Source: Flammula alnicola (Eukaryota > Basidiomycota > Agaricomycetes > Agaricales > Strophariaceae). From it: a stretch of 64,000 bases of DNA. Positions 1 through 64,000 of this stretch are shown one piece after another. The stretch is from assembly GCA_015499995.1 (NCBI GenBank), contig JADNRV010000097.1:144074-208073 (forward strand). The letters run 5' to 3'. Under the pieces are notes generated by a model. That model saw only the letters and a list, made by a program, of their open reading frames with translations. It was not told the origin of the DNA and did not search any database. Position numbers and translations under genes: made by a program. The number at the start of each line of letters is the position of its first letter. The first letter of the stretch is position 1.

Positions 1-3000
1 GATCTCTCGGGCGATCTCTCAAGCGATTCAGGAGATGATGAATCTGGAGAATCTGATGATGAACCTTTGCTAGAGAATGACTTTGTGGCTGAGGTTGAGC
101 CCATTGAACAGCCTGGCGCTGAATTACTGAATGAGGATCCATCTACTGTCAACAATACTGTCAACAACACTAGGACAGACCGCCGTGCTCGGGTTGAGAA
201 TTATGAATCAGATGCTGAAGACGAAGAGCTCGAAGAACTCGTACGAAATACTTGGTCAGGCCGTCGTGCTCGAGTCGACGATTATGAATCTGACTCCGAC
301 GATGAAGATTTCGAAGAAGACATGGCACCACCACAAACTGATGCAAGGGATTCGGATTCAGACCCAGATTCGGAATTTGATTGGGATAGAGCAGGAACGC
401 GCAATGGATTAGGGCTCGAAGACCTCATGGATGAAGATTTCCATCGTATCATCACGGAATTTGGTGCGTTAATGTTCTTCTTTTTGAAATGATGTCCACT
501 GATATGTGAATTTTACACTTTAGTGGAAGAGATCTCCGATGAGGACATCGATATGCTTCGGACCTTTTTCTTGAAAATCGAAGATCGTCTCTCAGACGAA
601 ACTTGGTCGAAGATAATGCATACGTACCATCAACACAACATCCCATCGTTCAAGGTCACAAAAGCCCGCGTCGAATTCCTGGCTGCATATCGCCCTGTTG
701 CGTATGATTGCTGCGTAAACTCCTGCATCTGTTATGTTGGTCCACATGAAGACAAGACGCACTGTCCATACTGCAAGCAGGCACGCAAGAATAGTCTTGG
801 TCGTCCTCGAAAAACCTTCACATATTCCCCCATTATCCCTCGTCTCAAAGCCTCCTTCAGTAACCGGGAAGCTATCGAACGTATGGGATATCGAGGCAAT
901 TTTCTCTCCGAGGAAAACATTATAAAGGACATCTTCGACAGCGAAAACTATTGTAAGCTCAAGGACGAATACGTGACAATTGGAGGGGTCAAACAAGCAC
1001 ACAAGTTCTTCGAGGACGAACGTGACATCGCCCTTGGACTTTCTCTGGACGGTTTTTGCCCCTTTAAGCGCCGGAGTCAGACCTGCTGGCCCTTGATCCT
1101 TTTCAATTACAACTTGCTGCCCGATATACGGTTCCATTTACGCCACATTCTCTGCGCTGGAGTTATCTCGGGCCCTCAGAAGCCAAAGGATGCCGATTCA
1201 TTTGCCTATCCGCTGGTCATCGAGTTGCTTGAATTCCTCGCTGGCATTGCTACATTTGACGTTGAGCGGAATGAACTCTTTGCGTTGCATGCTTATCTGG
1301 TAGCTGTCTTCGGGGATATTCCGGCCATCTCGATGATCATGCGCATGATAGGCCACAACGGCATTTTCCCCTGTTGCATGTGTATGATCAAGGGTGTCCG
1401 TGTACCTGAGACGCGGAATACCACACACTATGTTCCTCTCTATCGCGCAAATCATCCAGTTGTGCTAGCACCTAGTGACAATGCGGAAATCCCTGTTTAT
1501 GATCCTGCTGATCTTCCTCTCCGTACGCATGAACAGTTTCTTGATCAGGCCCGCCATGTTCAATTTGCGCCCACCGGAGCTGAGGAGCAACGCCGTGCGA
1601 AGGCTTGTGGAATTAAAGGGGTACCTGTTCTTTCTCACCTTCCGTCGCTCTTTTTCCCATCATCATTCCCTTTCGACTTTATGCATCTTCTCTGGGAAAA
1701 CTTGCTCCCAAATCTCATACTACTATGGACTGGCAAATTCAAGGGCTTGGACGAAGGCAATGAATCATACGAACTTGGTCCTGGTGTCTGGGAAGCGATC
1801 GGGGAAGCCACAAAGGCTTCAGGATCTACAATTCCATCTACATATGCTACTGCCCGACCTCAGAATGTGGCTGAAGATGCCTCCGCTTGTACTGCGGATT
1901 CTTGGTCATTCTGGGCCCTTTATCTGGGGCCCGTGCTTCTCCGGGGACGCTTTACGAAGGAGATATACTACAATCACTTCGTTAAGCTCATCAAGCTTCT
2001 CAGAATATGTCTTCAGTTTGAGATAACGAGGGACGAGCTTTCCGAGATCAGAGAAGGCTTTCAAGATTGGGTCAAGACATTTGAACGGTTAGTTATCTCA
2101 TTTCATTCAACTACAAATGAATGACTGACTCGTGTTCTCATTAGAATTTATTACCAGCATTCGCCTGACCGAGTTTCAACATGTCCGCTTACCATCCATG
2201 CTTTACTTCATATTGCTGATGGAATTGAGGCTATGGGACCCGTCTGGGCCTACTGGGCTTTCCCGATGGAGCGGTTCTGCGGGAAACTCTTACGCTGCAT
2301 CAAAAGCCGCCGCCATCCGTTTGCCAACATTGATTCTTATGTTACAGCAGTCGCGCAGCTCGATCAAATTAAAAACCGTTACAATGCTCACGACCAACTA
2401 GCCCTTCTTCCTCGAAAGGAAGGTAACTCTCGTGAATTCGCCTTTGCTGAATGTAAGTGTTCTCACACACACGTTCAATCCCTGTTCTCTGACGACTTCT
2501 CAATTGACAGATCCCACGTCGGTCCTGTGTTTTCCATGCCAAAGAAATCCTGACATTCCCAATGGCCTTCGCTCGAAAATCATCGCTACATTGGCTACTC
2601 GTTACAACACAACACGCACTATCATCAGAACTCACTTCTCAGTTCAAGAGGTCGAATTTTGGGGGAAATTTCGTCGGCTTGGAGGCGGGGAACCATGAGA
2701 GCCGCGGCGGTATGCCAGTCCAATGCAGAGGATAGGCGTGATGCATCCTACGTTAGAGTGCGTACCATTCATTTGCTGTTGACTTTCTCCCTAATACTAA
2801 CACCATTTTAGTATGAATTATACGTCGACAAGTACGCAAACCAACCACGAAGGACGCCCAAATTCGAACTCAAGACGTTTTATGGCCAAATTCAACAAGT
2901 CATACTTGTGCGAATGCCAGCAACGCAACAGCTCAGACTCGACGAGCCCGAAACAGTCATCCTCGCGTCCATCAAGAATTGCCCTGTAGAGCGCCACAAT

Positions 3001-3159
3001 GACCTCGATATGCATTACTACCGGAACGAACAGGGATATACGGAGGTTGTTGATCTCGCGGCCATTCAATGTTTAGTCGGCCGTGTTTTCGATCGGGGTT
3101 GGTGGACGATTATCGACCGTAGCGGGAAATTGGCTCGTGGAGAAGCATTTGAAGAGTAG
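1..3159 (+). pseudogene. Plavaka-type (CACTA-like) DNA transposase, 5' truncated by window, frameshifted
   Basis: Cut-and-paste transposase. The reading frame is open at the left edge (acidic Asp/Glu/Ser-rich N-terminal part, 1-463), then exons at 524-2087, 2145-2452, 2511 to about 2759 and 2812-3159 joined by short GT-AG introns. A zinc-binding pattern (C-C near CCVNSC and CPYC) is followed by the RNase-H-like core: first Asp in LSLDGF, second Asp in AVFGDIPA, and the Glu in FPMERFCG. These motifs and the order are those of basidiomycete Plavaka/Tnp2 transposases. The frame stops at TGA 2695-2697 just after a GGG-E-P stretch, and resumes one frame over as MRAAAVCQ; family members read straight through here, so one base is missing. 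Downstream sequence to the TAG at 3157-3159 is again coding. Element ends were not identified. Likely a recently inactivated or mis-assembled copy. Confidence 0.85.
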
Positions 3160-3563
3160 ACTAGGACCTTTTATTTGATAGATATATATGTTCTGACACT
3201 TACATACTATGCTAATTGAATGATTGAATGGCTTTCTAAAGGCTGATTACATTGAATCTTCAGTGCTACTTAGTTACAAGCACTCGAAGCCGGGCATTAG
3301 TATTGCAAGCAATTTTCCCCCGAAAACCAAGTAAATAAATTACCTGTTACAGGACGGGGGAAAATGTCTGATTTGGCTTTTCCTTGTCGACTCCCTGGCA
3401 AACCAGGGAAAAGGTTTTTTTCCCGGTGTGACCAGTAGTTGCTCCCGGCCGTGGGTTGCATAGTGCAGGCTGCAGCTTGTTTACGTGTTTTCAAATGCCG
3501 CCAGTCCCAGCATGCCATCATTTGCATCAGTAATTTCACCACCTTCTGGCACTTGTATCCACC
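3160..3563. other. Intergenic; two small inverted repeats
   Basis: No gene seen. It holds an 11-bp inverted repeat (3312-3322 with 3355-3365, core TTTTCCCCCG) and a second 6-bp-arm hairpin at 3393-3408. Either could belong to the right end of the neighbouring transposon, but no terminal repeat partner is available in the window. Confidence 0.4.
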
Positions 3564-4553
3564 ATGTCCGACAACGACAGTGACTCCGACTCCAGCTTTG
3601 CAACGAGTCCCACCTTTTGGAAAGAGAGGCTCAGCAACCCAAAGGCAGCCATGGACGAATACGTCACCATGTACTCTTCTTGCTTTCTCCCTGCAACCTC
3701 TCTATATATATACGGATCAGGCCCAAGGGTGGCAGCCAAACAGCGGGTGACGAGGCAATGCGAGGAACGACTCGCACAACGGGAGACGCGACTCGTTCGC
3801 GCAGGAGCAGTGCGGAAGCAAGTTGATGATATGTTGGAATATGCCCTTCGGTGAGCGATCGTCATCTCAAAACTTCAGATGGTTGTTGATATAACACGGT
3901 CTCGCCGACTTGGGGTCTCATCCTTAGATTGGAGACGGGGACACATGTCCTTTTCGATCCCGATGCCGCACTCAGGCTTTTTAAGAAAGTCCTGGACGGC
4001 CCATACCCTAATGAAACGCGCGCCATCGCCGCCATGTGTAGCTGCTACTGTCTCAAGAGGGCAATGGCTATCGCCGTGGAACTCTTCGACCCGCTGGAAG
4101 CCTTCACCTTTCTGAATAGGGGCTGCGAACTTGGTCTGTTCGCCCATTGCACTCTTCATCTTATCCACCTCTATGATGGCCTTAAAATGCGGCTGCATGA
4201 AAAACTTCCCTTCTCGCGACTCACTGCCCTCTGGCAGGCTTATGACATGTTTCGTAAGGAGAATGGCTACCAACGGCCGAAGGAGAGCCGGTGCCAATTC
4301 TGTAACTTTCGTCCAAGACCACGGAGTCTCCTCAAGGGGTGTGCAGGACACTGCCGTATTGAAAGAAAACCAGTTTATTGTAGTAAGGAGTGTCAGAAGG
4401 CGGTGAGTGTGCATGCTTCCCCTTGCAACTCCGATTTGAATTCTCCCTTCTCATTGGGATATACTCAAGGATTGGAAAAGGCATCGGAAATGGTGTCTGC
4501 CTTCACTCATTGGTCCTGGTTCCGAGTCGGAAGATGAATCAATTTTTGTCTAG
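3564..4553 (+). CDS. MYND-type zinc finger protein
   Basis: Predicted 281-residue protein from three exons: 3564-3850, 3928-4402, 4470-4553. The start is the ATG of MSDNDSDSDS. The middle shows no recognised domain but is Leu/Ala rich and helical-looking, as in fungal proteins with tetratricopeptide/Sel1-like segments before a finger. The C-terminus carries a MYND finger: CQFC, then CAGHC, then YCSKEC, and after the last intron DWKRHRKWC, which supplies the final His and Cys. The exact fit of the finger across intron 3 (GCG then GAT) supports the splice. MYND fingers bind proline-rich partner peptides; the specific role is unknown. Many fungal genomes hold expanded families of such proteins, and a second MYND gene lies at 8081-9659. 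Confidence 0.8.
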
Positions 4554-6169
4554 ATAAAATGATGAATGGACCTTGCACCATCTGTAATGTCGTCGCCATT
4601 ATTTTCATCCACGGCATCGATTCACTGACACACACAACTCATGCTGGAATCAGCCGGTCGGATCAATATCTTTTTGTAAGTATTTCCTTGAAACGACTTC
4701 TTTATGTGGCACCCTCTTCGAGATAGAGGGGGAATACCGTCCCGTTTTCAGCCTCTCAATCTGATTTCCTGGGTTTGGAACGGTGGACACTGACGTGCGT
4801 ATGGCTCCTTGAACCAAATCATAAGCGAACAACATGCCAGCAACATCTTGGGCTTCTCCATATAGGACTTCGGAGAAAGCGGCTAACATCTGACAACCTG
4901 TAGTCCCTATACCGGAACCACCAGCAATTTCCGAGCTGTCGTAGAGGATTATGCTGCGTTTGCTGCGTTTTCCTAGCAATGGTAAGATTGACCTCTGGTG
5001 TTGACGTGATTTTCCATTCCTTCGAACTCCTTGAACTACACCGCCATTGATGACGAACCGCCCAGGATCGTACGCCATGAACATAAATGGTACTTATCGC
5101 CCAGACCAAAAAGTCTCAACATCTGAATTAAGACTTAGTCCGAGGAGTCTGCCTCGATGCTCGAGCAAGCAGAACATGCTAAGGCACCCAAATCCAAGCG
5201 AAACTCACGCCGAGCGAGCTTTATTTTAAGGCAGCCTATGGTTATACAGGTAAAGTAGAACGTTCTTCGGGCTGGCTTCCAGGCACTGATAATCATCATT
5301 TTTATAGCACATGGATCGTACTGCCTGACGCAGAGACCTGCTGCGCTGTCATTCAATATCCAGGCCCCACGGTGACATCGGACGTGTCTGTCTTCATAGT
5401 CGGTTTGTTGTCGGTCCGCTCTCGCCGCCAAGTTTCGATGAAGTGCGGGATTTCATACGAACTGGGTAATGCCACAACGCGCAGTAAACGCATACACTGC
5501 ATCCCAACTTGAACAAGATCAACCGGTGCATAACCGTATAAGAGTACGTCCTCGATCATCTGATTAATCGACGTTAACACTTGCTGAGTGAACGGTTAGC
5601 TATCCTCAAATCCGCTACTTCGATTTCAACCAATTGTGTATGTCCCTGTCGTTCACTGCGCCTTCCTCCACATTAGCTATGGCCTCACCACCTGCTCGTG
5701 CAGGACATCCGTTATTGCCACCTTTCAGCGGCCAGACTTGAAGGTGCCGAGGAGTAATGGTACGTTGGCATGCTCTGGATAAAGTGAAGTTCCTATGCAC
5801 GTTCCATGAACTAAAACATAAAAGTAGATGGTTCCTTGGGCTAAGGTTTCTAGACGGATCAAACTTAATGAACACCTTACCAAGCAACTATGATGGATGA
5901 TCGTCAGGCATCCTATCTTTTTATAGGGAGTGAGTTCATGATTAACCCTTGAAGCCCCCAAAATCTAAAAACAGTTTGACAGCCAGCGGGTATTGAGTCG
6001 GTAATAGGGCAGCTATGGCTGTTCTGGTCTCCCAACGAGCCCAGAGAAGGAAAACTCCAATTGCGTTGGGATTGTCAAACAGGCAAACCTAGTGGTTAAC
6101 CTATATAAAAGGCAGGATGATTCCATTCTATGCTCCGCCTTCATCTAAAGTGGCATCTCCAACTTGACG
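4554..6169. other. Long intergenic stretch with unassigned minus-strand open frames
   Basis: No gene recognised. Minus-strand open frames at 4650-5084 (144 residues) and 5353-5580 (75 residues) look protein-like but match no family I know and do not join into a convincing spliced gene. The last 60 bases before 6170 hold a TATAAAA-like box (about 6103-6110), a plausible promoter of the peroxygenase gene. Confidence 0.35.
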
Positions 6170-7584
6170 ATGGCGCGGTTCCTCTCCCTATTTTCACTTT
6201 TAACCTTCCTGTTCACCTTTGAAGTGACAGTCGCCTTCCCAAGCTACGGGTCCCTCGCCGGTCTCTCTGCTAGAGAACTCGATGAAATCATCCTGACCCT
6301 CCAAGTGCGAGACCCAGAGTCCCCCCCAGGTCCATTGCAGAATACCAGCACAAAGCTCGTCAATGATCCCGCGCATCCTTGGATACCAGCCGGGGAAAAT
6401 GATATAAGAGGACCGTGTCCGGGGTTGAATACTCTTGCTTCTCACGGGGTGCGTTCTTCGAATGGAATGTTGATAACGCAGCAGGGCTGACGTACCGTTG
6501 TCTTCCTCCTTCGTGCAGTGGCTCCCGCGTAATGGAATTGCTACCCCTGTTCAGATCATTAACGCTGTTCAAGAGGGTTAGTCCTAATACCCCTAATCGT
6601 GTCAATACTTCTTTTTCTAATCATCTCGCGTACTTTTTGCTCCCTACCCTTCATTCCGCGTTACAGTTTTTAACATGGGAAATGACCTCGCAGTTTTTGT
6701 TACATACGGCGCATTCCTTGTAGATGGGAATCTCCTTACCAATCTCCTTAGTATTGGAGGGAAAACCCCTGAGACTGGACCCGATCCTCCTGCACCTGCA
6801 ATTGTTGGTGGACTGAATACACACGCTGTTTTCGAGGGTGACACTAGTATGACACGTGGTATGTCGGACATCTTCTCTATTTCAGCATTAGGCTTAAGAT
6901 TGATGTTTTCCTCATAAATAGGGGACGCATTCTTCGGCGACAATCACAGCTTCAACGAGACTCTCTTCGATGAGGTTCGTTCGATGATCTTCTTTTATTA
7001 GCTAAGATACTAATGTCGCCACCAATCAGCTCACCGCCTTCAGCAACAAATTTGGCGCCGGTTTATACAACCTCTCCGTAGCTACCGAATTCAGATTCCA
7101 ACGTATCAAAGACTCGATCGCCACAAATCCCCAATTCAGCTTTATCTCCCCACGTTACTACACCGCGTATGCCGAATCGGTGTTCCCTATCACATTTTTC
7201 ATCGACGGACGCGATCGTAGCCTACAACTGGATATGAATGTGGCACGGGGATTCTTCCAGGACGGCCGGATGCCTGACGACTTCTTCAGATCTAACGTCT
7301 CTTGGACCCTTAACCGAATCGGCGGTGGGATAAACATTGTCTTTACACCCCATCCTATCGAGCCCGGCGCGAACAACGGCACCATTAACAGCTACACCCT
7401 CGACCCAAATTCCGCCGATTTCACAGACTTTTGCAAACTCTACACAGATTTCGTCAACAATACTGTGAGGGGACTTTACCCAAACGCGAAAGGTATACTG
7501 TTGGAGGCGTTGAACAAGAACCTCGACTTTTTCTTCAGTGCCCTCGTAGATCAGGGTTGCACTCAGGTGCCTCCGTTTGTTTGA
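6170..7584 (+). CDS. Unspecific peroxygenase (heme-thiolate peroxidase), UPO1
   Basis: Secreted heme-thiolate peroxygenase that uses H2O2 to oxygenate aromatic and aliphatic substrates. Exons: 6170-6448, 6519-6576, 6667-6858, 6922-6974, 7030-7584. The start at 6170 gives a hydrophobic signal peptide (about residues 1-22, ending TVAF). The axial heme ligand is Cys83 in PCPGLNTLASHG. The Mg/heme-propionate motif EGD follows in FEGDTSMTRG, then the GDAFFGDNHSFNETLF segment and RFQRIKDSIATNP, in the order of the long-type Agrocybe aegerita enzyme. The C-terminal Cys pair (FCKLYTDF, GCTQVPPF) fits the conserved disulfide. Several N-glycosylation sequons are present. All five exons join in frame, so it appears intact. 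A close inverted paralogue lies at 63035 to the right edge. Confidence 0.93.
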
Positions 7585-8080
7585 TATCTGTGGAGCACTG
7601 TGTAGACCGTCATGATCAATCTTCTTGGAGTGTTGACTACGTTCATTTTCCGTTACGTAAATGTGAAATGTGTTAGAGGTCATCTTAGAGTGGACATTGG
7701 TAGAGGGTAGATCGACTGTTCGGATGCCCTAACCGTTGTGCTTCTATTATCAATCTATTGTTCAGCTAGCTTGCAGTCAGTGCTCTGGGAAGTACGTACA
7801 TCCTACTGAAGACGAAACAGAGACGCCGTAGTCACTGGAGAGCGTGGAAGAGTGAACTCAAAGTAACACCATCCATAAATTCATGGACATATCTTGTCCA
7901 GATATTGTCGTTGCCGTGCTGTGCAGCAACTTTATAAAGGTTCCTGGATTTATCCAAGCACGAGAGACCCGTACTGGTACAATTCACGGAGAAATGGCAT
8001 ATGCAAGAGTTCTACAAAGAGTTACACGAAGATAATAAATGGATATCATTACTAGATGCATCATTCCTACATTGTGATAC
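7585..8080. other. Convergent 3' region of UPO1 and ankyrin/MYND gene
   Basis: No gene. This spacer is duplicated: its reverse complement aligns well with 62580-63034 at the other end of the window, including the stretch just after the UPO stop codon. It therefore marks the extent of the inverted segmental duplication. Confidence 0.7.
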
Positions 8081-9659
8081 TTAGCTGTCGTACAAGTTCA
8101 TGGAGAACATGTTGTAGTTATGTATTGCCTCTTGCGATGGCAACATGAGATCCTTCTGGTCTGATTTACCGCAGACCTTTTTGTGGGTTGGCCAGTCTGA
8201 CGTTTGGCAGTCTCGTCCACAGTATGCTGACTTGAGGTCGGCGGTCAGCTGATATGTTGCTTCAAGCACAACCGGGTAACACTTACCGTCTTACACTTCG
8301 TGCATAACGAAAGTTTAGGCACGTCTCTGAACTCGTATTTTTCGCATCCCTTTCCTTCACATTTTCGGATTAATGGGCCGCCCCAACTGCCTATCTTGGC
8401 CGCTCGTTCAATTTCGAATTTTGATCGTGTGTCCGTGCCAAGAGCAATGTAATCGTCGATAAGTTTGTTCCATCGAGCTTGATGAACTCCATAATCTTGC
8501 GGCTCGTCATTCTATGCAACGGCCTGGACGCCAGAAGGGCCGTCAGCTCCTTATTAAATATATAATGAAAGAACGGGATGCACATAGGATAGACACTTCC
8601 AAAATGGACCATACCATATCCAAATGCGGGGTCAACGATACCGCGTTCAAGCATCATCTTCCCAAATTCGGTGGGGTCGTCGGGTTGCAATTGGCGTAGA
8701 AGGCTGCCTATAATGCCGCTCGTCTGTAACCTTTCAAAATGCTGACGGAGATCTGGGTCGACACCCGCCAGGACATCATAATTCTGCAGGATTCTTCGCA
8801 ACGAAGGGTCCCAGTGTTCATTGAGAATAATGCTCTTACGAGCACAACAACGTCGATAAGTCTTGCCCGTCCCACAGATGCAAATGTACTCTGGCGGATA
8901 TGGGACTCGCTCGCCAGTTTTTCCATGGCAGTCAAGTACGTCTTCACCTGACCAACACGGACACTTGCGGGGCGGTCGTTCCTGATTTTGAGGAAGCTTC
9001 TTACTTTCGACGAGCTGGGTAAAACGAGTTCTGTCGGACAATGATGGGAAAGTGGATCTGAAGACGGCCCGTTTGGTAGAGATGCAGTCAACGGCGCCGT
9101 GCTCGAGAAGGAGAGATACTATGTCCCAATCCTTTGCAATGCACGCAAGCTGGAGTAATGGGATGCCGTGAAGTGCCTGATTAACATCAATGTGTTGTTC
9201 GATGAGAGTCCGAGCAATGTATGATAAACAAGCAGGTATCTGTTCTCGATTCATGCCACTGGCACTCGGAAGGCCGGAGTAGTGGAGTATCTGAATTATG
9301 CCTGGTTTGTGAATTTTAGCGGCCTCGGTGAGGGCAATAAAGATGGGGGTAAATCCATCAATATCCGCTCGATCGGCTGTAGCCCCGAAGTACAGAGTTT
9401 CACACAAGTAGAGGATATCTCCTAGCATTGCTGCTATGTGAAGAGTGGTTCGACCACTGGAATGTGGGGGATATAGAATGTCCGGACCAGGACCGACTCG
9501 TTGCGACCAATTACGCATCGCAAGACGAAAAGAATGTGACTCTTCAGTGTAGACTTCTGAAGCGCTAAAATCAATAGTAGGGTAGGCTCTCTGAAGCCTT
9601 TCAACGAATGGAGGGGGAAGAAGTGGTTGAGAAAGGCGTGGGCGGCGCGACTGAGCCAT
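8081..9659 (-). pseudogene. Ankyrin-repeat, SEC-C-like and MYND zinc finger protein with a frameshift
   Basis: The start is the ATG at 9657-9659 (MAQSRRPRLSQ). Residues about 80-240 hold ankyrin-type repeats (SSGRTTLHIAAMLGD, DGFTPIFIALTEA, LLQLACIAKDWDIVSLLLEHG). A Cys cluster follows, CPCW and CICGTGKTYRRCC, close to the SEC-C zinc motif. The main frame ends in a TAG near 8391, but the frame one base over continues without interruption from KLIDDYIALGT to the MYND part (CEGKGCEK, LCTKCKT, then after an intron at 8231-8286 SAYCGRDCQ and DWPTHKKVCG), ending at 8081. The break lies near 8464-8472 and equals one missing base; no intron fits. The two halves are otherwise well conserved. It may be a fresh pseudogene or an assembly error. 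Function unknown; such proteins are common in agaricomycetes. Confidence 0.8.
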
Positions 9660-10757
9660 TTTTCCGACGTCAATGCACAATTCTCTTTCTACTAAGGAAG
9701 TGCGCGCTGTTCAGTAAAGTTGATTTAAGATGAGAAAACGAGAGAAGGGCATACAGTACGATGCGATAGAGTGATTATCACTGAGAGCTTGGAGAGAAAG
9801 ATTGAAGCATCAATATTCAATGATTATCGATAAGAGTCAAGGGCAAATGGCAATTGTTTGCTCAGGCTTTTGGTATAGTCGGAGTCTGAACCTCTCCGCA
9901 CCTATAAAAAGGTTCAAACTCAATTGACCGGATTTCTTTGAACGATCGTGGCGGTCAACACAACCTGAGATATCTCATCTCATTTTTATACCTTTCACGG
10001 TTAACATCGCTCGTCGCCGTCTTGGTCGTTTATCCAGAGGTAAGCATGGACTCTGACCTTTTCACATGATGTTCTATTTTAATTAGACTCTCACGGCGGT
10101 TTTTATAACCCTCGGAAGATGACAATCTTTTTTTCCTGATTTCTTCTTTGTCTTGCTGTTATATGACGCACTCTCAATTACTGACAATCCTTTTCTTTAG
10201 AATTTTACATGATAGTTATTGGAGGCATTGCTTTTCGAACCAGCACTCCACTTGCAAGCTCAGTCAATCTGCTCTCCCGAAACCGCCTGTCGCCTCCGAG
10301 CACAGATGCCGGCATAGCCCTGGTTCTGACACAGAGGGGAAGGGAGTGGGAATGGACTTGAGGTGAGTGAGGCGGGATGGCGGGATGCAAACTGCTTCTC
10401 GTTGAAAGTGTGTCCCTTCGTAATGTGCTGGCCCGGGAAAACTATAGCAAAAATGCTGTCGCCTTCGATAAGTTGCGCCTCGTTTTAGTACGAATTTTTG
10501 CAAGTACATTAATCTGAGCAAGTACAAGTACAACTAGTTTTTTCTCTTCGCGTGGTTTTGCAGTCCCTCTTCGTAGCTCTTGCTAGCTTCACCGGGCAGT
10601 GAGATTTCTCAGGAATTTGCGAGTACATATTCTATCAGCGACGAGTAGGTACTGCACAGCCACATTTATTTTGAGTATGTGCATGTTTGCCTTCGAACAT
10701 GAGCTGCGTTGCGCGTCGCGTCGATTCTTTCATTAAGCAACTCTCTTTCGTCGCGCC
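9660..10757. other. Divergent promoter region, ankyrin/MYND and SNF2 genes
   Basis: No supported gene. A TATAAAA-like box at about 9902-9909 and pyrimidine-rich tracts could serve either divergent gene. The GAG-GTAAGC junction at about 10039 could be a 5' UTR intron donor of the SNF2 gene, but nothing in the sequence proves it. Confidence 0.35.
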
Positions 10758-13700
10758 ATGACGGTACAAACCGTGGACACAAACCCGCCGAAAAGGGGCT
10801 TAAGCCTTCTTGACGCGTTAGACCAGTCATTTATGCCCTCGGAATCGACATCTTCTCCTGAGCCATCATCAAACATTGCAGACACGCCTCTCAGACGCAA
10901 TCTACTCCAAACGCCGAACTTGAAAGATTACTTTGATGCCGTACCAGGTTCATCACAGAAAGGAATGGCGTTGGAAGCTTTGAGGGCTGCGCGGAGAATC
11001 CAAGATGCAGGAAGGTCGACTGCAGGTATGATTGCCTTTGGACGCGTCACGTAATGGGACTTAATTATGCTTTAGACAATGATGTCGAATTTCTCGCAAG
11101 CGCCCTCGCTTCGAGCTCTCGGATGGTAGGAGCTGCCCCCGAGTTCCGTCTTAATTACGACCAAGAAACTCCCGTCCGAGCGATCGACGTTGGAGGGCCA
11201 GATCAAGAGCAACGGTATGTTGTAACAAATTTCTACTCGAGAAATCTTGGTCAATTTTCTCGCAATGTAGGTTGGCAGATTTCGTAACGAAGTCCATAGA
11301 GAACACCGCCAACAGTCTTACTGTGAAAGATTCAATGAAGAAGCTTGGACTAAAAAAGTATGTATCTTTATGTTTGCCCATCGATTAATCCAACGAACCT
11401 CTCCAGCAATCGCGATCTCCTTCCGGGAGTCGAGGTCCGTTTACTCAATCATCAAGCTATTGGCGTTGCATGGATGCTTGAGAAAGAAAAGGGGCATGAT
11501 AGAGGCGGAATCCTCGCGTGAGTTTTTTTCGTTTGTCTCATGGATCGATACTAACATGTCGAGCAGCGACGATATGGGGCTGGGTAGGTTTTTTGTATTT
11601 TTCCAGAGGAACGTGCTGAGCATTGGGCTAGGTAAAACTGTCCAGATGATAGCAACAATGGCTATGAACATGCCAAGTCTCGACGACGACTGCCGAACCA
11701 CTCTCATCGTTGTTCCTGCCGCTTTGCTCCAGCAGGTCCGTCACATATTCGATGCGGAGAATTTATAAGGTTATAATTTGGTTTAGTGGAAAGATGAAAT
11801 AGACACGAAAACCAACGGTCTGTTTGAGGTCCATGTTCATCATGGCAAAGATAAACTAAAGGTAGGTCTCTTTTCCAAGTTATACTGTTGTGCAACTAAA
11901 ATGTCTCCAGAAAATTTCCCAACTCAAATCAATGGATGTGCGTAACCCAGCTCTGGCGTGGTCAAACCTCTTACCTTTTAGCAGGTGGTCATCACTTCGT
12001 ATCAAACACTGTGCCAGGATTTTAATGTACCCAAGGGGACGGCCCCGGAGGATGAATCTGAGTACATTGCAGAACATGGGTGAGTGGCATGTGTCAACGA
12101 CAGGATGAAAAACTGACGTGGACTTTTTCTAGCGGACTTTTGTCGAAAGCCAAGTTTTATCGTGTCATCGCAGACGAGGCCCAGTTCATACGGAATCGGT
12201 ATGCCACAAACGTATTTTCAACTTATGCCTCCTTCTAACAGTGTCTCTTCTCAGCTCTACTCGTTCGAGTATCAGTCTGGCTCTCGTAAAAGCCAAGTTC
12301 AGGTGGATGTTAACCGGAACACCAGTCACCAACACCTGTGAGTCAGCCCCAACACGTATAGTATGTGCAACTGGGCTGATGACCACCAAAGCGCAGACAT
12401 CTACGGCCTTCTCCGCTTTGGCCGTTTCAGACCGTGGAATGACTGGAATGATTTCAACGAACATGTGGTACGTCACATTCCATCTTTGAATACTGACGTG
12501 TCTCAGTCATGGACCTTTATTCTAGGCGAAAGTTCAGTACGAGGATGCACCGCTCGCAGGCTCTCGCGCGCAGGCAATTCTGAAGCCGATCCTCCTTCGG
12601 CGGACAAAGGATTCCACGCTGGAAGGCCAGCCCCTGCTGCAGCTGCCCCTAAAACATATCGAGATTGTGAAATTGAAGTTTACGCCAGAGGAGCGTGAGG
12701 TAGGTTTCTTCCGAGTCTCCAACTATACTACGGCGATTTGATTGACTGTTTGCTTACTCGCATTGCAGGTATATGACGTGTTTGAGAAACGCACCAAGAT
12801 CCAGCTCAACAGGTTCATGAGGAATAACACCCTCATCAAGAAGTGAGCTTGCGATTGACTTGAACTTATCCCTTTTCTAATTGTCTATTGCTCTAAGCCA
12901 TGCTGCTGTCTTAGTAAGCGGAGTTTAGTTGTGTCTGTCTTGAGTCATGGACTAAATATCTTTTGTCAGGTCATGATTTTGCGACTTCGCCAAGTGTGCT
13001 GTCATCCATATCTGATCTTGGTTCGTCCTTCTTGAGCTTTCATTAAGCATTCTTTGTTGATGTATCTGCAGTCGTTGGCGGAAGAATTTGAAGACCCGAC
13101 TATGTTAGTCGGTAGTAAGCGGACAAGGAGTTCAGTCGCGCCAAGAAGGTCATGGGAGCGGCATGGGCTGCTGAGGTTTGTACCGCCCTTTTCGGTGATT
13201 ATCTGACAGGATATGTTAATAATGTCTTTTCGTTTATGCAGATCAAGAAAAAGTTAGCTCTTATCCAAAATACGATCTTAAATGACCTTCTCATACATGA
13301 TTTCAGATTCTTGCTTCGGAAAGCCTCCGTGGAGCTAGTTGATTTTGAGGATGAGAGCGACGAACCCGAGGCTACATGCCCAAATTGCAGAGACTGTGAG
13401 TTTCCCTCGGTTCAGCCAGGCACAAGCTCTCATCTACTTTCTTAGTGTTGCTCGGTGACAATGGCCGCGTCCTCGCCTGTGGGCACGAGATGTGTTTCGG
13501 TGGGCATATTTATAATAGTGCCTTGGTGCATTTCTGATGCCCAAATTCAAGATTGTATCCTTGAACTGAGCAATTCCGCTATCGCCCATAACGGTATTTT
13601 GTATGGTTTCTACTTCTTGTTTGAGACGCATTTTTGATGAGATGTCTTTTTGTTGTAGTGGTTATGGAACCGAAAAGGAAAATCTTGCGGCTGAGAAAGA

Positions 13701-15429
13701 GTATGAGGCTGCCGTTGCGAAGGGACATCGACCTTGTGAGCTTTACTTTGCTTTGGCACATGGATGTCTGGATACTCACTCCAGTATGGTTCAGGTCCCT
13801 CATGTAAGAAAATGATGGACCTGAAAGGCGACAAAACCTTCAAGTCATCAGCCTTCGAGCCGTCGGACGATGAGCTCAATGATTATCTCCGATCGAAACG
13901 CCGAGAGAAATCAAGGCGGTATGCCCAGAAGACGCCTGAGCGAGAGCGATCTCCATCGCCCGTCGAGTCCATTCCGGATACGCTCGACTCGGATTCGGAC
14001 GATTTACCTGAAGTTGGTGATATGTTCGTCGCTCCGCAGGTGAAGAAAGGTAAAAAGAAAGCCAAGGCGTCCCAGGATGACTATGATGTCCGTACCCTCT
14101 TATATGCCTATCACTCTTCAGTGGGCTGATTGACAACACCCGCTGTACAGGTCGAGATGATCGACCTAACGCAGAGCCACGTGTCATCGTCTTCGAATAA
14201 GAGGTTGATGAAACGTAAAGTGATTGAAGACAGCGATTCAGATTTAGAAGTTCTCGGAGGAAACAGCATCTCGCAAGCCAAACGCTCTAGGAATAACTCC
14301 ACATCGCCTGTCATCGCAATAACAAAGGGAAAGGACGAGCGAACAATGGGAATGAAGGCCCGTCGGACGCGGTCATCGCAACCTGGAGACGGGGTGACGA
14401 TGACCTGGAGCCGAGCACGAAGATGTTGGCGTTGATTGAATTTTTGAAGGAGTGGGAGGCGAGTGGAGACAAGACTATTTGTTATTCGCAATGTATGTTT
14501 TATTCTTTTCTTTTCGTATGGTATTCGTGGCAGCTTATGATTGTGACTCGTAGGGACCTCGATGCTTGATCTGATCGAGAGGCTGTTTTCTCGCCATGGG
14601 ATTAGAAGTCTCCGTTTTGATGGTAAAATGGACAGAGCGGCTAGGGATTCGACACTTGCCCAATTCAAGCAGTTGAATGGACCGAAGGTTATTCTTATCA
14701 GGTACGAGTTTTCCTCTTGTTTGAAAGCCAGTTTCGATTATTTACGACCTTTTTTAGTACCAAATGCGGAAGCGTTGGGTAGGTTGCCTTCTTTCTTTAA
14801 CCTAGGGTGCATTGCTAAGAATGCTTGCATGCAGTCTGAACTTGGTATCGGCCAATCGCATCGTCAAGTAAGGATTTGAGCAAAAATTTCCCTCTTGGAT
14901 CGGATGCTGACTCGACCTGAATTAAGCATGGATCTTTCATGGAACTATGCCGCAGAGGCGCAAGCGTACGACAGGTGCGTTTATATCTATTATGCGCTGT
15001 AATCTGGTCTAAATTTGTCGTTAAACATAGGTGCCATCGGATTGGACAAGAGAAAGAGGTTTATGTGAAGCGTCTTGTGGTCGAAGATACCATCGAGGAT
15101 CGGTATGTTCCTGTTCGCCAAATAATGATCCAACGTTCAACCCTTACCCTCGCCACAGTATGCTTCGACTTCAAGACGTCAAAGTTGGTCTGTATCTCAT
15201 GGCTTCGATCAGTCGTCATCATTATTACTGACCTTGGATCTCTTCATAGGATTGGCCGAAGCTGCTCTTGGTGAAGGCACAGGTGCCAAACTTCACAAAT
15301 TGAGCGTCAAAGACATCAGATATGTGAGTCAATTGCGAAGCTGCCTTGGAATGACCTGACCTTCGTCTTCAGCTATTTGGAATGAACAAGGACCCCAATG
15401 CTCGACCCGAGGGTCAGCAGTCTCCATAA
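10758..15429 (+). pseudogene. SNF2-family ATPase/helicase with embedded RING finger (ULS1/RAD5-like), two apparent frameshifts
   Basis: DNA-translocating ATPase of the ULS1/RAD16 type, likely a SUMO- or ubiquitin-linked chromatin remodeler. Over twenty exons, beginning 10758-11025, 11076-11214, 11271-11357, 11407-11517, a 17-nt exon 11567-11583, 11632-11735, 11787-11861 and a 27-nt exon 11911-11937. Helicase motifs: DDMGLGKTVQ (Walker A), VVITSYQT, ADEAQFIRN (DEAQ box), RWMLTGTPVTNT, then RQVCCHPYL. The RING finger reads CPNCRD, CGHEMCFDC and GHRPCPSCKK across four exons. The C-terminal half has CYSQWTSMLDLIE, RFDGKMDRAARD, STKCGSVGLNLVSANRIVNMDLSWN and AYDRCHRIGQ, ending LFGMNKDPNARP. Two frame breaks, each like one missing base, occur near 13115 (MLVGS/ADKEFSRAKK) and between about 14300 and 14370 (before ATWRRGDDDLEPS). 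Otherwise all motifs are preserved, so the gene is either newly broken or wrongly assembled. Confidence 0.85.
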
Positions 15430-16690
15430 ACATCCACATCATCAGATAATAGTTTCGGTGGAATTTGAAGGCGATTCTCTGCTGCGCTTTGTGTTATTCT
15501 TCCTTAGTGGCCGTTTCTGCTCCAATACCCTAGCCCGTGTTTATACTATTTTCCACTACCTTACTCTATCTGTCCCACAACAATCTAATCTCTCTTTTTT
15601 GCATATCTAATTTTGCCCATCTGGAATGACAACGTTCGCCTGTGCTCTTGCCTGCAGCGTACCGACTTGACCTTTGCATTTTATCCAGCAAGAAAGCTCG
15701 AAATGAAATATCACGAAGGCATTGGACCTCGCGATCCTCACGCCATGCGCGTTTCAAGCTCTTTGTATACCCTGTTTGGCCGGCAATTTCTCCCTGTTTC
15801 CTCGAACCAAACGCGATCAAACCTGGCTTTGGCGATCTCAAGGAAAGTTTCGCATCGAAGTCGAAGCTAAGCTCGATGCCCGTGCTGCCCATGCCCCTGT
15901 TACATGAAGGTCCTCGCCACCAGTCCCCACTGCGAACATCGCTGATATCCCGATCGAAATGCACCCTTGTGGACCCTTGTAGACCCATGTGCACAGACTT
16001 GCAGTACGTATTTCCCCATGACGATTTATATAATCTGTGTTCATTGCGATGTTATAGCGACTGCATGTCTTTAGAGGAAAGGTGAATGATACCCTCCTTT
16101 ACGACATTCATCGTCAAGTAACGCGCAGCAAAGTTGGAATAATGAAGCTGATCGAAAAATCCACTTCTGAACTTCGTCGGCAGTTGCGGGGTTGTTGGGC
16201 GGAAAATCTGCTTGACTATTCTATATGAGATTATAGAGCAACGTGTATCTTGGAGACTGAAGATGTTGATGACGTTCTCCTTGAGATAGGAAGCTTATAC
16301 CAAGACCACTGGAGCTGGTTCCAACTCCTCAATGGCAGTTCAGAGGGCCCATTCGTGACTCTTACACACTTATGAATTGATTGCACAGCGTTCAGTGCTG
16401 GCGTTTGTTTTACAAGGACCTGGGAAGTAGTACTTAAGTACTTGTGACCTTGAGTGCTTTCAAATTCCGGCAATTGCATGCGTCTGGTTTTTGATGCGCT
16501 TCTGATGTGGTCTTCAAAATTTCTTCCCCTTTTATCGATGCCTGTTAAGGTTGTCCGAAGATGCGGATCGCAATCACCCATCCAGGTCGTCATCAACTTG
16601 ACGTTGTTATAAATACCACTCTATCGTCAGTTGGGCTAACTCCAAGTCTTTCCCTCCTCTACAACCTTTTTCTTGAACTTCGACAGTACG
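15430..16690. other. Intergenic region
   Basis: Open frames exist on both strands between 15566 and 16085 but none shows a known domain or a consistent splice pattern. The last 90 bases (ATAAATACC near 16611) look like the promoter of the GMC oxidoreductase gene. Confidence 0.35.
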
Positions 16691-19414
16691 ATGCCATTCC
16701 TGGATGTCACAGATGTTTCTCAGAAGTCCTTTGACTATGTGGTCATTGGAGGCGGGGTATGCATCTCTCACTTTCGATCCAATTTCATTGCTGAATCCTT
16801 ACATATCTCAGACAGCTGGTTTGGCGCTTGCAACTCGACTCTCTGAAGAGTCTTCTGTGACCGTCCTTGTGCTGGAAGCTGGACAACCAAATCTAGATGA
16901 TCCAAACATTTCCATGCCCGGCCAGTTTGGCGGGACCTTTGGAAACCCTCAGGTGTGTTTGCCGTCCTGGTGCCATATGGAATACGTAATCTCGACGAGG
17001 TTATTAGTATGACTGGGAATTCAAGACGACCAAGCAGAAGCATTCTAATGATAAAGAATATCCCTGGGCGCGAGGAAAGGCTCTAGGTTAGTAAATTATA
17101 GCAACGCGCCATTATCCCATAAATCTCAGCTACATTCTAGGTGGTTCTTCGACTATGAACTTCTATGCCTGGATCAAACCTCCTGCTGCTGATATCGACG
17201 CTTTCGAGAAGCTCGGCAATCTGGGTTGGAACTGGGCGGAATACGAGAAATATTCCCGAAAGTCTGAGACGTAAGTTAATTGATAATACCGGCGTCTTTT
17301 TTTGCATCAATTCCAGTCTACATCTTAATCATTCAATCGATCTTACACATGTGGCAGGTTCCACCTCCCTACAAAAGAGCAGACGGATTCCTACCCTCAT
17401 ACCTTCGATCCCAAATTACGAGGAACCTCTGGGCCGGTCCACGTAACCCTTGGTCCAAATGTCCACACCATCGACAAGCTGGTTCATGAATCACTAGTCA
17501 ACAAAGGAGTGAAAGCCATCAAGGACCCATATGGCGGTGATGTAGGAGCTTATCCTGTCATTCGAGATTCTTTATGATTAACAAATTCCAGATTACTGGG
17601 ACCTGGATTGCTTCTGCAAACCTTGATCCGAAGACATGGTCCCGTTCTTGTTCGGCAACTGCCTACCTCCTCCCTAATCTGGGCCGCCCCAACCTTAGTG
17701 TAAGTGAGCCCTCAGGCGAGTCCCAGTTCGATACTCACCTTCCATTCTTTGAAGGTTCTCACCGACGCCCTCGTCTCGCATATTATCTTCGGCGATGCTT
17801 TGAAAGGTCAAGATCTGACAGCAACCGGGGTCGAATTTATCCATGGGGGGAAACTCTATACCGTTAAAGCCAACAAAGAAGTAATTTTAAGCGCCGGGTG
17901 AGTTCCATACTACGTTGCAGTTGCCCTCGTCGCTCAGATATCGACTAGAGCCATCAATTCTCCCAAGATTTTAGAGCTCTCGGGTATCGGTCGCCCTGAC
18001 GTCGTCTCGAAGATCGGGGTCGATCTCAAACTTGACCTTCCTGGAGTCGGGGAAAACGTCCAAGAACATTCATTTGTTGGAGTCTCCTACGAACTGAATC
18101 CTAATACACCTCATGAAACCTTCGATCGCATGGCTGACCCAGTTTATGCGGCCAAGGCAAAGGAACTCTAGTTGAGTCAGCACTTCGACTAAGTATTTCG
18201 TCTCTTACAGTTCATTTCAGTGCCCAAGGCCAAGGCATTCATCGAGTTGGAATTACGTCATTCTCATACATTCCACTATCCTCCGCCAATGCAGATGTGG
18301 CTTCCTCTGTAATCGATAAAGCGGAGAAAGAGGTAAAGGCGCGAAAGGAGGGCGGACTTTTACCACCTGGCCTAGCCGAACAGTTTGAGCTCCAGCTCTC
18401 ATTGTTCCGGGATGATACGGTTCCTGACCTCGAAATCGTCGCCTTCCCTGCCTTTTTCACGGGGATCAGTAAGCCACTTATGGTCCTAGCGATGCCTTAC
18501 CCTTTGACAAACTTTTTCATAAGGTAAACCTGAGTTAGGAAAGAGCTACGTTACCATGCTTGTCATGTTGAATCACCCATTCTCGCGTGGTTCTATTGTA
18601 AGCCTTCTTATCCTACGAATTTTGGGATAGTCTATATCAACTAATGTGAATTATTTTAGCATGCGAAAAGCAAAGATCCTAAAGTTCATCCGGAGATAGA
18701 CCCGCACTATTTCGAATGGGACGCCGGTACGTTATTCCGGCTTATTCGCATTGATATTCTGTCTCAATAATCCTACTCAAGACATCGAGATCTTGGTTCA
18801 GCAAATCAAGTACCTTCGTACCTTGCACGAGGTAGAACCATGGAAATCGGGTGTCGTTCGCGAGGTCGACCCTGGCCCGAGTTCCTTGGCGGATTCAGAC
18901 CTCCAAGGTGACTGCGTTTCCTAATGAAAATATACAGTTTTGCTGATTCACCATCAACGCAAATGCAGATTATATCAAGAACCACCTTTCCTCGACTTGG
19001 CGTATGTTCAAATACTTATAATGCTCGAAATTCCTGATTCTTAGGTAATATCTCAGACACTGTTGGCAGCTGTTCTATGCTTCCAAGGGATAAACAAGGC
19101 GTTGTTGATCCAACGCTGAAGGTAAGACGACGACTCATGACTAGAAATTCATTATCCCTTAACGCAACTTAGGTGTATGGCACCACAAATTTGCGCGTTG
19201 TCGATCTTTCTATTGTTCCTCTCCATATAGCTGCACACACCCAAGGTCCGCATATTCATATTCAATTGTCTCCTTTTACTCATTTCAACGTCTAGCGACT
19301 GCGTACGTTATCGGAGAAAAAGGTAAGAATTCCGTCACCTACACGTGGACGTCTTCGACTGATACTTTCCGTCCTGTAGCTGCGGATTTGATTAAAGATA
19401 CCCTAAGGAAATAG
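16691..19414 (+). CDS. GMC-family FAD oxidoreductase 1
   Basis: Flavoprotein oxidase or dehydrogenase of the glucose-methanol-choline family (CAZy AA3_2-like, aryl-alcohol oxidase/glucose oxidase relatives). The start (MPFLDVTDVSQKSFDYVVIG) puts the Rossmann GGGTAGLALA motif about residue 20, with no clear signal peptide, so it may be cytosolic or leaderless. Further motifs: VLVLEAGQ, WARGKALGGSSTMNFYAW (GMC signature 1), AGAINSPKILELSGIG (signature 2), and the catalytic WHTVGSCSM with the second catalytic region HTQATAYVIGEKAADLI. At least fourteen exons join in frame. The catalytic His codon is split by an intron (C, then AC), as it is in the paralogue at 48802-51548. It appears intact. Substrate cannot be told from sequence. 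Confidence 0.92.
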
Positions 19415-19766
19415 AGATATTGGAGTGAGCAGACTGTGATCGACTTAGTTGGAATTTTGTACAAAGTATCAAATAGCGAATAGGAAACCTGTAGCTTGAA
19501 ATCTCCAAGACGAATATCTTCGCATTCAACACAGGGCAGAAAAGATAAATTTGAAACACGTTACAATTTTTTTCGTACAGACGCGTGTCCTACAAGAAAG
19601 TAAACGGCTACTTATTTTGATATGCAAATAGAAACGATAGGCGTCCGCTAAACCTAGAGCCCGCTGCCCGCATCATACAAAGGGGAAAAGAAATCTGAGA
19701 TGATGAAAAGACGACGACTGAGGATAAGGAAGACGAATTTTGCGTTGGAAAATGTCGTCGGATCTT
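19415..19766. other. Convergent 3' region
   Basis: Spacer between the 3' ends of the GMC gene and the minus-strand repeat-protein gene. No gene seen. Confidence 0.5.
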
Positions 19767-20655
19767 TCAGTCGTGATCACGGTCGTTGCCGTCATCTCCA
19801 CCATGGCGGCGCCTGTCGTGGTCACGGTCGTTACCGTCGTCTCCACCGTGGCGGCGCCTATCGTGGTCGCGGTCTGTGCCATCGTCGCCACCATGGCGGC
19901 GCCTGTCGTGGTCGCGGTCTGTGCCATCGTCACCACCATGGCGGCGTCTGTCGTGATCGCGGTCGGTGCCATCGTCTCCACCATGGCGGCGTCTATCGTG
20001 ATCACGGTCGGTGCCGTCATCACCACCATGACGGCGAGCCTCGAGCTGTCCGCGCCTGTCGTGGTCAGGGTCGGTGCCGTCGTCACCACCATGGCGGCGC
20101 CTGTCGTGGTCGCGGTCGGTGCCGTCATCTCCACCATGGCGGCGTCTGTCGTGATCGCGGTCGGTGCCATCGTCTCCACCGTGGCGGCGCCTATCATGGT
20201 CGCGGTCGGTGCCATCGTCTCCACCATGGCGGCGCCTATCGTGGTCGCGATCGGTGCCATCGTCTCCACCGTGGCGGCGAGCCTCAAGCTCTCCGCGCCT
20301 GTCGTGGTCACGGTCGTTGCCATCATCTCCACCATGGCGGCGCCTGTCGTGGTCGCGATCGTTGCCGTCATCTCCACCATGGCGGCGTCTGTCGTGGTCG
20401 CGGTCGGTGCCATCGTCTCCACCGTGGCGGCGTCTATCGTGGTCACGGTCGGTGCCGTCATCACCACCGTGACGGCGAGCCTCGAGCTGTCCGCGCCTGT
20501 CGTGGTCGGGGTCGGTGCCATCGTCTCCACCATGGCGGCGTCTGTCGTGGTCGGGGTCGGTGCCATCGTCTCCACCGTGGCGGCGCCTATCGTGGTCGCG
20601 GTCGGTCCCGTCATCGCCACCGTGGCGGCGTGCTTCGATTCCGAACGGTTGCCTT
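19767..20655. repeat. 45-bp coding minisatellite, 18 units
   Basis: Nearly perfect tandem 45-bp repeat inside the secreted protein gene, organised as four blocks separated by slightly longer spacer units. Block sizes read along the protein are 3, 4, 5 and 6. The strong homogeneity indicates recent expansion by slippage or unequal exchange. Confidence 0.9.
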
Positions 20656-20828
20656 ACGGAAAGAGGCTCGCCTCTAGCAGCCAAAGCAGTTGCACCCTGA
20701 GGAATAACCTAGCTTCATGATTTAGACTTGTCCTGAAATTGAATAGTAGAGCTACTTACAGGGATGGCATTGGAAACCGCGAAAATGGCAGCGAGAATGA
20801 ATGCGACGAAGCTCTTGCTGAATTGCAT
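19767..20828 (-). CDS. Secreted repeat protein, candidate Kex2-processed peptide precursor
   Basis: Predicted 332-residue secreted protein from two exons, 20760-20828 and 19767-20696. Exon 1 encodes a complete signal peptide (MQFSKSFVAFILAAIFAVSNA). The intron has GTAAGT and CAG ends. After a short leader containing LAARGEPLSVRQPFGIEA the rest is 18 copies of a 15-residue unit, consensus RRRHGGDDGTDRDHD, in blocks of 3, 4, 5 and 6 separated by GQLEA or GELEA spacers. Each unit begins with the dibasic or tribasic run that Kex2-type proteases cleave, and the spacers provide EARR, recalling the Glu-Ala steps trimmed by STE13-type peptidases. Units vary only at T/N and R/P positions. There are no aromatic or Cys residues within the array. 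The 45-bp DNA repeat leaves several other frames open, but only this frame has a start, a signal peptide and an intron. Product function unknown. Confidence 0.8.
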
Positions 20829-23633
20829 TGCTGTAAGAGTCGGTGGTTTTTGGTTTGGTAAACAGAGAGAGCTGGCGAGTTATTTATGCGAAGACGAGTT
20901 GAAGACGAGTACGAAACTGGAGAAAATAAAGAGGGAGTTGCCTCCTCTTTATACGCGTAGAAATTCTCTGAGATATTATTAGGACCTGTAAGTATATTTC
21001 TCTTTTCTCTCAGTGAGCTTGGCATCGAGAATAGACACTTCCCTGTTACACAAGTTGGTTGCAATAATAGACACGAGTAGAATGCCAAGAAGTGAAAACC
21101 TAATGGTTTAAAGGTTCCCACTACAATGAACAAGTTTTGATGGGATTGGCGCATATCCAGCAGCAGTGAGTGCATCGACCGCAATGCGGAAGGCTTTGTG
21201 CAAGGCTGTCAAGTCTGCTGACAGATACCGAATACTGCGAGAATAATCAAGCGGGTACATCCTCGACGAGCACGAACCCATCAAGCAGACAAATTTGGCG
21301 GGATATTAGAAATTTCATGGCATGACCACCAGGTTTAAATGAGAAGGAATTTCCACGCACTCGATAATGAGGAATTGCGACACAATTCCCCAAAATTCCG
21401 TGTGTCATCCTTGACAATAACATGATCCTAAGAGCTACCAAGAGGACTGCGGAGCTGCGCTTTGGGAACATTGATCATCTGTAGGAGAGTAGGCCAAGTC
21501 CTTCCCATGGTTGTATCCACCTCGAATGACATCGATTGAGGAGCGATGGCGCCAAGCGAGCAGTGAAGTAAATTTACGCAAGGACCTTAAATATGGACAC
21601 GGGAAAGCACAACTTCCGGATTGCACAGGACCAACTAGCAAGATGGCTAATGGAGAGCCGAACGGATTCACAGAAGATGGGGCGTAAATTTCAGGCAACA
21701 GAGAGCAAAAGTAACGCCATTCGATTTGGTCTCAGAGAGATCAGACGCTATCTTCGTCGACAGTCCGACGATTCCAAAAGATGCGCTTGCTTGTTGGTAC
21801 TAAACTCGATCAACATTCCGGCGGACGCATTGGTGGTCTAAAAATTGAAAGCCGAAGCGCAGCAAAAGAGACGCCAATCTGCCATATGCAAACGTGCTTG
21901 TAAACACCGTCAGCCAAGCCTCGGGAAGGGAAATAACCTTAAAATACTGTCCGGATTGACGGTCTTCTCGGTAAAGTTCTCGCACGGAACGGAATAAAAA
22001 CCACAGTTGTGGACCCGAGCGTGTGTAATGCAAGTGATCATCTGTCTTATCAGATAACTATAAACAGCTGTCTTTATCCCTTGGTTGTTTTAATGCTCAC
22101 CAGCGACAGGGGAATAAAAGGCTATTTCGAGGACCTCCAGAGAAACGGGCGTGAACCGGTTGCCGGGTACCTGGGTTACATGCCTACAGCCTTAGATCTA
22201 TCCCAGAAGGTCTAATCCGAGCTGTAAGATGTCCAAAGCGCAGTAGGAAGACTAGAGGGGCAAGAAATATGAGGAGAGGATTCAGGAAGAGCTCACGGAC
22301 GACGTCGGAGAAAGATGCAAAGTTTAGGTGGCGCTTGTTGCAAAATTTAGCACCCGCAAAGTCGCACGCACGGTGACGCTGGGTTCGTTCACGTGGATAT
22401 AAACACTCGGCTCTGTCGTTTATGCCAAGTCAAGGCCACGGCTTTTGACATTTTGACGGAGTTTCCATCAAGCCTCGGCTCGGAGTTCCTCAAAGCACGC
22501 CAATCAGGGCAGAGAACACAGGAGAAAACCTAAGTTGCTTTCGAACCCGACTATTTTTAGGATACGAAAGCCTACGAAACCGATAGAATCCCCCCGCACC
22601 GATGTATCCCACGAAGTCGAGCTGAATTACTGGTAAGCTATTCCAACCCTATGGATATTATTGAAGGTCTTCAGACGATCGGTACCTGCAACGGCTACCG
22701 ACGCCCTACGCGGAATATAGTCATTGACCCGTTAACGGGCGACCTCGACTCGACCATGCTCTCTTGAAAGTGAAGAAAATCACAACACCGCAAAATCTTG
22801 GCAAAACCACACCGCAACGTGGGGTTAACTTCGAACTAGATTTAACTCCCTTGTGTGAGCTCAATTCAACCTGAAATTACAATAAATTCCGATTTCTTAA
22901 TCTCCTGACTATAACCTCGAATGAATTCAGAAGCGCAGCTTCTTTCAGTTCGGATGACCATGACTTGGCTTATCAAAAGGTCTCCGTGGACCCAAGCAGG
23001 ACCAAGTGCAGTACGTGAGAGGACAGGTTTGTCCATTTACCAGATTCTGGGGCACCCCAACTGGATACATTTCGATCCTGACTATAGGTGAGGGAAGATG
23101 TACACCAGACTAGCACAACTGATTCAGTTTTGCAATTCTTGGCCTAAATTTCGTGAGCAAAAACGCAAACGAGGACCCAGTACCATGTGTTCCATAGAGC
23201 AATGCGGTCGACCGTATCAAAAGGGATGCGACATGTGTAGCCCCTATTCCCCACGTAGCACCGCGCGTTGGCCAGACCATTGACAAGTCATCTCCGCTGC
23301 TCATCCTTTAGAGAGAAATTGTACATGTGCCTTAACCTTGATTGAGAGCATTGATGCTCGACTCGGAGTGTAAAGTATGTAATCGAAGTCAAGAACTGAA
23401 TTCATCTTCAAGTTATAGCCCTGACAGCCATCGAACATGAGGCGCTTTACATTCTGGGGGACGGTGAGTGACGGGCGCTTTGCGGCCTTGCTGAGGCCGC
23501 ATTCCAGGCACTGGCACAACGCGCCGCAGACCATTCCTCGCTCTTAGCCCGTACGGGTATAAAGTAAAGGCGTGCTGATACATGATACCTGCAAGCGTCT
23601 GAAAAAGCTCTTCCACTCGCGCTCAGCCCCATC
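20829..23633. other. Long intergenic stretch (2.8 kb)
   Basis: No supportable gene on either strand. Short open frames occur (for example 21435-21698 minus, 23098-23283 plus) but none has a domain, signal peptide or splice pattern. A TATAAAGT-like box near 23559 probably serves the gene at 23634. The stretch may hold degraded sequence I cannot identify. Confidence 0.4.
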
Positions 23634-24150
23634 ATGAAGTTCACGACCTTGACATCGTTCACGACACTCCTCGTTCTGGCGCTTCCAGTCTTTGCGCAAG
23701 TCGATCCTGCAAGCAGTACCGACAATGCAAGCTTGACTATCGAACCTATCCCCACAGATAGTACGGACACTGCCGGCATTCCCTCTCCGACGTTTGTCTT
23801 TGCTGAACTATCTTTTTTATGCACTGTTTTCTAAACCGATCCTCAGCGACACCCCTGCCACTGACAGCACCGCCACGGACAGTACCGTCGATGTTACCAC
23901 ATCAATTACCACATCAGCTAGCGCATCCGTCACCAGCACCCTCACAACACCTTCCACAATCTCGCGAATAACACCAGTTACTACTACACCTCCGAAGTCA
24001 ACATCATCATCCACATCCACGAGGCTGGTTAGTTCCCCAAGCTCGACGGTATCTGTCAGCCAGAATGGTGCCCTCCCAACTATGGTGACGAAGGTGGATC
24101 AAATGGTTGTCGGCGTCTTCGCAGGTGTAATGGCTGCCATCGTTCTTTGA
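23634..24150 (+). CDS. Small Ser/Thr-rich secreted or GPI-anchored surface protein
   Basis: Predicted 153-residue protein from exons 23634-23791 and 23847-24150. It starts with a signal peptide (MKFTTLTSFTTLLVLALPVFA, cleavage after Ala). The body is almost entirely Ser, Thr, Pro and Val, suited to heavy O-mannosylation. The C-terminus is hydrophobic (MVVGVFAGVMAAIVL) and preceded by a small-residue stretch, as expected for GPI attachment. Cell-wall or plasma-membrane location is inferred; there is no enzymatic domain. Its exon 1-2 junction (PSP-T-DTPATDS) reads smoothly. Confidence 0.7.
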
Positions 24151-24828
24151 GAACGAGAGCATTGGATATCCAGCTTCCACGTCGTCTTCATGTAACATGG
24201 ACTACATGTACTCCCTTTTAGAAAATAAGGACAATTTCGGACGGTTGGCTTTGAGTGGACTGATCAATATATTTTCATTTGGGAGTAATTTACGCGAATA
24301 TATTGTAACTCGAGATCTTAGTAACATACAACCGTAGAGGTATACTTTACATATGCATAATGTCTTCGCGAAGTTCTGGCCTCCACATACCGGGTTTGAT
24401 CAAATCCTTGTGGGCGCCTTTTCCGCGCAATCTGGGTTATTTTTAGCCGGCTGCTAAATATAGTGCACTCTCTTTCGTCAGGTTTTTCATTCGGTGTAAT
24501 CCTGCTTCCCTACGCATTCTCCTGAATTCTTAGTTCTGCGAGTCCTGGCCTTCTGGAATCCGTCGCGTCGAATCTTCAATACAGCTTCAATTTCCACCCC
24601 TATAAACACGCGACCGGAACTCCATCCTCCAATAAAACGGCGATTTACGGTGATTTCGGAACAATGACAGTCACGACGTCGCTGTGAGTCAGTGTGACAG
24701 TTTCGCAGGACCCTGACACGCTGTACACATGACGTGTTCGACACCCCTTGTGCTTTTGGAGTCTGGACAATCAAATTTCTGTGCCAGTGGTCAAACTCTA
24801 CAATCAACCCTTTTACATATACCAAGCT
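24151..24828. other. Intergenic, upstream of foldback element
   Basis: No gene recognised. A 112-residue minus-strand open frame (24487-24825) has no recognisable domain. Confidence 0.4.
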
Positions 24829-25486
24829 CAGGCTCCTAACCAGCCGTCGTTGGGTGTTCTATATCTACGAGGGATGTGATTTTCGGAAGTGATTTGTAAT
24901 ACATGAGCTTAAGTTTGGACGAACACCCAACGACGGCTGGCACATAATGTCAGCCACAGCCGTGTGAACTGCTGACACACACACCAATTTCCACTGAAAT
25001 AAAGTCTCGTCCTTCATGTACACAAGGTAGAAACACATATAAAATTTATACAAGTGAATTTGAGGGCACTTGGTATCACTCTCCTTCAAGTATAATTTTT
25101 TCAGGCTCTTAATCTCTACCCAATGGAAAGATACCACCTGAAAGCCTGGTGCAGCAACGAAATCTGGCCCTCACAAGGTCCATCCCTCTTTCTGAGGCGA
25201 GGAAAAAAATTCTGCGGATACAATATATATTAGTAAGTGCCTGGGGAATGTTTTTATATTTTTCCTGAGGCTGCTTTGCCTCCGTAGCCATCGTCCTCGA
25301 GGTTGGTTGTTGTGAAAGAGACCTGTGTGTCAGCAGTTCACACGGCTGTGGCTGACATTATGTGCCAGCCGTCGTTGGGTGTTCGTCCAAACTTAAGCTC
25401 ATGTATTACAAATCACTTTCGAAAATCACATAGAATCACATCCCGCGTAGATATAGAACACCCAACGACGGCTGGTTAGGAGCCTG
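24829..25486. mobile_element. Non-autonomous long-TIR foldback transposon (Mutator-like MITE)
   Basis: A 658-bp element with terminal inverted repeats of about 155-163 bp (24829-24981 and 25324-25486), beginning CAGGCTCCTAACC. It is flanked by a perfect 9-bp direct repeat, TACCAAGCT, at 24820-24828 and 25487-25495. Long TIRs and a 9-bp target duplication are typical of Mutator-like elements. Each TIR itself contains a 19-bp inverted pair (CCAGCCGTCGTTGGGTGTT; 24840-24858 with 24922-24940, and 25365-25383 with 25457-25475), so each arm can fold separately. The two TIRs differ by a short insertion and a few substitutions. The 340-bp core encodes nothing recognisable, so it would need a transposase supplied in trans. 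Confidence 0.85.
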
Positions 25487-25495
25487 TACCAAGCT

Positions 25496-26020
25496 GCCAT
25501 ACGTGCAAGATGACGTTTGCATGGGCTCCTTCAGACTGCTTGAAGACCAGCACTACTAAATATACGCACCGACAACTGTTTTATATTATTTTTACATTTT
25601 CGGATGTCATGTTTATCGCCGTGTGGCGGTCGAAATTCTCACGTACTAATGTTGGTTCACGGCGACAGTCACGTATTTTTCTCTTCTCTGAGACCTCGTA
25701 TGGATAGGTTTGAGCATATTCTATAGCACCTTGAACACCCTTTGCAAGCGTAGGGCAGCGTCTGTGAGGCTTTGAAAGATTTAAGGAAAACCGTAACATT
25801 GTTTGTTTTCTTATTGTGTTGATGATCTGTCATTCAAATTTCCCATTTGGGTCCTTCGCGACAGCGAGCTACACGGTGCGGTGTTGTAGTAATTCTTCAC
25901 TTTCTCGACGTTCTCTCTCATTCCTTTTTGCTGGCCATCTCCTCTCAGCTCCTCTCTCGCCCTTTGAGACCTGGGGCCATCCTCTCACTTTCTTTATAGT
26001 TCCCTTCGTTTCTCTCCAGA
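25496..26020. other. Promoter/5' region of KRE6-like gene
   Basis: No gene. The last 150 bases are pyrimidine-rich (CTCTC and TCTTT runs), a common fungal core promoter/5' UTR pattern for a well-expressed gene. Confidence 0.4.
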
Positions 26021-29000
26021 ATGTCCAGTCGTCGGTTTACCGCGTCATCCAGCGAGTCTCGATCAAGTCTTTTGCTACCGTCGGAGCGAGGAGGGTCGGG
26101 TAGCGTCTCTGGCAGGTCTGGAGTGGGTTCATTGAACGGAAGCGTTCAGAGTGTTAGTAGATCAGCGAGCGGAAAGGTAAGTATCCTGATAATTACTGCT
26201 CTGCTCATTCTTATCGCATTACAGCACTCGATTGCAGAGAAGGTACTGTCTGAGCTTCCTCTTGAGACGCCCACAACCCCTCAACTTACCCATTACGGAT
26301 TGTAAAGTACTCCCTGGGACCAGAGCCTGCATTATGGGGAATGCCTCTGAATGTGAGAGAGGATGATGATGCGTTGCACGATCCCAGAGTGAACTCAGGG
26401 AACGGCCACTTGCTCACTGTGCGCGCTCTCACAAATCTCGGATGTCTCTTTCTTTTAGCTATCGGCTGCTTGATGTTATTGTGCGTATCTACTTTTTTTT
26501 CTCAGCCCTTGTCCCACTGACACGTATGTTCCATTTCCTTTCTAGTGCCGGTAAGCCTGGCTTCTTCTGTTGTTTGAGTTGATTAACCCGCTTATTAATA
26601 CCCTCCCAGGTTATCCAATTATTTCGCATTTTTTAGCAAAAAAACCATCAACTCAAGGAGGGTTCAATCTCGGCGGAATCAATGCCTCAGGTCAAATACC
26701 CGAATTTTCAAACTTTGGGCTTATCGACCCAGTTACACCCAAGGAAGCTTATACACGATCGGCTTTCCTGGATTCCACCCAGGACATGGTGTTGGTGTTT
26801 TCAGACGAATTTGAAACAGACGGGCGTACGTTTTATCCTGGTGATGATCCGTTCTGGGAAGCTGTTGATCTTCACTATTGGGGTACTGTGAGTGGTGCCT
26901 GGAAAGATTTGGAGGATTGTCTGGATTGAACCGAGGATTTTACAGGTCGATTTGGAGTGGTATGACCCCATGCAGGGTGAGTAGGGAATATCATGACCTT
27001 TTTTTTTTTTAGTTCTAATTCCTTGGTTCCGACTCTAGCCACGACGTCTAATGGTTCTTTGAAACTCAGGATAGACAAGGTCACCGACCCTGCAGACAAC
27101 CATAACTTGCAATATAGGTCGGGAATGGTAAGCAGGCTTGATCCTTTTTTATCCATACACTTATTCAAACCCTATGGATAGATCCAATCATGGTAGGGAA
27201 CGTTTTGCGACTTCCCTCATGCCCCCTTGAACTAATGGATAAAATAAGGAATAAATTCTGTTTCACGGGAGGCATACTGGAAGGTGCGTTAGATTCTGTT
27301 GCTCGAATAAATTCTTCTCTGACGTGGTTTGACGTTCTTAGCGAACGTTGTGCTGCCTGGTTCATCTACCATCAGGTGCGGCAAGTCGTAATTCTATAGA
27401 AGAGATTCATGTCTGACTGGATGCGCAACGATAAAGTGGCCTATGGCCTGCTGTGTGAGTGATTCGAACTTTCTCTGATAACTCTCTTATACTAAATTTA
27501 TTCCATAACTTAGATGGTCCATGGGAAATTTGGGTACTTAGCTGATAATCTATACGGTAATAAAGCCTCTACTAATTTGTCGACCGTGCAGGACGCGCTG
27601 GATACGGAGCAAGTCTTGACGGAATGGTGAGAACTTAATCTTTTGCACCAGACAGTAATGAATCTGACATCTACTCCTCTCCGTCAACCAGTGGCCTTTC
27701 TCGTATGACTCGTGCGATGTTGGCACGTTACCGAACCAAACATTCCCTGGAACTACTACTCCCCTGGCTGCTACTGAAAATGGCGATCCAACGTACGGCG
27801 GCGTCCTGGTGAGTAATTCCTCCTTTTCGTGGTCGACGCCGCTTCTTATGCCACTTTTCATGCAGTCATTCCTTCCCGGACAGAAGCTCTGTACGTTTTT
27901 TTTTCGTGCCGATTTTTCATATTGTATTCATGGGCACATTCTAAGCTGCGTGCACTTGCTCCGGAGAGTCCCACCCTGGTCCTCAGAGGAGCGATGGCAG
28001 CTACGTTGGACGCGCAGCGCCGGAGATCGATGTGTTCGAAGCCATTATAACCGCTGGTATCGGTCAGGTATGTGCTGGTTTTTCTTGTACGAAGTAAATA
28101 TCTCACCGATTTTATCAGGCATCATTGTCTGCGCAGTGGGCGCCATACAATGTGAGTAGCTTACAACGACTGCTTCACATGCGATCTAATTCCAAATTGT
28201 TCTCAAAGGCCGCCTACGAATTCAACAACGCCACCGGTAACGTTGTGTTTCAAGATAATGGAACTACCATACACAACCCATTTGTCGGAGGTGAATTGTC
28301 GTCAGGCTGACTAGGTGGGGCCGCTTTGCTAATTGATTTCAACAGGCGCATTCCAGCAGACGACCAGTGGCCTGGCAACGACGAACCAAAACTGTTACGA
28401 GCTCAATCAGGGCTGCTTCGCCGTATATGCGTTTGAATATCGGACTGGGTATGTTTCCCTTGATATCTTTGTTCTTGACTCAGCATGCTGACACTCTGTT
28501 GGTTCTTTTCATAGGTTCGATGATGGTTATATTTCGTGGATTCAAAATGGACAACTGTCTTGGACGCTCCGTGGTCCGGCTATGGGACCGGATAGTGCAA
28601 CTGAGATTTCAACTCGACCTATCCCACTCGAGCCGATGGTGCGTCTTTTCTCGATGCATGCAGCTATTATTCCTTGACTTGCTGACTGTCGTCCTGTCCC
28701 TTTCAATCCACAGTACATCATTGCCAACCTTGGGCTCTCGCTAGGATTTGGTGTTGTCGACTTCGAAAACTTGATATTCCCAGCAACGATGAGCATCGAT
28801 TACATACGTGTATACCAGCCTGCAAACGCTATCAACATCGGATGTGATCCAAAGGACTTCCCAACGGCCAACTACATCGACACGTGAGTCTTGCTCTTGC
28901 TCTTTCGTTCTTCGATCTCTCCGCCTCAAGTCAAAAATCATTCACTGACCTTCGTTTATCTTCTCTTCTTCTAGTTATCTCGCAGCATATACCAACCCTA

Positions 29001-29068
29001 ATCTGACGACCTGGACGGACGATTTCAAGCAGCCTTTCCCCAAGAATAGATTGAAAGACCAGTGCTGA
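26021..29068 (+). CDS. KRE6/SKN1-family beta-1,6-glucan synthesis protein
   Basis: Type II membrane glycoprotein of the secretory pathway required for cell-wall beta-1,6-glucan, with a GH16-like fold. The start at 26021 (MSSRRFTASSSESRSS) gives a Ser-rich cytosolic tail, followed by a proline-containing YSLGPEPALWGMPL block and a single membrane segment (LGCLFLLAIGCLMLFAGYP). Lumenal SKN1 domain motifs are all visible: VFSDEFETDGRTFYPGDDPF, DLHYWGT, DLEWYDP, FCFTGGILEANVVLPG, GLWPAVWSMGNLGRAGYGA, SYDSCDVGTLPNQT, APEIDVFEA, QNGQLSWTL and IDYIRVYQP. About sixteen exons join in frame, including an 11-nt micro-exon at 27182-27192 that restores the conserved I-Q-S-W before NKFCF. The end is QC-TGA at 29066-29068. 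Appears intact. Confidence 0.93.
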
Positions 29069-30404
29069 GTTCTTTATTCATTCATTTAGTGTATATACCC
29101 TTCGGTGCTTTTATCATGCGGTTTTTGATGTAACGACGGACGGATTTATTGGTTCTCGTCTTGTAGAGTACCAAATGTTAATGTAACTTGCGTGTTGTCT
29201 GTTGTGTAAACTTTGCTTTCTGGTTTACTGTTATTCCAATTTTTCGTTTCGTTTTTAATTTATGAGTGCTTTATTATCCTCTTGTGACTTCACAGCCCGT
29301 TGGAGGAGCAACGAGGAAATTACCGCGATCAATCACCGGGTTTTACAGTTGGCTCGAAGAAGTTCTGAGTTCGCGCACGTGACAGAACTTGATTTTTTCT
29401 CTTCAACTTCAAGTTCCTACGTAGTACTAGTACTTCCATCAGCTAGGAATCAAGAAATTTGTGAGTTCTCTTCAGCAACCTTTGTCGCGCTTCCATCACT
29501 TCCAAACACCGTCCTTTTCTCAGTATGACTGCACAAGGCGACTCCTGCAGGCCATCCAGCAGCATCAGGCAACCCTCTTCACCACCTATGATGGCATAGT
29601 CAACCCGATTCAGGACATTCTTCCCCGGGATATCAAGTGGATCTCGATTCAGTCGGACAGCGGCGTCGAGCTCCCTGTCACTCAGCCTTGACTCAACCTC
29701 CTGCCAGCGAGTCCGCCACATCCAACGTCGTTCAGACTCTGGATGTCGTCGAACCTCCTCCTCGCGGCTCGCCCTCGCCCTCGTCTGAGCCCTTGGATGA
29801 CACTTATAGTCAGGTTTCGGCAGATCAACAGCTCGGGTGGCGGCAGGCCATGGCCGCCAAGAAGAATGTGGCATTGATGGAAGTATCGCCCAAGGTCAAA
29901 GAAGCGCCCGTTCTAACCCCAGTGCTCTTCCGTCTTGCTAGACTCCATATAAAAGTGACCGATCATCACAGTAAGTAGTAATAGTACGTAAAGGATTTTG
30001 CTGGCGGACACTCATTTTCAAAGGCGTCCGACTTAAACGGGTAAACCCAACTTGTCAAGTCCGCCGCAATAGCTGTCGTTTGCGTAGGTGATCATGCACC
30101 AAATTCAAGAACTGAGGTCTGAAGAGGTACGCCTTTTCGCCTACGCAGATAAAGAAATAACTGATATCAGATTCACTTGCAACCTCCAGACGCATTCAGG
30201 TTGTTCCCAGTGTTATGCATTATGAGCACGTCTACTATAATGAATGAGATGCTGTCAAAATCTATTCCTGGTATGGCTCAACCCACATGTCAGACGTGTG
30301 GGTGAGTCGTGTGGCTCACATTTTTAAGTCGTGGCGAATGTATACCACATCCCGTCTACACTCTATTCCACCTCTCCTCAGTGCCAATAACACGCCCTCC
30401 TAGG
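29069..30404. other. Intergenic region with unassigned open frames
   Basis: Open frames 29461-29691 (76 residues) and 29637-29978 (113 residues) overlap and, taken with a frame change, would make one acidic Pro/Ser-rich polypeptide. Neither has a recognised domain. They could be a decayed gene fragment; support is weak. Confidence 0.3.
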
Positions 30405-33400
30405 ATGTATCGCTCGTGTTCTAGGGAAAATGGGAGAAACCGTCATCCCGCAACTCAAATATATCACCTGTCTGAAGGCTCTACGCCATCGTCGAATGGC
30501 GGCTTCTTTCGCGACGCCTCTGGGTTCAGTATCGACCGATCTATGCTTACTGAAGTTCGGGGAAATATGATCATCGTTCGTTCTCCCGAGCAGCAATCTC
30601 TCGTATGTAAGATCCAGTCAATCACATCACAAACGCTGACTGCAATTCAGTGGAATTCCTATCGATTGACCGACTTCGATCAGCGAACACTGCGATGTCT
30701 GCGTTCCATTGAGCCGGGCATTTACACCATGGAAATGGAGCCGATGACATCCACTTCACGCATTAAAATATATCGCATTCATGAGTACGGGGATAAAGAG
30801 GATATTTTCCATGATCATCTCGCAATCGTCAAATCATCGTGCGTTTTCTTGTCTTGTCTTAACATTTCCTGGATACTCACACATAGCGCAAAGACAAGCT
30901 CGTCGGCCAGATATATCACAGTTCTTTGGAACTTCTGTAGAGAACGCTGATGGTAGCCGATTCATTGTCCTTTCTGGAGGTACGATATTGAGCAGCGTGA
31001 ACATACTAAAATTTGACTTATAGCTGACATTAAATTCCTGCAGGTAATTCGCCCTTGATGGATGTTTTCACCGGAAGTTCCATAGACATAAGAATGATAA
31101 CAGCGCAGCATGTACGTTCTGATTAATCAAGCTCCTGTCGTTTTACGATGCTAACTGACCATTGCTTAGTACTTGCAGATAATCGTGAGTGCATATATCG
31201 ATATCAATATATATAAACGGAATAACTAAGAAATCGTAGGACATATTCAGCATAGGATCATTCAGTCCGTTGAACTGGAGCTGGGTGAAATTTTGGCACC
31301 TCCCCATATTTACTCCAGACTGTCGACTTCTTGTGGACTTGATTCTTCTTGAATCTAACGGCATGCTAGCAAGTTCAGAAAGGGTCAGAGAAATGGTAAA
31401 TGACATGCACATAAAACCATGAAATTTGCTAAATCTGTCATTATAGGCTTTCAAGCGACCCTGTATTGTACGTTATCGAGAGGCAATATACCGTCTGATA
31501 TGTGAGCTATGTGTCCTTGACAAAATGAGGGGAGAACTACTGACGACTTGGATGACATAGCTCCTGGTGATATGGAGTGTATCGTGCACCGCAATCAAGA
31601 TCCAGCCAAAGTTAAGGATGCCATTGTAAGGGCTGACAGGGCTTCGAGCGGATTGGTCAGTCACTAAAAATCAAGCTTGAAGCACACGATCTAATATTTC
31701 CCCAACAATCATGTTGCTGGAGTACAGGTGGTGAGTGCTCTATCTTCTTGTCATCATCTGTTGTTGACAGTGTTGATCTCTCTCTCCATTGCAGTTTGTG
31801 AGTGCTCTATCTTCTCGACATCATCCATTGCTGACAACATTGATCTTTCTCCATTGCAGTTTGTGAGTGCACTCTCCTTGCCATTGTCCATTGCTGAAAG
31901 TGTCAATCTCTCTCTCCATTGCAGCTTGTGAGTGCTACTATCATCTGTCACTGACAGTGTTGATCTCTCTCTGGATTGCAGGATGCAAGTGCTCTCTCTC
32001 CTCACTATTCTTCTTTGTTGATAGTAGTTATCTCTCTGCACTGCAGAATGTGGGTGCTCTCTCTCCTCACCATTGTCCATCACTGATATTGTTGATCTCT
32101 CTTTGCATTGCAGGATGTGAGTGCTCTATCTTCTTGCCATCATCCATCACTGACAATTTCAATCTCTCTCTTCATTGCAGTTTGTGAGTGCTCTCTCTTC
32201 TCACTATCCTCCATTTCTAACAGTGTCAACCTCTCTCTCCATTGCAGTGTGTGAGTGCTCTGTCTTACCACCATCATCTGTCATTGACAATGACAATCTC
32301 TCTCTGCATTGCAGCATGTAAGTGCTCTCCCATCTTCTTGCCACACTTTGTCACTGAGGGTGTCAATCTCTCTCTGCATTGCAGATTGTGAGTACTCTCT
32401 CTCCTCATCATCCTCTGTTGCTGATAGTGTTGATCTCTCTCTGCATTGCAGGATGTAAGTGTTCTCTCTCTCTCTCACCAATGTTCATTGTTGACAGTGT
32501 CAATCTCTCTCTGCATTGCAGGATGTGAGTGCTCTCTTGCTCCTTGCCATCCTCTGTCACTGACAGTGTCAATCTCTCTTTATTGCAGTTTGTGAATGTT
32601 TTCTCTCTCCTTGCCATCCTCTGTTGTTGACAATGTCAATCTCTTTCTCCATTGCAGCATGTGAGTGCTCTGTCTTACCACCATCACTTATCACTGACAG
32701 TGTCAATCTCTCTCTGCATTACAGAATGTGAGTGCTCTCTCTCCACCTCATCATCTGTCACTGACAGTGTTGATTTCTCTCTTTATTGCAGCTTGTAAGT
32801 ACTCTCTCTCCTCACTATCATCTGTTGCTGACAGTGTCAATCTCTCTTTCTATTGCAGCTTGTGAGTGCTACCACCATCTGTTGCTGACAGTGCTGATCT
32901 TTCTCTTCATTGCAGATTGTGAGTGCTTCTCTTCTTGCCATCTTCTGTCACTGGCAGTGTTGATCTCTTTCTGCATTACAGAATGTGAGTGCTCTTTCTT
33001 CTTGCCATCATTTGTTGCTAACAGTGACAATATCTCTCTCTATTGCAGATAGTGAGTGCTCTATCTTACCATCGCCTGTTGCTAACAGTGATGATCTCTC
33101 TCTGCATTGCAGTTTGTAAGTGCTTTCTCTTTTTTCCATCATCTGTTACTGACAGTGTCAATCTCTCTCTGCATTGCAGCATGTGAGTGCTTTCCCCTCT
33201 CACCCTGCCAGTGTGTTTTCTTGCTGAATGCTACTCTTAAGCCTCATAACAACTGTATGTCATGTAACACCATATATTATTTAACTTCATTTTCTTTCTG
33301 TCTGCAAAGCACCTGTTCATTCCACTCCTTCAACTTCTGGAATAGAGGAAATCAGTCAAGGTAAGTCTGTCCTCCATTCATTCTTTTTTTTAAAATGAAT

Positions 33401-33521
33401 GTGGTCTGGCTATCAAGACATAATGGATGTAGATTCTCCCTTTGATACTGGGATTACCGGTAATTCATTAGACATTGGTGGAGGCTTTTTGATAGAAGAT
33501 GTAATGGATGTGGGTCCATAG
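30405..33521 (+). CDS. Unrecognised protein; gene interrupted by a tandem array of intron-like units
   Basis: Proposed start is the ATG of MYRSCSRENG. Early residues contain NGGFFRDASGFSIDRSMLTE, a pattern like the N-terminal leader of many basidiomycete NACHT and kinase-like proteins. Exons appear to be 30405-30603, 30651-30838, 30894-30979, 31044-31111 and further short ones. One exon reads RRPDISQFFGTS followed by RFIVLSGG, resembling the kinase-like HPNI..FFG segment, but no full kinase domain is visible. After an exon ending ASSGL (31655) the gene runs into 22 tandem intron-like units (31731-33182). Beyond them, exons 33242-33254, 33310-33360 and 33418-33521 encode PHNNSPVHSTPSTSGIEE and a Gly/Asp-rich tail ending DVGP-TAG. 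Phase 0 is kept throughout if every 3-nt micro-exon is included. Function unknown; the exon model is tentative. Confidence 0.45.
31731..33182 (+). repeat. Tandem array of 22 intron-like units with 3-nt micro-exons
   Basis: Period mostly 67 bp (64-nt unit plus 3 nt). Units begin at 31731, 31798, 31863, 31928, 31985, 32050, 32117, 32184, 32251, 32318, 32388, 32455, 32525, 32592, 32661, 32728, 32795, 32862, 32919, 32985, 33052 and 33116. Each starts with a splice-donor sequence (GTGAGT in 15, GTAAGT in 4, and GCAAGT, GTGGGT and GTGAAT once each). Each ends with a pyrimidine tract and CAG, and 19 of 22 carry an NTRAY branch-site match (usually CTGAC) about 25 nt before the end. Between units lie exactly three bases (TTT five times, GAT four, CTT, AAT and CAT three each, ATT twice, TGT and ATA once). 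Unit length (54-67 nt) is that of ordinary introns in this genome. Alternative reading: a minisatellite inside one larger intron. Confidence 0.85.
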
Positions 33522-33693
33522 ATATAGAATTCTGCTACACCTGGTTCTGTTACAAATTGATATTAACTTTGATAGGGTCAACCAAGGGAGACTTAGGAAG
33601 CATGATACTGGTGTGAACTAAGGTTTTATTTGGGTTTTATTTCAGCAAATTTGTCTGGAAAATGCAACCTCCCGTCTGACTATGAATCCGAAG
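33522..33693. other. 3' flank of array gene
   Basis: Short spacer between the stop codon at 33519-33521 and the MITE. Nothing else seen. Confidence 0.4.
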
Positions 33694-33846
33694 TACTGTA
33701 CTATTTCGACCAAGTGTTCACGATTTTGGGAATTTTGCCTCCCCAAGGAGGCCGATAATTTTTCTTTTGATTTAAGGCGAATAAAAAAAGGTCTTTTTTC
33801 CCCAGTGTGATGCGTGATGTGAACACTTGGTCGAAATGGTACAGTA
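33694..33846. mobile_element. Short MITE with 26-28 bp terminal inverted repeats
   Basis: A 153-bp element. The left end TACTGTACTATTTCGACCAA (from 33694) is matched in inverse by the right end finishing at 33846, with one mismatch over about 28 bases. The outermost bases are TA on both sides, so the target duplication is probably TA, as in Tc1/mariner-derived MITEs. The interior is AT-rich and noncoding. Confidence 0.7.
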
Positions 33847-36372
33847 TTTGAAGTCTCCTGGTTTGTCTCCTGTGTTCACCCCCATTTGACAGGGCTTCGT
33901 GTATCTGGTCGTTAATGAGATCAGCTAGAGATCACAAGAGATCAGGACACCTTCCAAACAGTAGTCATCCACCTCCAAATGATACATCAAAAAGTGAAAT
34001 TAAAGTGTCTACTCCAGTTCTGCTCCGTGTCTTATGATTCTTTTTTCATTGGTATAAGGTACCCGGTTTCATTCACAAAGTTTCTTAGAGAAAAACTAAG
34101 AACAACCAACGCTCCATAGAATATACAAGCATGGGAATGGCCTAACTGGCCCACAGTGATAGCTTGCCCTGGGATGCTGGAAGCTCCCCATCAGGCCGTA
34201 TCACCGTTTAACGCGGAACGGCGAAGCCATTTTGACAACGGCGCCCACGAAGAAATTACTGTATGTCAACACTAACTTCAACATTATTCAGGGCGAGAAC
34301 TTGCCGCTGACACGGAGGCAGCGCAACTTGGGGGGTTTGGGGTGCCGAAGCAGAAGACCATTGACATTGTCGCTCTGCGTGGTCTGCGAAATCGTGGCCA
34401 GTTCATGGGGCAGGTGGATGGGGCCGCTGGTGAAGTGGCGTGGCAGACGAGGAGTGGAGGCGGAATATAAGCACGAGCAGGTTGGATGTGAGGGGATAGT
34501 ACAACGCGACGGCTGAGGCGTTAACTAGATATATAGCATAGCTTCATTGATTTACACCCACACGTAAGTATACACACCACAGATGTGGCAGTTAAATTCC
34601 AACTTGCTCGAGAATTACTTCCTCGAATTCCTGGAAGACTTTACGGAGCTCATACGATGAAGCTGCTCGTGCGAATGCCTTGCGGACGATACACCAATCT
34701 CGGGGCCGAATCGAAACGCCACTAGCCACTATCTTTACGAAGGTCACGTCCTAGGTATAGATAACCACAGCCATGGATGATCTAGGTCGAGAATCGAAAG
34801 CGAATTTCCATCTCAGTCTTGATCGATGACTGTGATAGTTTGCAAGCAAAGCACGATGAAGAGAAGTGGATTCTTTTTGTCGACAGAGACCGCTTCGCCT
34901 TGAACAAAGCATGAATAACGTAGTGCAAGCAGCAACATCCAATCTACGAGATATTCGCGCCCGGTTCCATACTGACAGTTTAACCTATTAAATAAGTAGC
35001 CTGAGGGCATGCGCAGGAGGCGCGGTACCAAGGTACTCTAGAATGCCTCGTGTCTTCCTAGGGCAAATCTGCAAAATGCCGCACATCGAAAGTCGACACA
35101 ATGATTATGAGCGAGGTATTTACGAGAGCCCATCGAAGGCTTCGGCGAGCTATCGATTCACCATCGATCCAGCTGGATATCGCCTCAATGAATTGAACAG
35201 CATATCACTGCGTGAGATCTGCTTTGGGTGAGTCCAGAAGTACACAGCTATAAGAGTGTTGATAGAGGCATGCGCACAAGGGCTTGTGCCGGCAAGCGAC
35301 GTCGAGGCGCGTGTGTCGAAACCGGTGAGCGGAGACTCAGGACCGACACTAAATGCTCGTGACGTCACGCGTTTAATGGCCGGACGGCGAGCGGACCAGC
35401 GGTGGACAGCCCCGTTCCGTCCAGGTCGGGCCGAGATGGAGTCACGCTGGACTCGCATTTCGAGAGGCTGCGAGCCTCGAGGCAGGTGGTGGAGAAACGC
35501 TGGATTTAGATTACTTCGAGGAAGTGCCAGCAAACTGGTTACTAAGATTTGAAGGGAGAAGCTTACCATTGAGACGGAAAAGTTCCGTAGAAATGCGCCC
35601 GGCGGTGCGGTGCCATAAATATGTTTAACGATATGAATGCGGACCGAGATAAGAGGTGGAAGAAAGTTCAGCGGTTCAAGTTTGCGGGTTAGTTGGGATA
35701 TAGAGCAGCGAGCTTGTGGAGTCGTGGATATAATCGGTGATGGAGAAGAAGGAAGCAAGTATGTTTGACGGTGGAACAGATTTTTTCCGTTATTTCGAAG
35801 TCGTCAAGTTGAGTGATTATCATCTAGCAGAATCCTAGACACACAGACTTGAAAGAATGGAGGCTCTGGATGCTGGTGGTAGACATCTAGCTAGCGGATG
35901 AGCTATGTGTCAGTGAGTTCATCTACGATGTAAGTATATGGAAAGAGACTTACCTTTGGTGGTGATTTGCTTCCGTAACGGTCGGATCCGCCCATTCAGA
36001 TTGAGATAACGAACAAGACGCCAATGATTCAACGAGCCAACCAGATTTTCACAAGTATGAAGAACGGTGTGAATTAGCAAGAGAATTATTGGGTGTAGAT
36101 CCATGCGCCTCCGGGATTCACGCGACATAGAACGTTCTTGCAAGCATGGACATGACGAGAGGGCGGGGGCATGTGGCTCAGTCGGGGACATATGGGGACG
36201 AGCTAGTTATTCGGAAGTTGAAAATGGAAGTCAGTCTGGGTTCTTATTAGGTAAGGTGAATATTACGCGACCATGCACGCACAGGGCTATTTTTGACCGC
36301 TCACCATGTTCACCACCTGCTTTAAACTCGCTCCCCCGCCAACCCTCCTTGTTCCACTTTTCTCCTCCCATT
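33847..36372. other. Long intergenic region upstream of GH3 cluster
   Basis: No supported gene. The largest open frame (35150-35758 minus, 202 residues) has no domain and overlaps other open frames. The segment from about 35360 onward resembles the region upstream of the second GH3 gene (shared motif at 35360-35372 and similar blocks near 36020-36070), so it is at least partly duplicated promoter. Confidence 0.45.
35360..35372 (+). promoter_or_regulatory. Palindromic CRE plus ACGCGT motif upstream of GH3 gene 1
   Basis: Sequence TGACGTCACGCGT joins an ATF/CREB palindrome (TGACGTCA) to an ACGCGT (MCB-like) box, 1.0 kb before the start codon. The same 13 bases occur upstream of GH3 gene 2. Confidence 0.45.
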
Positions 36373-39300
36373 ATGCGTTCCAAAACTGTCGCATTTTGGC
36401 ACTGGGCTGCCCTTTTCCCCCTTGTCGTCGCTCTGAACAACATCGCGACCCCCTCTGCACCGCCGACCGTATCCATCCTCCCAGGTGCCTCGAGTGCCGC
36501 ATCTTCGTTGTCCAGCAAGCCTTCCGCCTCGCTGTCTTCTAAGTCGCCAATACCTTCAATATCGATACTCTCGTCTCAGTCCACCAATGCATCCTCTGTC
36601 ACCTCTGCTTCACCGAGCAGTGCACTGAGCTCTCAAGCTGTCCCCTCTGGCAATGCTAGCGTCTCCGTAACAGGCTCTAACACGTTCTCTCCATTCCCCG
36701 TTCCCTCGGATATCCCTGAGCCTCCTGTATACCCCGCTGTAGATCCCAGAAATCCACCCTCTGTAAGTCTTCTTGTCGCTGACGATTCGAGATTTTCGCT
36801 GACAGTTGACATCATCGTGGCTTTGTCTTTTCCCGATTCTTTTTTTGGACGGCTGCGTGTGCGTATTTAGGTTGGAGATGCTGTTATACCCGATTTTGGA
36901 CCTGCTTGGGCAGCGGCATATGAGAAGGCAAAGACGAAGGTGAGCTCCTTTTCGCTTTTGGGGTTGGACCTCGGGGCGGGCATCGTTCGCCGCTCGTGAA
37001 TGACTGGCTGCTTGGTTCTGCTTGGCGCCTCACCGTCGGGCCTCGGCCGCTAGTGCAATTCGGTGCGGCGGCGCGTCGGCTTAGATGGTTCTTTCTATTT
37101 TCTGCAGTCGCAACATCCGACGCGCTCTAGCGCTATGGAAGTCGTTGTGGACGTAATGCGTACATTAGGGCGTCACACTGGACCAAATCTGCACACAACG
37201 TGCTTGGGTTTTATGCTCTTTTCGCGCCGTGACACTTTTATGTCAATCTGGACCAGGGTCGAATATCAACCTAAATACTTGTCTCGCGTTTCGCTCCCGT
37301 CTTGACTACTTTTTACGGATTCTCATAAAACGTCGCGCATATACTCACCAAAACCTACAACTGCTCTAACACCTTAGGTCGCTGGATTCACATTAGAAGA
37401 AAAGGTTAGCGTTGCGACGGGAGTGGGATGGCAAGGCGGACGATGTGTGGTACGTACTATTAGCACTTTTGATGTAATATTCGATGTGACTTGAAAGATG
37501 TAACAGGGAAACATCGCTGCGATAGAGAATGGAACTAGCTGGCCTGGATTGTGTCTTGAGGTACGTTGGTTCTTCCTCCGTCCTTCAGTTCTTAAATTTA
37601 TTCCAGTGACTAACCTCGTCTTGTGATCTTTATGATTGGATGTAGGATTCTCCCCTCGGCGTGCGCCTCTCCGACTTTGTAACGGCCTTCCCAACAGGTA
37701 TCAACGCTGCAGCATCGTAAGTACCTCCCACACATCTTAGTGCAAACAAATACTCACCCGTCATCTACCTCTCCCAGCTTCAACCGTGGGCTGATGCGCC
37801 AACGCGGCCTATTCATGGGCGAAGAGCACAGAGGCAAAGGTGTCAACGTGCAGCTCGGGCCGATGATGAACATGGGGCGGATCGCGCAGGGAGGGCGGAA
37901 CTGGGAAGGCTTCGGCGCAGACCCGTTCCTGACGGGGGAGGCGGCGTTTGAAACGGTGCTGGGTATACAGCAGGCTGGGGTTATTGCGTGTGCGAAGCAT
38001 TTGATTGGCAAGTACGTGGTTTGTTTTATGACCTCTCTCTGTCTCCCTCTCTCTTTTGTGAGGATTGTTCGTGAGGAGATCGTTAACGCTGGTTGCCCAT
38101 ACCTTTTTTTATATTTTTACAGCGAGCAGGAGCATGATCGCACGACTTCGAGCTCGAATATTGATGATCGAACTATGCACGAGATATACGCGCATCCGTT
38201 CTTGAAGAGCGTGATGGCGGGTGTGGGGAGTCTGATGTGCAGTTACAGTGAGTATAGTCCGGTTTCTTTCTCCTTTAAAAGTGTATATACTGACTTCCGT
38301 GAACTAAAATGAATGCAGATTTGATCAACGATACGTATGCTTGCGAGAACAACAAAGTGATGAACGATATCGTGAAGCGCGAGTATGCGTTCCAGGGATG
38401 TAGGCATGCTTTTATTTTCGTCTGCTTTTTGTCTTTCCTGATGCATGCACCTTTGCAGTCATCATGTCGGATTGGTCTGCGTGAGTATTCATCGTTTTAG
38501 CATCATTTCTGTTCGGTCGATCGTCATGAAGAAAATTCGCCATGGCTAAGTCTTGCTTTTGATGTGTGTTAGTCAACATTCGACGATATCGGCCAACAGG
38601 GGATTGGATGTGCGTGAATCGAGCCATTTTTTTTAAAAAAAAAAAATAGCCATTGATGTCAATTTCGATTCATGATAGATGTCGATGCCTGGAGATATCA
38701 CTTTCAACTCTGGTACATCGTACTTCGGTGCGAACTTGACAGCGTTCGTAGAGAACGGGACGATTCCGGAAGGGCGTGTGGATGACATGGGTAAGCCTTC
38801 CGTACATTGACAGGCTGAGGAACTAACTCCCCTCCTCCTCCATATTATACCTATAGCAACCCGCGTCCTCGCCTCCTGGTACCTCATGCGACAAGACAGT
38901 CCTTCCTTCCCATCTGTTAACTTTGACGCCTTCAACCCCGACAGCGACCAAACGAACATGCACATCGACGTCCAGGACAACCATTACCAGCTTGTGCGCA
39001 CGCTCGGCGCGGCCAGTGCTGTTCTGCTGAAGAATGAGGGAGCGTTGCCTTTGGGCAAGAAAGATAGGAGTATTGTATTGATTGGGAGTGGGGCGGGACC
39101 TGGCAAGGCGGGTCCGAATGAGTTTGCGGATCAGGTGGGTGGTTTTTTTTGTTCGGTTTGGGGGGTTGTGTGGCGCACTGACCGTTCGGTGATGAATTTG
39201 TGTCTGGTATTTATTTAGGGTGGTACAGACGGTGTGCTTGCTATGGGATGGGGATCTGGAACGGCGAATTTCACATATCTCGTCACTGTGAGTCGTTTCT

Positions 39301-40709
39301 TTGAGTTTCCTTGCTCGTTATTTCTAAACTGATCTGTGGTATGTATTTATAGCCTCTTGATGCTATCCAAAGCAAAGCGCGCCAGTTCCGCACGAGCGTC
39401 TCTTGGTTATTTGACGACTTTGACCTTCCCCGCGCCGGGAATATGGCACGTAAGAGGAACGCAGCTCTCGTTTTCCTGAGTGCGGATAGTGGTGAGGATT
39501 ATATCACGGTCGACGGAAATGAGGGTGATCGGTGCGTTTTTCATTTGTGTTTGGTCTGCTTCGTTGAATGTGATCGCTGAAATGTGTATTCATAATTTAC
39601 AGGAAGAACTTGACGGCGTGGCATGGAGGCGACGCGCTTGTGCTTTCTGTGGCTGCTCAGAATAACAATACGATTGTTGTTGTTAATAGCGTGGGGCCGC
39701 TCATCCTCGAGCCGTGGATTGACCATCCTAACGTCACTGCTGTACGTCAATGTCCACACGGGCGCTATTCGATATATTTTAGTGATGACTGTCTTTTTAA
39801 TAGGTCGTATGGGCGGGTGCGCCGGGACAAGAAGTCGGCAATTCGCTCGTGGATGTTTTGTATGGCGCCTGGAACCCATCTGGCCGCTTGCCTTATACCA
39901 TTGCGAAGAGTCCTTCAGATTATGGAGCGCAATTGACTCTTCCGACATCTGGCCAGAATCCGAGTGGACAAACCCCGTTGGAGATTACGTATACCGAAGG
40001 GTGAGCTCCTAACATCATTTTCTGTGTTGCGTTGAACGCCCTGACTATCGTGTTGCATTTTATTCTTTTGCGACACAGGTTGAATATTGACTATCGACAC
40101 TTCGATTCTGCAAGTCTTATATCCGTTGTTCGGCTACTAGTAAATGCTGACATGGCATCTTGCAGAATAATATCACCCCACGCTTCGAGTTTGGATTTGG
40201 CTTGAGTTATACCACTTTTAAATATACCGGGCTTTATGTGTCAAAGATTGCGACTGTGGAGTCGCCTGCAGAGTTCCCGTTCGTGTCCGCTTGGGACAAC
40301 GGCAACGCCACTGCTATCGCTGAAGGGTCGTCGAGGGCTCTGTGGTTGCACAGGCCGGCCTTCCAAGCCACATTTACCGTCCAGAACACAGGATCTGTAT
40401 CTGGAGGAGAGGTACGCAAAGGTTCATTTTGTTATCAAATTGTCGAAGGCCTCAACACTTCCACAGATCCCGCAATTGTACATCAACTTCCCCGCCTCTT
40501 CCGGGGAGCCCCCCTCGGTGCTCAGAGGCTTCACGAACATCGAGCTCAACCCCGGACAGAAGGGCAGCGTGACGATCACGCTTTCGCGGTACGATTTGTC
40601 GATTTGGGACGTGGTGCAGCAGGGGTGGAGGAAGCCGGAGGGAACGATTGGCGTTACGGTTGGTGCGAGCAGTCGTGATTCGAGATTGAAAGGTAGTGTA
40701 CCGATCTGA
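36373..40709 (+). CDS. GH3 beta-glucosidase 1
   Basis: Secreted glycoside hydrolase family 3 enzyme that releases glucose from cellobiose and related beta-glucosides. The start (MRSKTVAFWHWAALFPLVVA) gives a signal peptide, followed by a Ser/Thr/Pro-rich linker of about 110 residues before the catalytic part. Exon 1 is 36373-36762; the first large intron (36940-37377) is 438 nt, unusually long here. Family motifs: [56 protein letters not shown], the nucleophile Asp in FIMSDWSA, then domain 2 with LLKNEGALPL, the acid/base region near WGSGTANF, and the C-terminal fibronectin-III-like domain ([29 protein letters not shown]). All exons join in frame and the end is PI-TGA. It is the upstream member of a tandem duplicate pair. 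Confidence 0.92.
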
Positions 40710-41690
40710 AGGACAAGGAAATTGGAATGGATAATGTTTGTACGAGGTACTTTGGAATGATGTGTCTTGACTGCCAAGCGACATACGGGTTTCGTTCGCT
40801 TGCAAGGCGTCTTCAAGCCATCATGTCATTATTAGTCGAAGAAAATACCGCTGGATTTTCCTTCATTCATAAGAATAATATGAGTGTGACTTGCCTAGGC
40901 CTTGAAGCTTGAAGCCTGGCTTAAAATTAGAGACACATAATGGGCAATCAAGATCGTGGCTGCTGTGTAGAGCACAGCAAGAGGACAGGCGAGGACCAAC
41001 AATTTGAAGCCTTCATGACGTCACGCGTGCATTAGTCATAGCTAGTGGCTCATGGATCAGGTGATGGCACCGCGCGGATCGGGCCGAGAAGATTGGACTG
41101 GGAATATTTCTCGGAAGCAAATATGTTGTGAGTTTTTTCTTTCCTCTTCGACATAAAGTCTCGCGGAAATCAGAATGAATTTTTCTTTGCACAATCGAGC
41201 GGATAGCTAAAGGGTGATCGATGATCGATCAATGCCGGGGTTGAAACGTTGACGCGTTAACTGCTGGGGAGTATTGCTGGGAACTCAATGATCCATTTGA
41301 AAGGAGACTTGATTTTGGTGGAGATTTTCTCCTCACCGAAACAACAGGTGTGGTGCGAACAATCCAATGAACCAACCAGATTTATGAAGTTAACTCGCCT
41401 TGTACAAAGGCTTCGTATGGACGGGGAAGAGAAATTATGAAAAGCCGCGAAGGTTTTCTCAAATGCACCCCTCCCTCATACATGGATCGGCCTAAGTATG
41501 AACAGTGGCGAGTCATCGAGACGAGTGTTGAAATTTTAAGGCAGCCTTTGCTGAGCGCTTAGTAAAAAAAAATATTGGGCGCCCATCTGTTTTAAAGTCG
41601 GCCGCTGCTAATTCCCCTCGTTTTCTTGTTCCCCTTTCGTCGTCCCCCTTTTCGTCGTCCCTTTGTGTCGTCCCTTTGTCCTCCTTAACT
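40710..41690. other. Promoter region of GH3 gene 2
   Basis: No gene. Contains blocks similar to the promoter of GH3 gene 1 (for example AACCAACCAGATTT near 41371 against AGCCAACCAGATTT near 36032), so the tandem duplication included regulatory DNA. Confidence 0.55.
41016..41028 (+). promoter_or_regulatory. Palindromic CRE plus ACGCGT motif upstream of GH3 gene 2
   Basis: Same TGACGTCACGCGT as at 35360, here 675 bp before the start codon. Conservation in a region that has otherwise diverged suggests a functional binding site; the binding factor is not known. Confidence 0.45.
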
Positions 41691-44600
41691 ATGCGCATCC
41701 CAAGCACGGTCTTTTGGCATTGGGTGGTGGTCTTCCCCTTTATCATTGTCCCGAATGGTCTCGCAGCCCCCACGAGCTCTGCATCACTGCAGGATATACC
41801 GATATCCATCCGAGAGGCAGCGAGTGCCGCGTCTTTATTCACATCTCTCGCGGCTACTGCAACCTCCGTCACATTCGCTTCACAGCGCGGTGCAGCTCTC
41901 TCTCAAGCATTGTCCGGCAACATCTCCTCAAGAGGTTTCAATGCATTCGCTCAGTTCTCTGTCCCGTCGGATATTCCTGAGTCACCCGTATACCCTGCTG
42001 TAGATCCCAGCAATCCACCTTCGGTAAGTGCTCTCCTTGCGATTATTCGAGGTATTTTCTCAATGCTGATGGTTGACATCATCCTGCATTTGTTTCGTTG
42101 TGTGCATGTGATGTAGGTGGGAGACACTGTTGTACCGGACTTTGGACCTGCCTGGGCTGCAGCGTACGCGAAAGCGAAGAAGATGGTGAGTTGTCAGCCG
42201 TTCAGAATTCTCGAGACGCGCGCGCCACATTGTGGGCTAAGTATCCCCATACGACCGCTTCTACATCCTGCGTGACACATCGTGTTGTCACTTTGATTTC
42301 GTGACGAGCATGAACTTCTTGCCTCCTCTTGCTCCATTGCCCTCTATACTACTATATTTTTCTCATGGCATGCATATACTCACGAAAATTTCACTTCCTC
42401 AAAAACACTAGGTCGCTGGATTCTCATTAGAAGACAAGGTCAACGTTACCACGGGGGTGGGATGGGGAGGCGGGCGATGTATCGTACGTATTCTTAACAC
42501 GTATCTGTGGTAAGCTTGCGATAATAACGATTATAACAGGGAAATATCGGGGCAATCGCATCAGCTAACGGAGCTAGCTGGCCTGGCCTGTGTCTCGAGG
42601 TACGTTTATTCGTCTCACTTCTGGTGTTGTGATTGTTAACATCGCATCTAGGACTCTCCTCTTGGAATACGGAACACCGATTTTGTGACCGCCTTCCCAG
42701 CAGGAATCAACGCCGCAGCTTCGTAAGCGTCTCTCTTACCCTTCTTCCTCCCCGTAAACAAAGACTAATCCAATACCACCTTTGCTAGCTTCAATCGCGA
42801 CTTGATACGCCAGCGCGGTCTGTTCTTGGGCAAGGAGAGCAGAAACAAGGGTGTAAACGTGCAGCTTGGGCCGATGATGAACATGGGACGGATCGCGCAG
42901 GGAGGGCGGAACTGGGAAGGCTTCGGCGCCGACCCATTCCTGACAGGGGAGGCTGCGTATGAGACGGTGATAGGCATGCAGGAGGCTGGGGTTATTGCAT
43001 GTGCGAAGCATTTGGTTGGCAAGTTCGTATTTTGTTCTTGGATTGTGTTGTCTTTGTTGTGAAGAGATCGTGAATGCTGATCATCCGTACTTTTTCATAG
43101 CGAGCAGGAACATGATCGCACGACTGCGAGCTCGCATATCGATGATCGGACTATGCATGAGATATATGCGCATCCGTTCTTGAAGAGCGTTATGGCGGGC
43201 GTCGGGAGCATGATGTGCAGTTACAGTACGTATACTCCAGTTCCGTTGCTTTAACGGCGCATATATTCAATTCTGTTGGCTGACTTTAATACACTCAATC
43301 CGCTGTGATGTATGATACAGATTTGGTCAATGACACGTATGCATGTGAGAACGACAAGATGATGAATGATATCGTGAAGCGCGAATATGCGTTCCAGGGA
43401 TGTGGGTATATTTTCTTTCATTATCTGCGCATTATTTGCTGAAGCATTCTTTGTAGTCATCATGTCAGATTGGTCTGCGTCAGTATCTCTTCTGCGTCGT
43501 ACGAGGAACATTCGGCCACAGCTAATCACTTTTATTCTTAATTTGATGACAGTCACCATTCGACAATATCAGCAAACAGAGGACTGGACGTGAGTGTCCT
43601 GAGCTCGCTTCGTCAATTTTTTTTAGAGATTGACATAAACTGTGATCGATTATAGATGTCGATGCCTGGAGATATCACTTTCAACTCGGGTACCTCCTAC
43701 TGGGGTGCCAACCTGACTGCGTTTGTGCAAAACGGAACGATTCCCGAAGCTCGCGTCGACGACATGGGTGAGTCTTTTCACGGGTCAGACCTTGAAATGT
43801 TAACGAAGTTTCTCCCTCCCTTCCCATCTTCCGATAGCCACGCGCATCATCGCCGCTTGGTACCTCCTCGGACAAGACAACCCTTCTTATCCAGCCGTCA
43901 ACTTCGACGCCTTTAACCCGGACAACGACCAAACGAACCTGCACGTCGACGTCCAGGACGACCATTACAAGCTTGTGCGCGCTCTGGGCGCTGCCAGTAC
44001 TGTTCTGCTAAAGAATGAGCGAGGAGCGCTTCCCCTGTGCAAGGAGGATAGGAGTATTGTGTTGATTGGCAGTGGTGCAGGGCCCGGTAAAGCGGGCCCG
44101 AATGAGTTTGTGGATCAGGTGGGTGGTTTTACCTGTTGACATTTGCATGACGATTTGATGTTGAACGTGGTTTTTGGTCAGGCTGGCTCAGACGGTGTGC
44201 TCGCCATGGGATGGGGTTCTGGATCAGCGAATTTCACGTATCTCGTTACTGTAAGTCATACCTCTTCCTCAACACCAACCATTTCTAAATCGAGACGTGA
44301 TATCCATTGATAGCCCCTTGAGGCCATCCAACGTGAAGCACGCCAGTTCCATACGAGTATCTCATGGCTGTTTGACGACTTCGACCTACCTCGCGCAGGG
44401 AACATAGCGCGGAAGAAGGATGCTGCTCTCGTTTTCTTGAGTGCGGATAGTGGTGAGGAGTTTATCAATGTCGATGGAAATCAGGGTGATCGGTGCGTTC
44501 CGTGCTTGCGACTCCGATAAATGATTGTGCTTGCTGAACTGTGTATTGATGATGTCCAGAAACAACTTGACGGCGTGGCATGGAGGCGACACGCTGGTGC

Positions 44601-45659
44601 TCGCTGTCGCAGCTCAGAATAATAACACCATCGTCATTGTTAATAGCGTGGGACCGCTAATCATCGAGCCATGGATCGATCATCCCAATGTCACTGCTGT
44701 ACGTCGTCGCTCCGATGAGCTCATTTTCTCTAATGTTGACGAGGGTTATTTATATGTTAGGTCGTGTGGGCGAGTCTGCCAGGACAGGAAGCTGGCAATT
44801 CGCTCGCGGATGTGCTCTATGGAGCCTGGAATCCATCTGGCCGCTTGCCATATACCATTGCGAAGGACGCGTCAGATTATGGAACAGAGTTAATCCTTCC
44901 AAAAAGTGGACAGGTGCCAAGTGGAGAAAATCCGTTGGAAATTCGATATACCGAAGGGTGAGTACCTTGGATTATTTTGCGTGTGACGTTGCATGTCCTG
45001 ACTATGACGTTGCTCTTTATTCGATATAGGTTGAATATTGACTATCGACACTTCGATTCTGTGAGTTTTATATCCATGGTTCAACTACTAGTAAATGCTG
45101 ACATGACATCTCGCAGAATAACATCGCTCCCCGCTTCGAGTTTGGATTCGGCTTAAGCTATACCACATTTAACTATACCGGACTTAATGTGTCAAAGATT
45201 GCGACTGTGGAGTCGCCTGCAGAATTACCCTTTCTGTCGGCTTGGGAGGAAGGCGACGCAACTGCTATCGATGAAGGGTCATCGAGGGCTCTATGGTTGC
45301 ACAGACCGGCTTACCAAGCGACGTTTACCATCCAGAACACAGGATCCGTCTATGGAGGAGAGGTACGCGATGATTCATTTGTTGTCAATTCGTAAAAGCC
45401 CTCAACACGTCCATAGATCCCGCAACTGTACATCAACTTCCCCGCCTCTTCCGGCGAGCCTCCCTCGGTACTCAGAGGTTTCACGCATATCGAGCTCGAC
45501 CCTGGCCAGACGGGCAACGTGACAATCACGTTTTCGCGGTACGATCTGTCGGTTTGGGATGTAGAGAAGCAGGGGTGGAGGAAGCCGGAAGGAACGATTG
45601 GCGTTACGGTCGGCGCCAGCAGCCGGGATGCAAGATTGGAAGGAAATATACCGGCCTAG
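41691..45659 (+). CDS. GH3 beta-glucosidase 2 (tandem paralogue)
   Basis: Paralogue of the gene at 36373-40709 with the same exon layout and very similar sequence. The signal peptide is [20 protein letters not shown], then a shorter Ser/Thr-rich linker. Motifs: [20 protein letters not shown] (identical), [16 protein letters not shown], the nucleophile Asp in VMSDWSAHHST, and the fibronectin-III-like C-terminus ([23 protein letters not shown]). Domain 2 has an in-frame extra residue ([11 protein letters not shown] against LLKNEGALPL) and a Cys (LPLCKED) where copy 1 has Gly. The corresponding early intron is about half as long as in copy 1. All exons join in frame and the end is PA-TAG. It is likely secreted with the same activity; divergence in the linker and the loop could change substrate preference (inference). 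Confidence 0.92.
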
Positions 45660-46376
45660 CGTTACGTCCTCGGGAACTGCGAATGACCACAACTGTATGA
45701 AATATAATATTTGGATGGAGGGTCCTATGGTTCTTAATAGGGAATTTGTGTTGCATTTGGATATGAATTTTTAATACTAATAGATGTGTAGCAACTCATG
45801 TAATTTCTCTGCCTTGATAACAAGCGCTGTCTTTCGAAGTTGTCCAAGTACATTGAATGAGTAACTATTTCGTTGTTCCAGCAACTTTTGTGCAGAGATT
45901 GGTCTTTACGAGGTCTAGTTATACGGACAGGAAGCTGTTTGAGTTTGAGGTGGATGAGTGTCGCGTTTGGGGCATGGGAAGAGAGAAGACAAGATGATGC
46001 CAGTGGTTTTTTCGATTTCTGGCAACCTTGGATATTCCAGCCTGCATGATCCAGCTTCGCCATAGAGCAACCATACAGTGCTTTAATCGCATGAAGACCA
46101 TTGGAAGGTATTTATGGAATCCTTGCCACACTGCATACTAGGGAAACTATTTAAATGCGACATGCACTGCATCAACACTGCATCGCACTGGCTTGGAGAA
46201 ATGAGGCCGACTACATAACTTTGCGATGTAGGCTCGAACTTGCGACTATCCACGGCCACCCCAACCCCCGGGCCATTTCCAAGTGAGTAGAGATGTCGGT
46301 TTCATAAACTTTGCCTCTGATGCAGATGACCAAGCACGAATAGCGCTTCAAAATCTACCGTGTACAAACACTCAGG
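45660..46376. other. Intergenic region with a GMC-gene 3' relic
   Basis: No intact gene. Within it 45845-45935 resembles the last exon and 3' flank of the GMC gene at 48802 (see separate entry). Confidence 0.5.
45845..45935 (-). pseudogene. Relic of a GMC oxidoreductase terminal exon
   Basis: Aligns by eye with 48780-48865, the last exon and flank of GMC oxidoreductase 2, in the same orientation. Shared blocks include AGTAACTAT, TGCAGAGAT/TGTAGAGAT and CGAGGTC/TGAGGTC. The rest of the gene is absent, so this is the scar of an earlier GMC copy or of the duplication junction. Confidence 0.55.
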
Positions 46377-48506
46377 ATGGTTTTCTTTCAAAACGCTCGT
46401 AATATCCTGATTACCGGAGGCCAATTCATCAATGTGGAGCACAATGTCGAGTATCAGGGATTGAATGGTAAGTACTTAAGTGACGAGTTTATGCAGATAA
46501 AGCGTTCCTCACCGAAGTCAAATTCAACATCATGATAGGTCTTCAGATACTATCGCAGAACATCACACATGGAGCGACTCACGATTCTGCTGAACGATAC
46601 CCACCTCCAAAATGTTATCCGAATACACGCAGAGCCATAGTCAATAACATCCTCCAGTGGACACGAAGCACCCTTCAAGAGACCGACGAGTCCCGATTAT
46701 TCTGGATGAATGGTCCAGCGGGCGTAGGAAAGACGGCAATTGCACAGACAGTCTGCGAGCTACTTCAGGAGTCTGATCAATCTTCAGGAAGTTTCTTCTT
46801 TTCGCGAACGGTTCCTGGGCGTAACGATCCCAAATCCCTCTTTTCCACTATCGCATATCAGCTCGCTATCGCCGTTCCAGATACTTTTGGACAGGCGATC
46901 GAGGAGAAGATCAAGGCTGGCCCGTCGATTCTGGAGAAAAATATGAAGCTCCAACTCGAAAAGCTTGTAATCGAACCCCTTCGACTCCTCGATCCCACTA
47001 TGAGCCCTCTCGTGATCGTGATCGATGGACTCGATGAATGTCAAGGAGAGACGTCCCAGGGAGAAATAGTCCGCCTCTTGGGCTCCCTTTCTCGACACGG
47101 AAATCTTCCCATCAAAATTATCCTGACAAGCCGACCTGAACCTTGGATCTGCCACGAATTCGAGGATCCACTGTTATCGACACACACTCGATTGTTTCTT
47201 GAGCAAACGTCAGAGACGGACGAAGATATTAGGACCTTTCTTCGGTCCGGATTTTCAGATATTTGCGGCAGCCCAGACCACCGAAGCACAATGGCAGACA
47301 TGCCGAAGCCTTGGCCCGCCGACAGCGCTGTAGAGGATCTTGTCGAAAGGGCATCAGGACAATTCATATACCCCTCGACTGTGCTTAAATTCGTCGGCGA
47401 CCCGTTCAAACTACCTGCAGATCAGCTCAATCTTATCCTCAGTACAGCCAGGGCTTCAAATAATACTTCGACATGCAACCCTTTTGCGGATCTGGATCAG
47501 CTGTACATCCAGATTCTCTCAACATCCCCAGACAAGCAACAGACCTTGGATGTTTTGGGCGCTATCCTCACGTTGATGGATGTTCAGTATGAGGAATTCT
47601 TCGAGGGTTACGTAAAGCAGCTTCTGGATCTTCCACCTGAGAAGGCTTTGAGGAGTGTCCGGTCCCTGGCAGATGTTTCCCAGGACGGCCATGTCAAGTT
47701 CTTCCATAAATCCTTCCCAGACTTTCTACTTGATGCTTCTCGCTCTGACGGTTACTTTATCGACATCAATGTGATGCACAATCGCATGGCCGTCGCATGT
47801 TTGAAATTGATCAGACGACGGCATTGGCAACACACTAATGGTGAGCGATTGAGCGTTTGTGCACCATGTCTACTGCTTACTGGTCTCTGTTGCTTGTTAA
47901 AAAATAGACGTAAATGCATCTCCTGCTGAAATTCGTCGCACGCAGGCGCCACGGCAGCAGCTGCAGTGGGCAGTTCGTTTCTGGGATGCCCACTGGATGC
48001 TATCAGCAACGTCCCACCAGAGCCAACTTGGTGACGAAATTAAGAGTCTTGATGCTTCTTTATTTTACCACTATATTGCTCTAGAATGGGTTCGTGAAAG
48101 AGCTTCGACAGTTCAGCATATGTTCCAAACAAGGTATACAGTATTGGTTCCTTCTGCAGAGGTGGATGCATCGGAATTAATTAATGTCTTGCTGCCTTTC
48201 AGACAGACAGAACCATCGTGGATGCCCCTATACTGGCATCACCTACCCCATCGAAAAGGTACTTGCCTACAGTCGATAAGTGTGAGTAATAGTATTCCTT
48301 ATTACAAGAACATTATTTATTTCTGTCTTGACGCATAGGAATGTCATGGTTGCAACCGCCCAAGTCAAGCAAGGGTATATTTCCGCTGCGCAGAAAATGT
48401 TATTCAAGCCCTACAGGAACAATCATACGGGGGCGTCGGGGGGCAGGACTTCATCATGACTGGAGGTCGGATGCTAGCCACTAGCATAGTACTAAGTCGA
48501 GGTTAA
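46377..48506 (+). CDS. NACHT-domain STAND NTPase (NLR-like)
   Basis: Predicted 644-residue protein from exons 46377-46467, 46539-47840, 47908-48281 and 48339-48506, all in frame. The N-terminus (MVFFQNARNILITGGQFINV) is the short leader common in basidiomycete NLR-like proteins. The NACHT domain has the P-loop GPAGVGKTAIAQTV, Walker B VIVIDGLDEC, and IKIILTSRPE as the sensor strand. The remainder is the helical part typical of nwd2-type proteins (DGHVKFFHKSFPDFLLD). No WD40 or ankyrin repeats follow, so it is short for the family, where repeats often exceed the NTPase. Fungal NLRs act in self/non-self recognition and cell death; the ligand is unknown. Skipping the last intron would end it at TAG 48336-48338, but splicing gives a longer, open tail. 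Confidence 0.85.
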
Positions 48507-48801
48507 TTGTTTACGTGCCTGAGAGCAAGAACAGTTTCAGCAGTTCAACCTTAGAGACGAACCATGCAGTACTTGCCAAGATCCATTCTCTTTTCATTAC
48601 TTCTACCACTTCTAGCTAGTATCTGCGTACCAGGGAACATGCGCACTGCGAAAAACTGCGATTTCATCATTGTTCCTCAAGTATGACCAATGGCATGACG
48701 AGAAATAGAAACCAAGGTATGAAAAGAATCATGTTTCAAGAGGTTTGTGAGAGGGCTAAAGAGCTTATATCTTTCCAAGGTCTAAGTAACTATCTAGTTG
48801 C

Positions 48802-51548
48802 TCAAGGAACTTCTGTGTAGAGATCGGCCTTGATGAGGTCGGCAGCTACATGAATGGGTCAGCAAAAGAAAAAAAACTAGAGATACAATGCCAAAGAGAA
48901 TGATTCCTACCTTTTCCCCCAATGACATATGCAGTCGCTACACCATCAAAAAGAAATCAGTTTGCGAAATCGAAGGATACTGCTAGAGAGTCAAATTACA
49001 CAGACCTTGTGTATGTGCAGCGATATGAAGTGGAACGATTGAAAGATCCGCAACCCTCAGGTTTTTAGTGCTGTAGACCTTTTGAAATCCAATTCAATGA
49101 GAATTGTAAAAGGGCGGCTAAAAAAACAACACGCCTTCAATTTACAATCGACTACACCGTTTTTCTCTCGGGGAAGCATGGAACAAGTTCCAATAGCATC
49201 TAAACAGTTGTTAGAAGACTCCGACTTTAAGTTCACAACATATAGGAACATACGCCATGCAGGGGAGATAGTGTTCTTGATGTACTCTGTTCAAATTTCC
49301 GGTATCAATCATAAAGCTTAAAGGCCAATAAAGGGGCTGAAATTTTTACCTGCAATATCGGAATCTGAGTGGCAGGTAGGATTGGGATCCACCTCGCGAA
49401 CGATGCCTGATTTGAAGGGCTCGACTTCAGTTAGACCTCGAATAAATTTCACATGCTGAACAAGGATTTCTAGATCTGGAAACATGCAATTGAGATAGTT
49501 TATAAAAGTAACAAGCTTCAAGTGACGCACCAGTTTCGCTTTCGAAATAGTGTGGATCGATCTCGGGATACACTTTCGGGTCCTTGCTAATGGCATGCTG
49601 CACCAGCTGGTCAGTTGCGAGACCTGAGCTGATGAAGGAAGCCTACGATATATCCCCGCGAGAATGGGTGATTTAAGACTGAAAGCATGCTGACATAGCT
49701 CTTTCCAGCTTCAGGTTTAGCTGGATCGAAGATTTGACTTAATGTGTCATGAGTCAAGATGTCGAGAACATAGCTTACTACTAGTCATGCTGTAGAGGCC
49801 AGGGAATGCCAGGATTTCGAGATCAGGCAAGTTTCCATCCCGCAGAGTAGATGCCTGGATATCTAGCTGCTCAGCGAGACCAGGTGGTAATGCTCCAATT
49901 TCTCGGCGTATCTTAACCTCCTTCTCAAGCTTACTGATTATAGCAGGAGCCTCATCCGGATTAGCGATAAATAATGGGAAATATGAGAATGAAGTTATTC
50001 CGTTTCGAAGAGGTCCTTGCCCAAGTGCGCTAACGCAACATGTTAGACACCAGAAGGAGAAGATAAAATTTGGTTTAACTCAACTAAAGATCTTTCGCCT
50101 TTTCTAAATAGCCTGGGTCAGACATGCGGTCAAGCGTTTCATGAGGTGTATCTGGGTCGAGTTCGTAGGAGACACTGATGAAGCTATGGTCTTGCAAGTT
50201 TTCTCCGACCCCAGGCAGGTCGACTTTGACATCAACGTCAACCTTCGAGAGGACGTCAGGATGCCCGATGCCCGACAGCTCTAATATCTTTGGAGAATTG
50301 ATGGTTCTGGTCTGGGTTGTCAGTGACGAGAAACCCCGATTGAGGCGTAGAACTAACCCGGCGCTTAGAATGACTTCTCTGTTTACTTTCACGGTATAGC
50401 TCTCGTCGCCATGCATAAATTCAACCCCAGTTGCTAACAGCTCTTGACCATCGAGAGTGATTTCGAATATAACACGTGAGACAAGAGAATCTGTGAGAAC
50501 CTTTGAATGTCGAAACGGAAACGGACAGTAGTGAGCATTCAATCGAGCCGGCCGTATGTAGAGTAGTGTCACTTAGGCCGAGATTTGGACGGCTCATATT
50601 AGGGAGGAGATAAGCAGCCGCTGAATTAGATCGAGTCCAAGTCTTTGGATCAAGGTTCGCAGAAGCAATCCAAGTTCCGGTAATCTGGCATACTTCTGTC
50701 AACGTAAAACCTCAATGATAAGCGTCCCTTCGTACGTTACCGCCATATGGATCCTCGATAGCCTCGAGCCCTCTATTGACCAGCGTTTCTTGCACCAGTT
50801 TGTCGAGGGTATAAGCATGGGGAGGAATAGTCACTTGCACTGGACCGGACGAGCCCCGAGTGTGAAGATCGAAGGTGTGAGGATACAAATCAGTCTGTTC
50901 TTTTGCAGGAGGATGGAATCTGTTGCATATGTGGGTTGACAAGTACATATATTGTCAGTAATCACTTACGTCTCGGATTTCTTGAAATACTTGTCGTAGT
51001 CTGCCCAATTCCATCCCGGGTTTCCAAGCTTTTCAAATGCATCGATATCTGCCGCAGGAGGCTTTATCCAAGCAAAAGAGTTGAGATTCGAGGTGCCACC
51101 TGAAAAATGTACGATGAGTAGAGAGGATAATCGATCGGGCAAATCTCACCTAGACCTTTCCCTCGCGACCAGATGCTTTCTCTATTGTTGGAATTTTTCT
51201 GCTTCACGGTCGGAAATGCCCAATCGTACTAATGAATTGAATTTAAACATAAGGTCTTCGAGAAAAGATATCTCGCACACCTGTGGGTCTCCCAATGTCA
51301 CACCAAACTGGCCGGGGAGATCGATTTTGGGATCATTTAAAATTGCCCGCCCCGCTTCCAGTACGAGGACAGTAACTGACGCGTCCTCCGATAATCGGGC
51401 GGCAAGGACTAAACCCGCGGTCTGAAGAGGGGCCAGTATTCAGTCAAGGCTCGTACCAAGTGCGACGAAGGAATGGACTTACTCCTCCTCCAACGACTAC
51501 GTAGTCGAAGGACTTATTAGCAACCTCTGCGATGTCGAGCACTGGCAT
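48802..51548 (-). CDS. GMC-family FAD oxidoreductase 2
   Basis: Paralogue of the GMC gene at 16691-19414 on the opposite strand. The start (MPVLDIAEVANKSFDYVVVG) is the ATG at 51546-51548 and the end is DLYTEVP-TGA at 48802. Motifs in order: the FAD-binding GGG then TAGLVLAARLSED, VLVLEAG, NSFAWIKPPAADIDAFEKLG, ITGTWIASANLDPKTW, TINSPKILELSGIGHPDV, LPGVGENLQDHSF, and WHAIGTCSM, where the catalytic His codon is split by an intron as in copy 1. The C-terminus has HTQ then ATAYVIGGKAADLI. One late intron seems to begin GCGTGT, a GC-AG intron or a decayed donor (about 49140). No frame break was found, so it is probably functional. Confidence 0.87.
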
Positions 51549-51963
51549 TCTTCTACTGGACAATATTGAGGCGAACCGAGAGACGGATGATGGGGACTGC
51601 TTCAAGTTATCCTATATATAAAGCATCATCTTGAAAGGGGTCGCGGATGAGAAGCTGGCGTAAGGTTTGATAGGCAGTCCGAGCAGGAAGCTGCAACGTG
51701 CACCTAAACAACGCATAGACGCCCCAGATCAGAAAGGTTTGGTCCCGGCTGCAGCGGGGGTCAACCTCTTCCGAGGATGAAACCTTACGGAATGCAAACA
51801 ACGCCGCAACTTCCTGTCATTCTGATGCTTTACGAGTACAGTGATGTTCGACAACGCACGGGTGCGGGCGAGATGCTTTGCACAATTCAGAGAAGGACTT
51901 GAGTTGATGTCATCATTGTAGTGCAGCACACGATTTCAATTTGGTACCGAGCCTATGCTAAGG
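51549..51963. other. Promoter of GMC gene 2 and 3' end of SDR gene
   Basis: No gene. A TATATAAAG box at about 51612-51620 (reading on minus as CTTTATATA) suits transcription of the GMC gene toward lower coordinates. Confidence 0.45.
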
Positions 51964-53250
51964 TTAATCCGAACCCAGATGATTTGACGGGAGCTTGAGC
52001 CCAACATCTTCCGGCTTGTTCAGCAGGCGACCTAAAGACGAGGAATGCGGATCCAATTAGTTAAATTTAGACCGCTAGAGATATTATATGCACCTTCCAT
52101 CCCTCCTTCGACCATGAGTACCTGCCCGGTCACATGTCCTGAGACTGTATTGGAGGAGAGCATGACTATTTGAGTCGCTATGTCACTCGGTTTTGCGATT
52201 TTCTTCAAAGGTGTCCTAGATGAATATAGATAGGTCAGTTGGGCATATCAATCAGAACAACGCGAAAGAGAATCTAAACCTGGAAAAGAAACTCACGTCG
52301 CGAGGGCGGCATACGCTACGTTCGGGTTCTTCAAAGATTCGGTCGCCATAGGCTAACGGAGAAATGGACAATTAAATTCATGGAAGGTCATGCAAAATGG
52401 AGAGATCACGCACCGTTTGTACCCAGCCAGGGCCGATGCAGTTCACCCGTCCCATGGGTGCGAGTTTCACAATTTCATTTTTGAGGGACATCGTAAGACC
52501 ATACATCATCGCTGCAAAGGGCGTCTTGAGTCCTCCTAACCGAGCCCTAGAAGCATAAAAGGCTTACCACTTTTCGATGCAGCGTAATCTGCATGTCCTG
52601 CTTCGCCTGAAAGCAAAGTCCGTCGTTTTCCGGCTCAGTGATGAATAATGACTAACCATATTTTCCAGCTGTGCTACCAATTAGGACGATAGAAGCTTCC
52701 TCTTTGAGGTTCCCGGAAACATTTTTCAATTCTCTCAGATATTCACGGGCGACAAGGAAGGAGGACGTCAGGTTTGCATCCATCGTCGTCTTCCAGCGGT
52801 CGAGCGACATCTCCCACAAGTATTCATCCTTGACGACGCTTATAGCGTGGTTGATGACCAGGATCTGTACAGGTCCGAAGGTATATTTTGCGTTCTTAAA
52901 GAGCTCAACGACTTCTTTCTCCTTCGTCAGGTCCGCTTTGATGGTTTGACCGCGAGAGTCAGCAAATTTAGAAAGAGGCTTGAAGTTAGTGTTGTAGTGA
53001 GCCGTCACGATCGCTCCTTGCTCTAGTGCAACCATTAGCTATGCGTTTCATTTATATAGATATATATCCGCAAAGACTTACCGTGAAATAGCTTCGCTGT
53101 CTCCAAACCGATACCACCGCTTGCACCTATATGTGAAGGTCAGTTAGTCTCGTGGCTAGTCTGAAGAGGATGATACAAACCAGTAATCAAGACATGAACA
53201 CCTTCAAGACCAAGATCTAGTCCAAGAGGAGGGGGTGGACGTTGAGGCAT
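51964..53250 (-). CDS. Short-chain dehydrogenase/reductase
   Basis: NAD(P)-dependent oxidoreductase with a classical SDR Rossmann fold. The start is MPQRPPPPLGLDLGLEG at 53248-53250 and the end GSD-TAA at 51964. Cofactor motif VLITGASGGIGLETAKLF (split by an intron) is TGxxxGIG. The NNAG-equivalent is VINHAISV. Catalytic Ser is in VLIGSTAGKYG and the Tyr/Lys pair in HADYAASKSAMMYGL. The C-terminus has NCIGPGWVQTPM and SGHVTGQVLMVEGGM. At least six exons. Two Asn of the usual tetrad are partly replaced (H for A/G in NHAI), which does not exclude activity. Substrate unknown; it is transcribed divergently from the E2 gene at 53885. Confidence 0.9.
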
Positions 53251-53884
53251 TTAGACTGCGATAATGTCTTATCAGACAGTGGGAACAGGAGAAGGAATTA
53301 CGACGAGTCAGAGAAAATCGTTGTATTTATTGGAGAGGCACCGAATCGTTTTCGACACATGACGCTTCGAGGGAGGGTGGGAATTCGGATGCGGCTCACA
53401 GAAGAAACCGGTTCAAGGGAAAGTATTCTCTGCTGGATCTTATGAGATCCTCCTTGGCTTCGTTTGCTTTCGTTTGACGCAGCGAAAGAAGCACAGTAAC
53501 TCGGCAGAGGCAAGATGAGAAGCCGCTTAATGAGTGGATTAATTTCCAAGAAATCAATGGAGAGAAATTCAGGAAGTGTCGAATCGTACTTACAGAGATC
53601 TTCTTGTCGACTCGATGAGAATTAAGATGATGAAGCTTTTGAAGAATGGCACCGTGCGTTCAAAGACGCAAGAGCAAAGAGGCATGCTTTGTTTGTCTGT
53701 GCTTCATTCGGAAGACGAAGCCTTGAAATTGCACGTGATTAACGGGTTGAAGTTGATCGCGATTCACATTCAAACTCCGCCACATCACGAATCACGTCTC
53801 TGACCAAGTTCAAGTTGAACCAACACAACTCTCTCTGCACACTACCTCTACTCCTTTCTCTCGCTCTCTGTATTCATATCAATA
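53251..53884. other. Divergent promoter region, SDR and E2 genes
   Basis: No gene. The last 80 bases before 53885 are rich in CTCTC, a typical core promoter for the E2 gene. Confidence 0.4.
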
Positions 53885-55041
53885 ATGGTTCGCCTTAACA
53901 ACATTATTGCGTGGACGTAATGCCTAACAACTTTTAATCAGACTGTCTCACCTGCTGTCCTGCGCCGCGTCATGCGCGAACTTAGTGAACTGGAAAAGAA
54001 CCCACCTGAGGGTATTCGCATCCAAATGAACGATGAGGATATGCTGGATGTTACCGGGATAATTGCAGGACCAGGTATGTTAAGTCTCCAGTGGCTCGCT
54101 ATAGTGATCCCCATGGCTCACATTCGGTCGCGCCAGACGGAACACCCTACGCTGGAGGATATTTTAGAGTGAAATTCAAGTTTACAGAGGAATTCCCTGC
54201 TGCCCCTCCTAAATGTACGTGCCCAGTTCCATGCTCAAATTCGTTGGATATTAATAGACTGGTTAACGTAGGTTGGTTCGCAACCAAAATCTTCCATCCA
54301 AACGTTGGCGCGAACGGCGAAATTTGCGTGAACACGCTGAAGAAGGACTGGAAATCCACCTACGGCATCGAGCACATCTTGGTGACTGTCAAATGTCTTC
54401 TCATCTACCCCAACCCAGAGTCGGCACTAGATGAGGAGGCAGGCAAACTTTTGTTGGAAGAGTATTCGAGCTACTGTGATCGAGCCAAACTCATCACGAG
54501 CGTCCATGCCACTCCGCGCGTCAAACCTGTCGAATTTAACAAGCCTTCTGCTCAAGAGGCCGAATCATCTTCGAGTAAAGATCCGACTAAGGACGCCTCA
54601 TCCAAGCCTACGACCGATAAGACCTCCCTGCCTGTGGCCTCTACCTCGAAGCTTGTCACCACTACGCCCACCATTCTTCCTTCGCCGGTTACCCTCTCCA
54701 CATCTCTATCCTCCACTGCGACGGTGGCACCGTACGCAGTGCCGGCCCTGACCCGCAGATCTGCTTCTCCAGCTCCGCAAATGTGTCTGAAGGCTTCACT
54801 ATCTTCCGAGAAAGAGGGTCTAGGCGTAGGTCCACAAAAGGATCGCTACCCTTCACCATCTCCCTTGGGCACAGCGGACGCGAATGTAGGAAATGGTAAA
54901 CCTGGAATGGGTGTGGGCATAGGTATGGCTTCGACAGCCGGAATGGGGGGAGCCACGGGTACCAAGGCCGTCAAGAGGGCAGCGACGGGCTCTGGTGTGA
55001 CGGGTGCAGAGAAAAGGAAGAAGGCTCTGAAGAGATTGTAG
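53885..55041 (+). CDS. UBE2S-like ubiquitin-conjugating enzyme (E2)
   Basis: Ubiquitin carrier of the UBE2S/E2-EPF class, which in animals extends Lys11-linked chains with the anaphase-promoting complex. Exons 53942-54074, 54137-54214 and 54272-55041 are clear; the start is least certain and may be a bare ATG exon at 53885-53887 with a weak GTTCGC donor. The UBC fold reads [52 protein letters not shown] and [15 protein letters not shown] (active Cys in the EICVN), then [20 protein letters not shown]. About 200 residues of Ser/Thr/Pro-rich tail follow, ending [10 protein letters not shown]. The last residues resemble the human UBE2S C-terminal RALRRL that docks on the anaphase-promoting complex. 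Confidence 0.88.
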
Positions 55042-55348
55042 GGCTTAGGTTTTCTGTGGAGTGCTTCGCTTTGTATTTTGCTTTCGTACAGCTTAGAGTT
55101 CGAGTGGACTTGGGTTCTAAGTTTTAACATCCTATTCCATCGTTAAACTCGAAGTGTATATATTACGCTAGGAGTATTATCTTGAACATCGGAAAGTTTT
55201 TTCTGATCACTTTTAGACACGAAACCTTAGGGAAAATAGGGGCAGCGCTTCTTCCATCAAAGGCAATCGGATTACATAACCCAGCCCATTTTCTTCCGTC
55301 TCGTGCCAGCATTCGTTTCCCTCGTCTAGTAGTAGGAAAACAAAAAAG
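55042..55348. other. Intergenic region
   Basis: Short tail-to-head spacer between the E2 gene and the methyltransferase gene. No gene seen. Confidence 0.4.
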
Positions 55349-56348
55349 ATGGACTCCAAGAACGTTGATGCCTTGCTCACGCAGTTCTACTCTTTGGTTG
55401 ACTACAACAAGGCGTCATTCAAGATTGCTTTGTTGGCCATCGCGTTCAATCCAACAGCCTGGAACATTGTAGCTCGTAATGGTGCGTGTCACAACTCGTT
55501 TGCGTCTATTTTCGGGACAATGGACGAAGTGACTTTTTACTTTTTTCTGACACCATGATGTGCTGACCAGCTACCCATAGAATACAGGAACAAGACGATT
55601 ACACGTATCTTTGGAGGAAACGCGCGATATGGGTGTTATTTCCTCGCCCTCATGATTTTTTCTTTCGGGATCCTGAGAGATAACTTGTGCGTCTATCCCA
55701 CTCTACTGTTACTCCGTTTCTGAACGAAAATCTCGCAGATATCACTATGCGCTTTTGGAGCAGCCTCAAAAAGCCATCCTACCCAAGGAATACGCGACCA
55801 TCGTCCCAGCTGCTCTGTTCACCATCGGCCAACTCTTCGTGATTACCTCGACATGGTCTCTGGGCATAACTGGAACATTCCTTGGAGATTACTTTGGCAT
55901 CTTGATGGACCACCGGGTGGAGGGGTACGTGCCAAGTTGCTGGACCCCCCCACTGAACGCTTGTCTCTGATACTCTCGGTTGCGTCCTTAGTTTCCCCTT
56001 TAACGTCCTCCGAGACCCCATGTACGTCGGCAGCACGATGTGCTTCGCCGCCACGGCTCTCTGGTGAGTACTTTTCTCTTAAAAAATTTAACACGTGTAT
56101 CTCGGTAAGTGGAATGGTTTGCTGATTGGATGGGATTGACAGGTACGAGAGACCTGCTGGATTAGTGGTAACACTCTACGTCTACATTGTCTACCTCATC
56201 GCTCTCCGATTCGAAGGGTAAGTCGCCATTTCTCATGATTCACATCTGCAGTCTCATTCTAATATAACCCCTTCCCTGTGTCTATAGTCCTTTTACGGAT
56301 ATGATCTACAGCAAGCGCGCAGAGCAGGCCAAGGCCAAGGCTCTCTAG
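55349..56348 (+). CDS. OPI3: Phospholipid N-methyltransferase (OPI3/PEMT family)
   Basis: Integral ER-membrane enzyme that methylates phosphatidyl-monomethylethanolamine and dimethylethanolamine to phosphatidylcholine, using S-adenosylmethionine. The start is MDSKNVDALLTQFYSLVDYN. About 210 residues, the usual length for this class. Hydrophobic segments lie in LLAIAFNPTAWNIVA, YFLALMIFSFGIL, AALFTIGQLFVITSTWSLGI, STMCFAATALWY and GLVVTLYVYIVYLIALRFEG. The family motif DHRVEGFPFNVLRDPMYVGS is split by an intron. Six exons join in frame and the end is KAKAL-TAG. It sits convergent with the COQ8 gene. The gene name rests on family resemblance. Confidence 0.9.
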
Positions 56349-56779
56349 ATAGCTTTATATCACTGCGATTGGCCGTACACCCCACATCCGAGCTATTGCC
56401 AACGCGCAACAATCTACACTCACGCCATATCATGAAATCATGACAGCACCCACCATTACTTCTCATCCGCAACTTCATCAGTTATTGCACCTAGACTGTA
56501 CATAGACGCGTCATTTACATGCGAATATATAGTCATATGGCTTCAACGCCATCATCACATTACAACTACTCGAATCTATCATTTGGTTTCAGTGGTATCG
56601 CATGTCTGAACGTTGTCTTTGGATTTCGTGCAGACCTTAAAGTCTTCCTTTGCGGTCGTCATACAAAGGAAATGACGACGGATTCGATTGTCAACAGACG
56701 TACTGAGTTGTAGTTATTAGAGTATGCAACGAATCTGGGCAAGTTGTTGCACCGAGGAAATTGATTTTTTGGGCTATGG
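56349..56779. other. Convergent 3' region
   Basis: Spacer between the OPI3-like and COQ8-like genes. No gene seen. Confidence 0.45.
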
Positions 56780-59501
56780 TCATCCAAAGGTATAATTTCC
56801 AACGACCTTGTCCCAAATTGCCTTGGTATCAATACTCGCTCCTAGACGCGAAGCAAGGAGGAATGATCCGCTTAATTTTCTACAAAGTAGAACACGAGAG
56901 GCCTTAAATATCAAGTATCAAATAGAAGTCTAAAGACGACACGCACCTGTTCAGACTGTATGTCTCCTTCGGCGGAGGTGTGAGTCGGTGCTGCAACATC
57001 ACGGGTATCTGGGCACGAATTTCAGCAGTAATTTCTGCCCATTGAGTCCCTTGTCCGAATGAGAAGGGCTGCGTTGTCTCGGCCTTGAACGGAGTGGCGA
57101 GCAGCGTCATGGAATTGATGTGCGCATCGACCATTACCTGAACATTCAACATTCAGTCAAAGTCATATATGAGAAGGAACGATAGGAGGGGACTAACCTG
57201 ATCCTCCTCTCCTGTCAAGTACCCCAGTTTCAAGCTCCACTTGATACACGCATCTCTATCGCCCAAAGCAGCTGCCTGGAGGAGCGAGAACCAATTGTCC
57301 ATAAACTCCTTTGAGTAGACTCTGGTTGCTCCGAAGTCAACCAATTCGACCTGTACAAGTAGCGTTATCACTACGGCCTTCACTATCATTGATGGCACAG
57401 AAAACGCACCTGCCGTGTCTCGGGGTTCCACAAGAAATTTGTCCAGTTCGGATCCGTCTGCATGGTGCGGAACTCGAAGAGCTCTTTCAAGCATAATTCG
57501 ATGATCCATGCAGAAATCTACAAAAGACGAACAAAGCCAAAAAGAAAAGAAAAAAAAGGTTGAGAAGACGTCACGAGAGGAAGGAAAAAATTGTGATTTG
57601 CTCACATCATTCCTATCTTTCTGACTGAGATTGTGAGCATTCGCTTCACCAACGCTTACGCCATCCACTCTTTCCATTACAAGTACGGTCGACGTACTGC
57701 CATCCCATACCCATGGGATTTTAAATCGACTGTCTTTTCCCAAATATTCCGGCGACCCGAAGGTCTTGAGGAACGAGGCCTCACGAACGTAATCACATTC
57801 GTCCGCAAGCTCCGCTTTCATGGCCTGTAAAGGCCATCAATCAGTTGCATATTTCGCTTATCTGCGGTGAAAAATGCACACATGGATAGTTTTATCCAGA
57901 AAAAGGCCCTTTGGCAACAGCGTCCCCGCCGTCAGCAAAAGCTTGATGTATCCGAGATCACTCTCTATAGAGTTGGCTATGTTAGGGAACTGGATCTTCA
58001 CGGCGACGCGCTCTTCTCCTCCGGTCGGTGACGCCAACGGTGCCAGAACCGCGGTATGCACTTGTCCTATCGAAGCAGCGGCAAACGGTATCCTGTCAAA
58101 GCTCGTGAAATTCTCTGACCAGGAAGGACCCAGGGCGGTAGTCATGACTTGCTGCGAGATACATGAGCGACGCTCGCAGGAAGCTGGGACGGGAAAAAAG
58201 AACTACCTCCATTTGCCAATCTGGCATGTAATGCGCACTGTCTTGAACCCTGCGGAAGATCTTGTCGATTTCAGGAGGCAAAACATGTGTGTCTGAATGC
58301 ATAGTCGCGTTTCAATGGTAGTCGTAGTCTATACAAGGGAATAACACTAAGGCTTACCTTGAATGCTCATGAATTGTCCGAGCTTCAGGGCAGCACCTCT
58401 CATTTGCGACAGTTTCGATACGAGACGCTTGACGTTCGCCTCAGTCATCATAACAGAGGATTGATCCTGAGACCCTGTTCCTGTCCGACGCAGTACTTCC
58501 GATGCAGCACCGTAGCCCAGAGATGCTGCGAGCCCTGTAAAATCCAACTGACGTGATGAATCAAGCAAATTTCAACCAGCCTATTCACAAAAGATGCTTA
58601 CATACCTCCGTAATGGAACAACCTCCCTATCCGTGAGGATGGGACTTTGGATGATTGGAGGTTGCGAGATATTGGCACTGGATATGTTTGCGTTGAGACC
58701 TCCGGAAGTTGCTGTAATTAGAAAGGGGTGATGTTATGGTGAGTTCGCAGAAAGAGTAGCATATTTATACTTGCTATTTTGTGTACATCTTGCTCCTGGG
58801 ATGTTTGAACAGCATCCGCGAACCTCTGCTCAACAGGCGCGTCATGGGCAGTGTTCGGATCCGTTATAGGTTCTGAGGCGTAGAGAGGGTCTTTGGTAGT
58901 CTCTAGCTCCGAAGAATTCTAATGCCAGAAACAGTGTTACTATTCCATTAAAGAGATAGATACTACAACTTACAGTATGTTGCGAATCCCGTTCCTTCGC
59001 AGGTTGCAGAATGTCGTCAGGTTGCAGAAACACCCTCTTGTCAAAAATTGCCGTAGCCTGCGAGCTCGTCGCAGCCTCCGACGCGTAAGGAACCTCTTTG
59101 GGTCCAACGATAGGTCGAATGTGCTCGAACACGATGTTTTTTGTGGCAATGGACTCTGGTTCAGATGTCACGGAAGATTTCTTGTCTTCTACAGCATCCT
59201 GCAGAGTCTGCCTCGTAGTAGTTGCATCCTCGATTACCCCTTCAACGGAAGATCCAAAAGGCGCATCCGTTCGTTTCCGTTTTCGAGGGCTTGCATACGA
59301 AGCTACTGCTTTTGGTGTCAGCTGAGTTGCTCTGTATCGTGCTGCATGAGATAGGATTTCAGCTGCTGAGTAGAGGACGCAGAACCAGTTGTAAGCAGGT
59401 CCTGGTGGCATGGAGGAGCGTCCCAAGCCTTCCGCTAGTCGTCGTCGGCGTTCGCGGTGGGCTCGGAAATGGCGAACGACATGACCGACTTTGTTTGCCA
59501 A
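56780..59501 (-). CDS. COQ8: COQ8/ABC1 family atypical kinase (UbiB)
   Basis: Mitochondrial atypical protein kinase-like ATPase needed for coenzyme Q biosynthesis. The start is [20 protein letters not shown] at 59499-59501, an Arg-rich, acid-poor N-terminus suited to mitochondrial import. A long, low-complexity region (about 230 residues) precedes the conserved part. The family KxGQ motif is in [13 protein letters not shown], followed by the Ala-rich loop [15 protein letters not shown], the Lys in [10 protein letters not shown], the Glu in DECDYVREA, the HRD-equivalent in [12 protein letters not shown] and the metal-binding DFG in [11 protein letters not shown]. The end is NYTFG-TGA at 56780. 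At least eight exons, all in frame as read. The gene name rests on family resemblance. Confidence 0.9.
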
Positions 59502-59682
59502 TTTCCGGGAAAGATAATAACAACGGGATTGAAGATGATCGCGTCTACTGCATTCCGTTCCCTACTCCTACATAGCTTGACCCAAGCTTGACCTAAATTT
59601 CTCCGCATATTGAACGTCTTAACTCTTCAGGAAAACCTTGATTTACTTTGCCCCAAACATCAACTACATAAGTATACCAACG

Positions 59683-60915
59683 ATGCATACCCAACCCACC
59701 GAGAGTCAGGCAGGACCATCGAACTCGGGAACCTCCAAATACCTCGTACAAACGTCAGTGGATCTTATAATCCATTCTTTACTTACGAATCTCTTATTTT
59801 TAAACAGTACGGATGTCCTCCAAGATATGAGAGTGACTGTTTGCGAAGAAGGCTCTGACAAAGTCATCTGGTACAAGGTGAGCATCACCCATTTCCCCGT
59901 GGGCTTGCTCACGAATGATTTGAAGGAAAGGTTTCTTGGCGACGACGAGATCGTTGAGAACGTCGTAGTATGTTCTTCGTCGACACATGGAGTCCATCTG
60001 AGCTGATCAACGGACGTAATACTTTGAATAGCACAATGCGACGAGCGCGATCCAATGGACGATACATCGTCCGCTACGCGGGTGGTACATACGGATCAGA
60101 TCACCTGCCTTTCCCCCAGGTGTCTTTATCCCACTGACCCCTGTACCTTCGACATCTACTCTCCATACGGAGGCTGCCATGTCGTTTAACACACGTACCA
60201 ACATTCTTTCACCACCTGTCGACCTCCCCGAATCATCATCACAGTTTACTCTCCAGGACGAAGAAGTGGCATCGAGCTCTTCGAGCATCCATTCTTATCC
60301 TCCCACCCCTACTGCAGTAATTAACGTCCAACCCCCAACCCCCATGACCACCCAGGGAACCTCTGACCAGACCCCGAAGAAGTCATTGCGACGTCCGGCC
60401 AAGCAGAATGTCTCCTCTCAAATCACCCAATTTCTGCTTTCCGAATATTCCTTGCCGCCAGTCCAACAACCAGAAAATGCTTCCTTCTTCACCCGTGCTC
60501 TCTCCGCTCTGAAGAGCCACCGCCCCTCGCACTCCAACTCCTTCACACTGTCGCGTGTGATCACACCCACACCCACTTCTCCACCCCCTCCATACGCCTC
60601 CAACGTATCGATCACAGGCCAAGCTAACCAATCATCCGCCGCTATCCTAGAACCACAATCTCATCTTCACACCCCTCTTCTCGTCTTCCATGATCGCACG
60701 CCTGTCCTGACAGTACGATCATTGACTGGCGTGATAGAGATAGATAAACTGGAAGAAAGGTTCTTGGGTGTGGACACGAGCTTCTGGATCGCAGTTGCCC
60801 TCACCTATCTGGAATTCCTCGAAGAACGAGAGGTGAGTCTTTCAGCGGTGCAGTATTTGCCGAATCCCTGATCTAATGAATGTTTCAGAGTTATCTTGCG
60901 GCTCTGAGTGATTGA
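59683..60915 (+). CDS. Conserved fungal protein of unknown function
   Basis: The start is the ATG of MHTQPTESQAGPSNSGTSKY. Exons join as TSKYLVQT-TDVLQDMRVTV, continue through VIWYKVSITHFPVGLLTNDL and EIVENV, splice to HNATSAIQWTIHRPLRGWYI, and read on without a stop to the large exon that begins MSFNTRTN. Internal parts are rich in Pro/Ser/Thr. The C-terminus (LTVRSLTGVIEIDKLEERFL, then FWIAVALTYLEFLEERE and a last exon SYLAALSD-TGA) is well structured and contains the only Leu/Glu-rich helix. I do not recognise a domain. It is adjacent to and divergent from COQ8. Confidence 0.6.
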
Positions 60916-61253
60916 GTCACCAAGGAGCGCGATATCTAGTATCTACTATGTACTTGCGATCTTATCATCTCGATGACGGAGTCCTTATGGAAGCAGATGG
61001 AAGCATGGCCAGCAAATTGTTGTGTCCAAGCAGGGTTTACATTAAGTATATTATATTTATTACAGGCATGGAGTAAGGGATATTCTAGTATAGGTCTCTC
61101 CGTTGTCTTTTTAGGTGCAAACCCTTCGAAAGGACGATTTATATAATGAGCATGAAGGGAGATATGCATGAATCGTAATCGAATCTGCGTAAGCGAGGGT
61201 AGCATAATAACAAGCAGCAAGGGATGCATAAATAAGCTAAGAGGGTGGATCAA
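60916..61253. other. Convergent 3' region
   Basis: Spacer between two convergent genes; an AT-rich stretch with TATATTATATT near 61038. No gene. Confidence 0.45.
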
Positions 61254-62184
61254 CTAGTAGTCGCTACCCCTTGGGGTGTAGGCCCTCTGGCTGTAGTGGC
61301 CGCCACGCCTTTCATCGGACCTATTTTGGTTCCTGGGCGAAAAGCCGCTCCTCTCTCTCCTGGGACGAGCGTAGGCCAGTTGGAGGTTCGAGCCTGATGG
61401 AAGCGAAGTGCCGTTCAATGCATTGATTACCTCAGTCGCGATACGCTCATCAGTGAACTCGAGGAATCCAGCGGAAAGAGCCTCTCCAGTGTTTCCGTCA
61501 CGCACTAGTAAGCAAGAACAGTCAGTTAATAGACAAAGAATGCAGGCTAATAAAACTTACTGAAGTAGACAGAGATAAGGTCAGCGTTGAAATCCTGCAA
61601 CAACTCCCTGAAAGCAGCCTCATCTTGCTCGAAATTTGAGAAGTAGACCCTTTTGTTGGGTTGCTGGGGTGGGGCATTATCGTTCTTGCGAACACTAGCG
61701 TAGTCTACGACGAGGTCACGGCCTGACAGGTGGAGGGGCTCTTCCAAGGCAGAGGTCACGGCCGCAACGGCAGAGGCTTTATCACTAAAGGTGATGTGCG
61801 CGAAGCCTCGAGGCCGACCGTCGGCGTGAGTAGCTGGAAAAAAAAAGTGAGTAAATACAACGAATCTGCAAAGGCAACATGCGACTTACGGATGCGAACG
61901 TCCGTGACCTGGCCAAAATCTTCCAAGAGTTCAACGATATCTTCTTTTGTCGTGCTCCAAGGAAGGTTCCCGAGGAAGACATTATCGGAAGGCTCGTTGC
62001 GAGTCCGACCGACGAACGCAGGAGCTGTGTTCGAGAACGCCCGTTGCGTGGCAAACCTCGAAGCTGTTGGGGCAACTGCTCTGAGAGTCACCAAAGAGCT
62101 GAGGCTGCGCGTCGCAGGGACCACAACACGAGCAGCCTGAAGCAGACCGAGGCGTGCTTGTGAACGGAGAACGTTGGCGAACAT
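61254..62184 (-). CDS. Mitochondrial-type RNA-binding protein with two RRMs
   Basis: RNA-recognition-motif protein. The start is MFANVLRSQARLGLLQAARV at 62182-62184. The N-terminus is rich in Arg, Leu and Ser without acidic residues (about 50 residues), a mitochondrial presequence. RRM1 has RNP2 NVFLGNLPW and RNP1 RGFAHITF across an intron; RRM2 has RNP2 RVYFSNF and RNP1-like AGFLEFT. The tail is Arg/Gly/Ser-rich (RPRRERSGFSPRNQNRSDER, HYSQRAYTPRGSDY). At least three introns. Its relatives act in mitochondrial RNA processing; the RNA target is unknown. Its 5' flank lies right beside the duplicated ankyrin/MYND relic. Confidence 0.85.
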
Positions 62185-62302
62185 TTTTGATGTAGTTGTG
62201 GGAGGGAAGGTGCAGTTTTCAATTTTAGCGGAAAAGTTTTCGGGTGTCCAAAAATTGCCACGTGAGCGTGATGTGTGACGGCGTGAACACTGTGACAACG
62301 GC

Positions 62303-62580
62303 CGGAATGAGCGGCCAAGATAGGCAATTGGGGCCGTTGATCCGAAAATGAGTGGAGACCTAAGGCCTAAACTGTCAAAGTGTACAGCAAGTATCAATAA
62401 TTGTGCTTTAAAGCGACGTATTTTCTGAGCGCTGACCTGAAGTCAGGGTACTATCGACGAGACTTACAAACGTCAAACTGGCACAAAAAGTTCTGGACCC
62501 CTTCCCATCGCAAGAGGCAATATAAGTATCAGTATGACAATCTAAGAATAATATTGGCAACTTAATATCCTCGTGTAACC
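62303..62580 (+). pseudogene. Decayed 3' part of an ankyrin/MYND gene
   Basis: Aligns with the C-terminal coding part and last intron of the ankyrin/MYND gene at 8081-8430, in inverse orientation. Matching blocks include GAGCGGCCAAGATAGGCA (62312 onward), then the finger part (CGACGAGAC, AAACGTC and CACAAAAA) and CCATCGCAAGAGGCAATA. Many substitutions and deletions have destroyed the zinc ligands and frame. The rest of that gene is missing, which makes this the duplication scar. Confidence 0.75.
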
Positions 62581-63034
62581 CTCTGTAGAACTCTTGCATA
62601 TGCCGTTTCTCCATGAAACGCACAAGTGTTTCAGGCCTGGATAACGTCAGGAACCCTTATAAGTTTGGGGCAAAGCGCAGCAATGATAATATCTGGACAA
62701 GACATGTCCATGTCCATGAACTTTTCATGGTGTTACTTTCAAATTTCCCCGATACTTACAGGACGTCCTTCCACCACTCTCCTGATGACCTACATCGTCT
62801 CTGTTGTCATTTCCAATATGATGTACTTCCCAGAGGACTGACTGCAAGCCAGTTGAACAATAGAAGCATAACGATTGGGGCATTCGAACTGTCGATCTAC
62901 TCTCTACCGAAGTCCACTCTAAGATGACCCCCTAACACATTTCATATTTACGTAACGGAAAATGAACGTAGTCAAAACTCCAAGAGGATTGATCATGAAA
63001 GGCTGAATTCAACATCCGTAGCACTCCGTAGATA
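62581..63034. other. Duplicated spacer between relic and UPO2
   Basis: Reverse complement of 7585-8080 with moderate divergence; blocks such as GACTGCAAGC and ACGTAACGGAAAATGAACGT are shared. No gene. Confidence 0.7.
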
Positions 63035-64000
63035 TCAAATAAATGGGGGCACCTGCGTACAACCGGAACCTGTGATGCCGCTGAAGAAAAAGTCGAGGTT
63101 CTTGTTCAGCGCCGTCAACAGCGCACCCTTCGCATTAGGGTACAACCCCCTCACGGTAATATTGACGAAATCCGTGTAGAGTTTGCAAAAGCCTGTGGCT
63201 GAGAAATCAGCGGAATTGGGGTCGAGGGTGTAGCTGTTAATGGTCCCGTTGTTGGCACCGGGCTCGATAGGATGTGGGGCGAAGATCGGGCCTAAGTCGA
63301 TTAGGTCAAGGGTCCAAGAGACGTTAGATCTGAAGAAGCCGTTCGGCATACGACTATTCTGGAAGAATCCCCGTGCGACATTCATATCCAGTTGAAAGCT
63401 ATTGTCACGTCCGTCGATGAAGAATGCAAGAGGGAAGAATGATTCGGCATATGCGGTGTAGTACCGTGGGGATATAAAGCTGAATTCGGGGTTTGTGGCG
63501 ATTGATTCTTGGATACGCTGGAATCGGAATTCGGCAGCTACGGAGAGGTTGTAAAGACCGGCGCCAAATTTGTTGCTGAACGCGGTGAGCTAAGGGTTAG
63601 AGAGATTAGAATGTAAACTGGCGAATGAACAGAATCGAACGAACCTCATCGAAGAGAGTCTCGTTGAAGCTATGGTTGTCACCGAAGAATGCGTCCGCTA
63701 TTTATGGGGAAAACACCAATCCTAAGTCTAATGCTGGAATAGAGAAGATATCCGACGTACCACGCGTCGTACTAGCATCACCCTCGAAAACAGCGTGTGT
63801 ATCCAGTCCGCCGACAATTGCAGGTGCAGGAGGATTAGGTCCAGTCTTAGGGGTTTTTCCCCCAATACTGAGGAGATTGGTGAGGAGGTTTCCATCTACG
63901 AGAAATGCGGCATAGGTCACAAAGATTGCGAGGTCGTTACCCATATTAAAGCCTATAAATCGTAGAGAACAGGAGTATGTGAGACGACTAAAAAAACAGA
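63035..64000 (-). CDS. Unspecific peroxygenase UPO2, N-terminal part beyond window
   Basis: Second heme-thiolate peroxygenase, a close paralogue of UPO1, transcribed leftward; exons 1-2 with the signal peptide and heme Cys lie beyond the right edge. Visible exons: exon 3 from 63952 downward (FNMGNDLAIFVTYAAFLVDG to FEGDASTTRG), exon 4 (GDAFFGDNHSFNETLFDE), and exon 5 from 63589 to 63035 (LTAFSNKFGAGLYNL to GCTQVPPFI-TGA). The EGD motif and the Arg of RFQRI are present, and no frame break is seen, so it looks functional. It differs from UPO1 mainly near the active-site loop (NSRMPNGFFRSN, ITGSGCTQ), which may shift substrate range (inference). Confidence 0.9.

Follow-up and report, generated by a model that had tools for sequence, protein, structure and literature searches.

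Introduction

In the truffle Tuber melanosporum, the NACHT-ankyrin (nank) genes carry tens of alternatively spliced 3-bp microexons, and this expanded family has been linked to nonself recognition (Iotti et al. 2012, as summarized in PMC4986451, PMC3689799 and PMC10197012). As far as these summaries describe it, the truffle system resembles the gene reported here, from the mushroom Flammula alnicola of the Strophariaceae (Agaricales), in placing many codon-sized microexons in one gene; the copies of the Flammula gene hold 21–24 of them. The two differ in that Tuber belongs to the Ascomycota and its hosts are NACHT-ANK genes, whereas Flammula belongs to the Basidiomycota and its arrays lie in an orphan family and in GTPase-like and ULD_2 hosts. 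Moreover, alternative splicing has been observed in Tuber, whereas the Flammula arrays are known from genomic sequence. The architecture is of a known kind, because the codon-sized microexons of Tuber precede it, and the Flammula arrays would work like the truffle case; the other phylum and the other gene families are what is new. In the openly licensed literature, we found no report of such an architecture in a basidiomycete or in a host that is not NACHT-ANK. A functional microexon is also described in a filamentous fungus, in Xlr2 of Trichoderma virens (PMC11121469); it is reported as a single regulated microexon with no array, unlike the arrays of Flammula.

The window, by which we mean the whole 64,000-nt stretch of DNA analysed, lies in contig C859 of the genome that was searched (74.4 Mb, 861 contigs).

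Other systems share parts of this design. Introners are near-identical introns that occur many times in one genome, scattered over unrelated genes. Many near-identical introns within one genome are likewise found in the Flammula arrays, but there each intron type is confined to its own arrays. In the hypervariable repeats of fungal NLRs, such as the WD40 repeats of Podospora, units stay alike and chosen codons diversify, as they do in the Flammula arrays; the Podospora repeat is coding, whereas the Flammula repeat is nearly all intron with one variable codon. The micro-exon genes of schistosomes, which are animal parasites, contain many small frame-keeping exons too; those exons are longer and of mixed lengths, in contrast to single codons.

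Structure of the window gene

A preliminary description of the window had reported 22 tandem intron-like units separated by 3-nt micro-exons at 31731–33182. Both TRF (31731–33191, period 67, 22.1 copies, 73% matches) and the splice boundaries bear out the 22 units. The exact 3-nt size of the micro-exons also stands, and their count had to be raised to 23 single-codon exons because an extra intron and a 3-nt GTG exon precede the array (Table 1). As the units were defined by AG, three nucleotides and a donor, the spacer length of 3 nt arises partly by construction; off-length spacers would show as fused, over-long units, and none were seen in the window array. Read in order, the array codons give the residue series FFLDNDFCHIDDFHNLLINIFH.

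Table 1 Features of the window gene (window coordinates) and the other single-codon exon arrays of the genome
Feature	Location	Strand	Details
Host gene, array inside	30405-33521	+	8 core exons, 23 single-codon exons, 3 tail exons; phase 0
Core exons 1-4	30405-30602, 30651-30838, 30894-30979, 31044-31111	+	Placed from copies, annotated protein and Phlegmacium relatives
Core exons 5-8	31170-31184, 31240-31395, 31447-31501, 31561-31655	+	Placed from copies, annotated protein and Phlegmacium relatives
Pre-array intron	31656-31727	+	GTCAGT...TACAG, 72 nt; annotated C21 model reads into it
Leading single-codon exon	31728-31730	+	GTG (TTG in C183, C21); sits before array
Array	31731-33182	+	22 units, intron plus one codon each; from splice boundaries
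Array codons 1-11	31731-33182	+	TTT TTT CTT GAT AAT GAT TTT TGT CAT ATT GAT
Array codons 12-22	31731-33182	+	GAT TTT CAT AAT CTT CTT ATT AAT ATA TTT CAT
Post-array intron	33183-33241	+	GTGAGT...CTCTTAAG, 59 nt; placed from tail frame in copies
Tail exons (13, 51, 104 nt)	33242-33254, 33310-33360, 33418-33521	+	55 residues plus stop
Array C490	L053		15 exons of 3 nt, 69-nt units
Array C93	L056		Single-codon exons: at least 35, encoding Y, D, R or H only; intron type as C490
Array C790	L052:4242-6005		26.9 copies by TRF; 13 clean units of about 27 analysed
Arrays C53, C157			18 units each in tested pair; matches at at least 4 places per contig
Further arrays	C479, C560, C643		From pattern search
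Array C568			11.6 copies

The unit introns are 54–67 nt long by their splice boundaries (n = 22), and they have the features of U2-type introns, namely GT(GC)–AG ends in 22/22 units, a branch motif near the acceptor in most of them, and normal length. With the other introns of the host gene measuring 48–64 nt, this agrees with the earlier statement that the units are built like normal introns. The donor is GTGAGT in 15 units, GTAAGT in four, and GTGGGT, GTGAAT and GCAAGT in one each, the last being the single GC–AG donor that had been pointed out; a CAG acceptor closes every unit (22/22), also as described. Branch sites, previously counted in 19 of the 22 units, are present in kind but in other numbers: a branch-like YTRAY occurs in 20/22, its A lying 17–28 nt ahead of the exon, and the strict CTRAC in 12/22. 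When the micro-exons are joined, two of the three reading phases are open and one contains stops, and coding exons flank the array in phase 0, the core ending in that phase at 31655 and the frame continuing open into the tail; both points had been made in the preliminary description, whose proposal that an intron was copied in tandem together with its boundary codon fits the array. It had not mentioned the diversified codons beside like introns, the placing of the array between the core and the conserved tail of one phase-0 gene, or the recurrence of this architecture.

When the first 201 bases of the array were searched against the genome, passing over very common words and scoring the best candidates only, there were 37 matches, all of them in four copies of the window gene, on contigs C859, C277, C183 and C21. 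C859 and C277, which are 98–100% identical across about 9.1 kb, are treated as two haplotypes of a single locus. C183 and C21 are probably haplotypes of a second locus: they are 98% identical over 939 bases upstream, and past a 6.8-kb insertion in C21 the alignment continues at 91%; on the other side they share 918 bases at 95%, after which the stretches compared no longer match. Window positions 29356–33658 are common to both loci. The copies contain 23 (C859), 23 (C277), 21 (C183) and 24 (C21) single-codon exons, and the last intron of C183, 103 nt long, contains a truncated unit.

Core, array and tail form an open frame to one common stop, giving 365, 364 and 367 residues in C859, C183 and C21, respectively; the core alignment spans 288 codons, with one fewer in C859 and C277 (287 aligned). 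In the tail of C277, a deletion has eliminated the donor that follows the 51-nt exon, with loss of the reading frame, which counts against the array being read as peptide. So does the existing annotation. The C21 copy is annotated as hypothetical protein BDZ97DRAFT_1847236, which equals our C21 core model over the first 288 of its 291 residues; its last three residues, VSH, are the start of the pre-array intron read through to a stop, and the annotated gene model ends before the array. We had earlier chosen a 6-nt exon at 31179–31184 and an exon 7 end at 31467, and dropped them because the annotated protein and the Phlegmacium relatives show a 15-nt exon and a later donor.

Constraint and diversification among the units

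We compared column changes on a tree of the units. In the array of C859, the oldest, donor positions G1, T2, G5 and T6 and the final A and G underwent 0, 1, 1, 0, 0 and 0 changes, as against an average of 2.63 for interior intron columns on the same tree. The single T2 change produced the GC donor. A GC donor is a tolerated variant. These counts bear on the possibility that the array is an intron-derived minisatellite, located within a single long intron or the 3′ untranslated region, whose units are never spliced individually. Such an element would suit the annotated C21 protein, which stops ahead of the array, and unit turnover in a tandem array is nothing unusual for a minisatellite. We nevertheless regard it as unlikely, given the conservation of the splice-site columns in C859, the fast codon positions 1 and 2 beside a slow position 3, a tail conserved as coding and in frame, spacers that are codon-sized only, and unrelated arrays of like design in the same genome. 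An ordinary minisatellite would be without constraint tied to splice or codon positions; in the arrays the splice columns are conserved and the codon positions stand out. The preliminary description had argued that splice signals need not persist in all units of a plain minisatellite, and this argument survived the column-constraint test.

Mean column diversity was 0.10 in C21 and 0.12 in C183, and codon positions 1 and 2 stood at 0.66–0.74. When trees were built with the tested columns left out, the codon triple ranked 1/65 for C21, for C183 and for the 65 units pooled; it ranked only 4/65 in C859 and 6/65 in C277, which counts against a peptide. With transversions alone counted, neither position 1 nor position 2 fell below second place among the 65 columns in any of the four arrays. 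In the pooled counts, which leave out C277 as a haplotype of C859, positions 1 and 2 took 18 and 22 transversion steps and position 3 took one, with an intron column mean of 1.08. Positions 1 and 2 changed at 12.6 (C21), 10.5 (C183), 3.4 (C859) and 6.6 (pooled) times the interior intron rate, a relative measure because units exchange sequence; Poisson values from the unit-tree and transversion tests are not exact. The fast change at positions 1 and 2 is most marked in the two younger arrays, and position 3 is not fast. CpG decay was rejected as the source of the codon variability, positions 1 and 2 remaining on top by transversions, although by our reading such decay would account for the fastest-changing columns of the introns.

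Across the 65 codons, position 2 is A in 29, T in 27, G in nine and never C, and position 3 is T in 54, C in ten and A in one. The residues in the window-gene arrays, not counting the GTG/TTG exon, are F, L, I, V, Y, C, H, N, D and R only. Between the haplotypes C859 and C277, 1/66 codon bases and 25/1384 intron bases differ; there is no codon excess, and the codon series is stable and the introns differ. The rate ratios given above could also be produced by a hypermutable site whose two variable bases need no translation. This explanation is highly improbable, since neither haplotype pair (the other, C53/C157, is described below) has a codon excess over the introns and the base that is spared is the very position whose T/C change is synonymous.

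The codon series of C183 and C21, of 21 and 24 codons, do not match. In a colinearity test with 1000 shuffles per pair, relied on only for the absence of codon colinearity, P for codon order was 0.428 (C859–C183), 0.998 (C859–C21), 0.791 (C183–C21), 0.217 (C277–C183) and 0.981 (C277–C21). For intron order the corresponding values were 0.399, 0.005, 0/1000, 0.417 and 0.012.

Similar arrays in other genes

The same architecture recurs elsewhere in the genome with unrelated introns, each intron type staying within its own arrays. The pattern GTGAGT-N38-68-CAG-N3-GTGAGT had 80 matches genome-wide, compared with six for the reversed pattern; by our own count, 73 of them fall in six arrays and seven are single. 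When the spacer was set to 4–12 nt, GTGAGT with CAG gave 74 matches and 39 reversed; the clustered ones were low-complexity GTGAGTGAGTG stretches, and no intron array with such spacers was found genome-wide by this pattern. Further arrays were located with patterns of two donors, an acceptor and a 3-nt spacer (Table 1). The C568 array and a second array on C53 were read and stand outside the rank tests.

The hosts of these arrays differ. That of C490 matches a P-loop GTPase (MMR_HSR1, 6e-6) and that of C53 matches ULD_2 at 1.9e-13, with a PigL_N match under its cut-off; NACHT was not among the Pfam matches of either. The C790 host has no Pfam match, although by eye it contains an HDSRGFE stretch as in C490. 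C93 and C490 are 89–91% identical in alignments that include the flanks, and their genes are similar. Read by eye, the exon ahead of the array closes in phase 0 in both C790 and C53.

Positions 1 and 2 ranked 1 and 1 of 67 columns in C490, 1 and 2 of 69 in C53, and 1 and 1 of 69 in C157. Their ranks of 7 and 1 of 66 in C790 and of 4 and 7 of 67 in C93 are counted against a peptide, as are the many C790 units that, as assembled, have spacers other than 3 nt. Some C790 units have shortened runs of one base, and we suspect that the off-length spacers stem from single-base runs collapsed in assembly. C occupies codon position 2 in 6/97 codons of the other families. In C53 and C157, 18/18 codons agree (0/54 bases differ), and the introns differ at 47/1166 bases and by seven indel events.

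An alternative view is that the codons are those of an ordinary exon into which intron copies were inserted at every codon boundary, in the manner of introner gain. The codons do differ where the introns are alike, and in both haplotype pairs, C859/C277 and C53/C157, the codon series is stable while the introns differ. We consider this very unlikely, however, as each array has its own intron type, the window intron was found only in copies of the window gene, third positions are almost fixed, unlike those of an ordinary exon, and the residues of the window-gene arrays form a narrow set. The introner-like origin raised in the preliminary description is likewise unsupported, because no spread of the intron over unrelated genes was found, all 37 matches of the best-candidate search being confined to the four gene copies, and the other arrays use unrelated introns.

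Some regularities of the other arrays were noted in passing. In C93, blocks of several units, DDYYRRR for instance, make up the codon series. The C53 and C157 contigs and L054, L055 and L058 carry arrays of one 71-nt intron type with donors GTACGT, GTATGT and GTAAGT, and their codons end in T or A.

Coding signals outside the array

The tail downstream of the array bears the mark of purifying selection. Between C859 and C183, it has eight synonymous changes over 37 sites and six nonsynonymous changes over 128 (dN/dS 0.19, Fisher P 0.0034), with 10 of the 14 changes at third positions; dN/dS was 0.36 for C859–C21 and 0.27, from 2 and 2 changes, for C183–C21. One tail segment, TSGIEEISQDIMDVDS, is closely matched in Phlegmacium P0005, where it likewise follows this kind of core (E 9e-07, a value that holds for a single comparison). 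For the core, comparisons between loci gave dN/dS of 0.85–1.00, and those between haplotypes 0.36 and 0.49; the values near 1 between loci could reflect relaxed constraint and count against the peptide.

Protein searches with the window gene, two of which scored the best 7998 candidates, matched only Flammula, six Phlegmacium glaucopus proteins and one ENA protein. None of the six Phlegmacium models contains a recognisable array peptide, which again counts against one. A Pfam search with the window protein gave no match at E 1, and with neither a NACHT nor an ankyrin domain found, the window gene stands outside the Tuber nank family. Rfam gave no match at gathering scores, nor did a search of plasmid DNA. 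The AlphaFold model of the C21 core has a mean pLDDT of 31.9.

Proposed mode of action

We think it likely that the array consists of real small introns that are spliced one by one, and that the codons between them encode a diversified peptide. The small introns would be removed separately, leaving one whole phase-0 codon between each two, and the 23 codons would join into a peptide, translated between the 287-residue core and the 55-residue tail. The codon-level pattern favours such splicing over recursive removal or removal as a block. Units would be gained and lost through unequal exchange and conversion, as the likeness of the introns within one array suggests. Over longer times, selection would favour different residues at single codons, which we infer because positions 1 and 2 outrun both position 3 and the introns. 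The frame is unaffected however many micro-exons are skipped or gained, as each amounts to a single codon in phase 0. The array peptide would most likely act as a variable recognition surface. A bolder suggestion, which we hold only tentatively and think rather doubtful, is that the arrays are combinatorial peptide generators, their exons kept or skipped in frame so that one gene yields a very large number of receptor tips somatically, in addition to the heritable turnover of units, and that several unrelated gene families reached this device independently.

If one-by-one splicing and translation of the array are correct, each exon contributes a single residue to a protein segment, and variable recognition peptides are built from splicing units rather than from coding repeats. 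A little-known truffle case would then be linked with mushrooms and with host genes outside the NACHT-ANK class, and tandem introns with a codon-sized spacer would be a signature searchable in any fungal genome. Splicing-based diversification of fungal recognition proteins would become directly testable by long reads, and the locus would serve as a warning that gene predictors end such genes too early.

Flanking sequence

Several features of the surrounding window were recorded. Downstream of the gene, about 150 bases at 33695–33843 with inverted ends (TACTATTTCGACCAAGTGTTCAC ... GTGAACACTTGGTCGAAATGGTA) are present in C859 and absent from C277; this difference between the haplotypes resembles the insertion of a small inverted-repeat transposon. 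Upstream, positions 29500–30300 have few substitutions across the four copies (91–92% identity with indels, compared with 89% over 29356–31730). Two open frames in this upstream stretch are without a Pfam match at E 1. The open frames at 26500–29070 presumably belong to a beta-glucan synthesis (SKN1/KRE6-like) gene, and those at 37680–38310 we take to be a family 3 glycoside hydrolase. Farther away, 45-bp repeats, their length divisible by three, form an array at positions 19770–20638; in one frame the unit reads as 15 residues, with R, G, H and C abundant.
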